This document shows positions 1-51,411 of a stretch of 51,411 bases of DNA, piece by piece. Origin of the DNA: Candidatus Zixiibacteriota bacterium. Lineage in GTDB: Bacteria > Zixibacteria > MSB-5A5 > GN15 > FEB-12. The position numbers and the translations under genes were made by a program. The DNA lies in the NCBI GenBank assembly GCA_019038695.1, contig JAHOYZ010000053.1:1-51411 (forward strand), written 5' to 3'. The notes beneath the pieces were generated by a model. That model worked only from the letters and a program-made list of their open reading frames with translations, did not search any database and had not been told where the DNA came from. Position 1 is the first letter of the stretch, and each line of letters opens with the position of its first letter.

Positions 1-684
1 CTGGGCAATGGCGACGGAACCTTCCAGTCTGCGGTTAACTATACCGCCGGAGATGACCCTTTCTCTGTTTTCTCGATTGATTTAGACGGTGATGGCAACA
101 ATGATCTGGCCACGGCGAACTTTTACTCTAACAATGTTTCGATACTGCTGGGCAATGGCGACGGAACATTCCAGTCGGCAGTTAACTATACCACCGGATA
201 TAGCCCTCGCTCTGTTTTCTCGATTGATTTTAACGGCGATGGTAACAATGATCTGGCGACTGCGAACGGATACTCTGACGATGTTTCGATACTGCTGGGC
301 AATGGCGACGGAACATTCCAGTCTGCGGTTAACTATGCCGTCGGAGGTGGCCCTCGTTCTGTTTTCTCGATTGATTTTGACGGCGATGGCGACAATGATC
401 TGGCGACTGCGAACTTTGACTCTGACGATGTTTCGATACTGCTGAATCTGACTATCTGCTGCAACGGCGACGGCTTGCGCGGCAATGTCGACTACTTATT
501 GCCCGATGAAATCAACATCGCCGACCTGACTTACCTGGTGGCCTACCTATTCACCGGAGGGGCAGAGCCGCCGTGTATAGATGAAAGTGACATAGACGGT
601 AATGGCGAGATCAATATCGCCGATCTGACTTATCTCGTTTCGTACTTGTTTACTGGAGGTATACCGCCGGTGGTGTGCCCGTAG
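1..684 (+). CDS. FG-GAP/VCBS repeat protein with C-terminal dockerin-like module (5' truncated)
   Basis: The reading frame is open from the first base and ends at a TAG at 682-684, so the 5' part lies outside the window. The visible 227 residues contain three FG-GAP-type repeats of 49 residues, each with SVFSID followed by a calcium-loop pattern (DxDGDGxND) and ending SILLGNGDGTF. Such repeats form blades of beta-propellers in secreted proteins. From about residue 154 a Cys-Cys pair leads into a dockerin-like domain with two copies of INIADLTYLV; the second has a canonical DIDGNGE calcium loop. The protein is a close paralogue of the genes at 12733 and 50143. The ligand is unknown. Dockerin modules normally bind cohesins, but no cohesin is visible here. 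Confidence 0.9.
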   Translation: MGNGDGTFQSAVNYTAGDDPFSVFSIDLDGDGNNDLATANFYSNNVSILLGNGDGTFQSAVNYTTGYSPRSVFSIDFNGDGNNDLATANGYSDDVSILLGNGDGTFQSAVNYAVGGGPRSVFSIDFDGDGDNDLATANFDSDDVSILLNLTICCNGDGLRGNVDYLLPDEINIADLTYLVAYLFTGGAEPPCIDESDIDGNGEINIADLTYLVSYLFTGGIPPVVCP

Positions 685-714
685 GGTTGGGATGATTTCG
701 TGGGGCACCTAATG

Positions 715-734
715 GGCAGACGAGGGCGTCTGCC
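715..734. repeat. Dispersed palindrome GGCAGACGAGGGCGTCTGCC
   Basis: This is an 8-bp inverted repeat (GGCAGACG/CGTCTGCC) around a four-base centre. The same sequence, in the opposite orientation, recurs at 18326-18343 (slightly shortened) and twice in tandem at 49793-49852. All copies are intergenic and sit just after gene ends. It behaves like a REP-type element; a role in transcript ends is possible, but no T-tract follows. Confidence 0.7.
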
Positions 735-751
735 GCCCACTTATAATGATT

Positions 752-775
752 GTCGAAACTGAAGACAGTGTCGAC
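752..775. repeat. 24-nt hairpin repeat downstream of FG-GAP gene
   Basis: The sequence folds as GTCGA-A-ACTG, loop AAGA, CAGT-G-TCGAC. An identical 24-mer lies at 14975-14998, again a short distance after the stop codon of an FG-GAP/dockerin gene. It may be a 3'-end structure shared by this gene family or may have been co-duplicated with the genes. Confidence 0.6.
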
Positions 776-846
776 CTACAAGACTGATGGACCACCCAGC
801 CTAAGAGGGTTCCAGCTTACCATACTTTTGTTTGGACCGAAAGCAA

Positions 847-1692
847 TTATCCACGGTTCGTATTGCGGAATCGTCCCCACAACGCCGCCAGGCCGTAGGC
901 AACGCCCGCTACAAGAATGATCGTTGCGCCCGCCGGCAAGTCAGGCGTATAGCTCACTCCCAAACCAACCGTCGAGAACAATGCACTCAGGAGAACCGCC
1001 ACCAACATCGCTTGTCGTAATGATCGAGTGAAACGCAAAGCTATCGCCGCCGGTAGAGTAAGCATAGCGATTACCATGACAATACCGACTACCGTAGTTA
1101 GTATCACAACCGTCAACGCCGTCACACTCAGCAACAACAGGTAGAAGAACTCCACATTGACCCGTCTTACACGGGTGAACTCCTGATCATAGCATACCGC
1201 CTGGAGACGATTGAAGAATAGAAACGTGACCAGCAGAATGAGAACGTCGAGTATCGCAATCAGCCAGAGGTCGCCTGTCCCGACCATGAGTATGTTGCCG
1301 AACAGGTAGCTCATGAGGTCCTGGTTGTATCCGGGCGTGCGGGAAATGAACACGATTCCCACCGCCATACCCACCGCCCATACAGCCCCGATAGCTGTGT
1401 CTTCACGTTCACGAGCGCGGAGACTGACCCAGCCGATAACGACCGCCGCAAGCAAAGCGGCCACCGCCGCACCATGCAAGGGTTGAAGCCATGTCCAGCC
1501 ACAACTCACGGAAAGATAGTGAGCCACACCCAAACCGCCGAATACACTGTGGGCAAGCCCTCCGGCCAGGTAGGTTATGCGCCGGGCAACAACGAAAGAC
1601 CCCACCACTCCGCACGCGATGCTTGCCAGCAGGCCAGCCAATAGTGCGTTCTGCAAGAAGGAATGATGAATTATGGCATCAATGAATTCCAT
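847..1692 (-). CDS. znuB: Zinc/manganese-type metal ABC transporter permease (ZnuB-like)
   Basis: This 281-residue, very hydrophobic protein has the architecture of the ABC-3 permease family (ZnuB/MntB/TroC), with about eight membrane segments and the typical beginning in which a membrane-embedded helix precedes a GGLAHSVFGGLG stretch. It forms the inner-membrane channel through which the ZnuA-like binding protein delivers a divalent metal, powered by the ATPase encoded just upstream. The ATG shares one base with the stop of znuC (TAATG), which implies translational coupling. The length is normal for the family. The metal (Zn versus Mn or Fe) cannot be fixed from this subunit; zinc is favoured by the His-rich partners. 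Confidence 0.9.
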   Translation of the reverse strand: MEFIDAIIHHSFLQNALLAGLLASIACGVVGSFVVARRITYLAGGLAHSVFGGLGVAHYLSVSCGWTWLQPLHGAAVAALLAAVVIGWVSLRAREREDTAIGAVWAVGMAVGIVFISRTPGYNQDLMSYLFGNILMVGTGDLWLIAILDVLILLVTFLFFNRLQAVCYDQEFTRVRRVNVEFFYLLLLSVTALTVVILTTVVGIVMVIAMLTLPAAIALRFTRSLRQAMLVAVLLSALFSTVGLGVSYTPDLPAGATIILVAGVAYGLAALWGRFRNTNRG

Positions 1693-2474
1693 TACAAATC
1701 TTCACTATGGTGATGATCATGTTGGTCGTGGCGTACAACACGCATCCCCGATCCATACAGTTCGCCGACGAATTCATTTTCCATGACGGAGGTCGGATGG
1801 ACCGCGACCGTCCGATTGACACACACTACCTGCTTGACAAAATCAGAGACAAAGGCAGGATCGTGAGACACCATAACAATGGTCAGATGCTTATTAAGTT
1901 GCTGGAGTAGCTCGTGCAGTTCTTTTTCCACCTGCCGATCAAGATTAGCCATCGGTTCATCAAGAAGCAACAGTTCCGGCTGGGCAGCCAGCGCACGACC
2001 AATCAGCAAACGTCGGTGCTGTCCTCCCGACAACTCTCCTGCCGGTCGCTCTGCTAACTCGGCTAAACCAACCTGTTGCAGTGCGTCAAGCGCAACCCTG
2101 GTATCTTCTGCCGGAAACGGACCCCACCTCATACCCCGGCGCAACCGTCCCATAAGAGCAACTTCCAGAACACTGATCGGAAACTGTCGGTCGGTATCTA
2201 CATGCTGAGGCAAATATCCGATACGAGACCTCGCCTCAAGTGGGGCAACACCCAATAACTTGACCGAACCCCGAGCGGGAGCCAATAAACCCAGCATGAT
2301 TTTCATCAGTGTCGTTTTGCCACCGCCATTGGGGCCGACGATCCAGACAAACTCGCGCTCATAGACTGTCAGGTTGACATCCTGGAGAACCGTTTGGCCA
2401 TTGTATGCAAATGACACGCCGTCGATTTCTATGATCGGTTTTCTATCGCCTGCTGAGTCTGTGTCCTTTCCCAC
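1692..2474 (-). CDS. znuC: Metal ABC transporter ATP-binding protein (ZnuC-like)
   Basis: This 260-residue ABC ATPase has all the expected motifs: Walker A GPNGGGKTT (47-55), Q-loop YLPQ (87-90), signature LSGGQ (148-152), Walker B LLLLDEP (168-174) and the switch SHD (203-205). It energises import of a divalent metal through the ZnuB-like permease. The C-terminus carries a His-rich patch (HDQHDHHH, 249-256), which is common in zinc-handling ATPases and may buffer or sense the metal. The gene starts with GTG two bases after the stop of znuA and overlaps znuB by one base, so the three genes form one transcription unit. Confidence 0.93.
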   Translation of the reverse strand: MGKDTDSAGDRKPIIEIDGVSFAYNGQTVLQDVNLTVYEREFVWIVGPNGGGKTTLMKIMLGLLAPARGSVKLLGVAPLEARSRIGYLPQHVDTDRQFPISVLEVALMGRLRRGMRWGPFPAEDTRVALDALQQVGLAELAERPAGELSGGQHRRLLIGRALAAQPELLLLDEPMANLDRQVEKELHELLQQLNKHLTIVMVSHDPAFVSDFVKQVVCVNRTVAVHPTSVMENEFVGELYGSGMRVVRHDQHDHHHSEDL

Positions 2475-2476
2475 GG

Positions 2477-3391
2477 CTACTTGTCCCCTGCGCGGGCTCC
2501 CAGAGCCGCTGCTATTTTGGCTGAGATTTCGACTAAATTATCAATGTAGTTCCGAGCCAGTGGATCGAGCGGGATCACCTCGCCACCTATCGCCTCGGCG
2601 ACAGCTTGGGCCGCTTTTCTGGAGAATTGAGGTTGAACGAAAATCGTTCGCACTGAGTCTTTCCGACAGCTGTCGACCAATTCGGCTAATTGCCGGGCCG
2701 ACGGTTCTTTGCCGTCCATCTCGATGGCGACCTGTTCCAGATCAAAGGCATTGCAGAAATATCCATAGGTCGGATGGAAGACATAGATTGTCCGCCGCTT
2801 GAGATCGGATAGCTCCTGGCGGATAGTCGCTGCAATTGAATCAAGCTGACCCTGGAACGATCTCAGATTTGATTCAAACGTCGGCCGTTGATCCGGCAGC
2901 AACACCGAGAGTGCCTTACAGATATTTTCCGCCTGCACTTTTACCAACGACGGGTCAAGCCAGATGTGAGGATCATGATTGCCAGCGTGTGTGTGACCGT
3001 GATCGTCATGGTCCATTGCGAGCAACTCGATTCCTCTACGAGTATCGACTATCTCAAGATTGTCAAAGCCGGATTTTATCTTCTCAAGCAATCGTTTTTC
3101 GAAGGGAAGCCCCACTGTGAATAGGATACTAGCCTCTGCCAAACAGGACATCTGACGCGGAGTAGGATCGTAGGTAACCGGCGATTGACCCGATCCAATC
3201 AGTACTTCCACTGTGACCTGCGATCCCCCAACCTGCTCTACAAAATATGCCTGCGGGGAAATACTGACAAACACAAGTGTTTTCCCTGTTGGCCTGTGTT
3301 CACCAGCCCAGATGAAAGAGGACAGGAACAACGTGATGGCCATAATTGTCACCACCCAGAGACAGCAGATTCTACTCATCTTGTTTGTCAT
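2477..3391 (-). CDS. znuA: Metal ABC transporter substrate-binding protein (ZnuA-like)
   Basis: This is a periplasmic cluster 9 (TroA/ZnuA fold) solute-binding protein. The ATG at 3391 is chosen because it sits four bases after the stop of the upstream regulator gene and gives a normal signal peptide (hydrophobic core about residues 11-28, ending near WAG); an upstream frame extension would overlap the regulator. The protein is then 304 residues. A His/Asp-rich loop (MDHDDHGHTHAGNHD, 126-140) precedes HIWLDP (H142, ligand). Further ligand candidates are H206 in FHPTYGYF and D276 in PLDPL. The usual first ligand in the SPHTYEPTP motif is Val here (SPVTYDPTP, 70-78), which is odd. It delivers metal to ZnuB/ZnuC. 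Confidence 0.88.
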   Translation of the reverse strand: MTNKMSRICCLWVVTIMAITLFLSSFIWAGEHRPTGKTLVFVSISPQAYFVEQVGGSQVTVEVLIGSGQSPVTYDPTPRQMSCLAEASILFTVGLPFEKRLLEKIKSGFDNLEIVDTRRGIELLAMDHDDHGHTHAGNHDPHIWLDPSLVKVQAENICKALSVLLPDQRPTFESNLRSFQGQLDSIAATIRQELSDLKRRTIYVFHPTYGYFCNAFDLEQVAIEMDGKEPSARQLAELVDSCRKDSVRTIFVQPQFSRKAAQAVAEAIGGEVIPLDPLARNYIDNLVEISAKIAAALGARAGDK

Positions 3392-3395
3392 GCGC

Positions 3396-3680
3396 TCATT
3401 TGTTCTTTTGCAGTCGTGGCGCAGATTCGCGCGAACAGACCAGGTGCAGTTCATGGCAGTCACTACACTCTTCCACTTGATGACTCTCATTGAACTGATC
3501 CCAATGATCTCGCTGGCTTGGAGTCAGAATACCGGTCCCCATACACAAAGGGCAGGTGCTATCGAGCGCCGCCAACAATGCCGAGCGAATGAAACTGGAT
3601 CGGTTGGGGATACCCTTGAGTGCTTCCAACAATGACTCATCAACCTTGAAAGTCACAATCTCAGATTTTCGCTTCACCAC
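3396..3680 (-). CDS. Ribbon-helix-helix regulator with Cys-rich C-terminal tail, probably metal-sensing
   Basis: This 94-residue protein starts at one of two adjacent GTG codons behind AAGGA. Residues 5-40 match the CopG/MetJ-type ribbon-helix-helix fold: a short strand SEIVTFKVD followed by two helices with RSSFIRSALLAAL. The second half has CPLC (43-46, in CPLCMGTG), CSDC (72-75), H76, H79 and C82, a plausible zinc site. The gene is first in the operon and is followed within four bases by znuA. By position and ligand content it is inferred to be the operon's own metal-responsive repressor, in the manner of NikR but with a different sensor domain. It is not a Fur/Zur protein. Confidence 0.75.
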   Translation of the reverse strand: MVKRKSEIVTFKVDESLLEALKGIPNRSSFIRSALLAALDSTCPLCMGTGILTPSQRDHWDQFNESHQVEECSDCHELHLVCSRESAPRLQKNK

Positions 3681-3723
3681 GTAACATCCTTGCCAAGATA
3701 ATAGTGTGTAACCTCTCTCTTGA

Positions 3724-3752
3724 ATTATTACATTGTATTACCTTCATGTCAA
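3724..3752 (-). promoter_or_regulatory. Promoter of the metal-uptake operon with 10-bp direct repeats
   Basis: On the minus strand TTGACA (3752-3747) is followed after 16-17 bases by TAATAA or AATAAT (3730-3724). The spacer and -10 contain GTAATA twice, at 3741-3736 and 3731-3726, separated by four bases, which is one helical turn. Tandem half-sites with this spacing are the usual target form for ribbon-helix-helix repressors, so this is a candidate operator for the regulator that starts 44 bases downstream. Confidence 0.55.
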
Positions 3753-3786
3753 GAAGTTTGGTGGCACGATAATTGTCTCGACCCCC

Positions 3787-4341
3787 TTAGTTCTCTTCAA
3801 GAATCTTTTTTATTCGGTCAATAGGCAGCCCGGAAACCTCGGCGACTTTTTCGGGGTCACCATTCCACCGAATAACCAGACGACGAACATACGCCACCTC
3901 GAATTCCGCCACCGCCGCAGAAAATGGTTCGCGACCGGTAATCTCCTCCCATTGGTGAGCCTCTTTGCGCATGGCCTGAAACCTCATCGCCCGGTCGATG
4001 GTGTAAATTATCTGTTCTTTTTTGAAGGGCTTGGTAATGTAATCAAAAGCACCCAGTTCCATCACCCTGGTAGCTGATTCCAACGAACCGAAGGCCGTGA
4101 TGATGATCACAAGTTCATCGCGCTGATGCTCCCTAACAAAGCGAAGGATATCCATTCCGTCCATACCGGGCATTCTCAGGTCGCTGATGATCAGGTCATA
4201 CCGCTGATCGCCGAGCACATCTTCCACTTCGAGAGAATTGCTAATGGTCGTGACTTCGTACTGCGTCTTTTCCCTGATGATCCGCTCCAACAGCTTCAGC
4301 ATGTGAGGTTCGTCATCTACGGCGAGAATCTTGAGTTTCAT
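3787..4341 (-). CDS. Response regulator with receiver domain and Fis-like C-terminus
   Basis: Residues 1-120 are a complete receiver domain: acidic pair D9/D10, phosphoacceptor D54 in SDLRMPGMDG, T82 and K104 in YITKPF. The 184-residue protein has no AAA+ or other output domain. Residues about 148-184 (VRRLVIRWNGDPEKVAEVSG) resemble the Fis-type helix-turn-helix of NtrC-class regulators, so it may be a short DNA-binding regulator. The ATG overlaps the stop of the histidine kinase gene by four bases (ATGA), making the kinase its likely partner. The target genes are unknown. Confidence 0.88.
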   Translation of the reverse strand: MKLKILAVDDEPHMLKLLERIIREKTQYEVTTISNSLEVEDVLGDQRYDLIISDLRMPGMDGMDILRFVREHQRDELVIIITAFGSLESATRVMELGAFDYITKPFKKEQIIYTIDRAMRFQAMRKEAHQWEEITGREPFSAAVAEFEVAYVRRLVIRWNGDPEKVAEVSGLPIDRIKKILEEN

Positions 4342-6518
4342 TTGGTCTTACCTTCCTGACCTTGTTTGGCATCCCTGATTCGCAGGGTTACGGTAAATGA
4401 TGTGCCACCCGGCTCATCAGGATCGTCCTCGGTTGAATGGCTGAAGAAATCAATCGAGCCACCAGATTTATTGACCATCCCATAGCATAACGACAACCCC
4501 AATCCGGTCCCCTCGCCGACTTTTTTGGTAGTGAAGAAGGGGTCGAAAACGCGCGCCTTCACCCTATCAGGGATACCACACCCGTTGTCGGTCACACGAA
4601 CACAAACCCGTCGCGATTCGATCCAGGCCGAAAGCGTCAGCATACCACCATTTTCCTTCATCGCCGCCAGAGCGTTATTGATGAGATTAAAAATGACTTG
4701 CTGGAACTCTCGCGGATCGCCTGCGACCCTGGGCAAATCATCAGCTACTTCGACAACAACTTGTACTTTCTTGTTATCCAGGGTAGTACTCACGATGTTC
4801 AATACTGAAGTCAGACTGTCGTTGACATCAACGCTCGTTTGCTCCCCCTCACTGACACGAGCGAATCCCAGTAAATGCTCCACGGTTTTCTTGGCATTCT
4901 CCGCATTCTCTTCAATTATCTTCAGGTCCTCCCGTTCGGAAGAGCCTTTAGGAAATTTTTCCTTGAGAAGATCGGTAAACCCAAGGATCACACCCAGAGG
5001 ATTATTTATCTCATGTGCCACACCGGCGGCGAGGGTCCCAATCGAAGCCAGCTTCTCAGTGCCATACAAGTGCTGCTCAACCGCAACTTCCTCGGTGACA
5101 TCCTTGGTAATACCAACATTGCCAATAATCTCACCATCACGTTCCCGCACTACCGCCCTTGAGATATCCACCCAAATTCGACATCCATCGGCAGTAACTC
5201 GCTGGGTCCGGTAGTTACGAATGGATCCGTGTTTGAGAACTTCGTCCCGCATCCGCCCTAACTCCCGTTCGGCATCGAATTCAGGCGGTATGATCCGGTG
5301 TAGAGTTCGCCCTATCATCTCTTTCTCGGTATACCCGAAGATAAGTTCAGCCCCATGGTTCCAGACGAGTACACGGCTGTCGTTGTCCATGAGAATAATG
5401 CCATCTACCGAATGCCTCATGATACTCGAAAGGTACTCCTCCTGCTCCACTACCCTACGGAACAGAGCCTTGGCCATGCGGCGCTCATAGATTACAACCA
5501 CAAGACCCAGCAGACACAAACCCAGAATGATCGCTGCCTCAGCAGTAATGTGCCGCACAGTAGTACTCTCAATAGCCTTGACAACGTCACTCTCCGGAGT
5601 ATTTACAGCGACCGACCAATAGCTCTCCTCAGGCAATAGCGGACTCTTCACGGGAGCAAAGGCTAAGAGCATGGGAATCGGAGTTAGCCAGTCATTGCGG
5701 CTCAGGCCGGAATAGATATCCGTACCAGCTTCTCCGGCCAACATCCTCTGCACGATGACACTGTCGATCTTCGAGAAATCACTGCCCGGAGATGCCTTGG
5801 AATGTGCAGCCGAAGCATTCAGAGCAATGAACTTGCTATGCGGGTGAAAGAGAAACCGGCCAGTGTCATCAATAATCCAGGTGTAACCTGACCACTCTGA
5901 TTGCATATCACTATCTAAATCACCGACCAGACGATTTAGATCAAGCCGCAGGTAGAGAATACCTCCCTCGTGGTCGGCTTCCAGCTGCATACAAAGCAAA
6001 CCTTCAATACGAAAAGACGTAGTAACAGAATCGATTGATGTCATCGGAGCTAAGAAAATCAATCGTTCACTATGCAGGCTGTGCTTAGCCTTGAGCAAAT
6101 TGTAGGGTAGCGGGGTCAGGTCAGAACCTGCATAACGAGCCACCAATCCACCGACATCAGAATACAGACCCGCTTCCAATATCCCTCTTGACGCTCCGGC
6201 ATGCACCACATGCTGCATAACCTTCGTGATCTCATCCGATCCCATACGATTGAGATCATATGTTGACAGCTGCTTCAGCCCCATTTGAGCATCCTGCAAG
6301 CGCGTACCAATCTGCGCCGCGGCAACCCGCGCGAGCATTAGTTGCTGGCGATTGAAATCATCCGTAACGCGACTACGCATCAACCCTGCATCATAATAGA
6401 CAATGTACAATCCGAGGCACAGCATACAGAAGATCGAAGCTGTGCTCAACCACATCAATCCTCTAATCCGTTTTATCTTACGGTCCTGAAGTTGCTTCCG
6501 ATCCGGGACCGGGCTCAT
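4338..6518 (-). CDS. Membrane-bound sensor histidine kinase with PAS domain
   Basis: The 726 residues run as: membrane segment 20-41; an extracytoplasmic sensor region of about 280 residues, probably Cache-like; membrane segment 327-345; PAS domain 362-480 (WNHGAELIFGYTEKEMIG); DHp domain with phospho-His H502 in AHEINNPLG; and an ATPase domain with N-box NLINNA (611-616), G1 DNGCGIP (644-650) and G2 GTGLGL (670-675). It should sense an external signal and phosphorylate the response regulator encoded directly downstream. Its ATG overlaps the stop of the PEP-synthase-like gene and its stop overlaps the regulator start, both by four bases. The ligand is unknown. Confidence 0.92.
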   Translation of the reverse strand: MSPVPDRKQLQDRKIKRIRGLMWLSTASIFCMLCLGLYIVYYDAGLMRSRVTDDFNRQQLMLARVAAAQIGTRLQDAQMGLKQLSTYDLNRMGSDEITKVMQHVVHAGASRGILEAGLYSDVGGLVARYAGSDLTPLPYNLLKAKHSLHSERLIFLAPMTSIDSVTTSFRIEGLLCMQLEADHEGGILYLRLDLNRLVGDLDSDMQSEWSGYTWIIDDTGRFLFHPHSKFIALNASAAHSKASPGSDFSKIDSVIVQRMLAGEAGTDIYSGLSRNDWLTPIPMLLAFAPVKSPLLPEESYWSVAVNTPESDVVKAIESTTVRHITAEAAIILGLCLLGLVVVIYERRMAKALFRRVVEQEEYLSSIMRHSVDGIILMDNDSRVLVWNHGAELIFGYTEKEMIGRTLHRIIPPEFDAERELGRMRDEVLKHGSIRNYRTQRVTADGCRIWVDISRAVVRERDGEIIGNVGITKDVTEEVAVEQHLYGTEKLASIGTLAAGVAHEINNPLGVILGFTDLLKEKFPKGSSEREDLKIIEENAENAKKTVEHLLGFARVSEGEQTSVDVNDSLTSVLNIVSTTLDNKKVQVVVEVADDLPRVAGDPREFQQVIFNLINNALAAMKENGGMLTLSAWIESRRVCVRVTDNGCGIPDRVKARVFDPFFTTKKVGEGTGLGLSLCYGMVNKSGGSIDFFSHSTEDDPDEPGGTSFTVTLRIRDAKQGQEGKTK

Positions 6519-9058
6519 GCGTCGCTTCCTTCATCACTGGAGAGTCCGAGACGTTTCATAATATCCTTTTTATACCATAGGGCTATGTCATCGTTGGACA
6601 GAGCCATATCGAGTTGCTTGGTCATCATAGTCAATCGACCCAACAAAGTCAGGCGTTCACACATATCTTCGCGGGGAAGGTATGAGAGGAGTACATCGAG
6701 GAAATCGGCATGACTGTAATTCTCAAAACCCAGACGTTTGGCAACGTCGGCTATGAGGCTGATTCGTCGCACCCGTTTGTTTAGTTGTGCACCCCCTTCT
6801 CCCCATTGTACGCGACAGTAATTGCGGTCGGGGTCATCAGTACACATCGCTTCGACCGTAGTGAAGTGATAGCCCATATGTAAATTGCAAATCATGTATT
6901 CGTGGCTCAACATAGCAAAACTGGTTTTACGATAGCGAGGGTTCCTGTCGTCATCATCACTCACCGCCCCCTCCACGCGGGCGAGATCGGGAGAAGGTGA
7001 TGACGCGGGCCAGCCCTCCTGGGCAATGCCTTTCCAAAATGCCTCCATCGGGATCGAATCGAGCTGATCGACGCCAAGCTGACCACGTCCACCCATGGTG
7101 GCATTTTCCCGGTCGAGATAGATCAGTCTCACTTCTAATGGCATGTCGGTTATCAATCTCAAACCACCACGGGACTTGCCCAGCCCAGTAGCGGCTCTGA
7201 ACATCTCCTCGATTCCTTTCTGATGAATGAACCGACAAATATCATGGATTGTCTCACAATTGTCGACTCTGAAGGCCGAGGCGCGAGGGTGAAGCAGGTT
7301 TAAGGGCGAGATGGACTCCAGCAGTTTGCGCAATGTGTTGATTATGACCATATCGCTAAACAGCTCATACTCGGCCTTTCGCACCTTAATCAGGTCGCGC
7401 TGAGCACCCGCATAGACGACCCCATGGGATGCATCGACTGTGACCTCTTCACCCGCCGGCAATTGATGCGCCGAGCGAACATTACCCAGAGTCGGCACCC
7501 GATACTCCCTGGCAATGGTGGCCATGTGGTTGGCTACTCCACCGACTTCAGTCACGATGGCGTTAACTTTTGTCATCACGGTCACAATGCCGGGAAATGA
7601 GTTTGGTGTAACGAGCACCGTCCCCACCCCAACATCGGCGAGGTCTTCGACTGATGAGACATGACAAACCCGTCCTGATCCAATTCCCGGACTGACTGTA
7701 GTGCCATTATTGATGAGCCTTTTGAGCTTGACCGTATCCACATTCATCTGGTTCTGCGACACCCGCGCGATCTGAAGCGGTCGGGTTTGCAGTAGAAATA
7801 TCTGCCCCTCGCGATCGACAGCCCATTCGACATCCTGTGGCGAGCCATAATGCTCCTCCAGCTTCAGGGCATAGATTGCGAGTTGGCACAATTGTTCGGT
7901 GGTTACTGATGGCTTGGTCTGATCGGCTTCGGGGACATCTTCTTCTATTGTACCACGCTCCAGGTCGGGCACCAGTCGCACCATTTTGCGGGCAATGGTT
8001 TGATTGACAATGGTCTTGTCACCGCGAGATATCCAGAATGTATCGGGGGTCAGGCGGCCATCCACAAGATATTTCCCCAGTCCCCAGATCGAACTAATAA
8101 CAACGCAGTCATCATCCGGATCAACAGGACTTCGACTATATACAACCCCGGCTGACACCGGATCAATCATAGCCACACAGCCAACGCTCATAGCCAATCC
8201 GGACCCCTTAAGAGCATGGCTCAGGTAGTAGTAGATTGCCTGCGGAGTGAACTTGCTCGCTAGTACTTCCCGGTAGGCATCAATCAGGCCACGCGGCGGG
8301 ACATTCAGCAACGAAGCGTACTGACCGGCGAATGAAAAAAGCGTGTCTTCTCCAATAGCGCTGGATCGCATAGCAAACCGCTTGGCCGGATAGCGATCAG
8401 TTAGCTCTGCGAGAGAAGATTTCGCCGCAGCAACAATATCTTCAGGGACCCTATGCGACAGAATCGAATCGCGAATCTCTTCTGAGCAAGCGACCAGATC
8501 GTCGTGTCTTTTGATGTTGAGCGAATTGATGCGCTCACCTATACGTTCCTGAAGATTCCCGCTGTCGAGAAAACGCTTGTAAGCCCAGGCACTAATTGCG
8601 AATCCTTCCGGAACCGGCAGACCCAACTTTGTTTTCATCTCGCCCAATTGCGCGTTCTTGCTACCTACCGATCGAGCTCGATCCCTACTCAATGCTTCGA
8701 ATGGAATCGTCAGCGTGTCCTTTTCGATCGTGCTTGAAAGAGGCAGAATCTGTTCGATCTCTGAAAATGTTGTTTCCAATCTTCGCCGCAGAGGTGTATA
8801 GCTATCCCCGCCCAGGGCAACCATCAATTCAACCGCCTCCACCATCCATGATTTGATATTGTTCAAACTGGATCGGATATAATTTAGATCAAACAGGTAA
8901 TCCCCGTGCGATTTCTCTTCCATGTCGCTGATGGCTCGCATGGCCTGGTCATGGCGGTCGAGCAGTGACCGAAACTGACGGAACTTCTCCTGAACCCTGT
9001 GCAGGGAAACATCCGGCTCGGAATGACGACGTCGAAGAAGGCGTTGCAGCCAACTCAT
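6515..9058 (-). CDS. PEP synthase/pyruvate phosphate dikinase-like protein with novel C-terminal domain
   Basis: The 847-residue protein begins with about 110 residues of predicted helix. An ATP-grasp nucleotide-binding domain of the PPDK/PEP-synthase family follows (about 125-430, with MRSSAIGEDTLFSFAGQYAS and QDVEWAVD), then a swivelling phosphohistidine domain (about 450-555, H511 in GGVANHMATIARE). The C-terminal TIM barrel that binds PEP or pyruvate is missing. In its place residues 570-847 form another domain containing GYHFTTVEAM and NYCRVQWGEGGAQ, which I recall only from similar two-component-linked proteins. It probably still transfers phosphate from ATP to H511, but the acceptor is unknown. 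It overlaps the kinase gene by four bases, so a signalling role is likely. GAGGT precedes the ATG. Confidence 0.82.
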   Translation of the reverse strand: MSWLQRLLRRRHSEPDVSLHRVQEKFRQFRSLLDRHDQAMRAISDMEEKSHGDYLFDLNYIRSSLNNIKSWMVEAVELMVALGGDSYTPLRRRLETTFSEIEQILPLSSTIEKDTLTIPFEALSRDRARSVGSKNAQLGEMKTKLGLPVPEGFAISAWAYKRFLDSGNLQERIGERINSLNIKRHDDLVACSEEIRDSILSHRVPEDIVAAAKSSLAELTDRYPAKRFAMRSSAIGEDTLFSFAGQYASLLNVPPRGLIDAYREVLASKFTPQAIYYYLSHALKGSGLAMSVGCVAMIDPVSAGVVYSRSPVDPDDDCVVISSIWGLGKYLVDGRLTPDTFWISRGDKTIVNQTIARKMVRLVPDLERGTIEEDVPEADQTKPSVTTEQLCQLAIYALKLEEHYGSPQDVEWAVDREGQIFLLQTRPLQIARVSQNQMNVDTVKLKRLINNGTTVSPGIGSGRVCHVSSVEDLADVGVGTVLVTPNSFPGIVTVMTKVNAIVTEVGGVANHMATIAREYRVPTLGNVRSAHQLPAGEEVTVDASHGVVYAGAQRDLIKVRKAEYELFSDMVIINTLRKLLESISPLNLLHPRASAFRVDNCETIHDICRFIHQKGIEEMFRAATGLGKSRGGLRLITDMPLEVRLIYLDRENATMGGRGQLGVDQLDSIPMEAFWKGIAQEGWPASSPSPDLARVEGAVSDDDDRNPRYRKTSFAMLSHEYMICNLHMGYHFTTVEAMCTDDPDRNYCRVQWGEGGAQLNKRVRRISLIADVAKRLGFENYSHADFLDVLLSYLPREDMCERLTLLGRLTMMTKQLDMALSNDDIALWYKKDIMKRLGLSSDEGSDA

Positions 9059-9086
9059 CTGAGTTTACCTCATAGAGTAACGAACA

Positions 9087-9113
9087 CCGGGACGACCACT
9101 TGCTTCGTCCCGG
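9087..9113. other. 9-bp perfect stem hairpin in the leader of the PEP-synthase-like gene
   Basis: CCGGGACGA and TCGTCCCGG pair perfectly around a nine-base loop, 28 bases before the start codon at 9058. There is no following T-tract, so this is not an ordinary terminator. It could be a leader structure or an operator. Confidence 0.5.
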
Positions 9114-9135
9114 ACAGGCACTGTCGATGGTTGGG

Positions 9136-9164
9136 AATATCTGGCCTTCCGGTGATAAAATCAA
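9136..9164 (-). promoter_or_regulatory. Candidate promoter for the PEP-synthase/kinase/regulator operon
   Basis: TTGATT (9164-9159), a 17-base spacer and GATATT (9141-9136) lie upstream of the hairpin at 9087-9113. The -10 match is only partial. Read-through from comM, whose stop is 200 bases upstream, is the alternative. Confidence 0.3.
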
Positions 9165-9258
9165 CCGTTTTGAGCCTTGCCGACGATAGACGTTGATCGC
9201 TCCGAAAGGGCAGTTGGAGAAGTAATGGCTCAGTCAGGGCAGTGTTGTTAACAACCTT

Positions 9259-10797
9259 CTACAGCCAGAGTTGCCTATCCAGCGTACGATAATGCACCGC
9301 CTCGGCCACATGACCCATATCAATCGTGTCAGCATCGACCAGGTCCGCAATTGTACGCGACACCTTGAGAATCCGGTCATAAGCACGGGCCGAAAGCCCC
9401 TGCTTGGTTATGGCCAGACTCAACAACGATTGTGATTTGTCATCTATCCGGCAATATTTGCGGATATCACTCGATTCCATGTGGGCGTTGCAAAAGATCT
9501 TCGATTCTCCCTTGAATCGTCGTAGTTGTCGCTGTCTGGCGTTGTTGATACGTTCTCGGATTGTCCCAGACCGCTCTCCGCATGTATCAGAGGCAAGGTC
9601 CTTGAACTTCACCGAAGGGACAGTTATATGGATGTCGATCCGGTCCATCAACGGTCCCGACACACGCGACATATAGCGCTGGATTTCGCTCGCGGAACAA
9701 TGACAACTGTGAGCCGGGTCGCCGAAATAGCCGCAGGGACACGGGTTCATAGCCGACACAAGCATAAACGAAGCCGGGTAGGTCAGAGTCATGGAAGCGC
9801 GAGAGATTGTTACTTCGTTGTCTTCCATTGGTTGTCGCAACATCTCCAGAATGTCTTTTTTGAACTCGGGGAACTCATCGAGAAACAGGACGCCATGATG
9901 CGCCAGCGACACTTCACCCGGTTTGGGTATCCGTCCACCACCGATCAGACCGGCATACGATACTGAATGATGCGGCGTGCGAAATGGACGTGTCGCCACC
10001 AACGCCGAGCCTGCCGACATTCGACCGGCGACCGAATGTATCTTGGTCGTTTCAAGCGCCTCTTCAATACTCAGGTCCGGCAGAATTGTGGGCATACGCC
10101 GAGCCAACATCGTCTTACCCGAACCCGGAGGTCCGATCATGACAATGTTGTGTCCCCCAGCAGCGGCCACCTCAAGGGCACGTTTGGCTGATTCCTGCCC
10201 CTTGACATCTGCAAAATCGACCGGGTAATTAAGCGCCTCCTTGAAGACCGAGTCGATATCGATGCTGAACTCTCGCAGGCTGCTTTCATCCTCCAGGAAA
10301 TGAACGGTTTCCATGAGCGATTGCACTGGAAACACTGGCGCTGTCTGAGCCATAGCTGCTTCCCTGGCGTTTTCGCGCGGTACGATTATCCCTTTGATGC
10401 CATTCTCCGGCTTGATATGCATCGCCATCGGTAACACGCCCGGAACAGGCCTTAGAGCGCCATCCAATGATAACTCGCCCAGCATCACATACTCATCGAA
10501 ACGCTCTCGCAGAATCTGACCGGTAGCAGCCAGGATTCCAACAGCAATAGGCAGATCAAAGGCGGCTCCTTCTTTCTTGATATCCGCCGGGGCAAGATTG
10601 ATTGTGACTCGTTTCGACGGAAACACCAGATCGGAGTTTTTAATAGCAGCGGTGACTCGTTCCTTGGATTCACGCACCGCCCCTTCCGGCAGGCCGACCG
10701 TCACAAACGCGGGAAGTTGCTGCTGAATATCAGCTTCGACTTCAACCGTGTAAGCGTCGACCCCGAGTGTTGATGCTGAGAAGATCTTTGACAACAT
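9259..10797 (-). CDS. comM: YifB/ComM family Mg-chelatase-like AAA ATPase
   Basis: The 512-residue length and domain order are those of ComM/YifB: a Lon-protease-like N-terminal domain (about 20-170, GLPEGAVRESKERV), a Mg-chelatase AAA+ domain with Walker A GPPGSGKT (222-229) and Walker B VLFLDEF (303-309), a Cys-rich NPCPCGYFGDPAHSCHC stretch, and a C-terminal lid domain. In competent bacteria ComM is a hexameric helicase driving branch migration during integration of transforming DNA. Many non-competent species also carry it. Purine-rich AAAGGA precedes the ATG. It is a single gene with no related neighbours. Confidence 0.95.
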   Translation of the reverse strand: MLSKIFSASTLGVDAYTVEVEADIQQQLPAFVTVGLPEGAVRESKERVTAAIKNSDLVFPSKRVTINLAPADIKKEGAAFDLPIAVGILAATGQILRERFDEYVMLGELSLDGALRPVPGVLPMAMHIKPENGIKGIIVPRENAREAAMAQTAPVFPVQSLMETVHFLEDESSLREFSIDIDSVFKEALNYPVDFADVKGQESAKRALEVAAAGGHNIVMIGPPGSGKTMLARRMPTILPDLSIEEALETTKIHSVAGRMSAGSALVATRPFRTPHHSVSYAGLIGGGRIPKPGEVSLAHHGVLFLDEFPEFKKDILEMLRQPMEDNEVTISRASMTLTYPASFMLVSAMNPCPCGYFGDPAHSCHCSASEIQRYMSRVSGPLMDRIDIHITVPSVKFKDLASDTCGERSGTIRERINNARQRQLRRFKGESKIFCNAHMESSDIRKYCRIDDKSQSLLSLAITKQGLSARAYDRILKVSRTIADLVDADTIDMGHVAEAVHYRTLDRQLWL

Positions 10798-11237
10798 GGT
10801 ACTAGTCCTTTCCCTTGGCTGGTTGCTGTACTTACCAACAACCTGTTAGTGCTCTATTCGTAATACCACACACATTCACGCCAGGCGTGTTCACACGGGG
10901 TGTGTCCCCGTTGAGGCCGCCTTTCGGCGGCCCCAACTCCCGTGCATTGGGCGCCTAAGAGCAATGACAGCGCCCGGACCACTGCTGTCCCCGTGGACAA
11001 TATCGGATGGACCACTGACAGGTACTGTCAGTGGAAGTTGGGGGATGGAAAAAAATTTGAGAATTGGTCGAGACGGCTTCAGCCACGGCAAGGTAGGCTG
11101 CAACATACATTCTTGCAAATGAGGGTTCTGGTCCCTATATTGCAAATCAAACGGAGAAACAATACAGGGTAGTGAATTGTACACTTACTTTGTTGCAGAC
11201 TTCTGGTCCTGCCATGCATCACATGTAAGGGGATAAT
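10798..11237. other. Divergent intergenic region rich in hairpins
   Basis: This 440-base gap between comM and the lipoprotein gene holds no convincing gene. It contains several inverted repeats: CGGGG-TGTGT-CCCCG near 10897-10910, GGCCGCC-TTTC-GGCGGCC at 10915-10932, and a perfect 10-bp palindrome CCACTGACAG-GTA-CTGTCAGTGG at 11012-11034. Both flanking promoters should lie here, but I could not pick a clear -35/-10 pair. Confidence 0.6.
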
Positions 11238-12227
11238 GTGGACTTCTTGAAATGCACTTGCTTAGCCATTGTTATAGCCTTTTTGATGACAATTTCGTGT
11301 GACGAAGACGAAAAAGCCCCAACCGAGTCTAACACTCCAGATAGCACTGTACAGTATTTCACTCGAGACAATGAGTACGTTAAGAGACGAATATTTGACC
11401 TGGGTCATCCCGATGAATTTGGCATCGGTGACAGCGTGGTCGAACTGCAAGTGTATCAGCGAATCCAGGAGGACGAGCGCCCCCCTACGGCGATCTACGC
11501 CATGCTTTGGGTTGATCCCAACAACAAGGATATTGGAGAAGGGCAGAACGAGGATTATTCTTCAGGGTACGAAGGTGTTGATTTGATTCCCCCTGAAGAA
11601 TTTATGATATTCTGCATACCGGCTCTGAACCAGTACAATATCATCTTTCGTGAAAATCAATGGGACTTGTCCCTGGGTATCTGGATGAGAGTTGCACGGT
11701 CAGACGGCACTGTGTATGAGGTGGGACAACTTGATTCGACCGTCGCTGATCTGAGAATGATCTACTCTGGGCAGCAGAATCCGACCTATGCGACATGGGA
11801 CCTGATGTGGCGTAACGCATATGTTACTCCCAAGAATGCGGCGTGCGAAGTTATTGGGTTACGTATATTTCGTGGAGACTACGGCACGGAGATGTCTGAC
11901 TCGAACCTATCCTACCAATTGGAAAGTGGCGGCTCCACCGACGATGAATATCTCAAACTCCTGGGATTGGACCAGTATAATGATCTGTTGGCCGACCGAT
12001 GGCCAGACGGCAAACTCGATTGCCGTGCCGAAGTATATCGTCCCGATTGGGGACTGGTGATCTTTCCTCACCGAAGACCGTTTGCATCAGACACCACGTT
12101 TACAGATGTGGATGGCGTAGAAACACCTTACCTTTTTGAACAAACCCCTGAGATCTACGACTCGGATGACATCGGCGCTCCGCAATTCAGCAAGTACTAT
12201 CTTAGAATTGAGTACACGGTGAGATGA
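11238..12227 (+). CDS. Hypothetical lipoprotein
   Basis: The 329-residue protein has a short basic N-terminus, a hydrophobic stretch and a lipobox-like end at TISC (Cys at about 21), then DEDEKAPTE, so it is probably a lipid-anchored exported protein. The start is GTG with AAGGGG four to five bases upstream; no ATG fits better. The mature part is acidic, rich in Asp, Tyr and Trp, and seems to be a single globular beta-rich domain. I do not recognise the family. It stands alone between comM and a repeat-rich intergenic block, so context gives no function. Confidence 0.7.
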   Translation: MDFLKCTCLAIVIAFLMTISCDEDEKAPTESNTPDSTVQYFTRDNEYVKRRIFDLGHPDEFGIGDSVVELQVYQRIQEDERPPTAIYAMLWVDPNNKDIGEGQNEDYSSGYEGVDLIPPEEFMIFCIPALNQYNIIFRENQWDLSLGIWMRVARSDGTVYEVGQLDSTVADLRMIYSGQQNPTYATWDLMWRNAYVTPKNAACEVIGLRIFRGDYGTEMSDSNLSYQLESGGSTDDEYLKLLGLDQYNDLLADRWPDGKLDCRAEVYRPDWGLVIFPHRRPFASDTTFTDVDGVETPYLFEQTPEIYDSDDIGAPQFSKYYLRIEYTVR

Positions 12228-12658
12228 GGACCGAGTAGAACGAAAGGTGGTTAAAACCTAGTCTAGGCTGGGTGGCCCATCATTTAGGGACTATTGATAA
12301 ACCCAGATAATTGAAACATGCTTCGACTCCGCTCAGCATGACAAACTGCAACATGTTGTCTTTCAAGTCACCCAACCTGGCAATGCCAGTGAGCGGAGTC
12401 GAAGGGTTATGTGTGCCATGCTCAAACTTGTTTGACAGGCATTGCCTGTTTTTGGTAGGGCAGGAGCCCTTATTGCTCCTGCCGAATGCGGCAGAACCAC
12501 CAAGGGGTTCTTCCCTACTGTGGGCTGTCTTCAGTTTCGACAGGCAATACTTGTCATGCCGGACTTGATCCGGTATCCAGTTCCAGATTCGAAGACTGGA
12601 TTCCGGCGTTCGCCGGAAAGACGGACTTAACAAGGCAGACACCCACAACCGAAACCCC
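12228..12658. repeat. Intergenic block of several dispersed inverted-repeat elements
   Basis: No gene is seen here. The block contains TGGGTGGCCCATCA (about 12268), a perfect 15-bp inverted repeat CTTCGACTCCGCTCA/TGAGCGGAGTCGAAG (12321-12335 and 12390-12404), a hairpin around CAAACTTGTTTG followed by the palindrome ACAGGCA-T-TGCCTGT (12435-12449), and a double hairpin at 12551-12624. The same elements recur at 49860-50115. They look like non-autonomous, REP- or MITE-like intergenic repeats. Confidence 0.7.
12551..12624. repeat. Double-hairpin dispersed element (TCATGCCGGACTTGATCCGG type)
   Basis: The left half TCATGCCGGACTTGATCCGG-ATCCAG forms one hairpin. The right half TTCCGGCG-TT-CGCCGGAA (12601-12618) forms a second. 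CCAG and CTGG ends face each other across a short spacer. Copies of the left half occur at 49862 and 50069. Similar elements are widespread in bacterial intergenic DNA. Confidence 0.65.
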
Positions 12659-12686
12659 TTGTTCATAGCCTCTTTTGTGCTATATT
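12659..12686 (+). promoter_or_regulatory. Candidate promoter of the FG-GAP gene
   Basis: TTGTTC (12659-12664), a 16-base spacer and TATATT (12681-12686) lie 46 bases before the ATG at 12733. The ribosome-binding site AAGGAGAT (12718-12725) is strong and fixes that start. Confidence 0.5.
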
Positions 12687-12732
12687 GACTCTCAAGGAGT
12701 ACTCACATACTACTTCTAAGGAGATTACAAAC

Positions 12733-14961
12733 ATGAAGTCTCTAACACTATTCAGAAGTTGCATCTTAGTTGCCTTGCTGGTGACACTATCAAGTATTAG
12801 TGCTTTCTCACAGGATATGTTTGACGCCAGAATGGACTATGCCGCCGGAATTGCCCCTCTCTCTGTTTACTCAATTGATTTTAACGGCGATGGCTGCAAT
12901 GATCTGGTGGCTGCGAACTATACGTCTGACGATGTTTCGATATTGCTGGGCAATGGAGACGGTACATTCCAGTCTGCGGTTAACTATGCCACCGGAGATG
13001 GTCCTTACTCTGTTTTCTCGATTGATTTTAACGGCGATGGTCACAATGATCTGGTGACTGCGAACTATTACTCTGACGATGCTTCGATACTGCTGGGTAA
13101 TGGGGACGGAACATTCCAGAGTGCGGTTAACTATGTCGCCGGAAATGCCCCTATCTCTGTTTTCTCGATTGATTTTAACGGCGATGGTCACAATGATCTA
13201 GCCACTGCGAACAGATACTCTGACGATGTTTCGATACTGCTAGGCAATGGCGACGGAACCTTCCAGAGTGTAGTTAACTATACCACAGGAGATGATCCTC
13301 GTTCTGTTTTCTCGATTGATTTTAACGGCGATGGCGACAATGATCTGGCGACTGCGAACGCGTACTCTGACAATGTTTCGATACTGCTGGGGAATGGCGA
13401 CGGTACCTTCCAGTCTGCTGTTAACTATGCTGCCGGAGATGATCCTTCCTCTGTTTTCTCGATTGATTTTAACGGTGATAGTTACAATGATCTGGCGACT
13501 GCGAACGTAAGCTCTGACAATGTTTCGATACTGCTGGGCAATGGAGACGGTACCTTCCAGACTGCGGTTAACTATGTTGCCGGAAATGGCACTTGGTCTG
13601 TTTTCTCGATTGATCTTAACGACGATACCATACCTGATCTGGCGACTGCAAACGCATACTCTGACGATGTTTCGATACTGCTGGGCAATGGCGACGGAAC
13701 CTTCCAGAGCGCGGTTAACTATGCCACCGGAGATGGCCCTTACTCTGTTTTCTCGATTGACTTTAATGGCGATGGCAACTATGATCTGGCGACTGCGAAT
13801 TACTTATCTGACAATGTTTCGATACTGCTGGGCAATGGCGACGGTACATTCCAGAGTGCGGTTAACTATGCCGTCGGAGATTATCCTCGTTCTGTTTTCT
13901 CGATTAATTTTAATGGCGATGACTACAATGATCTGGCGACTGCGAACTGGAACTCTGACGATGTTTCGATATTGCTGGGCAATGGGGATGGAACATTCCA
14001 GAGTACGGTTAGCTATACCGCCGGAGATGGTCCTTTCTCTGTTTTCTCGATTGATTTTAACGGCGATGGCGACAATGATCTGGCGACTGCGAACCGTGAG
14101 TCTGACAATGTTTCGATACTGCTGGGCAATGGCAACGGAACCTTCCAGACTGCAGTTAACTATGCCGCTGGAGTTCGCCCTATCTCTGTTTTCTCGATTG
14201 ATTTTAACGGCGATGGCTACAATGATCTGGCAACTGCGAACCAAGGCTCTGAGGATGTTTCGATACTGCTGGGCAATGGAGACGGAACATTCCAGTCTGC
14301 GGATAACTATACCGCCGGAGGCGGCCCTACCTCTGTTTTCTCGATTGATTTTAACGGCGATGGCGACAATGATCTGGCGACTGCAAACTATAACTCTGAC
14401 GATGTTTCGATATTGCTGGGCAATGGCGACGGCACCTTCCAGAGTGCGATTAACTATGCCGCCGGAGATCAACCTTGGTCTGTTTTCTCGATTGATTTTG
14501 ATGGCGATGGTCATAATGATCTGGTGACTGCGAACGTAGGCTCTGACGATGTTTCGATACTGCTGGGCAATGGGGACGGAACATTCCAGTCTGCGGTTAA
14601 CTATGCCACCGGAAATGGCCCTTTCTCTGTTTTCTCGATTGATTTCAACGGCGATGGTAATAATGATCTGGCGACTGCGAACCGTGACTCTGATAATATT
14701 TCGATACTTCTCAATCTAACTGGTCCGTACACCTGCTGCAATGGTGACGGCATGCGCGGCAATGTCGACTATGTATTGCCCGATGAAATCAACATTGCTG
14801 ACCTGACTTACCTTGTCGCCTACCTGTTTACCGGAGGGTCGGAGCCACCGTGTATAGATGAGGCTGACGTAGACGGCAATGACGAGATCAATATAGGCGA
14901 CCTGACCTATCTGGTTTCGTACTTGTTCACTGGAGGACCTGCACCGGCGGCGTGTCCGTAG
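12733..14961 (+). CDS. Secreted FG-GAP repeat protein with dockerin-like C-terminus
   Basis: The ATG at 12733, seven bases after AAGGAGAT, gives 742 residues beginning with a clear signal peptide (MKSLTLFRSCILVALLV to about SAFSQ). Thirteen FG-GAP repeats of exactly 49 residues follow, each with SVFSIDFNGDG-NDLATAN and SILLGNGDGTFQ. The Asp-rich loops should bind calcium and the array should fold as one or two beta-propellers. The last about 75 residues are a dockerin-like module (NVDYVLPDEINIADL and DVDGNDEINIGDL). The protein is extracellular or surface-bound and probably binds a ligand or partner. Its closest relatives are at both window ends. Repeats differ mainly at two short codon clusters. 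No enzymatic motif is present. Confidence 0.93.
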   Translation: MKSLTLFRSCILVALLVTLSSISAFSQDMFDARMDYAAGIAPLSVYSIDFNGDGCNDLVAANYTSDDVSILLGNGDGTFQSAVNYATGDGPYSVFSIDFNGDGHNDLVTANYYSDDASILLGNGDGTFQSAVNYVAGNAPISVFSIDFNGDGHNDLATANRYSDDVSILLGNGDGTFQSVVNYTTGDDPRSVFSIDFNGDGDNDLATANAYSDNVSILLGNGDGTFQSAVNYAAGDDPSSVFSIDFNGDSYNDLATANVSSDNVSILLGNGDGTFQTAVNYVAGNGTWSVFSIDLNDDTIPDLATANAYSDDVSILLGNGDGTFQSAVNYATGDGPYSVFSIDFNGDGNYDLATANYLSDNVSILLGNGDGTFQSAVNYAVGDYPRSVFSINFNGDDYNDLATANWNSDDVSILLGNGDGTFQSTVSYTAGDGPFSVFSIDFNGDGDNDLATANRESDNVSILLGNGNGTFQTAVNYAAGVRPISVFSIDFNGDGYNDLATANQGSEDVSILLGNGDGTFQSADNYTAGGGPTSVFSIDFNGDGDNDLATANYNSDDVSILLGNGDGTFQSAINYAAGDQPWSVFSIDFDGDGHNDLVTANVGSDDVSILLGNGDGTFQSAVNYATGNGPFSVFSIDFNGDGNNDLATANRDSDNISILLNLTGPYTCCNGDGMRGNVDYVLPDEINIADLTYLVAYLFTGGSEPPCIDEADVDGNDEINIGDLTYLVSYLFTGGPAPAACP
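12832..14715 (+). repeat. Tandem array of thirteen 147-bp coding repeats
   Basis: The SVxSID codons recur with exact 147-bp spacing from 12862 to 14626, which is twelve periods and thirteen units with no insertion or deletion. Units are nearly identical in nucleotide sequence outside two variable codon clusters, so recent duplication or gene conversion is likely. The same unit occurs at 1-450 and, on the minus strand, at 50820-51411. Confidence 0.95.
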
Positions 14962-14974
14962 GGGTGGGATGATT

Positions 14975-14998
14975 GTCGAAACTGAAGACAGTGTCGAC
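14975..14998. repeat. 24-nt hairpin repeat downstream of FG-GAP gene (second copy)
   Basis: This is identical to 752-775 and lies 13 bases after the TAG of the FG-GAP/dockerin gene. The stem GTCGA/TCGAC plus ACTG/CAGT closes a four-base loop. There is no T-tract. Confidence 0.6.
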
Positions 14999-15055
14999 CT
15001 ACTCAGGATTTGGCAAGAGCACAGGGCTTATGCCCTTGGCTTATGACTGAAATGG

Positions 15056-15745
15056 CTACTCCGGCCTTGGACCAAACAACGATGTACCCAGACGGATCAT
15101 CGTCGCGCCTTCGGCAATGGCCAGGGCAAAATCACCCGACATACCCATCGATAACGTGTCGAACTGATCCCTGACTATCTCCCGTCCCTGCTTGAAAAGA
15201 TCATGCCCCCGGGCATAAGCCGCCCTGATAGCATCCTCGTCATCGGTATGCGGACCAATCGTCATCAGACCGGCCAGAGTAATGTTCGCCAGCGGCTTCA
15301 CCCGTCTTACCAAATCCAGACAATCGTCCGGCATAACACCATATTTCTGGCTCTCACCCGAACAATTGACCTCGATGAGACATTCGATGTTCAGCCCTGT
15401 CAAGCCAGCCTGACGGTCAATCTCCTCGGCAACTCTCCATGAATCGACCGACTGGATAACATCGAACAACTGGACAGCTTTCTTGATCTTATTAGTCTGA
15501 AGATGCCCCACCATGTGAAACCGGGCGATCTGACCCAGCTCGGCGATTTTCTTGTCCGCCTCCTGCACGCGACTCTCACCAATATTATGCAATCCGGCTG
15601 CAACCGCCATACTTACCATAGGCGTCGGCTGTCGTTTGGTAACTGCTACTATCGTGATATCATCGGTGTCGCGGTCGTAGCGTTCACAAGCGGCAGCGAT
15701 CTGCGCATGTGTCCGGGCGATGTTTTGGGCTATTTTCTCTTTCAT
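15056..15745 (-). CDS. yggS: YggS family PLP-binding protein (PLP homeostasis)
   Basis: This 229-residue protein has the single alanine-racemase-like barrel typical of YggS/PROSC. The PLP lysine is K37 in VAVTKRQP. Conserved stretches include NIGESRVQEADKK, FHMVGHLQTNKIKK, SVDS, GLMTIGP and the C-terminal LSMGMSGDFALAIAEGATM followed by RLGTSLFG. Family members have no known enzymatic activity and keep pyridoxal phosphate and amino-acid pools balanced in the cytoplasm. GGTGG precedes the ATG. It is often found near division genes, but here its neighbours are unrelated. Confidence 0.95.
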   Translation of the reverse strand: MKEKIAQNIARTHAQIAAACERYDRDTDDITIVAVTKRQPTPMVSMAVAAGLHNIGESRVQEADKKIAELGQIARFHMVGHLQTNKIKKAVQLFDVIQSVDSWRVAEEIDRQAGLTGLNIECLIEVNCSGESQKYGVMPDDCLDLVRRVKPLANITLAGLMTIGPHTDDEDAIRAAYARGHDLFKQGREIVRDQFDTLSMGMSGDFALAIAEGATMIRLGTSLFGPRPE

Positions 15746-15922
15746 CTTTCCACCAGCATAAAGCAGGCACTAACCGTTTGGGGCAAGGAAAAAGACAGGA
15801 TTGTCAGCACGGATTGGAGATTGCATTGTCCATTGTAGTCAACATACTCAAGGCCGACCGCATAGAAAAAAACGACGGACACAAGGCCCGCCGCTCGTTG
15901 TCTACAATGAAGTTGGTTTCGG

Positions 15923-17140
15923 TCAGGCTTGCATTGGCTGAGTCGGCTCACTTAAGCGATCCATATCGGTGACAGTACCCGGCATCGGTAGTGGTTCCTG
16001 CGTGGGAATCTCCGGCTGCGGAATAGTTCCCGGCGCAAATTGCGAGCGGATATCTGACATCGCAGTGTCTACACGACCAAAGAAGCTCTCTATCGAGTCG
16101 GTCAGATGATCCCGCGCGACATCCACCATAGCTCCAGTGAACCCAAGTTCTTCGGCAGCCTGCTCGAAGGCTCCTACCGTTTTGGCCAGAAGCTGTTCCT
16201 CGGCCTGATTGAGATAGGCGTCGACGGAATCAAAGAAAGTCGCCATCATATCGTTGGTGCCGCCTTGAGCTACATCACCTGCAGTGCTGATGTATTTCCC
16301 CAGTGAATCAGGCATCTGCTCGGCGACGTTCCGAGTTTGGACATTAAAACGTTGCAAATTGGCAAAACTAAATTGACTGTCCATCTTGAAACGGAAAGCA
16401 AACTTGTTCACTGAACGACGGTAACCATCGCGGACCAGAACGTTTTGCGATCGCTGCTGATTGGTTGCTTCGCGGAAAAATGATTCCAGAGCAAAATCAC
16501 GACTATTGGCCTGGAACATCCCGGCCTGTCGAGAAGCAGCGTGACTCATTCCGCGAGCTTGAAGATTTCCCGCTCCCTCTTCGGCGTCGGGCAGGTTAGA
16601 CTTCGATATTTCAAATCCTTTTAGAGCAAAATCGGCCGAAAGGCCAAAACCACCGGCGAATAGTTGATCCACACCGGTCGTGTCGCCACCGGAAAGATAT
16701 CGAGCGGTACGACTAATGGCGGCCAGATCAAACTCAAGATCGAGCTTGTATTCCAGATGAGCGTTGCGCATGAACGTGTAAGTGCCATCCGGGATCACAG
16801 CCGGTGTCTCACTACCCGAATCAGACGGAACATCGCCACCAAGTACATACACATCAGTGGGTACAGTGTCAGTAGCTGATGGGGTTGTATCAGCACCGGT
16901 AGTTGTCGATGCGGTGTCTGTTGCCTCCTGTGGCACAGCCTTATCCGTCGTTGGTTGCGCTGATGATGGCTCCCAGCGATCCTTTTCTGGAGCAGCAACT
17001 TCTACAGAGTTGGGATCATAGGCCGGTGATGAGTTGTAATAGTGATTCGGGGTCCGATTAGCGTAGAGATCATTCGTCATACGGAGATAATGATCGCGGA
17101 AATTCTGCCCGATATTGGCCAAAAAGCCTGTCAAACTCAT
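15923..17140 (-). CDS. Hypothetical protein with Thr/Pro/Asp-rich linker
   Basis: I do not recognise this 405-residue protein. It has no signal peptide or membrane segment. A short N-terminal part (1-50, FRDHYLRMTNDLYANRTP) is followed by a low-complexity linker rich in Thr, Pro, Ser and Asp (about 50-115). A larger domain from about 120 has helical regions with many Gln, Asn and Phe, and two amphipathic helices near 305-355 (LNQAEEQLLAKTVGAFEQAAEELGF in part). The C-terminus is Pro-rich. The composition suggests an exported or surface-associated structural protein using a non-Sec route, but that is a guess. The gene is flanked by yggS and an alcohol dehydrogenase gene, with intergenic gaps on both sides. 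Confidence 0.6.
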   Translation of the reverse strand: MSLTGFLANIGQNFRDHYLRMTNDLYANRTPNHYYNSSPAYDPNSVEVAAPEKDRWEPSSAQPTTDKAVPQEATDTASTTTGADTTPSATDTVPTDVYVLGGDVPSDSGSETPAVIPDGTYTFMRNAHLEYKLDLEFDLAAISRTARYLSGGDTTGVDQLFAGGFGLSADFALKGFEISKSNLPDAEEGAGNLQARGMSHAASRQAGMFQANSRDFALESFFREATNQQRSQNVLVRDGYRRSVNKFAFRFKMDSQFSFANLQRFNVQTRNVAEQMPDSLGKYISTAGDVAQGGTNDMMATFFDSVDAYLNQAEEQLLAKTVGAFEQAAEELGFTGAMVDVARDHLTDSIESFFGRVDTAMSDIRSQFAPGTIPQPEIPTQEPLPMPGTVTDMDRLSEPTQPMQA

Positions 17141-17287
17141 ACCTAATTCCTCTGTTTACGAATTCGGTCGGCACGATGCCGGCTGACTCACTCTTATCTT
17201 TATCGGTACTTTTGTGGGTTGGTTGAGCCTTGGGGACGCAGACAGTTTGTCTGGTTTCGCGGTCGCTACACTCCCTGGGAACCCGAC

Positions 17288-18286
17288 CTACGAGGTCGCC
17301 TGATCCACGACAATCACCGCCGCACCGTTGAAGCGCCCGTGGCGGAGATCATCTAAAGCCTCATTGGCCTGTTCCAGCGGATAGGGCGTAACTTCGGTCT
17401 TGATCGGGACTTTTGGAGCAAGAGCCAGAAACTCTTCACCGTCACGACGGGTCAGATTGGCCACTGAGCGCACGACCCGTTCTTCCCAGAGAAGGGAATA
17501 CGGAAAGGATGGAATGTCGCTCATGTGAATACCGGCGCAAACAACAATCCCCCCCTTATCGACCGCCTTCAGTGCAGCCGGGACAAGCTCACCGGCGGGG
17601 GCAAAAATAATCGCCGCATCAAGTTTCTCTGGCGGTGTTTCATCGGAGAATCCGGCCCATTTCGCTCCGAGTGATTTGGCAAACTCAAGTCCGTCCGTGT
17701 CCCCACGTCGTGTAAAAGCGTACACTTCCCGACCTTGATAATTGGCAACCTGGATTAAAATATGTGCCGCCGCACCAAATCCATAAAACCCCAGGCATGC
17801 GGCATCGCCGCACATACGCAGGGAGCGATAACCTATTAGACCGGCGCACAACAACGGCGCGGCTTGAAGATCAGGGTATTCGTCGGGAATCGGGAAACAG
17901 AATCGTTCGTCGGAGACACATAGTTCGGCGAAACCGCCGTCTATTTGATAACCGGTGTACTTGGCGTTGTCGCAAAGATTCTCGCGGTCGGATTCGCAGA
18001 AAGAGCAAGCCCCACAGCTTCCCCCCAACCAGGGAACACCAACGCGATCACCAACGGTCAAAGAAGAGACTACGTCTCCGATGGCTTCGACTCGTCCTAC
18101 TATTTGATGGCCGGGGATGATTGGTAGTTTAGGTTCGGTGAGGTCACCATCAACAACGTGCAGATCGGTGCGACAGATCCCACATACGGAGACACGTATC
18201 AGCACTTGTCCCTTACCCGGCTTAGGGTCGGCAACTTGCCGCAGCTTCAGCTGCTCTCCCGGTTTTTCCAGAACCATCGCACGCAT
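17288..18286 (-). CDS. Zinc-dependent alcohol dehydrogenase family protein
   Basis: This is a 332-residue medium-chain dehydrogenase. The catalytic zinc site is C38 in CGICRTDLH with H60 in PGHQIVGRV (Gln replaces the usual Glu of GHE). The structural zinc site is C91, C94, C97 and C105. The Rossmann domain follows at about 150-290, with FYGFGAAAH in place of the canonical GxGxxG. It probably oxidises or reduces an alcohol/aldehyde pair with NAD(P)H in the cytoplasm; the substrate cannot be told. AAGGAAA precedes the ATG. It is apparently monocistronic. Confidence 0.9.
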   Translation of the reverse strand: MRAMVLEKPGEQLKLRQVADPKPGKGQVLIRVSVCGICRTDLHVVDGDLTEPKLPIIPGHQIVGRVEAIGDVVSSLTVGDRVGVPWLGGSCGACSFCESDRENLCDNAKYTGYQIDGGFAELCVSDERFCFPIPDEYPDLQAAPLLCAGLIGYRSLRMCGDAACLGFYGFGAAAHILIQVANYQGREVYAFTRRGDTDGLEFAKSLGAKWAGFSDETPPEKLDAAIIFAPAGELVPAALKAVDKGGIVVCAGIHMSDIPSFPYSLLWEERVVRSVANLTRRDGEEFLALAPKVPIKTEVTPYPLEQANEALDDLRHGRFNGAAVIVVDQATS

Positions 18287-18325
18287 GGTGGTTTCCTTTT
18301 ACAAAGTACCGGAGTTCCGTGGGCA

Positions 18326-18343
18326 GCAGACGCCCTCGTCTGC
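18326..18343. repeat. Dispersed palindrome (GCAGACGCCCTCGTCTGC)
   Basis: This is a copy of the palindromic element seen at 715-734 and 49793-49852. It lies in the gap between the small exported protein gene and the alcohol dehydrogenase gene, 17 bases after the former's stop. Confidence 0.65.
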
Positions 18344-18362
18344 CCCTTTATGATTCTGTTTC

Positions 18363-18989
18363 CTAAGGCTCAATGTTTTCTTCGATCTCATCGCTTTCGC
18401 GAGGCATAGGCAGAATCATGGGTGTGACTTCTTCTACGCCGGGGACCTGTTTGAGCCATTTCACTACTTCTTCGACCGACAGCGTGTCTGAGAAGGTCAT
18501 CCTGAAGAATGGAGACAAGTCTGACGGTTCATACCATCGTTCTCGGTATTTGTCCCATCTCGGCGACGTGTCAAAGCTCGCTCTGGGAAATCGTCTCCGC
18601 AGCATGACCGGGTTGATCATTTCCAGTGTTTCCTGCAATTCTGCAGAGAACACTCTTATGCCCTGAATTTGAGTCGAATCACTAACAACCGTTGATACGT
18701 ATCTCACGGAGTCAGGACGAAAGGTCATAGCACTGTCAACCAGCAGATCACCGATCATCCTCCAGTCCAAAGTACTATCGAGATGCTCCTCGCAGGCGGC
18801 AGTGTCAAACACAACACCAACTAACTCTTGAGGAATCAGAAGTATTGATCGATCTGTCTTAAACCCAACCACTCCCGGGTAATGTTCACCTACCACAGTA
18901 GATGAAGACAATAGAAAGATGCCTAATAGAAATATCGGTACTCGTAAGAACAAGTACGAAGTAATGATCAATCTCACTCTGTTTAACAT
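18363..18989 (-). CDS. Small exported protein resembling a subtilase prodomain
   Basis: The ATG at 18989 is preferred because GGGGAGG lies six bases upstream; a longer frame begins at 19025 without such a site. The 208-residue product has an N-terminal hydrophobic signal or anchor (about 5-35) and a mature domain. The last 60 residues, with FRMTFSDTLSVEEVVKWLKQ then VPGVEEVTP, recall the beta-alpha-beta inhibitor-like prodomain of S8 peptidases (typical ending LPGVEYAEP). No protease domain follows: the frame stops and a dispersed palindrome comes next. It could be a stand-alone protease inhibitor, a decayed protease gene or an unrelated fold. The prodomain idea rests on pattern memory only. 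Confidence 0.6.
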   Translation of the reverse strand: MLNRVRLIITSYLFLRVPIFLLGIFLLSSSTVVGEHYPGVVGFKTDRSILLIPQELVGVVFDTAACEEHLDSTLDWRMIGDLLVDSAMTFRPDSVRYVSTVVSDSTQIQGIRVFSAELQETLEMINPVMLRRRFPRASFDTSPRWDKYRERWYEPSDLSPFFRMTFSDTLSVEEVVKWLKQVPGVEEVTPMILPMPRESDEIEENIEP

Positions 18990-19190
18990 AGTATACCTCC
19001 CCATTTCATAAGCCCGTTGGCCCACCGATTATTAATCCAATCTAATCATCCACTGATCCCATAGCAAGTGTCACCCTTCGACTACGCTCTGGATGACAGC
19101 CAATAAGAAAAGGCGGAACCGCGAATGGGTCCCGCCTTACGAAAACTTCAGATCAATGGCAGGTTTGAAGACAAGCCCGCCTTACAAGAA

Positions 19191-21587
19191 TCAGGTCTGG
19201 AACAGGTATTGCAATTTCATGAAGAAATGCCGTTCGGTCATTTTCCAGTCTGAAGGTGATTCAGAATTACGGTTCAGATCACGATAGTCATGCGTCGTAC
19301 CGATATAGAACATCGAGAATGGACTGATCCGATATGTGATCAACGGATCAACATCCCATTGCCTTGATTCATAGATCGGTAAGCTCGCGACCGGCCATTC
19401 CTCCGCCCCGTTGAACCTGTATTTCATTTCAAACTCGTTGTATTGAACAACCAGCCTCAGAGATAACCGGGGGTTCACCTGTAACTGCAAACGAGTTCGA
19501 CCAATGAACTGTCGGAACAACTCTGTATCATCCTCGACATAAGTGCTCTTGACATAGCGTACATTGGGTTCGATAGTCAGGCGATCGATCGGCTTCAAAT
19601 CCGCAAATGCAGACAACGCCACCTCGTCACCCTGCACATCCACACTCAGAGCCGGACCTTTTCCGGTGCTGACGTTAACCCCGAAACCCAGTTTGTCATT
19701 TAACCGGTGGTTGGATGCAAACCGGACGTTCCACAGGTTGTCGTAGAAAATACCTCCCCACAATTCTTCGCCTCGATCGAAGGAGACTTCCAGATAAGTC
19801 TGCGCCACCCGCAAACTGGTGTTGAGCGACACTGTGGCATGACGCCATTTTCTTTGGCCGCCATAATTCCATCGAGCATTAACATTGAACTGGGGAGATA
19901 TCCGCTGGAATATAGTACCCTCCGGATAGAACGTGTAGGAACCATAAATGAACGAGTTTCTCTGGTTGTTCCACGGATCATAGCCGGTCTGGGTGCGATA
20001 TGACGGCGCAACTTCGTTGTAGTCGAGAATCATAGACCAGTTGCGACCGAACCTTCTTAGCTCAGCGATAAGGGCATGGCCATTGAATTTCTCACCATCC
20101 AATACAGCCGTGTGTTTGCCATCATCAAACAACTCTTGTGCACCCAGGACACTGTCGCGGACGTGCGAAACCTGGTTACTTGGCGTCGCATCCAACAATG
20201 AATCGAGGAACGGATTGAAATAGTCCGGCTCTTCGGTCCGCGAACCAACGATCTGACCAATCACACTGAGGGTACGAGACAATCGGATTCGCGTGTCAAG
20301 ACTCGCAATAGATCCATAGCCACCGCCATCGAATCGTCGATCAGTAAGCATGAACCCAACCTGCGAACCATTGCCGAAATATCGTTGACCGCGTAGGACA
20401 TTGACATAACTCTCGCCGACATCAGTCACCTCACCTCGCTCTTCAAGCGGAACAGTGTAAGGTGAGCTTTCATCGAGCGCTGACATAAAGGCGATGCCAA
20501 ACTTCTCTGTCCGGCCGGTGAATTTGGTGGCATACCTTGGAGTCTCAACAGTGCGTGTATCAAACGAATTGAAATACGTCCTGAAAAGATCAGCTCCCTC
20601 CTGGAAGAATGGCCTTCTTTCGAAAACCAGTAGTTGGATCGTCGAGTTCACATCCAACTGGGCCTGATCAGATTCAACCTGAGAGAAATCCGGATTATAG
20701 TAACCTTCAAGCGTCATTGAAGAAGAAATAGAATACTTGCCCTGTAACGCTAGTTGAGCATCCGGATCGTCGTTCTCAAAAGATGCCGCAGCACTCTGTG
20801 GGGAAAGAAAGCCAGACTGGCGAGCAACAACCGTCGGTAATATTTCAAACCCCTTGCCCGGCCGAACGTTCTTGATACCAGTCACAGTCCCATACTTACA
20901 GGCCTCGCAGGGTTCATTACGATCGTTGGCTCCCCATGTATACTGATAGTAGCTGTCGCGTGGACGATCGCGACGGAATTGGACTCGCCATGTTTGTTCA
21001 TCTTTACTCGGAAACCGCATACTGGCAAACGGCACTGCGAACTCCACAGTGTAGCCGGAATCCGTGACCTGTGCGGCCGACTGCCAGATTAGATCAAAAC
21101 CACTATCCTGTCCCCCCACCATAGTCCAGAGTCGATCCTTCTGCACGCCGTGTGGGTTTACAAACAACTCGTAGGCCCAGGATGCTTCACCATAGGTGTC
21201 GATTAGTACTCCGACCACATCGTCTCCGTAAAATTCATCCCGTTGACTCATTGTGGCCCGTATCTCGTCGGGATTGTCGTAGCAGATAAAACCAATATAC
21301 AGGTGTTCGTCATCGTATGTGATAAACGCCTCGGTCCGGACCTCCGGTCTAATATTCTCTCCGGGAGATATTTCGACAAAACTGGAAGCATGGCCGACGC
21401 CCTTCCAACCGGGATCACTCAGATCACCATCAATCTTGATTTCGCCCAAAGCTTCGACCGTGATCATAGTCGGCTGAAATGTTGGTTCAAAGCCAGTAGT
21501 TGCCAAAGCAACCGAAGACACCACCAGCAGAATGATGGCCGCTCTCATAATTGGAGTAAATAGAAGTACATTATTAATCAATTTCAT
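19191..21587 (-). CDS. CBM9-like/DUF5916 outer-membrane protein
   Basis: From the ATG at 21587 (AAAGGA eight bases upstream) the product is 798 residues with a signal peptide ending near VALATTG. Residues about 25-215 match the CBM9-like/DOMON domain: KIDGDLSDPGW, DDEHLYIGFICYDN, GDDVVGVLIDTYG and VEFAVPFASMRFP. The remaining 580 residues are rich in alternating aromatic/polar strands and match the DUF5916 region, which is thought to be an outer-membrane beta-barrel (FFQEGADLF, FAIAFMS-like strands, ending FMKLQYLFQT). The ligand is unknown; relatives sit near peptidases and transporters. The gene stands alone between the exported small protein and the YedF-like gene. Confidence 0.85.
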   Translation of the reverse strand: MKLINNVLLFTPIMRAAIILLVVSSVALATTGFEPTFQPTMITVEALGEIKIDGDLSDPGWKGVGHASSFVEISPGENIRPEVRTEAFITYDDEHLYIGFICYDNPDEIRATMSQRDEFYGDDVVGVLIDTYGEASWAYELFVNPHGVQKDRLWTMVGGQDSGFDLIWQSAAQVTDSGYTVEFAVPFASMRFPSKDEQTWRVQFRRDRPRDSYYQYTWGANDRNEPCEACKYGTVTGIKNVRPGKGFEILPTVVARQSGFLSPQSAAASFENDDPDAQLALQGKYSISSSMTLEGYYNPDFSQVESDQAQLDVNSTIQLLVFERRPFFQEGADLFRTYFNSFDTRTVETPRYATKFTGRTEKFGIAFMSALDESSPYTVPLEERGEVTDVGESYVNVLRGQRYFGNGSQVGFMLTDRRFDGGGYGSIASLDTRIRLSRTLSVIGQIVGSRTEEPDYFNPFLDSLLDATPSNQVSHVRDSVLGAQELFDDGKHTAVLDGEKFNGHALIAELRRFGRNWSMILDYNEVAPSYRTQTGYDPWNNQRNSFIYGSYTFYPEGTIFQRISPQFNVNARWNYGGQRKWRHATVSLNTSLRVAQTYLEVSFDRGEELWGGIFYDNLWNVRFASNHRLNDKLGFGVNVSTGKGPALSVDVQGDEVALSAFADLKPIDRLTIEPNVRYVKSTYVEDDTELFRQFIGRTRLQLQVNPRLSLRLVVQYNEFEMKYRFNGAEEWPVASLPIYESRQWDVDPLITYRISPFSMFYIGTTHDYRDLNRNSESPSDWKMTERHFFMKLQYLFQT

Positions 21588-21958
21588 ACGACAAATCCTT
21601 TCCAGGAACAAGTCCCGTTGAAACAAGTTCCGTTGAAACAAGTTCCGTTAAAACGACTTACGAGGCAACGCACAACTTCCGCGCCGCCTCGCACATGTAT
21701 CATACCACTACACAATCGCCGGACTCTGTCCAGACAATCACTCATTTATTCAGCCGTTCGCCCTCTTTTTACGGTCCGCTAATAGTCATATACGTCGGCT
21801 TGCCAAGAAGGTTGTCCCGGACATGATTTTATTTGAGTTTTGGTTCAGAGCCCGTCGTACCATTCGGGCAACAGGTATAAGAGACTTTCCCGACGCCGTT
21901 CATCACGTACATCAGGAACAATTCGTATGCTATCGTCGACTCGACGTCGGTGTAAATC
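21588..21958. other. Intergenic region with tandem 15-bp repeat and possible small reading frame
   Basis: This 371-base gap carries three tandem copies of a 15-bp unit (CAAGTTCCGTTGAAA type, 21609-21653) just upstream of the DUF5916 start. Further along, on the minus strand, a short open frame ending at 21829 (residues YFDPEIYTDVESTIAYELF and on to TCCPNGTTGSEPKLK) follows the YedF-like gene in another phase. It lacks a good start, so I do not call it a gene. Confidence 0.45.
21609..21653. repeat. Three tandem 15-bp repeats upstream of DUF5916 gene
   Basis: The units are 21609-21623, 21624-21638 and 21639-21653, differing at one or two bases. They lie 22 to 66 bases before the start codon at 21587, within the likely untranslated leader. 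Variation in copy number could alter expression. Confidence 0.75.
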
Positions 21959-22306
21959 TCAGGGTCGAAGTACTCTCTTGTATGAAAGCATCGCGTCGAC
22001 TGTTTCTTTCATATTGGTTGGTTTGCCAACGATCAATTGATCTTCTCTCTCGTAGTACTTCAAGCACGTTAGACAAGAGAGAATCTCTACTCCATGAGAC
22101 TCCAGAGCTTTCATTGATTTCTCGACAAATGATCCTTCGGTAGAGAGGAACACACCGCTGTTGACACACAGTATCCGGACCGGTAATGAATCCGATGCGC
22201 TCAATGTGTCCAGGAATGATGACATCAGCTTCTCGCCGAGATCAATTTCCCCCTCACCCAATCCTGACGATTCGAAAATCATCAGTAGATCTTTATCAAT
22301 GGTCAT
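21959..22306 (-). CDS. DsrE-fold protein similar to the C-terminal half of YedF
   Basis: This 115-residue protein matches the C-terminal DsrE/F-like domain of YedF, the sulfurtransferase-like protein linked to selenium metabolism. Visible features are the opening LLMIFESSGLGEGEIDLG, LCVNSGVFLSTEGSFVEK, VEILSCLTCLKYY (two Cys in SCLTC) and VGKPTNMKETV. The N-terminal TusA/SirA domain of full YedF is absent. Its partner proteins (SelD, SelU) are not in the window, so the role is uncertain. It is 24 bases downstream of the exchanger gene and probably co-transcribed. Confidence 0.78.
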   Translation of the reverse strand: MTIDKDLLMIFESSGLGEGEIDLGEKLMSSFLDTLSASDSLPVRILCVNSGVFLSTEGSFVEKSMKALESHGVEILSCLTCLKYYEREDQLIVGKPTNMKETVDAMLSYKRVLRP

Positions 22307-22330
22307 AACACAAGCTCACCCTTCCAATCA

Positions 22331-23536
22331 TTAACCCTTCTCCTTTAACCCCAGCCCCGTTCGCCAAGCCGGAATCAGATCACGGCGATGTAGAATGGTA
22401 TACACAAGCCCCAGCGCCATGTAGATAGCGGCTACTTCCATCCGAATCTCAGCGATAATCAACTGAGTCAGAAAAAGCACCAACAATAGTATTCCATTGG
22501 CCCGGTCGAATTTCAGGTTAACAAGCACCGCCACACCAAAGAGCGACTGGGCCGCTGTGAGATACAATTCGTGTGACTGCACAGTGTCGAGAGGAAAGGG
22601 ACGTATAGCCTGTCCCGAGATGGCAAAAACGAGGGGTATAGTGCCAATCAATAGCGTCCATTGATTCACTTTTGACGAAATTAGAGCCTTCATGGCCGAC
22701 CCTGCCTGACCCCGCAACGCCCAAGTGGCCGCTACAATGAACTCCGGTGATTCCGAAGCCAGCGGAGCGAGCCATTGTACCAGAAAGAACTCGTCGACAC
22801 CCCATACCGCGCCGGCCCCTACCAGCGATTCGGCAAACGGCTCCGCCACGAAGAAAATCACGGCACCGGCATAGAGGAACAGCGATGTAGTCGTCAATCG
22901 TCTGGGTATCTTCCCGAGATTGGCTACGATCCTGGCCGGTCCGACCAACTCCGGTTCAATTGTCTCCATCCCAGCCACGCGCCTGGTGTACAAAACGAAC
23001 ATCGTTACCAGAATAGCGGTATCAATCAGGGTGAGGCTTCCCTTGAGGGGAATCGTAAAGGAATAGATCGTTGCCATAGCCAGATAGAAAATCTCAACCC
23101 GCTGATCCTTGCCAAGGATAATCTTCGTCTTGTGCTTGGCGAAGATGAAAAGCATCAGCACAAGCGGCCAACCAAAACCGACCAACAGCCGGTTGGCACC
23201 GGTCATGTTGGCGATGGCATAATGGGCTTGAGAAGGGTCATGGGCAGCTTTCCAGGTGAAAACAAAATCTACCGCATATTCCGGCAACACTGCCAACAAA
23301 GCCAGGATCGCCACCGCCAAAGACTCCGAAATGTCAACCTGGGCCGCCTCAGCCGCCCATGCCAGAATAAACGCGGCACAAAAAACCGATAGGCCAAAGA
23401 TCAGGATCCCCCACTGCGGGGCAATATGAAAATGGGTCAGTCCAAACCACGCTCCCGGCAACGAGATCAGGAAGGTAACTGCTACAAATACATAGGAACC
23501 GGGGTTAATAGTGTAACGCTGATGCTGCTCTTCCAT
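22331..23536 (-). CDS. Sodium/calcium exchanger family (CaCA) membrane protein
   Basis: The 401-residue polytopic protein has two alpha-repeat regions typical of cation/Ca2+ antiporters: SESLAVAILALLAVLPEYAV with ANMTGANRLLVGFGWP in the first half, and LAPLASESPEFIVAATWAL with SSKVNQWTLLIGTIPLVF in the second. It has about ten to eleven membrane helices. Acidic residues within PEYAVD and SESPEF should form the ion site. It probably exports Ca2+ in exchange for Na+ or H+ at the inner membrane. The gene follows the EIIA-CBS and DUF502 genes on the same strand. Confidence 0.88.
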   Translation of the reverse strand: MEEQHQRYTINPGSYVFVAVTFLISLPGAWFGLTHFHIAPQWGILIFGLSVFCAAFILAWAAEAAQVDISESLAVAILALLAVLPEYAVDFVFTWKAAHDPSQAHYAIANMTGANRLLVGFGWPLVLMLFIFAKHKTKIILGKDQRVEIFYLAMATIYSFTIPLKGSLTLIDTAILVTMFVLYTRRVAGMETIEPELVGPARIVANLGKIPRRLTTTSLFLYAGAVIFFVAEPFAESLVGAGAVWGVDEFFLVQWLAPLASESPEFIVAATWALRGQAGSAMKALISSKVNQWTLLIGTIPLVFAISGQAIRPFPLDTVQSHELYLTAAQSLFGVAVLVNLKFDRANGILLLVLFLTQLIIAEIRMEVAAIYMALGLVYTILHRRDLIPAWRTGLGLKEKG

Positions 23537-23583
23537 TTAGTCTGAAACCTCGCTTAGATGGCTTTGAATCCGCAGGCGGTCGT

Positions 23584-24489
23584 TTAGCCCCTGATAATCA
23601 TGTTGACGATATCTTTGCGCAAAAGAATCCCGACCAAATTGTCCTCAGAAGTAACGAAGACTCTGGTAACATCCTTGAAAATCATCAAGGCTGCCACTTC
23701 GACAATTCGGGTGTTAGGAGTAGTCACTTCGAAATCTTCGCGATAGAGTTGGGACACTTTGATCTTGTCTTCGCGCTTCAGTAGCTCCTCAAAGGGTTCT
23801 ACATCCATCGAATAATTGAGATTAGAAATGAGGGTCTTGTAGTCAGGCAGGGCGGCTTTGATTAGATCGCGGTCGCTGATAGCACCCAGCAAACGGTTTT
23901 GATCATCCACTACCGCCAGAGCAGAGAGCCGGTTACGAAACATCTCGTTGGCGACTCGCTTGAGAGTGTCATCCGGCCTGACCGTGACCACATTATGGCG
24001 CATCACATCTTTGACCATCAACTCCTTGTCAACGCTGACGTTGGCATCAGCCACCAGCTTGATGAGATCCCGAGCGTGGTCGATACTCCGGAGTTTGTCC
24101 AGCACACCTTCCATCCGACCAAACGCAGACATTCCGGAGAGAGTTTGCAGGTACAACTTGGCGATAGTCGAAGGCGTCAATAACAAACATATACAATGCA
24201 GAGGGATATTGTCGGGTGTACCGTCACCAAGGCCATTCCTTGATATTCCTACCAGAATATATAATTCATGGACCGCATCGGTACGAGCGTGAGGAAAGGC
24301 AAAGCCATGACCATAGGAAGTATTGTCAATCTCTTCCCGTTCGCGAATGGATGATAGAACCCGGTTGTAATCCAGTGCGACTCCTTCGGCTCGAATCATG
24401 TCAATGAGTTCAATTATGGCCTCATCCTTGGTACGAGCCTTGAGGTCTATGTTGATTCGGCGATCCATCAAAAGGTTAGCGAGCTTCAC
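23584..24489 (-). CDS. PTS EIIA (PtsN-type) domain fused to a CBS pair
   Basis: The frame is open to an ATG at 24540, but that start overlaps the DUF502 gene by 65 bases and would add a MKKKK tail. The GTG at 24489, with TGAGG nine bases upstream, gives 301 residues and a normal EIIA beginning (VKLANLL). Residues about 1-145 are a fructose/nitrogen-type EIIA domain with the phospho-His in FAFPHART (H67 in this numbering). Residues about 160-300 hold two CBS motifs, the first with VKDVMRHNVVTVRPDDTL and ISDRDLI. No sugar permease is present, so a regulatory, nucleotide-sensing role on the neighbouring exchanger or on metabolism is inferred. Confidence 0.85.
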   Translation of the reverse strand: MKLANLLMDRRINIDLKARTKDEAIIELIDMIRAEGVALDYNRVLSSIREREEIDNTSYGHGFAFPHARTDAVHELYILVGISRNGLGDGTPDNIPLHCICLLLTPSTIAKLYLQTLSGMSAFGRMEGVLDKLRSIDHARDLIKLVADANVSVDKELMVKDVMRHNVVTVRPDDTLKRVANEMFRNRLSALAVVDDQNRLLGAISDRDLIKAALPDYKTLISNLNYSMDVEPFEELLKREDKIKVSQLYREDFEVTTPNTRIVEVAALMIFKDVTRVFVTSEDNLVGILLRKDIVNMIIRG

Positions 24490-25132
24490 TGACAATATCC
24501 TCACTCTCTGGGGTAGTCCGATTGTCTTTTTTTTCTTCAATTAATTCCGGTGCGGCAACACCTCCGGATACAAGAAACTTGACCCCCTCTTCCACAGTCA
24601 TATTTACCGGGTAAATCTGATCGAGAGGTAATACTACCACCATGCCTGAGATGGGCGTTGGAGTGGAAGGAACAAAAACGGAGGCACACGAGCGCGCTTC
24701 ACCATCAATCAGAATCGTGAAACGATTGGAGATAAAGCTCAATGCCCATGATCCGCGCCGAGGGTATTCAATCAACGCAACTTCCTTAAATGAATTGCTT
24801 GAAGGAATTGTTATCGCCTCCAGGAGTTGCTTAGCCGCCGAGTAGATAGGTCTGATTATAGGCAGGCGAATCAAGAGCTGGTCGCCTATCCGATAGATAT
24901 GACCACCAAGATAGTTGCGCGTGAGAATACCGGCCAGAATGATCAACAAAATTGTAGTAATCACACCCAGTCCGGGAATGAAGTAACCTAAAATGCTATG
25001 GATAGTCGGCTGAAGAATGCCGTCGACTGCCTCAAAGAGAAACTTCAGAACGATGTAGGTCAGAATGAGCGGAACGACGATCAATACGCCCGATAGAAAA
25101 TAGCGTTTGATGATGGCGACCATACTCCTCAT
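24476..25132 (-). CDS. DUF502 family membrane protein
   Basis: The ATG at 25132 with GGAG five bases upstream gives 218 residues; an upstream in-frame start at 25159 is possible. DUF502 features are clear: RYFLSGVLIVVPLILTYIVL (first membrane helix), a second helix near LGVITTILLIILAGILTRN, LPIIRPIYSAAKQLLEAI and a soluble beta domain with VALIEYPRRGSWALSFISN and VFVPSTPTPISGMVVVLP. The family has no established biochemical role in bacteria. The C-terminal tail is charged. Its 3' end overlaps the EIIA-CBS gene by 14 bases, and it lies 94 bases downstream of nuoN, so it may share the nuo transcript. Confidence 0.88.
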   Translation of the reverse strand: MRSMVAIIKRYFLSGVLIVVPLILTYIVLKFLFEAVDGILQPTIHSILGYFIPGLGVITTILLIILAGILTRNYLGGHIYRIGDQLLIRLPIIRPIYSAAKQLLEAITIPSSNSFKEVALIEYPRRGSWALSFISNRFTILIDGEARSCASVFVPSTPTPISGMVVVLPLDQIYPVNMTVEEGVKFLVSGGVAAPELIEEKKDNRTTPESEDIVSEAR

Positions 25133-25226
25133 ATCCACTCCGCTCCAGACGACAACCAATTTCCCTCTAAAGGGATGTTATCTGCTGGGACGAGCCATGT
25201 CAAGTACAACCGGAATGAAGAACAGA

Positions 25227-26732
25227 CTACATCATGACGCCAAGAGATCGAGCGATTCCGGAGGCAAAATTCAGAACCGGCTCGGGGTACAGCCCAAACA
25301 AGAACAGCCCCATCGTAGCGATCAGAACCACACTTAGAGCCGGGATATCAAATGTCACCGTATACGGTGATGGTTCCTTGGCGAAATACATCTGCTTGAT
25401 GACATTGGCATAATAATAAAGTGCAAAGACGGTCGTCAGCAACCCCACTCCCACCAGCCAGTAAACCCAATAGAGATCAGGGTCAGCCTGAGCCGCCTGG
25501 ATACCTGCGGCAAAGACATAGAACTTGGCCAGGAAACCAGCCAGCGGTGGAATGCCGGCCAGAGACAACAGGAACACCGATAACGTCCCGGCCATAAGGG
25601 GCGAAGTTTTGGATAGCCCGGAATAAGTGGCAATCTCACATGAGCCGGTCTTGTGTTCGATAATAGCCACCACAGCAAAAGCACCCATATTGGCAAACAT
25701 ATAAGCGAACATATAGAAGCCCATCGAGGCCATCCCAAACTCATTCATCGCTACGATACCGATCATGATGTAACCAGCCTGCGCAATCGAAGAATAGCCT
25801 AGCATGCGCTTGATGTTCGTCTGGCGAATAGCTACGGTGTTGCCCAATATCATCGCCGCCACTGCGATCAGGGCGACCATAGCCCCCCAGTCATTGGGAG
25901 CCATAACAGGATGATGGAAGGCATACAATCCATTAGCAAAAATCTTAGCGAAGGCAACCAATCCAGCCGCCTTGGATGCCACTGACAAGAAGGCTGCAAT
26001 CGGCGTGGGCGAACCCTGATAGACATCCGGTACCCACTGATGAAACGGAGGGAGCGCCAGTTTGAAGCCTATTCCAGCCACAATGAGTACGATTGAGAGG
26101 ATCAAAATAACACCTATGTCCTGGAACGACAGATGTGTTATGGCCAGATTTATCTTCATTTGCACCAGATCGGTGGTTCCGGACAACCCGTAAAGGAATG
26201 ACATCCCATATACCATTAAAGCCGACGAGAACGCACCAACAATAAAATACTTGATACCGGCTTCAACCGACAGCTTGTCATCCTTGTAGAATGCCGCCAG
26301 TACAAAGAGTGGGATGGTGGTCAACTCCAAGCCAATGTAAAGCGATAGCAATTCGTTCGAAGAAGCCAGAAACATCATACCAACGGTCGAGAACAGGATC
26401 AGTCCGTAGAACTCGCCCCGATGATTCACTATCTTCTCGCGCATAAGGCTAAACGAACTGCCGACAGCCATAAAGGCCGATCCGAGAAAGATCATCTTGA
26501 AGAACTTGGCCGTCGTGTCACTAACGAACATATTGCCGAACCCGTGACCATTGCCGGTCAGACCGAGGAGCAATCCGGCGATCATCAAGCCGGTCAGCGT
26601 CAGATAACCGACGGCTGTTTCACTTTTGCGCTTGACGAGTACATCGTAGGCAATGACCAGCAATGCCCAGAGAAAGAGAAATATCTCCGGGGCCATCAGC
26701 CGCAAATCGTATTCAGGGAGCGCGAAATCCAT
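25227..26732 (-). CDS. nuoN: NADH-quinone oxidoreductase subunit N
   Basis: This 501-residue protein with about fourteen membrane helices is an antiporter-like proton-channel subunit of complex I. The conserved Glu in the fifth helix appears in YIGLELTTIPLFVLAAF, and later helices carry the Lys-containing channel stretches (for example PPFHQWVPDVYQGSPTP). The length is slightly above the E. coli subunit (485). It is the last gene of the nuo cluster and begins one base after the nuoM stop. Confidence 0.95.
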   Translation of the reverse strand: MDFALPEYDLRLMAPEIFLFLWALLVIAYDVLVKRKSETAVGYLTLTGLMIAGLLLGLTGNGHGFGNMFVSDTTAKFFKMIFLGSAFMAVGSSFSLMREKIVNHRGEFYGLILFSTVGMMFLASSNELLSLYIGLELTTIPLFVLAAFYKDDKLSVEAGIKYFIVGAFSSALMVYGMSFLYGLSGTTDLVQMKINLAITHLSFQDIGVILILSIVLIVAGIGFKLALPPFHQWVPDVYQGSPTPIAAFLSVASKAAGLVAFAKIFANGLYAFHHPVMAPNDWGAMVALIAVAAMILGNTVAIRQTNIKRMLGYSSIAQAGYIMIGIVAMNEFGMASMGFYMFAYMFANMGAFAVVAIIEHKTGSCEIATYSGLSKTSPLMAGTLSVFLLSLAGIPPLAGFLAKFYVFAAGIQAAQADPDLYWVYWLVGVGLLTTVFALYYYANVIKQMYFAKEPSPYTVTFDIPALSVVLIATMGLFLFGLYPEPVLNFASGIARSLGVMM

Positions 26733-26733
26733 T

Positions 26734-28215
26734 CTATCGAGCCATCAGATTTACAAGATTTTGTAGCGTGGCAGACATCAGCGTCTCCAGCATCTTAGGA
26801 TAGATGCCGATGAACAGCGTCAGCACCGCCAGGGGAGCAACCGCGATAATCTCACGAACGTTAATCTCGGTTAGGTGGCCCCACTTGTCCTCGTTGAACT
26901 CTCCCAGGAATACATTCTGTACCATACGAAGAATGTAGGCTGCACCCAGCACCACGCCGAGAACAGCAATGCCAACCAGAACCTTATTGAATCCACCAAA
27001 GGCACCTACAAAGATCATGAACTCGGAGACGAAACCGGACATCCCCGGCAGACCCAGAGCTGCCATGCCAAAGAAAACCATTAACCCGGTGTACACTGGA
27101 ATCTTCGCACCCAGCCCACCGAAGGCTGCAATCTCGCGGGTGTGCGCTCGATCATAAAGCACACCCACCAAGAGGAATAGTGCGCCGGTGATAAGTCCGT
27201 GTGATACCATCTGGAACATACAGCCAGCCATCGCCGTCACCGATGAAAACGCCGCCAGTGACAGCATACAAAAGCCCATGTGCGAGACGGACGAATATGC
27301 CACCAGTTTCTTCAGGTCTTTCTGAGCCATCGAAACCAGGGCACCGTAGATTATTCCGATTACACCTAAAATCCCTATCCACAAGGACAAATCCCTCAAT
27401 GCCGAGGGGAACATAGGCCAACTGATACGCAACATGGCGTAAGTTCCCATCTTAAGCAACACTCCGGCCAGGATGACCGACACCGCTGTAGGAGCCTCGA
27501 CATGAGCATCAGGGAGCCAGGTATGGAACGGCCACACCGGAACCTTGATGGCAAAAGAAATGAAGAAAAAGATGAAACAGACCATCTGAAGCGAATGCGT
27601 AAGACCGGGTGATGTCTCTATGAGAGTCATCATGTTGAGCGTATGCGGTACCGAAGTGAAATATAGAATCAGAATTGCCACCAGCATAAAGATCGACCCA
27701 AACAACGTGTACAGGAAGAATTTGATCGCAGCGTATTCCTTGCGTGGTCCTCCCCAGATGCCAATCAGGAAGTACATCGGGACCAGCATGATCTCCCAGA
27801 ACACATAGAACAGGAAGAAATCAAGCGCCACAAATACGCCCATCATGCCGCATTCCAGTAACAGGAAGAAGGCGAAGTACTCCTTGACCCTTTTGTTGAT
27901 TCCAAATGAGGCCAGCAACGAAATCGTACTTAGCAAACCCGTAAGGAACAACATCGGCACCGAGATTCCGTCAACGCCCAGATAATACTGAACATTCAAA
28001 GTCGGTATCCACTCGAATGGCCCCTCCACGTAAGCCATTGCAGCCGAACCGGCATGATTGACGAAGTAGTCCCAGGTAAGCCAGAAGGACGTGATCATGG
28101 GAATGCAACTAATGAGGGTTGCTGTCCATTTAATTGCCCGATCAGAGTTCTTGGGCATGAACATCACCACCAGCATTCCCAACAACGGAACGAATATCAG
28201 TGAACTGAGCAACAT
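26734..28215 (-). CDS. nuoM: NADH-quinone oxidoreductase subunit M
   Basis: This is a 493-residue antiporter-like membrane subunit. Recognisable features are the key Glu in FYVFWEIMLVPMYFLIG, the helix WPFHTWLPDAHVEAPT with AVSVILAGVLLKMGTYAMLR, and KKLVAYSSVSHMG. It contributes one of the proton channels in the membrane arm of complex I. Length and order (L, M, N) are standard. Confidence 0.96.
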   Translation of the reverse strand: MLLSSLIFVPLLGMLVVMFMPKNSDRAIKWTATLISCIPMITSFWLTWDYFVNHAGSAAMAYVEGPFEWIPTLNVQYYLGVDGISVPMLFLTGLLSTISLLASFGINKRVKEYFAFFLLLECGMMGVFVALDFFLFYVFWEIMLVPMYFLIGIWGGPRKEYAAIKFFLYTLFGSIFMLVAILILYFTSVPHTLNMMTLIETSPGLTHSLQMVCFIFFFISFAIKVPVWPFHTWLPDAHVEAPTAVSVILAGVLLKMGTYAMLRISWPMFPSALRDLSLWIGILGVIGIIYGALVSMAQKDLKKLVAYSSVSHMGFCMLSLAAFSSVTAMAGCMFQMVSHGLITGALFLLVGVLYDRAHTREIAAFGGLGAKIPVYTGLMVFFGMAALGLPGMSGFVSEFMIFVGAFGGFNKVLVGIAVLGVVLGAAYILRMVQNVFLGEFNEDKWGHLTEINVREIIAVAPLAVLTLFIGIYPKMLETLMSATLQNLVNLMAR

Positions 28216-28236
28216 GCTACAATCTATCCTCCTCTA

Positions 28237-30333
28237 TCACGTCTTATCTTCTCTGGAAATATCACTACCTGCCTGCTGTCGGGCAACCAGGCTGCGCGAC
28301 ACCAGGAACAAAAGCATAATGCCTAAAACAAATATCAAGGTCATAGTGGGCCAGCCCCAGGCCAGGAATGCAAGTTCAAACTTGGCCAATCCCAACACCA
28401 CGATCATAACACTAATAGCCAACGCATAGCCCTGTGCTCGACCGGTCTGAAGGAAGCGCAACCCGTTCCCGAGCTGACTTACAATCCATCCAGCCCCGTT
28501 AACAGCCCCATCAACAAACCATGTATCAAACCACTCCTTGATATCTGACCACAATATCGTAAGCCAGGCTATCCCGTTGACAGCGCCGTCAATAATGACG
28601 GCATCGAACTTCCACGAGAAGCGGGCAATAGCCATGATCGGATTTATGAGTATGATATGATATATCTCGTCGAAATAGAACTTGTTGTAGGAAAGCTTGT
28701 ACAGCAAGCTAACACGCTCAGCAATCCTGTCAGCCGAGATTGACTTCTTATAATACATTAAGTAAGCCAGCCCAATCCCGGAAGAAGCCACACAGAGCGA
28801 GATAATCATCAACGCATATGATGGTGCGTGATGCTCAGGTGCATGAGCACCGGAATATACGAACGATGAGAATCCATTATGCAGCCACGGAAGTCCGACC
28901 CAACCGGCGCCAACCGCCAGAGCGGCCAGAAATACCAACGGCCAGGTCATTACACGCGGGGATTCATGAGCATGGTCGAAACGCTCCTGATCCTGTGGCT
29001 CGCCGAAAAAGGTCAGGAAGCACAACCGCCACATATAGAAAGCGGTCATAAAAGCGATAGTCAGCGTCAGAACCAGAAATACCGGATGGTGCATAGTAGT
29101 CGCGACAATCTCATCCTTGGACCAGAAACCGGCCAACGGGAAGATACCGGAGATCGATAGTGACGCTATCATAAACGTAACGGCGGTTGTTTTCATCTTG
29201 GGATACAACCCGCCCATCTCGCGGATGTCATTGGTGCCTATGCCATGAATGACCGACCCGGCCCCGAGGAATAACAACCCCTTAAAGAAAGCGTGGGTCA
29301 TCAGGTGGAATGTACCGGCGAAAAATCCTACAGAATGATGCCCCTGAGCAGTATCATAACCATACAGCCCGAGCGCCATTATCATGTATCCAAGTTGACT
29401 GACTGTTGAGTAAGCCAGTACGCGTTTGATGTCGTTCTGAGTCAGAGCTATACACGCCGCCAGTAGCGATGTTACCAATCCAATGATTGCTACCACCATC
29501 GAGCCGTCAGCAGTACCGATAAACATGGGCATCGAACGCGCGACCAAATAAACACCGGCGGCAACCATTGTGGCGGCGTGGATCAGAGCCGAAACCGGCG
29601 TAGGACCTTCCATCGCATCCGGTAACCAGACGTGCAGAGGGAACTGCGCCGATTTGCCAACTGCACCGCAGAAAACGAGGATCGCAGTCAACGTGAGAAT
29701 GCCAAGTGGCATCACACCTGTCGTAAGTTTGTCGAACACATCACCGTAGTTGAATGTCCCGCAGTAGAACGCAATCAGGAAAAGTCCGACCAGGAAACCC
29801 AGGTCGCCAATACGTGTAGTGAGGAATGCTTTCTTACAGGCATCGGCGGCTGATTTTTTCTCGAACCAGAAACCGATCAGCAAATAACTCGTCAGTCCGA
29901 CCAACTCCCAGAAGATGAAAATCATAAAGAAGTTGTTGGCCAGAACCAATCCCAGCATAGAGAACAGGAACAACGACAGGTAGGCGAAGAAGCGACTGAA
30001 ACGCGGATCGCCGTGCATGTAGCCGACCGAGTATATCTCTACACACGCCCCGACCGTCGTCACTACCACCAGCATAACCGCCGTCAGCGGATCAATAAGG
30101 ATACCTATTTCAAGATTAATGCCGGGGAAGTTAAGGAATTTATAGAAGGCCTCGTACGCCTGGCCAGATCGCCCCAGAGTCTCAATGAGAACCAGAATCG
30201 ACATAACCCAGGATGTCAGTATTGTTGCTATCGACCAACCCGCGGCCAGCTTTTCATTCCAGCGCAGGAAGAAGATAATCATCACAAACGACAGTGCCGG
30301 AAGCAGACATATGAGGAATGAGTATTCAGTCAT
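28237..30333 (-). CDS. nuoL: NADH-quinone oxidoreductase subunit L
   Basis: The 698-residue protein is the distal antiporter-like subunit of complex I. It shows FIFWELVGLTSYLLIGFW (key Glu), FPLHVWLPDAMEGPTPVS, the channel helix with LIHAATMVAAGVYL, and RVLAYSTVSQLGYM. The C-terminal part should form the long lateral helix that braces the membrane arm. It is longer than the E. coli protein (613), mostly in the C-terminal region (about 450-690). It lies ten bases after nuoK. Confidence 0.96.
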   Translation of the reverse strand: MTEYSFLICLLPALSFVMIIFFLRWNEKLAAGWSIATILTSWVMSILVLIETLGRSGQAYEAFYKFLNFPGINLEIGILIDPLTAVMLVVVTTVGACVEIYSVGYMHGDPRFSRFFAYLSLFLFSMLGLVLANNFFMIFIFWELVGLTSYLLIGFWFEKKSAADACKKAFLTTRIGDLGFLVGLFLIAFYCGTFNYGDVFDKLTTGVMPLGILTLTAILVFCGAVGKSAQFPLHVWLPDAMEGPTPVSALIHAATMVAAGVYLVARSMPMFIGTADGSMVVAIIGLVTSLLAACIALTQNDIKRVLAYSTVSQLGYMIMALGLYGYDTAQGHHSVGFFAGTFHLMTHAFFKGLLFLGAGSVIHGIGTNDIREMGGLYPKMKTTAVTFMIASLSISGIFPLAGFWSKDEIVATTMHHPVFLVLTLTIAFMTAFYMWRLCFLTFFGEPQDQERFDHAHESPRVMTWPLVFLAALAVGAGWVGLPWLHNGFSSFVYSGAHAPEHHAPSYALMIISLCVASSGIGLAYLMYYKKSISADRIAERVSLLYKLSYNKFYFDEIYHIILINPIMAIARFSWKFDAVIIDGAVNGIAWLTILWSDIKEWFDTWFVDGAVNGAGWIVSQLGNGLRFLQTGRAQGYALAISVMIVVLGLAKFELAFLAWGWPTMTLIFVLGIMLLFLVSRSLVARQQAGSDISREDKT

Positions 30334-30342
30334 CTCTTGGCC

Positions 30343-30642
30343 CTACCACTTCATCACGCTGTAGTTATCTGTGTCGATACCCTGCCAGTTGCGGTATATC
30401 AGCAATACGAGAGCCAGACCGACAACCGCCTCGGCAGCCGCGACTACTATGATAAAGATAGCGAACATCTGACCCACCAGAGCCTCAGTCGCGACAAACT
30501 TATTGAAAGTAACAAAATTGATGGTCGCCGCACTAAACATTAGCTCCAGCGACATCAGTATGCCGATCGTGTTGCGTCTGGTAATAACACCAAAGAGTCC
30601 AACCGAAAACAGAATTGCCGCCAGCGCCAGATAGTGGAACAT
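30343..30642 (-). CDS. nuoK: NADH-quinone oxidoreductase subunit K
   Basis: The 99-residue, three-helix subunit carries the two membrane Glu residues needed for proton transfer: one in LMSLELMFSAA and one in VAAAEAVVGLAL. Flanking GVITRRNTIGILM and the C-terminal IYRNWQGIDTDNYSVMKW are typical. The start overlaps the stop of nuoJ by one base. Confidence 0.96.
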   Translation of the reverse strand: MFHYLALAAILFSVGLFGVITRRNTIGILMSLELMFSAATINFVTFNKFVATEALVGQMFAIFIIVVAAAEAVVGLALVLLIYRNWQGIDTDNYSVMKW

Positions 30643-31151
30643 CAGGAACGCTCCTTTCGCGCCAGAACTATGGCCCCAATCAAGGCAGCCACCAACAACA
30701 CCGAAACGACCTCAAAGGGAAGTACAAACTGAGTCATCAGGGATTTGCCCAAAGCAACAATCGCTCCCTCGGAGATGGTCTGTTCGTGATAGCGCCAGAC
30801 GGACGTTTTGTCAACCAACAGAATCGTGGACATCGCAAAAACAAGACTCACAAACAAACCAATAGTCACGTTGTGGTTGCTCTGCCGTATCCTCTTGGAA
30901 GCCATGTTTGAGGTCAGCATGATGGCGAAGATCATAAGGATGGCGACCGCACCTACGTAAATCAGCACCTGGGCTACAGCCAGGAACTCCGCCTCCAGCA
31001 AGATGAAAATGCCGGCCACACTGAACAGGCACAGAACCAGAAAAAGAGCACAATGGAAAATATTCTTGAGACTGACCACCATGAATCCTGACACCAGGAT
31101 CACGAAAGACAGTATCCAGAACACTATTCCAACCTGCGAGCCATCATTCAT
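30642..31151 (-). CDS. nuoJ: NADH-quinone oxidoreductase subunit J
   Basis: This 169-residue membrane subunit has five helices, including the conserved pi-bulge helix region VAQVLIYVGAVAILMIFAIML. It helps connect the quinone site with the proton channels. It overlaps nuoI by four bases and nuoK by one base. Confidence 0.95.
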   Translation of the reverse strand: MNDGSQVGIVFWILSFVILVSGFMVVSLKNIFHCALFLVLCLFSVAGIFILLEAEFLAVAQVLIYVGAVAILMIFAIMLTSNMASKRIRQSNHNVTIGLFVSLVFAMSTILLVDKTSVWRYHEQTISEGAIVALGKSLMTQFVLPFEVVSVLLVAALIGAIVLARKERS

Positions 31152-31810
31152 GACGACTTGTCCTCCTTACCCGCATCACCAGTCTTATCAGATTCTCCCT
31201 CTGGCTGGTCAGCTTCGGTTGGTGTCGGCTTCTCCGCTTCCGTTTTCATTTCGACCGCCTCCGGCGGCTTCGGAGCAGGTGCTTCTTCGGTCGCTTCCTT
31301 CTTGACCGGCTTCTCATCCCCCTTGGCCTCTGTTTTCTTAACCACCGGTTTCTTTTTCTTCTTAGGCTTAGGAGTATATGGCACGTCGCGCCCCATCTCC
31401 TGGAGTTTCTTCATATCCCAACTCAAATCGCTCTTGTTGGGAGTCGAAAGTTCATACATCGGAGCCATCTTGATAGCCACGAAATTGCACGATTCCTCAC
31501 ACAGTCCACAGAAACAACACAACCCAAAATCAATATCAAATGATTGCAAATCCCTCTTCTTCGTCTCCGGGTCACGCGGAGCAACGATTCTGATCGCCGC
31601 CGAAGGGCATGCTTTCTCACACAACAGACACGAAGTGCAGTTGAGTTCGCCAGTCTTCTTGTCCGACAGAAGCACTACTATACCACGAGAGCACTCGGGC
31701 ATATCCCATTTCTCTTCGGGATACTGAAGAGTGATGGCATGGCGGCCAAGATGTTTGCCGGCAATCCCGAGACCCTGAATCAAGGCCTTGATGTCTTTTA
31801 GCAACTGCAT
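31148..31810 (-). CDS. nuoI: NADH-quinone oxidoreductase subunit I with long charged C-terminal tail
   Basis: Residues 1-130 are the two-cluster ferredoxin subunit of the complex I hydrophilic arm: C58, C61, C64, C68 and C98, C101, C104, C108 bind clusters N6a and N6b. In the second motif CN replaces the common CP. Residues about 140-220 form a low-complexity tail of Lys, Glu, Pro and Thr (for example KPKKKKKPVVKK) that E. coli NuoI does not have. The tail is likely disordered and might dock a soluble partner such as ferredoxin or a diaphorase. It lies between nuoH and nuoJ with near-zero spacing. Confidence 0.94.
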   Translation of the reverse strand: MQLLKDIKALIQGLGIAGKHLGRHAITLQYPEEKWDMPECSRGIVVLLSDKKTGELNCTSCLLCEKACPSAAIRIVAPRDPETKKRDLQSFDIDFGLCCFCGLCEESCNFVAIKMAPMYELSTPNKSDLSWDMKKLQEMGRDVPYTPKPKKKKKPVVKKTEAKGDEKPVKKEATEEAPAPKPPEAVEMKTEAEKPTPTEADQPEGESDKTGDAGKEDKSS

Positions 31811-31811
31811 C

Positions 31812-32882
31812 TTACCAGTACCATCCGAAGTGTTTGAAAACTGCGGCCAGAATTAGATTGGCGAATGTAAGCGGAATTAGGAATTTCCACGCAAACTCCA
31901 TCAACTGATCCACCCGCAAACGCGGATAGGTCCAGCGAAATAGCATAAGCAACAGTACCACGCCTAAAGTCTTGACAAGGAACCAAATCCATGAAGGGAT
32001 GAACTCAAATCCATTCCAGCCACCGAGAAACAGTGTCGTCGCAATTGCTGAGACTGTAAACAGATTGACAAATTCGGCCAGGAAGAACATGGCGAACTTC
32101 ATCCCTGAGTACTCTACATTATATCCCGCCACCAACTCTTGCTCCGCCTCGGGAATATCAAACGGGGTACGGTTGGCCTCAGCTGTGGCGGCAATGATGT
32201 ACGTTATGAAAGCAATCGGGCCAAACGGCACCCGGAAAAGATACCAGTTCCAGGCCCAGCCACTTTGAGCTTTGACAATGTCTACCATTGACATCGAACC
32301 GACAAACAAAACGATGGTCAGTATCGATACTACCATCGGAACTTCGTAACTAACCACCTGAGCCGCTGAACGCATACCGCCCAGAAGGGCATATTTGTTG
32401 TTGGAGCCCCAACCGGCCATTAGTAGGGAGATAACCGTGAAAGTTGTCACGGCCATAACATAGAGAATACCAATACTGAGATCAGCGACAATCAAACCAT
32501 CGCCCCAGGGCATAACAACATAAGCTAAAAATGCGGCCACAAAACAGATCACCGGTGCCCAGAAAAAGACCACCTTGTCGCGCTGCTCAATATCCACATC
32601 TTCTTTTTGGAGCAGCTTGAGGCCATCCATCAACGTCTGATACCAACCGTGCCAGCCATGGCGCATGGGGCCGAAACGCTGTTGGATATGAGCAGCGATT
32701 TTCCGCTCCCACCAGACCAGAAACAGCGCCAAAATCGACAGCGTTCCGAAAACCACCCCTCCGAGAACCAGATAGCTCACCGGCATCAACCACGATTCGG
32801 GCAGACCGGTAGCCTGAAGCTTCTCAAACAGCCAGGTAAACAGAGGTGCCAATTCAAGTACAGCTATCGGCCAGAAGTTCAT
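31812..32882 (-). CDS. nuoH: NADH-quinone oxidoreductase subunit H
   Basis: The 356-residue subunit sits in the membrane under the quinone cavity. Typical elements are WWERKIAAHIQQRFGPMRHG, GLKLLQKED, the acidic loop RTPFDIPEAEQELVAGYNVEYSG and the C-terminal FRWTYPRLRVDQLM. The length matches the family. The start overlaps nuoD by four bases. Confidence 0.97.
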   Translation of the reverse strand: MNFWPIAVLELAPLFTWLFEKLQATGLPESWLMPVSYLVLGGVVFGTLSILALFLVWWERKIAAHIQQRFGPMRHGWHGWYQTLMDGLKLLQKEDVDIEQRDKVVFFWAPVICFVAAFLAYVVMPWGDGLIVADLSIGILYVMAVTTFTVISLLMAGWGSNNKYALLGGMRSAAQVVSYEVPMVVSILTIVLFVGSMSMVDIVKAQSGWAWNWYLFRVPFGPIAFITYIIAATAEANRTPFDIPEAEQELVAGYNVEYSGMKFAMFFLAEFVNLFTVSAIATTLFLGGWNGFEFIPSWIWFLVKTLGVVLLLMLFRWTYPRLRVDQLMEFAWKFLIPLTFANLILAAVFKHFGWYW

Positions 32883-33985
32883 CGATCAACCTCCGGCATA
32901 ATGACATCAAGCGTCGCAAAATTGGCTACCAGATCAGCAATCAGCATATCGGTACCAAAGTGCGGCAATACCTGGACATGATTATAAGACGCACCACGAG
33001 TCTTGACTCGCAAAGGCTTCTTGCCACCATCAGAGATCAGGTAGACACCCAGTTCGCCACGCGAGTTTTCAATCCGCGCGTATGCCTCACCTGCCGGTGC
33101 CTTGAACGTCAACCGGCCCTTTTTGTGCCTGATATCACCCTCTGGAAGTCCGTCGAGTGCCTGAGTGATAATTCGAATGGATTGTCTTATTTCATCCAAG
33201 CGAAGCAAGTACCGATCAAAGCAGTCACCGTTATGACGCACCGGAATATCGAAATCAAACTTGTCGTATACACAGTATGGATCGTTGCGACGCAGGTCGT
33301 ATTGCACTCCCGAAGCACGCAGCGACGGACCGGATACTCCATAGGCAATAGCCAGTTCCTTCGGAAGAACCGCAATGCCTTTCGTACGGCGCAGCCAGAT
33401 CGGGTTCTCGTTGAGTAGACCTTCGTAGTCGGACAGCTTCTCGCCGATTATCTTGATTGCCTCGCGGCATTTCGGCACGAACCCTTTGGGAATATCGTTG
33501 GCTACACCTCCGACCCGAATATAATTGTAGGTCAGACGTTGTCCGCAGGTCATCTCAAACAGATCGATAATCGATTCGCGCTCTCGCAGACCGTACAGAA
33601 ACGGCGTGAGCGCTCCAATATCCATAGCTGTCACACCGTAGAAAATCAGGTGCGAGGCAATCCGGTTAAGTTCGAGCATGATGACCCGAAGATATTCAGC
33701 CCGTTCGGGGACTTCCATCTCGGCAATGCGTTCGGTAGCCAGGGCAAATACATATTCACAGGACATGGAGGTGACGTACTCAACGCGATCCATCATAGGA
33801 ATGCACTGCGAATAAGTTCGATTCTCCATGATTTTCTCAATGGCCCGATGCAAATATCCGACGACTGGCTCGATCTTGACGATCTTCTCGCCATCCATCG
33901 TAAGGACCAGCCGACACACACCGTGCGTAGACGGGTGATGCGGGCCCATATTGATGATGTATTCTTCGGTACGAAGCTCAGTCAT
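32879..33985 (-). CDS. nuoD: NADH-quinone oxidoreductase subunit D
   Basis: The 368-residue, 49-kDa-type subunit shows NMGPHHPSTHGVCRL (quinone-site His), GYLHRAIEKIMENRTY and the ending ASYNHVQVLPHFGTDMLIADL. It forms the quinone chamber with NuoB and is related to the large subunit of NiFe hydrogenases, whose metal-binding Cys are absent as expected. It is a separate gene from nuoC, unlike in E. coli where they are fused. Confidence 0.97.
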   Translation of the reverse strand: MTELRTEEYIINMGPHHPSTHGVCRLVLTMDGEKIVKIEPVVGYLHRAIEKIMENRTYSQCIPMMDRVEYVTSMSCEYVFALATERIAEMEVPERAEYLRVIMLELNRIASHLIFYGVTAMDIGALTPFLYGLRERESIIDLFEMTCGQRLTYNYIRVGGVANDIPKGFVPKCREAIKIIGEKLSDYEGLLNENPIWLRRTKGIAVLPKELAIAYGVSGPSLRASGVQYDLRRNDPYCVYDKFDFDIPVRHNGDCFDRYLLRLDEIRQSIRIITQALDGLPEGDIRHKKGRLTFKAPAGEAYARIENSRGELGVYLISDGGKKPLRVKTRGASYNHVQVLPHFGTDMLIADLVANFATLDVIMPEVDR

Positions 33986-33987
33986 AG

Positions 33988-34458
33988 TTATGGTTCCGGC
34001 ATGCGCTCAAAGTCGGGCGCATCCCAGTCTTTCCGCATCGGGTGACCCTGATCCCAATCATCGGGCAGCAGGAATCGGGTCAGATTATCGTGATTCTTGA
34101 TATTGATGCCGTACAGTTCCCACATCTCCCGTTCGTACCAATTGATGGCGGGCCAGATTTCCTGCAATGATTCAACTTCAGCCCCATCGTACGGCATAAT
34201 GACCTTGAAATCGAGGCGCAGGTTATTGGTTATGGAAGCAATGTTGTAGACTGCCTCGAAGTGCTCACCGGTATCGACACCGCCAAGATTGCACAGAAAA
34301 TCAAACTTGAGATTCTCATCGTTCTTCAAAGCCTGCGCCACTTCGAGCAATTTGTCTGCCGCGACTTCGTAAAGAGGGTCATACTTACCCGTCTCAAGCG
34401 GCTTGAGCAATCCGTCAAAGTGTTCGGTGATGTAGGTTTTGAGATCGTCGCGGGTCAC
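33988..34458 (-). CDS. nuoC: NADH-quinone oxidoreductase subunit C
   Basis: This 156-residue, 30-kDa-type subunit of the peripheral arm ends with the conserved region WYEREMWELYGINIKNHDNL then LPDDWDQGHPMRKDW. The start is GTG with AGGAG eight bases upstream. It lies two bases before nuoD. Confidence 0.95.
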   Translation of the reverse strand: MTRDDLKTYITEHFDGLLKPLETGKYDPLYEVAADKLLEVAQALKNDENLKFDFLCNLGGVDTGEHFEAVYNIASITNNLRLDFKVIMPYDGAEVESLQEIWPAINWYEREMWELYGINIKNHDNLTRFLLPDDWDQGHPMRKDWDAPDFERMPEP

Positions 34459-34459
34459 G

Positions 34460-34972
34460 CTATTTCTCCTGCCATCTCGACAGTTTCTGCTTCTTGATAA
34501 TCTCCTGGAGGTGGATACAACCTTCCATCAGAGATTCAGGTCGGGGCGGACAGCCGGGTATATAGACATCGACCGGGACAATATGGTCGATACCTTTTTC
34601 GACGGCATAACTATCATAGTAGAACGGACCACCATTAATTGTGCAGCCGCCCATAGCGATCACATAACGAGGTTCAGCCATCTGGTCATACAAACGGCGC
34701 AGTCTTGGAGCCATCTTCTTAGTAATCGTTCCCGCCGCAATAATCAGGTCCGATTGACGAGGCGAAGCACGAAATATCATGCCCAGGCGGTCGAAATCGT
34801 AGCGGGAAGCTCCGGTGCACATCAACTCGATTGCACAACAGGCTGTCCCAAAAAGTAGGTACCAAAGCGACTTGGCTTGACCCTGGTGTAAAATCATCTC
34901 AACCGAAGTGGTTACAAACGCACCACCGGGGAATTTCTCACCGTAGACTGGGAGCTTCTTAATTATACCCAT
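34460..34972 (-). CDS. nuoB: NADH-quinone oxidoreductase subunit B
   Basis: The 170-residue protein carries the four Cys of terminal cluster N2: C45 and C46 in TACCAIELM, C110 in AMGGCTINGG and C141 in IPGCPPRPE. It passes electrons to quinone at the interface with NuoD. It overlaps nuoA by ten bases. Confidence 0.97.
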   Translation of the reverse strand: MGIIKKLPVYGEKFPGGAFVTTSVEMILHQGQAKSLWYLLFGTACCAIELMCTGASRYDFDRLGMIFRASPRQSDLIIAAGTITKKMAPRLRRLYDQMAEPRYVIAMGGCTINGGPFYYDSYAVEKGIDHIVPVDVYIPGCPPRPESLMEGCIHLQEIIKKQKLSRWQEK

Positions 34973-35337
34973 TTGAGGACTCCCTTACGCCAGGCATAGA
35001 ACAGGCCAAAGAACAGAATCAATATGAAAACAACCATTTCGATCAAGGCAAACAGACCCAATTCACCAAAAGCCACCGCCCACGGGAACAGGAATACAAC
35101 TTCCACATCGAATATCACGAACAGCAGAGCAAAGATGTAGAACCGGTTATTGAACTTGAACCAGGAATCACCAACAGGAAGCTCAGCGCATTCGTAGGGA
35201 ATGCCTTTTTCCTTGTAGGGGTTACGGGGGCGAATCAGTCGGGCCAGAAAAAAAGTAAAAAGAACGATTCCGGTGCCAGCCAGAATGAAACAAAGGACCG
35301 CCAAATACTCAGACATATCGTCTACAGGACCTTCCAT
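34963..35337 (-). CDS. nuoA: NADH-quinone oxidoreductase subunit A
   Basis: This 124-residue subunit with three membrane helices has the conserved loop RPRNPYKEKGIPYECAE (variant of PYECG) and FVIFDVEVVFLFPWAV. It is the first gene of the nuoABCDHIJKLMN block. The ATG at 35337 has GATGAAGG just upstream; an alternative start is the ATG at 35316. Confidence 0.94.
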   Translation of the reverse strand: MEGPVDDMSEYLAVLCFILAGTGIVLFTFFLARLIRPRNPYKEKGIPYECAELPVGDSWFKFNNRFYIFALLFVIFDVEVVFLFPWAVAFGELGLFALIEMVVFILILFFGLFYAWRKGVLKWV

Positions 35338-35608
35338 CCTTCATCGGCCGTATTGTGACCGAATTCACATATATAGAAGCGACAAGAAAGCCTGTTTTTG
35401 AATCAAGTCAAGAAGATTTTGGGGCAAATTGAACTCGACCCACTTGACCTGACGCACGATTCTGCTGTCCTCTACGGGCAATGACCCGTTAAACTTGATA
35501 GTGGAGGTCTGATAGCCGAATCGAGGACCGGGCCGATTGTTGAATCGGCTCCGGATAACGTTAGATTCTTAAGGATGAAATCATGATCCTATGTGCAACA
35601 TTACTGCC
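35338..35608. other. Gap between the oxidoreductase/diaphorase operon and nuoA
   Basis: The 271 bases contain no gene. A perfect 7-bp stem hairpin GCCGATT-GTTG-AATCGGC lies at 35532-35549 without a T-tract, and ACGGG-TCATTG-CCCGT lies near 35475-35490. A nuo promoter is expected here, but I found no convincing -35/-10 pair: TTGACT near 35410 has no well-spaced -10. Confidence 0.5.
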
Positions 35609-36061
35609 TTATCCGGCGACTTTGACCTTTGGCACAACAGCCCTGGGCTGGACCACAGGTTTGTATACGAGCGCCTTCGTTGGACAAAAACGGGCACAAG
35701 CCGGATCACCCTCACACAAGTCACACTTGACCACCAAATCCTGAGTGGCATCATACACGCTACACCCGAACGGACAAGCTACCGTACAGGCCATACATTT
35801 GACACACTTGTCCTGGTTGAGTTCTATCGCGCCCGTTTCCTCGTTCAGTCGCAGAGCATCGACCAAACATGATTTCACACACGCGGGATCGTCACATTGT
35901 AAGCAAGCGACTGATACCCACAGATCCTTAAAACCACCGTCCAGAACAAATATGCGTGACCGGCCGGGCTTGCCGCTAATGGCATGATTGAATGAACAGG
36001 CCAGTTCACATGTACGGCACCCGATACAGAGATTCGGAGTAACGATCAGTTGGGATTTCAT
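35609..36061 (-). CDS. Four-cluster polyferredoxin of the HydN/HycB type
   Basis: The ATG at 36061 overlaps the stop of the upstream gene (ATGA) and gives 150 residues; the longer open frame begins within the neighbour and is rejected. Sixteen Cys fit four [4Fe-4S] clusters: 12/15/18/22, 53/56/61/65, 86/89/92/96 and 113/116/122/126. This is the layout of HydN/HycB/DmsB-like electron-transfer subunits. It is the last gene of the oxidoreductase/diaphorase operon, so it probably carries electrons between that complex and another enzyme, possibly the complex I core encoded next. No signal peptide is present, so it is cytoplasmic. Confidence 0.85.
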   Translation of the reverse strand: MKSQLIVTPNLCIGCRTCELACSFNHAISGKPGRSRIFVLDGGFKDLWVSVACLQCDDPACVKSCLVDALRLNEETGAIELNQDKCVKCMACTVACPFGCSVYDATQDLVVKCDLCEGDPACARFCPTKALVYKPVVQPRAVVPKVKVAG

Positions 36062-36840
36062 GATGCTGTCTCCTCCTCTCTGGTCCATTGGGAAAGACGC
36101 CCCATAGTCGCCGCGATTTCCATGCGACGACAATCATCACAAATGTCAAAATATTCGCGTGGAATATCGCGTGTCACTGAGAGACTGTCAGCGAATTCGG
36201 TCGTGAGGGTCAATTTGCCGCATTGGGAACAGGCGATCCTTTCGAACTGCTTGCCCCAGATCTTACGCTTGGGACCCCTTTCAGAGTACTTGATAAAACC
36301 GGTGGGACAACAATGGGCACACGCCAGACAACCCACACAGTCAGGCGGCGCTTCCTTGAGTGGAGGGGCAATTTGCTTGGTATGGCCGCGACCAATGGTA
36401 GATATGGCCGAAAACCCCATCCGTTCGCAGATACGGGTACAAAGGCCACAAAGAATACAATCATCACCGTCCGGTACTTCTGCGTAACTTGTGGTTGGCA
36501 CACCATGCTCGGCCGCCAGTTTCTGAATGAATAGTGAATGCGGATGACGTGCCAGATATAGATCAAGCAGTGTCTTGCGAATCTCATTGACTGGCTCGCA
36601 GTGGGTGCTTACGATCAGTCCGTCAGCCACCGGGTAGAGACAGGAAGTCACGTAGTTCTTCCAACCATCCCAGTCAGCCCGGGTAATCTCCACCGTACAA
36701 AGTCGGCACGACCCAAATGGCTCGACCGAATCGTGGTGACAGATGGCCGGAACATCAATACCGAGTCGCTTGATCACATCCAGCAGCATCTCGCCTTCTG
36801 ATGCCTGCACGACCCGTCCATTTATTGTCAGATGAACCAT
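36058..36840 (-). CDS. HoxU/NuoG-N-terminus-like Fe-S protein lacking the His-Cys3 cluster
   Basis: The 260-residue protein starts with a plant-type [2Fe-2S] domain (C34, C45, C48, C67). The following region, where NuoG and HoxU have a His-Cys3 motif, reads HPHSLFIQKL with no Cys. Two [4Fe-4S] motifs come next (C128/131/134/138 and C168/171/174/178). The tail contains CSQC (204-207) and CDDC (234-237), a possible extra cluster or zinc site. It matches the front part of NuoG or of HydA without the active-site domain. It follows the NuoF-like gene by nine bases and probably completes a soluble NAD(H)-linked diaphorase with it. Confidence 0.85.
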   Translation of the reverse strand: MVHLTINGRVVQASEGEMLLDVIKRLGIDVPAICHHDSVEPFGSCRLCTVEITRADWDGWKNYVTSCLYPVADGLIVSTHCEPVNEIRKTLLDLYLARHPHSLFIQKLAAEHGVPTTSYAEVPDGDDCILCGLCTRICERMGFSAISTIGRGHTKQIAPPLKEAPPDCVGCLACAHCCPTGFIKYSERGPKRKIWGKQFERIACSQCGKLTLTTEFADSLSVTRDIPREYFDICDDCRRMEIAATMGRLSQWTREEETAS

Positions 36841-36849
36841 TCGTTTCTC

Positions 36850-38706
36850 CTATAAAACCTCAATGGCATCCCGAGTGCAGACAACCTTACAGGCGCCGCA
36901 CTTGGTACATTTGTCCTGGTCGATGACGTGAACTTTCTTCTTTTTGCCCGTGATAGCATCAAATGCACACGCCGGCAAACAGGCCATACAGCCATCACAC
37001 ATCTCATCTATGATATCAAACCGAATCAACTCCCGGCAGACTTTGGCCGGGCATTTCTTGTCACGGATATGGACCAGGTATTCATCCCGGAAATATCGCA
37101 ACGTACTGATAAATGGATTCGGACCCGACTTCCCAAGCCCGCACAACGAGGCGGCCATAATGACATCCGAGAGCTTCTCCATCTTTTCAAGGTCTTCCTC
37201 GCTACCTTGACCGTCGCATATTTTCTGCACCAACCCGTGCAACTGAAAAAGCCCTTCCCGACAGGGAACACATTTGCCGCAGGATTCTTCCACAAGGAAA
37301 GCCAGGAAATACTTGGCCACATCGACTACGCAGGTTTGATCGTCCATGACAATCATCCCGCCCGAACCCATCATGGAATAGGCTTCCGTGAGTGTATCGA
37401 AATCGACCGGCAGATCAAGTTTATCTTCCGGCAGACAGCCGCCCGATGGCCCCCCGGTCTGCACTGCTTTGAAGGGTCGGTCGTCGAGAATCCCACCACC
37501 TATTTCATAGATTATCTCGCGCAGAGTGGTGCCCATCGGCACCTCGATGAGACCCGTGTTACGGACTTTGCCAACCAACGAGAAAGCCTTGGTGCCGGTG
37601 CTCTTTTTCGTACCGATACCAGCGAACCATTTGCCGCCTTTATCGATAATCACCGGTACATTGGCGTATGATTCAACATTATTCAGAACCGTTGGCTTAT
37701 CAAGATAACCCTTCAATACCGAGCGAACATATTTGGCCCGAGGTTCGCCCACCTCGCCCGCAATAGATTTCATCAGAGCGGATGACTCGCCACAAACAAA
37801 TGCCCCTCCCCCACGACTCACCTTCAATGTGAAATCAAAGCCGGAACCAAGGATGTTTTCACCGAGGAACCCATACTCTGTCGCCTGCTGGATAGCCAGT
37901 TTCAGGTTCTCAACAGCCAGTGGATACTCCTCACGGACATATATGTAGCCCTCGTGCGCTCCAACGGCAAAGGCGGCAATAACCATTCCCTCCAGCACCG
38001 AATGCGGATCGCCCTCCATAATGGAGCGGTCCATAAACGCTCCGGGGTCCCCCTCATCACCGTTACAGATAACGTAATGGGGAGTGTCCTCTGCTTTGGC
38101 ACAGGTAGACCATTTGCGTCCTGCCGCAAAGCCAGCCCCGCCCCGACCGCGTAGTCCGGAGGTGGTGACTTCGGCCACAATATCCTCCGGCCTCATCTTC
38201 GTTAGTGCCTTAGCCAGCGCTTTGTATCCACCAACTACGATGTATTCTTCAATTTTGTATTGATCAATCTGCCCCAGGTTACGCAGAGCGATGCGTTGTT
38301 GACGGGCGTAGAAAGGAATGTCGTGATAGCGTTCGATCTTGTGACCGTTGGACGGATCATCGTACAGTAACCGCTTGATCGTTTCGTCTTTGCGGATTGA
38401 CATATCGACTATCTTTTCCACATCCTTCGGCTTCACATGCGTGTAGAAAGTGCCTTTCGGCTCGATCACAACCATCGGGCCTTGCTGACAGAAACCATGA
38501 CAGCCGGTTTCTTTGAGAGCCTCTACCTTAAAACCCTTGATCCGTTTCTTCTTGAGAACTTTGTGTAACTCTTCAACTATCCTGGCCGCGCCGTTGGCCA
38601 GACATCCCGGTCCACAGCAGACCATGATTTTCTTAGCGTGCTTCTTCTCAGCCGCGACCAGTTCCTTGCGAAGTTTGGTTAATTGGGCAGGTTTATTGAC
38701 TCGCAT
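36850..38706 (-). CDS. NuoF/HydB-like NAD(H)-binding flavoprotein with extra ferredoxin domains
   Basis: The 618 residues comprise an N-terminal thioredoxin-fold [2Fe-2S] domain (C30, C35, C69, C73), an FMN/NADH domain (RGRGGAGF 186-193, NGDEGDPGAFMDR), a [4Fe-4S] site (C476, C479, C482, C522) and a C-terminal two-cluster ferredoxin (C570/573/576/580 and C600/603/606/610). This exact order is that of HydB/HndC in NAD-linked, electron-bifurcating hydrogenases, not of the shorter NuoF of respiratory complex I. It should exchange electrons between NAD(P)H and ferredoxin-level carriers. No hydrogenase subunit is encoded nearby. The symbol nuoF is commonly used in automatic annotation. Confidence 0.92.
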   Translation of the reverse strand: MRVNKPAQLTKLRKELVAAEKKHAKKIMVCCGPGCLANGAARIVEELHKVLKKKRIKGFKVEALKETGCHGFCQQGPMVVIEPKGTFYTHVKPKDVEKIVDMSIRKDETIKRLLYDDPSNGHKIERYHDIPFYARQQRIALRNLGQIDQYKIEEYIVVGGYKALAKALTKMRPEDIVAEVTTSGLRGRGGAGFAAGRKWSTCAKAEDTPHYVICNGDEGDPGAFMDRSIMEGDPHSVLEGMVIAAFAVGAHEGYIYVREEYPLAVENLKLAIQQATEYGFLGENILGSGFDFTLKVSRGGGAFVCGESSALMKSIAGEVGEPRAKYVRSVLKGYLDKPTVLNNVESYANVPVIIDKGGKWFAGIGTKKSTGTKAFSLVGKVRNTGLIEVPMGTTLREIIYEIGGGILDDRPFKAVQTGGPSGGCLPEDKLDLPVDFDTLTEAYSMMGSGGMIVMDDQTCVVDVAKYFLAFLVEESCGKCVPCREGLFQLHGLVQKICDGQGSEEDLEKMEKLSDVIMAASLCGLGKSGPNPFISTLRYFRDEYLVHIRDKKCPAKVCRELIRFDIIDEMCDGCMACLPACAFDAITGKKKKVHVIDQDKCTKCGACKVVCTRDAIEVL

Positions 38707-38707
38707 C

Positions 38708-39163
38708 TCAACCTCCCTTCAACAGTTTCTTGGTCGCGGTGACTTTGACCGAGCCATAATACTTCTCGTTGACAATGACTACCGGAGCCATCGCACAGGC
38801 GCCTACACAGTTGACGACTTCAACCGTGAACTTGAGATCAGGTGTAGTTTCGCCGGACTTGATATTGAGCCTGGTCTCCAGTTGTTCGAGAATCTGCCCC
38901 GCCCCCCGGATGTGACAGGTAGTGCCCATACAGACCCGGATCACACGGTCACCTTTCGGATTGAGACTGAATGCGTTATAGAAAGTCGAGACCGAAAACA
39001 CCTTGCTCATCGGTACGCTCAGATATTCGGCCGTCTGCTTGAGCGCATCGCAAGGAAGGAAATTGAACTCCTTCTGAATGTCCTGAAGAACCGCAATCAG
39101 CGATTGCGGTGTCTGGGGGTAGCGACCGAAAATCTCCGGCAGCTTACTCATGTCGTGATTCAT
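38708..39163 (-). CDS. nuoE: NuoE/HydC-like thioredoxin-fold [2Fe-2S] subunit
   Basis: This 151-residue protein has a helical start (LIAVLQDIQKEFNFLP) and a thioredoxin-like domain with the four cluster Cys C78, C83 (CMGTTC), C119 and C123 (CVGAC). It pairs with the NuoF/HydB-like protein encoded one base downstream. Its start overlaps the oxidoreductase gamma gene by four bases, which ties the diaphorase and the 2-oxoacid oxidoreductase into one operon. Confidence 0.93.
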   Translation of the reverse strand: MNHDMSKLPEIFGRYPQTPQSLIAVLQDIQKEFNFLPCDALKQTAEYLSVPMSKVFSVSTFYNAFSLNPKGDRVIRVCMGTTCHIRGAGQILEQLETRLNIKSGETTPDLKFTVEVVNCVGACAMAPVVIVNEKYYGSVKVTATKKLLKGG

Positions 39164-39726
39164 GCGCTGTCCTTCTGTCGGATGATTTTACAGCCCAGTT
39201 TGTAGCCTTCCTTGAGCACTTGCAGATTCAGGTCCAGCATACTTTTCTTCTTACCCAGTTTTTCCTTCAATGTCTCGGAGACTGTCTTGATGTCAACGAT
39301 TCCCGAGGCACCAATAAACGCTCCCAGAATAGCGACATTGGCCGCTTTAGCATTGCCGGCCTTTAGCGCCATCTCATTGGCCGGGATCAGCATCTGGGTG
39401 AAATCGGTTCGGTCACTGGTGACATTGATCAAGGTGCTATTCACCAGAAACAAACCACCCTGTCTGACTGTTGGGCCAAACTTGTCAAACGATGGACGGT
39501 TGAAAACACAAATGCATTGCGGCGTAGTCACGATGGGAGAACCAATCCGTTTGTCCGACACTACTACCGTACAGTAGGCGGTACCACCGCGCATCTCAGG
39601 ACCGTAGGAGGGTATCCAGGCAACCTGTTTTTCCTCGCGGATACCGGCGTAGGCCAACAGTTGCCCGGCGGTCATTATGCCCTGTCCTCCGAAACCCGCA
39701 AAAGTAACTTCATACTGCCCTGTCAT
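39160..39726 (-). CDS. 2-oxoacid:ferredoxin oxidoreductase, gamma subunit
   Basis: The 188-residue protein is the gamma (domain III) subunit of four-subunit 2-oxoacid oxidoreductases: VTFAGFGGQGIMTAGQLLAY near the start, WIPSYGPEMRGGTAYCTVVV, and SPIVTTPQCICVFNRPS. It helps form the CoA and TPP environment of the complex. It overlaps the beta gene by four bases. Confidence 0.93.
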   Translation of the reverse strand: MTGQYEVTFAGFGGQGIMTAGQLLAYAGIREEKQVAWIPSYGPEMRGGTAYCTVVVSDKRIGSPIVTTPQCICVFNRPSFDKFGPTVRQGGLFLVNSTLINVTSDRTDFTQMLIPANEMALKAGNAKAANVAILGAFIGASGIVDIKTVSETLKEKLGKKKSMLDLNLQVLKEGYKLGCKIIRQKDSA

Positions 39727-40487
39727 TTGCTCTCCTCCCGGGCTGGGTCCTTAAAACACTTGATCGGATAGTAAGCTGTCATCTGTTCATCCAGCCACTT
39801 GTTCGACTCTTCCGGTGTCTTTCCCCAATTGGTGGGACAGGTTGACAGGACTTCCACCATTCCATAACATCGCCCCTCAGCCTGATATTGGAACGCTTTG
39901 CGGATTGCTCTTTTCGCATTGATAATATGTCGTGGCGTATGCACCGCCACTCGTTCAATATAGCTCGGAGTCACCAGGGACGATAGCAGTTCGGCCATCC
40001 GTATCGGGTGCCCTGTCAGGGCGACATCGCGACCCATGGGGCAAGTTGTCGAGACCTGCATAGGGAGAGTGGTGGGAGCCATTTGCCCGCCGGTCATACC
40101 ATAAATGGCATTATTGACAAAGATTGTCGTAAACTTCTCACCACGGTTAGCAGCGTGGACAATCTCACCCATCCCTATCGAAGCCAGGTCTCCATCCCCC
40201 TGGTAAGTGAAGACCATCATATCGGGACGCAACCGCTTGAACCCGGTCGCCAACGCCGGTGCACGACCGTGTGGAGCTTCCATGAAATCACAATTGAAAT
40301 AGTTATAAGCCAAGACAGAACAACCCACCGGAGCTACTCCAACGGTCCGATCGCGGACTCCAAGCTCATCGAGGGCTTCAGCTACCAGTCGGTGGATTAT
40401 CCCATGCGTACAACCGGGACAATAGTGAGTAACTGTCTCCTGCATTGATTCCGGCCGGGAAAATAACGTCGTACTGCTTATCGTCAT
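39723..40487 (-). CDS. 2-oxoacid:ferredoxin oxidoreductase, beta (TPP-binding) subunit
   Basis: This is a 254-residue thiamine-diphosphate-binding subunit. YCPGCTHGIIHRL, the TPP/Mg motif GDGDLASIGMGEIVHAANRG, FVNNAIYGMTGGQMAPT and the ending NKWLDEQM are typical of KorB/VorB-type beta chains. With the alpha, gamma and delta subunits it decarboxylates a 2-oxoacid to an acyl-CoA and reduces ferredoxin, or runs in reverse. The TPP motif is intact. Confidence 0.94.
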   Translation of the reverse strand: MTISSTTLFSRPESMQETVTHYCPGCTHGIIHRLVAEALDELGVRDRTVGVAPVGCSVLAYNYFNCDFMEAPHGRAPALATGFKRLRPDMMVFTYQGDGDLASIGMGEIVHAANRGEKFTTIFVNNAIYGMTGGQMAPTTLPMQVSTTCPMGRDVALTGHPIRMAELLSSLVTPSYIERVAVHTPRHIINAKRAIRKAFQYQAEGRCYGMVEVLSTCPTNWGKTPEESNKWLDEQMTAYYPIKCFKDPAREESK

Positions 40488-40494
40488 AACAACC

Positions 40495-41604
40495 TCACTT
40501 CCCTTTCCTGCCGGAGGTGGAACGTTTCTTCTTTGGCCGAATTAGCTTAAGCACTTCATCCCGAACCTCCTCAGGCGTAGGAACAATACCTCCCGTGCGG
40601 CCAAAGAACTCAATCGGTTTCACACCCAGAACCGCCCTCTGAACATCTTCCACCATCTGGGCTGTGCTCATTTCGACGGTTAATACAGTCTTGATGTTTT
40701 TCTTTTTCGCCTCGCGAAGAACTTCCTTCTCCGGGAACGGAAACAGGGTAATCGGCCGGAACAGCCCGACGGAAACCCCTTCGCTTTCGAGATCATCAAT
40801 CACGGTCTGACAAATACGAGCCATCGTTCCATAGGAAACGATGAGAAGCTTGTTTTTCGGACTGACCTTGTAATGCTCGAAACGTACCTCTTCCTTCTTC
40901 ATCTGCTCATATTTTTTGTCCAGCAGCCAGGAATTATCTTCGAGTTGGTGCGGGTCGAGAAAGAGAGATTTGATTATTACCGGTTTGCGTCCCTTAGCCC
41001 CGGTTGCAGCCCAGGCGCGGTCTTCGGGATTGACACGATTTTGCTTCACATCACCTTCGGGAAACTCGACCGCTTCCATCATCTGGCCAATCATTCCGTC
41101 ACCGATCATCATAACCGGATTGAGATACTTGTCGGCCAGGTCAAAAGCCAATCCCATGAGATCAACGGCTTCTTGAACGGTCGAGGGAGCCAGTACCAGC
41201 AACCGATAATCACCGTGCCCTCCTCCTTTGACCGCTTGAAAGTAATCTGATTGGGCGGGAAGGATTCCGCCAAGCCCGGGTCCGCCACGCATGATATTCA
41301 CCAGAACGGCCGGCAAATGGGCTCCAGCCATATATGAGATAGCCTCCTGCATCAGCGAGATTCCGGGACTGGATGAAGTAGTAAATACACGCTTGCCTGT
41401 TGAGGCTGCGCCAAAAAGCATATTTCCGACTGCTACTTCGCTCTCACCCTGCAGAAAAACCCCTCCCACCTCAGGCATCCGTTTCGTGAGATATTCCGCC
41501 ACTTCGGATTGTGGAGTAATCGGATAGCAGAAATAACCCTCGGCTCCGGCTCGAATAGCGGCCTCGGCGATAGCTTCGTTACCCTTCATTAGTATTCTTG
41601 CCAT
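40495..41604 (-). CDS. vorB: 2-oxoacid:ferredoxin oxidoreductase, alpha subunit (VorB/KorA-like)
   Basis: The 369-residue alpha subunit begins LMKGNEAIAEAAIRAGAEGY and shows YPITPQSEVAEYL, SSSPGISLMQEAISYM, NIMRGGPGLGG and GGHGDYRLLVLAPS. This wording is closest to chains annotated as 3-methyl-2-oxobutanoate oxidoreductase (VorB), but 2-oxoglutarate enzymes are very similar and substrate cannot be settled by eye. A Lys/Arg-rich C-terminus follows. It lies seven bases before the beta gene and shares one base with the delta gene. Confidence 0.9.
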   Translation of the reverse strand: MARILMKGNEAIAEAAIRAGAEGYFCYPITPQSEVAEYLTKRMPEVGGVFLQGESEVAVGNMLFGAASTGKRVFTTSSSPGISLMQEAISYMAGAHLPAVLVNIMRGGPGLGGILPAQSDYFQAVKGGGHGDYRLLVLAPSTVQEAVDLMGLAFDLADKYLNPVMMIGDGMIGQMMEAVEFPEGDVKQNRVNPEDRAWAATGAKGRKPVIIKSLFLDPHQLEDNSWLLDKKYEQMKKEEVRFEHYKVSPKNKLLIVSYGTMARICQTVIDDLESEGVSVGLFRPITLFPFPEKEVLREAKKKNIKTVLTVEMSTAQMVEDVQRAVLGVKPIEFFGRTGGIVPTPEEVRDEVLKLIRPKKKRSTSGRKGK

Positions 41605-41858
41605 TAGCTATTTTTTCCAATCCCTTGATAGTCAACCAGGTTGAAAATCGTTCCGTGTACGTGTACTTCGATAGCAATATCGGGACACATTATCGCACAC
41701 AGCTGGCAACCGATACACCGCGAAGGATCATGAACCTGGGCGTAGTAATAACCCCGGACTGTGATATCCTTGGACATTGATATAATCTTCTGCGGGCACA
41801 CCTGGGCACACATCTCGCATCCTTTGCAGTGATTCTTATCTATCAGTATTCCCGGCAT
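41604..41858 (-). CDS. 2-oxoacid:ferredoxin oxidoreductase, delta subunit (two [4Fe-4S])
   Basis: This 84-residue ferredoxin-like subunit has CKGCEMCAQVCP and CIGCQLCAIMCP for two [4Fe-4S] clusters. It moves electrons from the TPP site to free ferredoxin or another acceptor. It abuts the ATPase gene with no gap and shares one base with the alpha gene. Confidence 0.94.
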   Translation of the reverse strand: MPGILIDKNHCKGCEMCAQVCPQKIISMSKDITVRGYYYAQVHDPSRCIGCQLCAIMCPDIAIEVHVHGTIFNLVDYQGIGKNS

Positions 41859-42626
41859 TCACTGTTCCTCTGTTGGTGCCGATGGCGCTCCATCGTCGCT
41901 GGCCTTCTCCCACGGTCTTAGCAGGAGTCGATCCAGCGGCAGGATCGGCACATCAATATTCTCAGGATCTATTTCTCTTAACTGGGACCGCATCGCGGCC
42001 ACAAACGATACCGGCAACGAAGTCGTCTTGCTTAATTTCCGGGTCAGGTCCAAACCCTTGAGAACATCCTGATCAGTCGTATGTTCAATCATATGGGTAT
42101 TGGAAATGATACCGGTAAACTGAAGACGCGCTGCAACCTCTATCTTCCGCATCATCTGAAGACAACTGTCTACATCGGTGTTGAACGGTCGATTGGCGTT
42201 CAGCACAAACAACACATCGTGATCATCGATAGGGAATGACCCCGCCAGCGAACTGAGAACCCGGGCACCAGCATCATCACCACCTACATCGAGAATCAGC
42301 GTTCCCTCATACCCCTCAATCGCCGATTTAACCCGGGGAATGATTATGGGAAGATCCGCATAGGCTTGACTACCCGGGGGATGGATGGATTCGACGCCGA
42401 GTTGCGTCAATTGTTCGGCCGCTTCCCGCGATCGAAAATACGGATTGACGATATCCAAATCGGCAATTGCCACCGGATCTTCGCGTTTGCTTGCCAGCAG
42501 ACAGGCCAGATTCACCGACACTTCCGACTTGCCGGTACCATACCCACCCACAATAACAAGCACCCGCTTTGAAAAAACCGGGGATTTGAAAGATATGGGC
42601 TCTTTAACCATCGAAATAGTCGTCAC
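41859..42626 (-). CDS. P-loop ATPase (MinD/CobQ-like) leading the oxidoreductase operon
   Basis: The 255-residue protein has a Walker A GGYGTGKS (27-34), a switch-like Asp in IADLDIVNPYFRSREA, and TLILDVGGDDAGARVL as Walker B region, so it belongs to the MinD/SIMIBI-type ATPases. The GTG at 42626 or the ATG at 42611 may be the start. It is first in the operon and joins the ferredoxin subunit gene directly. I recall similar ATPases beside 2-oxoacid oxidoreductases in other anaerobes. A role in Fe-S assembly or maturation of the complex is an inference. Confidence 0.8.
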   Translation of the reverse strand: MTTISMVKEPISFKSPVFSKRVLVIVGGYGTGKSEVSVNLACLLASKREDPVAIADLDIVNPYFRSREAAEQLTQLGVESIHPPGSQAYADLPIIIPRVKSAIEGYEGTLILDVGGDDAGARVLSSLAGSFPIDDHDVLFVLNANRPFNTDVDSCLQMMRKIEVAARLQFTGIISNTHMIEHTTDQDVLKGLDLTRKLSKTTSLPVSFVAAMRSQLREIDPENIDVPILPLDRLLLRPWEKASDDGAPSAPTEEQ

Positions 42627-42729
42627 TTATGATGCTCAGATATATGCAAACATCCAGCGAAGTTGCCGGAACGGTTACAAACAATACTAAATCGACCCCA
42701 TTTTACATGAGTCGTATGATTTCGACTGA

Positions 42730-42758
42730 AATATGCCCTTCGACGGACAGTAAGTCAA
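42730..42758 (-). promoter_or_regulatory. Candidate promoter of the oxidoreductase/diaphorase operon
   Basis: TTGACT (42758-42753), a 17-base spacer and CATATT (42735-42730) lie about 100 bases upstream of the ATPase start. The -10 matches four of six consensus positions. Confidence 0.45.
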
Positions 42759-42795
42759 GAGTGATCTTTGTGAAAAAAATAACTAATGATTCGAT

Positions 42796-42824
42796 TTGAC
42801 ACCCCAGATAGTGGTAATTATATT
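42796..42824 (+). promoter_or_regulatory. Sigma-70-like promoter of the lipoprotein/citryl-CoA lyase genes
   Basis: TTGACA (42796-42801), exactly 17 bases, then TATATT (42819-42824). Transcription should begin near 42831, about 50 bases before the ATG at 42881. It is divergent from the oxidoreductase promoter. Confidence 0.7.
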
Positions 42825-42880
42825 CTTTTCGTATTTGAAGTTAGCCGGACAGCACTAGTATTTTCTCGGATGTGATTTGT

Positions 42881-43687
42881 ATGAAAAACACTGTCTTAAT
42901 AATGAAATTTGCGGCAACCTTGATGATCGTTGTGTTATTGTGGGGCTGCTCTGGAGAAGAGCAGGAGTCATCCTCCAAACTCAAAACGCCATATGATGAC
43001 TGGAAAACTTACTCCTATCAAAACATAGAAATACGCTACCCGGTCGGGCATCTGCAAGAGGGCACTTTTGAAGATATCTCACGAGTTTATCAGACGATGA
43101 TAAAACGTGCGTGCGGTCTTCTACACATCAATGTCCCTGGCGATACTCTCCGGATCATCTATCACACCGGTTTTGGGCAGGGACGTGAGTTGACGGGACA
43201 CGAGTACCCTTATGCCACCGGGGACACCATTTTCTTTTGGCTCCCAAGTTTTTACGGCCCGACCCTCATGCAATATCTCATACCTCGTTGGCATCCGGAG
43301 GAACCGCGACATATTTTCCTCAAACACGGACTCATTGCCCTGCTGGATTTCTCAGGCCAGAACTACCATACATCCACAGCCAGACACATTCACACGGACC
43401 GTTTCATTCCGTTGGCTGAATTGGCTGTAACTATTAATGTAAATAGCGACACCGAACGTTACGAATCGGCCATGAGTGCGTCTTTTGTAGATTACATTAT
43501 TTACACATATGGTATCAAGACTTTTGATTCCCTGTATCTCAGCCAACGCTCGTTTGAAGATGAGGTGAGAAACATGCTGGATCTTTCACTCGATAGTCTT
43601 CAGGAACAGTGGCTGGAGATGTCTGGAGAGGCAGCCAAACTCGATACCGCAGGCTATCGTCGATATATACTGGAACAGGAAGGATAG
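42881..43687 (+). CDS. Lipoprotein with degenerate peptidase-MA-like domain
   Basis: The ATG at 42881 gives 268 residues with a lipoprotein signal (hydrophobic stretch ending LLWGCSGEE, lipid Cys near 23). The domain resembles the peptidase MA family: a Tyr-rich N-terminal half, a central helix RHIFLKHGLIALLD where active enzymes have HExxH, and the characteristic C-terminal pattern SFVDYIIYTYGIKTFDSLYL then LSLDSLQEQWLEM. The Glu and second His of the zinc motif are not there, so it may be a non-catalytic relative. It is seven bases before the citrate-synthase-like gene. The family call is from pattern memory. Confidence 0.65.
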   Translation: MKNTVLIMKFAATLMIVVLLWGCSGEEQESSSKLKTPYDDWKTYSYQNIEIRYPVGHLQEGTFEDISRVYQTMIKRACGLLHINVPGDTLRIIYHTGFGQGRELTGHEYPYATGDTIFFWLPSFYGPTLMQYLIPRWHPEEPRHIFLKHGLIALLDFSGQNYHTSTARHIHTDRFIPLAELAVTINVNSDTERYESAMSASFVDYIIYTYGIKTFDSLYLSQRSFEDEVRNMLDLSLDSLQEQWLEMSGEAAKLDTAGYRRYILEQEG

Positions 43688-43694
43688 GCCTATT

Positions 43695-44462
43695 ATGGCA
43701 GACCAAAACTGGAAAACAGCTATCACCGACATAGGACCCGGCAAGATCAATGTTCGCGGCTACGGCATCACTGATATCATGGAAAACCTCTCCTATGCGG
43801 AGACTGTATTCCTGATTCTCAAAGGGGAACTGCCTTCCAAAGCAGAAGCAGAACTGATGAATGCTGTTCTGGTCGCTTCGATTGACCACGGTTCTTCTCC
43901 TCCGTCGGTCCTGGGCACACGGACAGTCATGTCCGGTGGCAATTCGCTCAATGCGGCTATTGCGGGTGGTGTGCTCGTAATTGGCGATACTCACGGTGGT
44001 GCGATTGAGCAATCAGCTAAAATAATGCAGGAATGGGCTAAGAAAGATGACGATCCCGCTGAATTGGCATCACAACTTGTTGCCTGGCTCAAAGAAAACA
44101 AAAAACGCATGCCCGGTTTTGGCCACCGTCTGCACAATGTTGACCCCCGCACCGGCAAACTGTTTGAGATCGCTGCCCGTCATGGCTACAGCGGCCAGCA
44201 CATAGAGCTGTGCAAAGCAATTGAAACAGCGCTGGCTGAGAAACTGGGAAAGAAACTGCCGATCAACGTCGATGGAGCCATCGCAGCTGTGATTTCCGAT
44301 ATGGGCTTTGACTGGCGTCTGGGGAAAGGCTTTTTCATCATTTCTCGCGTACCGGGATTGCTGGCTCATGCCTACGAAGAAATGACGCGTGAACGACCTA
44401 TGCGTAAGCTTGGTCCACCTCCGTTCGAATATGACGGTCCTCCTGACCGGGAGATTAAGTAG
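43695..44462 (+). CDS. Citryl-CoA lyase/short citrate-synthase-fold protein
   Basis: The 255-residue protein is the catalytic part of the citrate synthase fold without the long N-terminal helices of normal citrate synthase (about 400 residues). The three catalytic residues are in place: H100 in GDTHGGAIEQ, H144 in MPGFGHRLH and D193 in NVDGAIAAVISDMGF. Short proteins of this size are known as citryl-CoA lyase (Ccl), which splits citryl-CoA to acetyl-CoA and oxaloacetate in reductive TCA organisms, but others are uncharacterised. The substrate here is therefore inferred. An AGGA-containing stretch precedes the ATG, and the upstream lipoprotein gene likely shares its transcript. Confidence 0.82.
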   Translation: MADQNWKTAITDIGPGKINVRGYGITDIMENLSYAETVFLILKGELPSKAEAELMNAVLVASIDHGSSPPSVLGTRTVMSGGNSLNAAIAGGVLVIGDTHGGAIEQSAKIMQEWAKKDDDPAELASQLVAWLKENKKRMPGFGHRLHNVDPRTGKLFEIAARHGYSGQHIELCKAIETALAEKLGKKLPINVDGAIAAVISDMGFDWRLGKGFFIISRVPGLLAHAYEEMTRERPMRKLGPPPFEYDGPPDREIK

Positions 44463-44513
44463 GATAAAGTCGTTGTAGGGCAGCTCCTGCCGAATTTCCA
44501 TCAGGCCCAAAGA

Positions 44514-44542
44514 AAAAGCCCGGCCAATACGGCCGGGCTTTT
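44514..44542 (+). terminator. Bidirectional rho-independent terminator
   Basis: AAAAGCCCGGCC, loop AATAC, GGCCGGGCTTTT form a perfect 12-bp stem with A-rich and T-rich flanks. It lies between two convergent genes (ends at 44462 and 44566) and can serve both. Confidence 0.9.
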
Positions 44543-44565
44543 ATTATCAACTACAGATCAGTAGT

Positions 44566-45804
44566 CTACATCATTTCATAAGTCGCCGAGATGCGGAAGT
44601 TCATCGCCTTGTTTTCACCAGAGATGAAGTTGAAGCCATTTAGGAACAGTTCCGGATCGGCCTGCGTGTCAATATGCAGACGGTTGAAATGGAACCCGAA
44701 GCCGAGATAAGTTGCATTCTCGGGATAGCGGGCATTCACTTTGGCTACACCGATTTCGTCGCTCTCACTCGTCCAGTAACTGGTGGCACCCATACGGATA
44801 TCGAGCCATTTGAAAATATCAGCATCAAGACCGATCTTGAGATACGGGAAGAACCAGGTAGTGATATCCTGCTCGTTCACATATGTGAAGCCTGGATCCG
44901 CCACGAAAGAAGCCGTAGTATCCATCTCACGCTTTTGCTTACTGAGCATGAAGCCAAAGTCAAAGACTCCAAATACATTATTCGCGGGAGTATAGTTGAG
45001 CCCAACACCCAAATCGATCATCGTGCTCTTATCGCTAAGAGTGTAGTCCAAACTACTCGCATTGCCAGCGATTCCAACGCCATCCATCACATTGTTCTTG
45101 AGACCACGCTTGCTGTGAGCCAATCCAACGTGAGGAATGAAAGTGCAAGTCGGGTTCATTTGGTAGAAATATCTACCCTTGAGAGCCAGATCGCTGAAAC
45201 CGTCTTTCTCCGTCTCGGCTTCGCCAGCACCGTTCTCATCGGTCCAGGAACCCATGCCTATAACTGCAGCAAGGTCCCAGACACCGTTGTCCGGAGTCAG
45301 ACCGAAGGAGAACTTGTAGTAGCCAAAAGCTTCCTTGGACTGATCACCCGGGGCATCAGTGGTCATACTGGAATGCAGGAATGACAAACCGAAACCGAAA
45401 TCGTATGCCCCTAAACGCCGTCCATACAGCAGATCGATTCGACGATTATTGTTACCTTCACCCTCATCAAAGAGGTCACCAAACGGTACCAGGTCGTTTC
45501 CAAACAGATCCATTGGGACATACGCCGGAAGTATTGAGAAGTATGTTCCCAGCACCCAGGGATTGTCCTCGTTGAACTGCCAGTGAATACCAAAATTGGA
45601 GAACTCTCCGTCTCCTCCGTCCCAACCAAACTCACCGCGAGCGATATTGGGGTAATCATTGATGCGCGAGGGGTAGACCCAAATATTGGCGTCATCCAGC
45701 ATCACATTATTGTTGTCACCCATTGTCAGCGGCCGAGTCTCAGAAAATGCCATAGATGACATCAGCAGCATCATCACACAAAAAATTGTTATCATCTTCT
45801 TCAT
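44566..45804 (-). CDS. Putative outer-membrane beta-barrel protein
   Basis: The 412-residue protein has a clear signal peptide (MKKMITIFCVMMLLMSSMAFSE). The mature part is rich in Gly, Asp, Phe and Tyr with alternating hydrophobic strands (FGWDGGDGEFSNFGIHWQF, YLGFGFHFNRLHID in part) and ends in an aromatic/hydrophobic strand (FRISATYEMM), as outer-membrane barrels do. I do not recognise a named family. GAGG lies ten bases before the ATG. It has a long leader with two hairpins and a terminator shared with the convergent gene, so it is transcribed alone. Confidence 0.7.
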   Translation of the reverse strand: MKKMITIFCVMMLLMSSMAFSETRPLTMGDNNNVMLDDANIWVYPSRINDYPNIARGEFGWDGGDGEFSNFGIHWQFNEDNPWVLGTYFSILPAYVPMDLFGNDLVPFGDLFDEGEGNNNRRIDLLYGRRLGAYDFGFGLSFLHSSMTTDAPGDQSKEAFGYYKFSFGLTPDNGVWDLAAVIGMGSWTDENGAGEAETEKDGFSDLALKGRYFYQMNPTCTFIPHVGLAHSKRGLKNNVMDGVGIAGNASSLDYTLSDKSTMIDLGVGLNYTPANNVFGVFDFGFMLSKQKREMDTTASFVADPGFTYVNEQDITTWFFPYLKIGLDADIFKWLDIRMGATSYWTSESDEIGVAKVNARYPENATYLGFGFHFNRLHIDTQADPELFLNGFNFISGENKAMNFRISATYEMM

Positions 45805-46097
45805 CGTGTTTCATCCTCTATATAAATTGGTGGTCAATATCTCGCAGTTCCCCCGTGGAACCTGTGCCAGCCAGACAGTTGCCTGGCTCCATTCAAGCCA
45901 TTGGCATCCTCCTTGGTGTCAAGTGACATCCTGTCAACTATCATATCTAACATCTATATTTATTGCGACTCGAATTTTATTTTCACATCCAACCTCAGAC
46001 AGACAATACCACACGGTTTTCATCGCATGATCAAATCAAGTCTACAGGAGGGGGAAATTCAACACAACAAAAAAATGACGAACCGAAATCCCGCTTA
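45805..46097 (-). promoter_or_regulatory. Structured leader/regulatory region of the outer-membrane protein gene
   Basis: The 293-base gap between mazG and the outer-membrane protein gene contains, on the minus strand, an operator-like palindrome TGACA-GGA-TGTCA (45936-45924) with TTGACA elements around it. Two consecutive hairpins follow: AGCCAG-GCAACTGT-CTGGCT, then GTTCC-ACGGG-GGAAC. No known riboswitch consensus fits. No gene is seen in the gap. Confidence 0.4.
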
Positions 46098-46889
46098 CTA
46101 CTTGATTTCCTGCCAAATCGCCTCAAGCTGTTCCAGGCTCAATTCTTGAAAACGCTTGCCAGACTGGCGTACCCGTTCCTCAAGCCTCTCAAAACGCCGG
46201 TGGAACTTGTTCAAGGCTTTCTTGAGCACCAACTCCGGGTCGGTCCCCAACTTTCGAGACAGGGATGAAGCCGCAAACAACAGATCGCCAACTTCGTCAA
46301 TCGCTTGATCTGTATCCCCCGCTGCCAGCGCCTCTTTTATCTCGGTGATCTCTTCGTCCAGTTTCTCCACTACGTCAGTCGCTTCTTTCCAGTCGAATCC
46401 AATCCCAGCAGCTTTTTCGCCGATTCGATAGGCCATCGTCAGAGCCGGCATACCGCGTGGAATTCCGCCCAGGACAGATTTTTTCTCCTCAGATTCGATC
46501 TTGATCTGTTCCCATTGGTCGCGGACTTCCTGGGGCGATAGCTCCTTCTTGTCGCCAAAGACATGCGGGTGTCTGGCAATCAGCTTCTCAACCAACTGCG
46601 TGATGGAATCATCCAGAACAAAATACCCCGCCTCCGAAGCCAACTGAGCATGAAATACAACCTGACACAGAAGATCCCCCAATTCCTCCCTGAGAGCTCC
46701 AAAATCGCCCGATTCAACCGCTTCTACAACTTCATAAGCCTCCTCGATAAGATAAGGTAGGAGGCTGCTGTGAGTTTGCTTGCGGTCCCAGGCACAGCCC
46801 TCCGACGACCGCAGGAAAGCCATAAGGGTAGTCAAACGCTCAATAGGTGGGACATTGCGGTCCAGAACTTTGCTCTTGAAATCAGTCAT
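46098..46889 (-). CDS. mazG: Nucleoside triphosphate pyrophosphohydrolase MazG
   Basis: The 263 residues match E. coli MazG in length and contain two MazG domains: CAWDRKQTHSSLLPYLIEEA then YEVVEAVE in the first, and EEITEIKEALAAGD with DEVGDLLFAASSLSRKLG in the second (Glu/Asp metal ligands). It hydrolyses NTPs to NMPs and pyrophosphate and is thought to clear abnormal nucleotides or affect ppGpp. It is divergent from valS and transcribed alone. Confidence 0.95.
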   Translation of the reverse strand: MTDFKSKVLDRNVPPIERLTTLMAFLRSSEGCAWDRKQTHSSLLPYLIEEAYEVVEAVESGDFGALREELGDLLCQVVFHAQLASEAGYFVLDDSITQLVEKLIARHPHVFGDKKELSPQEVRDQWEQIKIESEEKKSVLGGIPRGMPALTMAYRIGEKAAGIGFDWKEATDVVEKLDEEITEIKEALAAGDTDQAIDEVGDLLFAASSLSRKLGTDPELVLKKALNKFHRRFERLEERVRQSGKRFQELSLEQLEAIWQEIK

Positions 46890-46946
46890 ACGTGACGATA
46901 GTACTCTTACCTGTCAGTGTCGCCCCAAAGGTCGTGGGCTGCCTAC

Positions 46947-46975
46947 TTGACAAAGCGACGTTGTTGGTCTATAAT
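46947..46975 (+). promoter_or_regulatory. Perfect sigma-70-type promoter of valS
   Basis: TTGACA (46947-46952), exactly 17 bases, TATAAT (46970-46975): a full consensus match. Initiation is expected near 46982, giving a leader of about 60 bases. Confidence 0.85.
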
Positions 46976-46980
46976 TAAAA

Positions 46981-47012
46981 GCTCGATTATCACTGACCGA
47001 GCCTATTTTTTT
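46981..47012 (+). other. Short hairpin plus T-tract in the valS leader
   Basis: GCTCG (46981-46985) pairs with CGAGC (46998-47002) and is followed by CTA and seven T. It is at the very 5' end of the predicted transcript. It looks like a weak attenuator but has only five pairs. No T-box motifs are present. Confidence 0.35.
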
Positions 47013-47042
47013 GGTTCGTGTATGGTATAGAAAGAACTGAGG

Positions 47043-49718
47043 ATGAGCAAGGAAAACCAGACCAAGACAAAGAAGTCGGCGGCATACTCGCCCACCGAAA
47101 TTGAGAACCGTCTGTACGAACGATGGCTCGAAATGGGCACTTTCACCGGCGATGCCGGATCCAGTCGGCCACCGTATTCAATTGTTATTCCGCCCCCCAA
47201 TGTCACCGATGTGCTGCATCTGGGCCACGCGCTTAATAACGTCATCCAGGACATTCTTATCCGGCGTCACCGAATGCAGGGCTGCGAGGCAGTCTGGATT
47301 CCGGGCGCGGACCATGCCGGCATTGCAACCCAGGTAATGGTCGAAAAACAGCTCACCAAAGAGGGCACTACCCGCCGCGAAATGGGCCGCGAGAAATTCC
47401 TCGAACGAACCAGTGAGTGGGCTTACGGTAATAAAGACAAAATCCTCAACCAACTGAGAAAGATCGGTTGTAGTTGTGACTGGAGCCGGACCAGATTCAC
47501 CCTCGATGAAGGTTTGTCGCGAGGTGTGTTTGAGGTCTTCAAACACCTGTATGAAAAAGGCTGGATATATCGCGGACATCGTATCGTCAACTGGTGTCCG
47601 TCGTGCCAGACAGCCCTCTCGGACGATGAGGTCGAACACCAAGAAAGCGATAGCTTTCTGTGGTACATCAAGTACAAACTCAAAGGCTCCGATGAATTCC
47701 TGACCGTTGCCACCACCCGGCCCGAAACAATGCTGGGTGATACTGCTCTGGCCGTCGCCCCCAAGGATACCCGCTACAAGAAGTATGTAGGTAAAACCGT
47801 TATCCTCCCCATTCTTGAACGGGAAATCCCGATTGTGGCCGACAACTTTGTTGACCCTGAGTTCGGCACGGGCGTAGTCAAAGTCACTCCGGCCCACGAT
47901 CCCAACGATTTCGAAATCGGGAGACGTCATGACCTGGAGGAAATCAATATCCTCAACACCGACGGTAGCCTCAACGGTAACACCGGTAAATTTAAGGGTC
48001 TGGATCGCTACGAAGGTCGCAAACAAGTGGTTGAGGAGCTCGAAAAGAAAGGCTTGCTGGAGAAGACCGAAAAGTACCAACTCAGCGCTGGAACTTGTTA
48101 TCGTTGCCATACGGTGATAGAACCGTACTTGTCTAATCAGTGGTTTGTAAAAATGGACGAGTTGGCCGCTCCAGCTATCGAAGCCGTCAAGACCGGCAAG
48201 ATTCGGTTTCATCCCGATTACTGGTCCAAGACTTACCTCCACTGGATGGAAAATATTCGCGACTGGTGTATCTCACGGCAACTCTGGTGGGGACATCGTA
48301 TTCCCATCTGGTATGCTGAGGACGGCACCATGTTTGTATCCGCCGACCGTCCCACCGCCAAGGATTGCCCGGGGTATGATCCGGAAACTTTGGTGCAGGA
48401 CGAAGACGTTCTTGATACCTGGTTCTCTTCCTGGCTCTGGCCATTTTCCACGATGGGATGGCCCGACAAAACTGCCGAGCTGGAGCATTTCTACCCAACC
48501 AAGGTGCTCGTAACCGCCTCAGAGATCATCTTCCTGTGGGTTGCCCGAATGGTAATGTCGGGTTACGAATTCATGGGCGAAGCTCCTTTTAGTGATGTCT
48601 ATATCCATGGCACCGTGCGCGACGCCAATGGCGTTAAAATGTCCAAATCTCTCGGCAATGGTATTGATCCCCTGGAGATAATTGATAAGTACGGCACCGA
48701 TGCTTTGCGTATCTCGATGGTGCTGGCCACTCCCGACGGCCAGGACCCCTGGATAGGCAAGAACACATTTGAGATGGGGCGCAATTTCATTAATAAACTG
48801 CACCAGGTTTCGCGGTTTGTCATGATGCGTCTCGATGGTCGGCCGGCTGTTATTGATAAAGTTGATGAAGATGACCTCGTAATCTTCGACCGCTGGATTT
48901 TATCGCGGCTGGATAGGACTATCGAAACTACGGATAAGGCGTTCGATAATTACCAGCTTTCGAATGCGTCCAAGAATCTGTACAACTTCATCTGGAATGA
49001 CTACTGTTCGTGGTATGTTGAACTGATCAAACCGGACTCTCCGGGCGAGCCGATTCGCGAGGGATCACTAAACGTCGCCACTTACGTACTGTGGAAAATC
49101 ATCAGCCTGCTACACCCGTTTGCGCCGTTTGTCACCGAGAAAATCGGTCTTGAAATACAGGGGCTGGACGAAACCAGCGGCACAACTTTGTCCTCAAGTG
49201 CCTGGCCAACTACCGATGGGCATTTCAAGAATGATGCCCTGGAGCACGACCTCAGCCAGATTCAGACAGTGGTCACAGCCGTGCGCTCGGTGCGGGCCGA
49301 GTTGAATGTTCCACCGGGGAAAAAGTCCGATCTGTACATTCGAGTTGACAATAAGGCTCTTGGTGACCTGCTTCAAGATCACCTTGAGTATTTTCGATCC
49401 TTGGTACGAGTAGAGAACCTGTACACCGATACTGACATCAAGAAACCTGCCCTGGCTGCCTCGGCTATTATTTCCGGAGCGGAGATTTTCATCCCGCTGG
49501 AAGGTCTGATCGACATTGAGGTCGAGAAAAAACGCCTTCAGAAAGAACTGGCCAATCTGACCAAACAGCTTGAAAAGGTCTCTAAAAAACTAGCTAACGC
49601 CGATTTCCTGGCCAACGCTCCGGCTGATGTCATCGAACGGGAAAAGACCAAAAAATCAGATTACCAGGGACGGATCGAGAAACTCAACACCAATCTCGAA
49701 CAAATCCTCGGCTGGTAG
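47043..49718 (+). CDS. valS: Valyl-tRNA synthetase
   Basis: This 891-residue class I synthetase carries the HIGH-type motif HLGH (59-62, in PPNVTDVLHLGHAL) and KMSKS (532-536, in NGVKMSKSLGNG). The editing domain is present in between (TTRPETMLGDTALAV, VKVTPAHDPNDFEIG), as is the anticodon-binding region and the C-terminal coiled coil (VEKKRLQKELANLTKQLEKV, about 820-890) that contacts tRNA. It charges tRNA-Val in the cytoplasm. GAACTGAGG precedes the ATG. It is transcribed alone from the strong promoter at 46947. Confidence 0.98.
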   Translation: MSKENQTKTKKSAAYSPTEIENRLYERWLEMGTFTGDAGSSRPPYSIVIPPPNVTDVLHLGHALNNVIQDILIRRHRMQGCEAVWIPGADHAGIATQVMVEKQLTKEGTTRREMGREKFLERTSEWAYGNKDKILNQLRKIGCSCDWSRTRFTLDEGLSRGVFEVFKHLYEKGWIYRGHRIVNWCPSCQTALSDDEVEHQESDSFLWYIKYKLKGSDEFLTVATTRPETMLGDTALAVAPKDTRYKKYVGKTVILPILEREIPIVADNFVDPEFGTGVVKVTPAHDPNDFEIGRRHDLEEINILNTDGSLNGNTGKFKGLDRYEGRKQVVEELEKKGLLEKTEKYQLSAGTCYRCHTVIEPYLSNQWFVKMDELAAPAIEAVKTGKIRFHPDYWSKTYLHWMENIRDWCISRQLWWGHRIPIWYAEDGTMFVSADRPTAKDCPGYDPETLVQDEDVLDTWFSSWLWPFSTMGWPDKTAELEHFYPTKVLVTASEIIFLWVARMVMSGYEFMGEAPFSDVYIHGTVRDANGVKMSKSLGNGIDPLEIIDKYGTDALRISMVLATPDGQDPWIGKNTFEMGRNFINKLHQVSRFVMMRLDGRPAVIDKVDEDDLVIFDRWILSRLDRTIETTDKAFDNYQLSNASKNLYNFIWNDYCSWYVELIKPDSPGEPIREGSLNVATYVLWKIISLLHPFAPFVTEKIGLEIQGLDETSGTTLSSSAWPTTDGHFKNDALEHDLSQIQTVVTAVRSVRAELNVPPGKKSDLYIRVDNKALGDLLQDHLEYFRSLVRVENLYTDTDIKKPALAASAIISGAEIFIPLEGLIDIEVEKKRLQKELANLTKQLEKVSKKLANADFLANAPADVIEREKTKKSDYQGRIEKLNTNLEQILGW

Positions 49719-50142
49719 GGGGTAATTTACCCTCTTTATCACCTCCGTGGGATGAGTCTTTGGTAGGGCAAGAGCCCCGCGCTCCCGCCAGCGGCAGACG
49801 CCCTCGTCTGCCCTAACCATATTGCCATGGGCGGCAGACGCCCCCGTCTGCCCTAACCATATGTCATGCCGGACTTGATCTCCCCGTCGGGTGGCATGCT
49901 CAAACTTGTTTGGGCATGCAGGCATCGCCTGTTTCTGGTAGTGCAGGAGCCCCGGGTGGCATGCTCAAACTTGTTTGGGCATGATTATTCTTGTAGGGCG
50001 AAACCCTCTTAGCGGTTCCGCCATCTCGAAGTATCAGGACCGCAAGGGGTCCTGACCTACAAATACTTGTCATGCCGGACTTGATCCGGCATCCAGTCCT
50101 GTAGACTGGGTGGCCCATCAGCTTGCTGTGGGATCCATGAGC
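49719..50142. repeat. Intergenic block of dispersed hairpin repeats between valS and the third FG-GAP gene
   Basis: No gene is seen here. The region holds two tandem copies of GGCAGACGCCCTCGTCTGCC-type palindromes with a CTAACCATAT tail (49793-49862), two copies of the GCATGCTCAAACTTGTTTGG hairpin (about 49894-49920 and 49959-49985), two copies of the TCATGCCGGACTTGATC element (49863 and 50069) and TGGGTGGCCCATCA (50107). The same mix occurs at 12228-12658. Confidence 0.75.
49793..49852. repeat. Tandem pair of dispersed palindromes
   Basis: The palindromes are at 49793-49812 and 49833-49852, each followed by CTAACCATAT. They differ at one central base. They match single copies at 715-734 and 18326-18343. 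Confidence 0.75.
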
Positions 50143-51411
50143 CTACGGACATGCCACCGGCGGTATACCTCCAGTGAACAAATACGAAACCAGATAGGTC
50201 AAGTCAGCGATATTGATCTCGCCATTACCATCTATGTCAGCTTCTTCAAAGCACGGAGGCTCCGCCCCTCCTGTGAACAGATAGGCCACCAGGTAAGTCA
50301 GGTCAGCAATGTTGATTTCATCGGGCAATAAGTAGTCGACATTGCCACGCAAGCCAATGCAGCAGCATATATCCCCAACTCCGTCACCATTGGTATCGAG
50401 TTGATTGGGATTCGGATCATCAGGGCAGTTGTCACAAACATCGCCTACCGTGTCACTGTCTACATCAGACTGATCAGTATTGACTGAGTCAGGACAGTTG
50501 TCGCCAGCATCACAGATACCATCACTGTCTGTATCCGTGCCATCATTGTTGGGAAGGTTGTCCGCAAGTGGTCCAAAACCATCTGTGCCTATGGAGCAGT
50601 CATCACACCCATCGCTATCTAAATCTTCACAAATATTGGGATCAAAAGGGTCTAAATCTACAAGGTCTTCGACACCATCGTTATCGTCGTCAAGGTCACA
50701 AGCGTCACCTACTGTGTCACCGTCAGTATCTTCCTGTCCGGGGTTGTAATCGGTTGGGCAGTTATCATCGTCGTCGCTTATCCCATCGCCATCGGTGTCC
50801 GTTATGGTTGTGTTCAGCAGTATCGAAACATCGTCAGAGTTTCTGTTCGCAGTCACCAGATCATTGTTGCCATCGCCGTTAAAATCAATCGAGAAAACAG
50901 AGGCAGGCCAAGTTCCGACGGCATAGTTAACGGCACTCTGGAATGTTCCGTCGCCATTGCCCAGTAGTATCGAAACATTGTCAGAGTACCAGTTCGCAGT
51001 GGCCAGATCATTGTCGCCATCACCGTTATAATCAATCGAGAAAACAGAGCGAGGATAATCTCCTACGGCATAGTTAACGGCACTCTGGAATGTTCCGTCG
51101 CCATTGCCCAGCAGTATCGAAACATTGTCAGAGTACCAGTTCGCAGTGGCCAGATCATTGTTGCCATCGTCGTTAAAATCAATCGAAAAAACAGAGATAG
51201 GGCCATCTCCGGCGGCATAGTTCACCTCAGACTGGAAGGTTCCGTCGCCATTGCCCAGCAGTATCGAAACATTGTCAGACTTTTGGTTCGCAGTCGCCAG
51301 ATCATTGTTACCATCGTCGTCAAAATCAATCGAGAAAACAGATACTGCGTGATCTCCGACGGCATAATTAACCGTACTTTGGAAGGTTCCGTCGCCATTG
51401 CCCAGCAGTAT
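50143..51411 (-). CDS. FG-GAP/thrombospondin type 3/dockerin-like surface protein (5' truncated)
   Basis: The frame is open to the window edge, so the N-terminus is missing; 422 residues are visible. They run as four FG-GAP repeats of 49 residues (SVFSID, NDLATAN, ILLGNGDGTF), then about six thrombospondin type 3 calcium-binding repeats (DTDGDGISDDDDNCP, DVDSDTVGDVCDNCP and similar, about 150-350), then the same dockerin-like module as in the other two proteins (GNVDYLLPDEINIADL and DIDGNGEINIADL). It is a secreted, calcium-rich surface or extracellular protein. The extra type 3 repeats probably act as a rigid spacer. A stop is at 50143. Confidence 0.92.
   Translation of the reverse strand: MLLGNGDGTFQSTVNYAVGDHAVSVFSIDFDDDGNNDLATANQKSDNVSILLGNGDGTFQSEVNYAAGDGPISVFSIDFNDDGNNDLATANWYSDNVSILLGNGDGTFQSAVNYAVGDYPRSVFSIDYNGDGDNDLATANWYSDNVSILLGNGDGTFQSAVNYAVGTWPASVFSIDFNGDGNNDLVTANRNSDDVSILLNTTITDTDGDGISDDDDNCPTDYNPGQEDTDGDTVGDACDLDDDNDGVEDLVDLDPFDPNICEDLDSDGCDDCSIGTDGFGPLADNLPNNDGTDTDSDGICDAGDNCPDSVNTDQSDVDSDTVGDVCDNCPDDPNPNQLDTNGDGVGDICCCIGLRGNVDYLLPDEINIADLTYLVAYLFTGGAEPPCFEEADIDGNGEINIADLTYLVSYLFTGGIPPVACP

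Follow-up and report, generated by a model that had tools for sequence, protein, structure and literature searches.

A ribbon-helix-helix protein with a Cys/His half as a probable zinc-responsive repressor of the znuABC operon it leads

The rhh-znuABC operon and its promoter

The stretch of DNA analysed here, referred to throughout as the window, is contig 53 (JAHOYZ010000053.1; 51,411 nucleotides) of the 3.28 Mb genome of a Candidatus Zixiibacteriota bacterium, whose closest named kin in a contig scan are MAGs of Candidatus Zixiibacteriota. It carries a tight operon in the order rhh-znuA-znuC-znuB, the first gene of which encodes a small ribbon-helix-helix (RHH) protein and is preceded by a promoter that overlaps a conserved box. 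The features, all on the minus strand, are as follows:

847..1692, minus strand: znuB, ABC-3 permease (PF00950, E 2.5e-72)
1692..2474, minus strand: znuC, ABC ATPase (ABC_tran match)
2477..3391, minus strand: znuA, zinc-binding protein with a His-rich loop (PF01297, E 1.7e-68)
3396..3680, minus strand: gene of the putative RHH regulator, an ORF of 94 amino acids with a GTG start at 3680
3435..3554, minus strand: Cys/His half of the RHH protein, residues 43-82, with C43, C46, H59, H67, C72, C75 and C82 invariant in 81/81
3555..3665, minus strand: predicted DNA-binding half, residues 6-42, NikR-type RHH by structure and profile alignment with NikR
3724..3729, minus strand: -10 hexamer AATAAT, 17 nt from the -35 hexamer and overlapping the operator
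3725..3741, minus strand: operator GTAATACAATGTAATAA, consensus GTAWTAC-N3-GTAWTAC, a conserved box upstream of relatives
3747..3752, minus strand: -35 hexamer TTGACA, from promoter scoring

The stop codon of the RHH gene, for which a GTG at 3677 is a second possible start, is separated from the znuA start by 4 nt, and znuC and znuB overlap by 1 base. An earlier note on this DNA, made from the sequence alone, had put the RHH gene at the head of a metal-uptake operon, and the matches to ZnuA, ABC_tran and ABC-3 downstream bear this out. The ZnuA-family protein of the window has 5 His within the 30 residues preceding DPHIW, and its NCBIfam matches include MntC, below cut-off. Directly upstream of the RHH gene lie a response regulator and a PAS histidine kinase (window 3787-6518), a pair that is also found upstream of the regulator in two related genomes, G007 and G022 (L017; L185). 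Elsewhere in the window, a long ORF at 12685-14961 consists of repeated FNGDG/ILLGNGDG units, which we take to be FG-GAP/VCBS-like, and is overlapped by spurious ORFs on both strands.

The promoter TTGACA-17-AATAAT scores 11/12, with a TG preceding the -10 hexamer. Its spacer and part of its -10 hexamer are occupied by GTAATACAATGTAATA (3741-3726, minus strand), which contains GTAATA repeats 10 bp apart. These had been described in the earlier note as direct repeats over the -10 region, spaced by one helical turn; they are present and so spaced, but the underlying element is really a pair of 7-bp palindromes, GTAWTAC, whose centres lie 10 bp, that is, one helical turn, apart. An exact match to GTAWTACNNNGTAWTA is found only at the rhh-znuABC promoter, in the window as well as genome-wide (3.28 Mb).

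The two halves of the RHH protein

The N-terminal half of the protein has the strand-helix-helix arrangement of the RHH superfamily, as indicated by the predicted helices, the structural alignment with NikR and the profile comparison. In an AlphaFold2 model built from 64 sequences (mean pLDDT 80), helices span residues 15-22 and 27-41 (pLDDT about 90), and the N-terminal strand is left unassigned in the monomer. Foldseek found no structural match to this model at E 0.001. VIA-align gave Escherichia coli NikR (2hza, residues 1-43) as the leading match (Z 2.5, rmsd 1.8, 37 aligned, 40% identity), followed by Helicobacter pylori NikR bound to DNA (Z 2.4, rmsd 1.7, 39 aligned) and the plasmid RHH regulator Reg576 (Z 2.3, rmsd 6.1, 55 aligned), these Z values being low, as expected for a domain of 40 residues, and tied where they differ by less than 1. 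The comparison with E. coli NikR by hhalign gave a probability of 83%, with 43% identity across 42 columns, the alignment stopping a few residues inside the Cys/His half; only this profile comparison was significant, whereas BLASTP with the window protein alone against NikR was not (E 1.0). Similarly, the window protein does not reach the cut-off of Pfam RHH_1 (14.4 bits vs 20.5), which matches 6/17 alignment members with a best E of 0.012. The RHH half also resembles the aCcr1 cell cycle regulators (NF053762; E 1.9e-5, 24.4 bits vs a cut-off of 60), but that match ends at residue 36, ahead of the Cys/His half, and the role of the family is unrelated.

The Cys/His half comprises 40 residues and carries CPLCMGTG, H59, H67, C72-S-D-C75-H76, H79 and C82. 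Among 81 distinct proteins of the family, seven potential metal ligands, five Cys and two His, are unchanged in all, while H79 and H76 are retained in 67/81 and 61/81, respectively. The residues singled out earlier, CPLC, CSDCH, H79 and C82, are present as described, but H79 drops out of the invariant set, and H59 and H67, which belong to it, had been overlooked. With respect to known zinc centres, the DnaJ CXXCXGXG model gives weak matches in 17/17 members of the first alignment (best E 0.00022), with the window protein below the curated Pfam cut-off, and solved structures, searched by sequence, yielded weak matches to anti-TRAP and DnaJ only, anti-TRAP being on top (E 0.0037). In common with these centres, the RHH protein has a CPxCxGxG knuckle, but it lacks the paired CXXCXGXG repeats, its second knuckle being CxxC(H), and possesses the additional invariant residues H59, H67 and C82.

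Relatives, gene neighbourhoods and the operator

A homologue of the RHH protein is encoded in 39 of 98 related genomes (the genome of the window included), all 39 of which have a ZnuA-family gene, compared with 31 of the 59 genomes without a homologue. A ZnuA match adjoins the homologue in 38/39, with G093 as the exception, and among 30 fetched loci the downstream gene is ZnuA in 29 and ZnuC in 1. A contig scan found 183 relatives; the best 80 of these, which were used, come from MAGs titled Zixiibacteriota, Planctomycetota/Phycisphaerae/Pirellulales, Spirochaetes, Deltaproteobacteria/Syntrophus/Desulfomonile, Firmicutes/Bacillota and Lentisphaerae. Pooled with the 30 loci and freed of near-duplicates (29/110), they make up the 81 distinct relatives. 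In 78 of them at least 600 bp are available downstream (3/81 with less were excluded from this count), and the next gene is znuA in 70 and znuC in 2, the remaining 6 having neither in that position. The expectation of the earlier note that homologues stay beside znuABC thus holds, both in the related genomes (38/39) and in the wider set (72/78). The distribution is patchy, given that the regulator occurs in 11/198 sampled genomes of the Syntrophus phylum.

Some neighbourhoods hold other genes. CobW/COG0523 genes adjoin the regulator in three loci (L117, L118, L134). In two MAGs from planctomycetes (L072:6311-6961 and L127:6358-7191), the regulator is followed by a gene for a His-rich protein of membrane type, for which Pfam gave no family above cut-off; no ZnuA match was found in G115. 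Both proteins are candidates for a zinc transporter or uptake partner. In a Spirochaetaceae subgroup (L105, L106, L109, L113, L138), the protein is intact and the box mostly absent, and among the neighbours are a GAF-HD protein and an ABC transporter that depends on a binding protein and belongs to another class.

Upstream regions of up to 300 bp from the 81 relatives were scanned for the box, which is found at 12 or more of its 14 positions in 77/81, compared with 3/1620 Markov-shuffled regions; four regions lack it at this threshold. The conservation of the repeat upstream of homologues, for which the earlier note had called, therefore extends across phyla. A spacer of 3 is strongly preferred (77/81), whereas other spacers from 0 to 8 give 0 to 16/81, the runner-up being 6 (16/81). 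TTGAC lies 8-21 nt upstream of the box in 52/77, mostly at 11, so that the box usually covers the spacer and the -10 hexamer, as expected of a repressor. The box also recurs in a held-out set of eight unused loci, taken from the 11 matches in the 198 Syntrophus-phylum genomes after leaving out the query, one locus already included and one for which no locus was fetched: all eight have it at 13 or 14 of 14 positions, followed by znuA (5) or znuC (3).

If the box is the site of the regulator, it should also precede znuA where the two genes are apart. Unlinked ZnuA-family genes with a box are indeed found in G093, G120, G117 (two genes), G128, G129, G118 and G124. In G093, the gene after the regulator is znuC, and znuA stands elsewhere with a perfect box that begins 57 bp ahead of its start codon; a perfect box is likewise found before the unlinked znuA of G120. 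G117, from Spirochaetaceae, has the regulator next to cobW under a promoter that lacks an exact box, and its 3.4 Mb contain only two exact boxes, one before a znuABC set that has a CobW/COG0523 gene behind it and one before another ZnuA-family gene; the latter recurs in G128 and G129. Two 12-of-14 boxes precede a znuA fragment in G118, and G124 has a 12-of-14 box 23 bp ahead of the gene for a very His-rich ZnuA, on the same contig as the regulator. A further box of G093 (L184:1890-5000) precedes what may be an operon for zinc uptake across the outer membrane, with genes for a small secreted protein containing His and Cys, a predicted lipoprotein and a TonB-dependent receptor.

No box at 12 or more of 14 positions was found before znuA in 20 genomes without the regulator, hand-picked from 31 such genomes, or before 17 second ZnuA-family genes of regulator-bearing genomes. 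An exact box is present in 35/39 genomes with the regulator vs 5/59 without, although Fisher tests on such genome counts take no account of shared ancestry; the tests on held-out loci and on unlinked targets are independent of them. In G115 and G116 the box is confined to the regulator's own promoter. In four genomes of one Spirochaetaceae subgroup (G125, G126, G127, G130), the regulator is present, with no exact box in the genome and no box at 12 or more of 14 positions at the ZnuA-family loci found there. In G132, the region upstream of the regulator itself (L084) reaches 10/14 only, and an exact box with TTGAC, which could be attributed to no gene, lies about 190 bp from a contig end.

Other occurrences of the box do not enlarge the regulon. 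In the genome of the window, 10 of 11 other one-mismatch sites were examined as signs of a larger regulon, and no link to a zinc gene emerged: six fall within predicted reading frames that exceed 250 bases, four are outside long frames and have no recognised zinc gene as a neighbour, and the ten are taken as chance. The eleventh, C53:3725, is the same operator on the opposite strand. An apparent ten-site regulon in G063 was rejected, since nine of its sites belong to a dispersed repeat, their flanks being shared (L173-L181); these copies, each with a perfect operator sequence, may titrate the regulator or be incidental. The extra sites of G103 were likewise discarded as targets, being repeats at contig ends (L226, L227, L228), again with a perfect operator sequence and perhaps the end of a mobile element. 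In genomes without the RHH gene, the exact boxes of G004, G032 and G042 (inside genes), of G018 (between convergent genes) and of G078 (intergenic) are ascribed to chance. Boxes in G030, G060 and G070 were set aside as lying inside genes, while those at G057:C51 and G022:C266 stand outside long frames; for the sites of G107:C140, G105, G131, G140, G133 and G141, a clear zinc target was not found.

The metal probably sensed and the place of the protein among metal regulators

A His-rich loop marks the zinc type of ZnuA. Counted as present where at least three His fall within the 30 residues preceding DPxxW, such a loop occurs in 55/64 operator-linked ZnuA proteins (6 of the 70 have no DPxxW motif) and in 0/9 operator-less paralogues (8 of 17 have no such motif). 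The CobW/COG0523 family is tied to zinc starvation. These loops, together with the CobW/COG0523 neighbours, make zinc the likely sensed metal. The earlier proposal of a zinc regulator of znuABC is supported by linkage and by the conserved operator, and the protein is best read, with a probability of about 0.83, as a zinc-responsive RHH repressor of zinc import that joins a NikR-like DNA-binding half to an unrelated sensor.

According to this reading, a dimer would form the RHH unit and insert its two-stranded sheet into one GTAWTAC palindrome, and two dimers would occupy GTAWTAC-N3-GTAWTAC as neighbours spaced by one helical turn, where, lying over the promoter spacer and the -10 hexamer, they would block RNA polymerase. 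The C-terminal Cys/His domain is predicted to bind zinc, with one DnaJ-like knuckle pair (C43, C46, C72, C75) as a probable structural site of the DnaJ/anti-TRAP kind, and H59, H67 and C82, perhaps with H79 or H76, as a probable second site for sensing. In the zinc-replete cell, the loaded form would repress its own operon, rhh-znuABC, with zinc as the putative co-repressor; when zinc drops, the repressor would release the DNA and import would be switched on.

It could be argued that the repressor of these operons senses manganese or iron and that its Cys/His domain holds structural zinc only, given that PF01297 takes in proteins that bind Mn or Fe as well, that MntC is among the sub-cut-off matches and that one operator-linked ZnuA (L230) is without the His loop. 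This appears improbable, however, because the box accompanies ZnuA proteins with His-rich loops, whereas their His-poor paralogues in the same genomes lack it, because CobW/COG0523 genes occur in the target or regulator neighbourhoods, and because a set of five Cys and two His is better suited to zinc than to Mn(II) or Fe(II). An even smaller chance is given to a protein in which zinc is structural only and which represses its own operon without regulation or in response to some other signal: the likeness of CPLCxGTG to the structural zinc centres of DnaJ and anti-TRAP speaks for it, but seven invariant ligands exceed the need of one structural site, and the constant company of zinc import implies a zinc signal.

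There is also the view that the RHH protein is a passenger, for example an antitoxin, and that another factor such as Zur uses the box. RHH folds are common among antitoxins, and Fur-family proteins occur in 83/98 relatives; yet the box tracks the RHH gene (35/39 vs 5/59) and not znuA itself (0/20), no toxin-like partner adjoins the RHH gene in the window, and no Fur-family gene was detected in 6/39 regulator-bearing genomes, which are incomplete (81-97% complete), so that this view is very hard to sustain. The genome of the window has two Fur-family proteins, whose best models are PerR and Fur, far below any curated cut-off, and a Zur may be present alongside the RHH regulator.

Among known regulators, the zinc-responsive repressor proposed here would share with Zur the repression of znuABC under plentiful zinc, but Zur has a winged helix in place of the RHH fold. 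According to a 2018 review, the regulators that raise zinc import are Fur-family Zur and MarR-family AdcR only (PMC6103462). AdcR thus has the same role in zinc uptake control, but a different DNA-binding fold and sensor. In agreement with the earlier note, which had placed the protein outside the Fur/Zur, MarR-AdcR and ArsR families, Pfam gave no match at E 1 to the FUR domain (PF01475) or to the winged-helix domains of MarR and ArsR (ArsR/SmtB).

The closest parallel is NikR, and here too the note's analogy is upheld, the DNA-binding half aligning with the RHH domain of NikR and the sensor half being unrelated. Both proteins have the same type of RHH half, with a metal domain, here a predicted one, fused behind it, and NikR represses a metal-import operon (nikABCDE), as is proposed for the present protein. 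They differ in that the C-terminal nickel-binding domain of NikR was found in the RHH protein by neither Pfam nor NCBIfam; E. coli NikR has 133 residues vs 94 here; and NikR is concerned with nickel import genes, whereas the present protein is linked to znuABC and has a Cys-rich putative sensor. The NikR operator, as given in a 2019 review, is GTATGA-N16-TCATAC, and the same review calls NikR the sole metal-regulated RHH protein (PMC7055735). Its half-sites are therefore 16 bp apart, compared with 3 bp here in 77/81. Taken together, these differences place the protein in none of the Zur, AdcR, ArsR and NikR families; it would work like them.

A literature search, preprints and most subscription journals excluded, returned no description of an RHH or CopG zinc-uptake regulator. 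Treponema denticola TDE0264, described as a "ribbon-helix-helix protein, CopG family" and reported to be induced 2.9-fold by oxygen (PMC2965109), and pden0071 of Paracoccus (PMC5387054) are leads for possible members of the family.

It is likely that the family represents a second, independent metal-sensing RHH repressor, with a NikR-type half, a DnaJ/anti-TRAP-like sensor and a box of its own, spread over several phyla (Zixibacteria, Planctomycetes, Spirochaetes, deltaproteobacterial lineages, Firmicutes and Lentisphaerae among the matches listed) and standing in where Zur is missing, though perhaps not replacing Zur everywhere. If true, this would add a second metal-sensing RHH protein and a third type of zinc-uptake regulator. 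The 17-bp box would be specific enough to flag zinc-uptake genes from sequence in little-studied phyla, including candidates of unknown family, and the protein, with its 94 residues, would offer a compact system for the study of zinc sensing.

Follow-up and report, generated by a model that had tools for sequence, protein, structure and literature searches.

Diversifying selection at five loop codons of FG-GAP propeller repeats in Zixibacteria

Introduction

One gene in the genome of a Candidatus Zixiibacteriota bacterium encodes thirteen FG-GAP units, which are alike over most of their length and differ at a few fixed codons. The locus raises the question of what keeps the framework of the units alike and the few codons different, and of what the variable codons could serve. 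A preliminary description of this DNA had proposed a repertoire of binding surfaces, kept by gene conversion plus diversifying selection. Here, we analyzed the window, which is the whole stretch of 51,411 nucleotides (contig C53), together with its source genome and related genomes. The source genome, G000, is 3.28 Mb in size, contains 58 contigs and is 96% complete. All genomes are metagenome-assembled and the arrays break contigs; assembly may account for part of the unit order and of the mosaics.

Results

Architecture of the array gene

The array gene (P0001) occupies positions 12733–14961 of the plus strand. As judged from translation and Pfam searches, its 742-residue product is composed of a signal peptide, 13 FG-GAP units and a dockerin-type tail; the nearest relatives of the protein are found in Candidatus Zixiibacteriota. 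The repeats match the Pfam models FG-GAP_3 (PF13517, E 1.1e-93, 12 stretches) and PF01839 (E 8e-47). Further matches, with viral core, kinase and DUF models, were regarded as noise, no single stretch passing alone, and neither WD40 nor NACHT was matched in P0001. The signal peptide is predicted at about 12733–12813, based on inspection of the translation by eye. It lies within a leader plus upstream stretch (12676–12825, plus strand) that is common to other array genes of the genome, sharing 78–97% nucleotide identity with the copies on contigs C36, C39, C42 and C19. The dockerin type I-like C-terminal tail (14710–14958, plus strand) scores 25.6 bits against PF00404, for which the cut-off is 22.9. 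P0001 is thus equipped with a predicted export signal and a dockerin-type tail.

The thirteen 147-bp units, identified by TRF and translation, span 12826–14712 of the plus strand in perfect 49-codon register, in agreement with the preliminary description; unit 13 stops after codon 41, the final 8 codons being missing. The earlier wording "nearly identical DNA" is somewhat strong, as TRF matches are 83% in the main array and the mean within-array framework nucleotide distance is 0.12. The unit consensus of G000 is SAVNYAAGDGPxSVFSIDFNGDGxNDLATANxxSDNVSILLGNGDGTFQ, 49 residues in length. A DFNGDGxxD-type motif, which resembles the DxDxDG-type calcium loop, is present in almost all units, and calcium binding is predicted.

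The neighboring genes are of housekeeping type and provide no functional clue within the window, where no RNA families were found either. One palindromic intergenic element, TGCCGGACTTGATCCGGTATCCAG, occurs at 12557–12580 and 50073–50096, near two array genes, for which the chance expectation is none. One 15-bp tandem repeat of 3.2 copies (21607–21654) is located at the start of a minus-strand frame (19191–21641).

A dispersed gene family

Two further array genes are cut by the ends of the window. The one at 1–684 (plus strand) retains three and a part units and a dockerin-type tail at its 3′ end; the other, at 50143–51411 (minus strand), retains as its 3′ part four and a part units, a thrombospondin type 3 linker and a dockerin-type tail. 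In both arrays (1–447 and 50815–51411), the variation falls at the same unit positions as in P0001, as had been noted before. Elsewhere in G000, arrays are present on C36 (7 units) and C39 (6 units) and, at contig ends, on C42, C27 and C19. Five array genes have the leader and upstream stretch in common, with 78–97% nucleotide identity, indicating that the array genes form a dispersed family; older, diverged 7-unit relatives are located on C1, C14, C21 and C28. Both window ends (1 and 51411), like the ends of C42, C27 and C19, fall within arrays; the assembly breaks at these repeats, so the arrays are at least as many and as long as given here.

The C36 array (L031, 3754–7296) is fused to a region of several hundred residues that is followed by a dockerin-type tail, so the propeller is part of at least two protein architectures. 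In two array proteins, one encoded at 50143–51411 (minus strand) and one on L034, the propeller is linked to the tail by thrombospondin type 3-like calcium repeats. Within the window, the dockerin-type tail was located at 14752–14958, 475–681 and 50146–50352, and the match at 430–681 (PF00404, 21.3 bits) falls just under the cut-off of 22.9. The tail has 111 matches in G000, at about 100 places, and dozens in relatives. With so many places, it appears to be a general surface or sorting tag, not one specific to this family. A search of G000 for cohesin gave one single clear ORF (L189, 1570–4914), with a partial match of 40.4 bits; the other matches were marginal.

Variation is focused on five codons in two genera

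In the first unit, variable loop 1 (unit codons 9–12, the D–A loop) is located at 12850–12861 and variable loop 2 (unit codons 32–33, the B–C loop) at 12919–12924, both on the plus strand and both recurring each 147 bp. The hypervariable codons of loop 1 are 9, 10 and 12. The translation reproduces the earlier list, both for the residue pair that separates TAN from SD and for the loop preceding SVFS. In G000, amino-acid entropy exceeds 2 bits at codons 9, 10, 12, 24, 32 and 33. The concentration on two codon clusters is far beyond chance: pN is 0.535–0.575 at the variable codons and 0.09 in the framework, where pS is 0.23. Codon 24, which belongs to the calcium loop and was absent from the earlier list, varies in G000 but is invariant in G010, a genome of a second genus.

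G010 contains seven or more such arrays and keeps its own framework, TAVDYGAGDGPxSVFSIDLDGDGDNDLAVANxxSDNVSILKNNGDGTFQ, in 65 units. Codons 9, 10, 12, 32 and 33 were first picked in G000 for being variable; since the sites were defined there, G010 serves as an independent test. Rates were counted pairwise (NG86), on sequences that recombine, and the synonymous rate of the framework served as the clock. At the five codons, pN is 0.575 in G000 (framework pS 0.232) and 0.571 in G010 (framework pS 0.320), corresponding to ratios of 3.92 (bootstrap 3.07–4.79, 37 units) and 2.58 (bootstrap 2.24–2.88, 65 units), respectively. The main array of P0001 alone gives 5.5. Single-codon bootstraps exceed 1 in both genomes for codons 10, 12, 32 and 33; codon 9 is above 1 in G000 only and weak in G010. 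Codons 1, 6, 7 and 24 exceed 1 in G000 only; at codon 1, the mixture of TCT and AGT serines inflates the value. The preliminary description had predicted a nonsynonymous excess of this sort, and it is large at the named codons, with purification elsewhere, and is repeated in the independent genus. Taken together, the five codons of the D–A and B–C loops are under positive diversifying selection, independently in two genera.

In the older arrays, synonymous sites have nearly reached saturation and the ratios are about 1 or below; therefore, the signal is visible only in recently homogenized frameworks. Synonymous constraint was considered as a cause of the low framework pS and was rejected: the G010 and G000 consensus sequences differ at 11 of 20 fourfold sites, although the protein framework is common to both. 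With only 9/20 matching, these sites are saturated; at the DNA level, then, the framework does change.

The variable loops are predicted to lie on one face

A 7-unit homologue from genome G028 is confidently predicted to fold into a 7-bladed propeller, with pLDDT >90 for most residues. Among solved structures, the best matches of this model are integrin alpha subunits, including alphaIIb (Z ∼34, 2.5 Å). In unit codons, its strands are D (3–6), A (11–17), B (26–31) and C (36–40). These spans place codons 9, 10 and 12 in or at the D–A loop, and codons 32–33 in the B–C loop. In an up-down four-stranded blade, the D–A and B–C loops are on the same face, opposite the A–B and C–D loops. On the basis of this strand topology, all five variable codons are predicted to lie on one face of the propeller, opposite the calcium (A–B) loops, in line with the binding surface that had been suggested. 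The model of the 13-unit P0001 itself is of moderate confidence (pLDDT 74, pTM 0.53); with this model, Foldseek returned generic multi-propeller matches only (TM ∼0.25).

Evidence for unit exchange within genomes

Framework distance and loop distance are nearly uncorrelated, with r of 0.14 and 0.22 in the two genomes. In G000, all the 37 loop-1 haplotypes are distinct (37/37), and where the frameworks of two units diverge by 5.9%, 56% of their variable bases differ. At the loops, neighboring units resemble each other no more closely than units far apart do. Simple tandem duplication was looked for and none was seen, since loop 1 is never repeated in G000 and neighbors are no closer than other units. 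In G010, identical loop-1 cassettes occur in units with different loop 2, indicating that the loop cassettes are shuffled.

Framework sites are near linkage equilibrium, even when they are ≤15 bp apart, and 99/153 and 516/820 framework site pairs are four-gamete incompatible in the two genomes. Together with the shared cassettes, these observations support unit exchange. The natural reading of the unlinked framework and the shuffled cassettes is recombination between units. Framework distance is 0.124 within arrays and 0.136 between arrays, suggesting that homogenization is genome-wide and not per array; the blade frameworks are kept alike across the dispersed arrays of one genome. As the homogenizing process we infer gene conversion, recent gene duplication being a possible alternative.

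Blade DNA is shared between genera

The unit consensus matches that of G000 at 19 of 22 fourfold sites for L074 (genome G061) and at 21 of 23 for G028. For the same genomes nuoD is synonymously saturated, with fourfold identity to G000 of 0.39 and 0.41, respectively. In G072, a member of genus g20, the units share 95–96% framework DNA identity with the G000 consensus. The prfB gene on the G072 array contig encodes a protein that is 88% identical to that of another g20 genome and 76% identical to that of G000; siding with g20, it argues that the contig is not stray G000 DNA. Near-identical blade DNA in genera whose housekeeping genes are saturated points to horizontal transfer, and the sequence comparison thus implies that blade DNA has been exchanged between genera.

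The unit type is patchy in distribution. It is present in genera g1, g12, g20 and g28, most sister genomes lacking it at such identity; the congener G001 has one related unit by DNA, at 78%. The leaders of G028 and G072 have no recognizable likeness to the G000 leader, so the blades seem to travel apart from leaders. In an IMG/VR search for phage carriage of the blades, no relative was found.

Selection versus mutation at the variable codons

At positions 1 and 2 of the variable codons, diversity is about 0.6, near saturation, and at framework fourfold sites it is 0.22–0.28. Among NNY codons at these sites, heterozygosity reaches 0.6–0.9 at positions 1–2, whereas that of the silent C/T third base is mostly 0.06–0.30, with one codon at 0.43. 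The third bases are about as conserved as those of the framework, where C/T heterozygosity is 0.11 and 0.18 in the two genomes. Tyr is over-used at the variable codons (z 5.2 and 7.4), as is Trp in G000, and Cys is depleted (z −4.8 and −5.1); no stop codon was observed, with 7.6 and 12.4 expected. The conserved silent third bases and the over-use of Tyr point to selection on the amino acids. Local hypermutation was rejected owing to the conserved third bases, and the same evidence speaks against a mutation hotspot or conversion-sheltered loops, either of which would randomize the third base. Which serine codon is used depends on the position (TCT at codons 13 and 34, TCG at codons 16 and 38), indicating that the frameworks are of recent common ancestry and not saturated.

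Several neutral or technical accounts have to be weighed against selection. Under ordinary amplification and decay, a single blade was recently amplified, its loops drift neutrally and its strands are purified. Highly repetitive VCBS and FG-GAP propellers are indeed common and amplify repeatedly, according to passages of PMC9218822, and in the old diverged arrays, too, variability peaks at the same loop positions. However, neutral sites cannot outrun synonymous sites, and the observed ratio is 2.6–3.9; with the conserved third bases in the same codons, the enrichment of Tyr and the depletion of Cys and stops, we consider this account unlikely. A related account supposes that short conversion tracts homogenize the framework while mismatched loops block exchange and so keep ancient neutral diversity. 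The near absence of correlation between framework and loop distances would fit, as would the lack of any greater loop similarity between adjacent units. But saturated neutral codons should have random third bases and not conserved ones, the amino-acid use is far from random, and intact loop-1 cassettes do move between G010 units, which makes sheltered old loops quite improbable.

Chimeric assembly of strain variants of one array has to be considered as well, because C53, C42, C27 and C19 end within arrays. Chimerism, however, cannot explain why two genera show their nonsynonymous excess at the same five codons; the genes of P0001, C36 and C39 are intact frames with leader and tail, and in G028, whose chromosome is a single contig, an array is intact, so an artefact is very improbable. 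Targeted mutagenesis, for instance by a diversity-generating retroelement acting on AAY codons, is hardly credible, although most of the variable codons keep the C/T third base that an AAC/AAT template would give. The reverse transcriptase PF00078 has no match in G000 (96% complete), G010 (100%), G028 or G033, and since neither G000 nor G010 has one, a diversity-generating retroelement was rejected. The absence of a reverse transcriptase from the window, pointed out in the preliminary description, which left the mechanism open, thus holds genome-wide in G000 and narrows the choice. Moreover, NNR codons, such as those for Trp, Glu and Gln, account for 3–51% at individual sites, adenines beside the sites are conserved (AAC at codon 31, GAT of the calcium loop), and dozens of units vary, in many loci.

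Discussion

Diversifying selection on the loops is the reading that we prefer, and the secreted integrin-type (FG-GAP/VCBS) beta-propeller multigene family probably works as a variable recognition repertoire. Homologous recombination, through short-tract gene conversion and unequal exchange, would homogenize and shuffle the units within and between loci, and blade DNA would pass between genera. The signal peptide would export the protein, the dockerin-type tail would hold it once exported, and the hypervariable face would bind variable extracellular partners. Candidates are molecules on the surface of other cells, phages, and markers of kin or non-kin, and the data favor none of them. The earlier reading is supported on the whole: selection and unit exchange are supported, while gene conversion and ligand binding are deduced from the pattern. 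Of the two results that would have spoken against that reading, even variation over the whole unit and burial of the variable sites, neither was obtained, the second being judged on strand topology. A bolder proposal, which we regard as doubtful, is a genus-spanning extracellular variable-receptor system, in which blades circulate horizontally among Zixibacteria and are homogenized throughout the genome by recombination, and hypervariable top-face loops decide recognition of kin, competitor, prey or phage. If true, it would give bacteria a counterpart to the allorecognition repeats of fungi, or to variable receptors built from repeats. The family is a candidate for diversified surface recognition in an uncultured phylum that works without a retroelement, and nature provides in it a library of loops set on one constant scaffold.

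Among known systems, the highly repetitive VCBS/FG-GAP and WRAP propellers of bacteria (Pereira and Lupas 2022; Dunin-Horkawicz 2014, cited there) share the fold hub and the recent blade amplification. A suspected link to immunity or self-recognition is also in common, a self-recognition role having been suggested for VCBS proteins in passages of PMC9218822. Passages of that paper concern amplification and differentiation, to which the Zixibacteria add few-codon top-face selection and cross-genus blade sharing. Searches of open-licence papers brought up no description of diversifying selection focused on particular sites of FG-GAP/VCBS repeats. Like the beta-propeller of integrin alpha subunits, the Zixibacteria proteins possess FG-GAP repeats and calcium loops at one blade end; however, sequence identity is about 17%, the integrin blades are diverged, and the Zixibacteria show no sign of a beta subunit. 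Hypervariable, mostly NNY codons on a fixed scaffold are shared with diversity-generating retroelements, but in G000 there is no reverse transcriptase, many tandem units vary and NNR codons occur.

Closest in mode of evolution is the HNWD/HET-E/HET-D family of Podospora anserina, which serves fungal allorecognition. Like ours, it is a dispersed gene family whose propeller repeats are very similar to one another. In the WD40 repeats of HET-E, Paoletti et al. found positive selection at codon pairs 7/9 (d–a loop) and 25/27 (b–c turn), at the top of the propeller (PMC1805685); both families thus have a few positively selected codons in the d–a and b–c loops of the top face. HNWD/HET-E repeats undergo concerted evolution within and between loci (PMC1805685, PMC2873952), as do the Zixibacteria units, through gene conversion or perhaps recent duplication. 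Different from the fungal repeats, the Zixibacteria blades are bacterial and belong to another superfamily (FG-GAP/VCBS, with calcium loops). The fungal proteins are NLRs, whereas the Zixibacteria proteins are predicted to be secreted, with a dockerin-type tail, and no NACHT or effector domain was seen in them. The likeness is one of convergence in mode of evolution, not of membership: the same solution, conserved blades with a few selected top-face codons, was reached independently in fungal intracellular WD40 propellers and in bacterial secreted integrin-type propellers.
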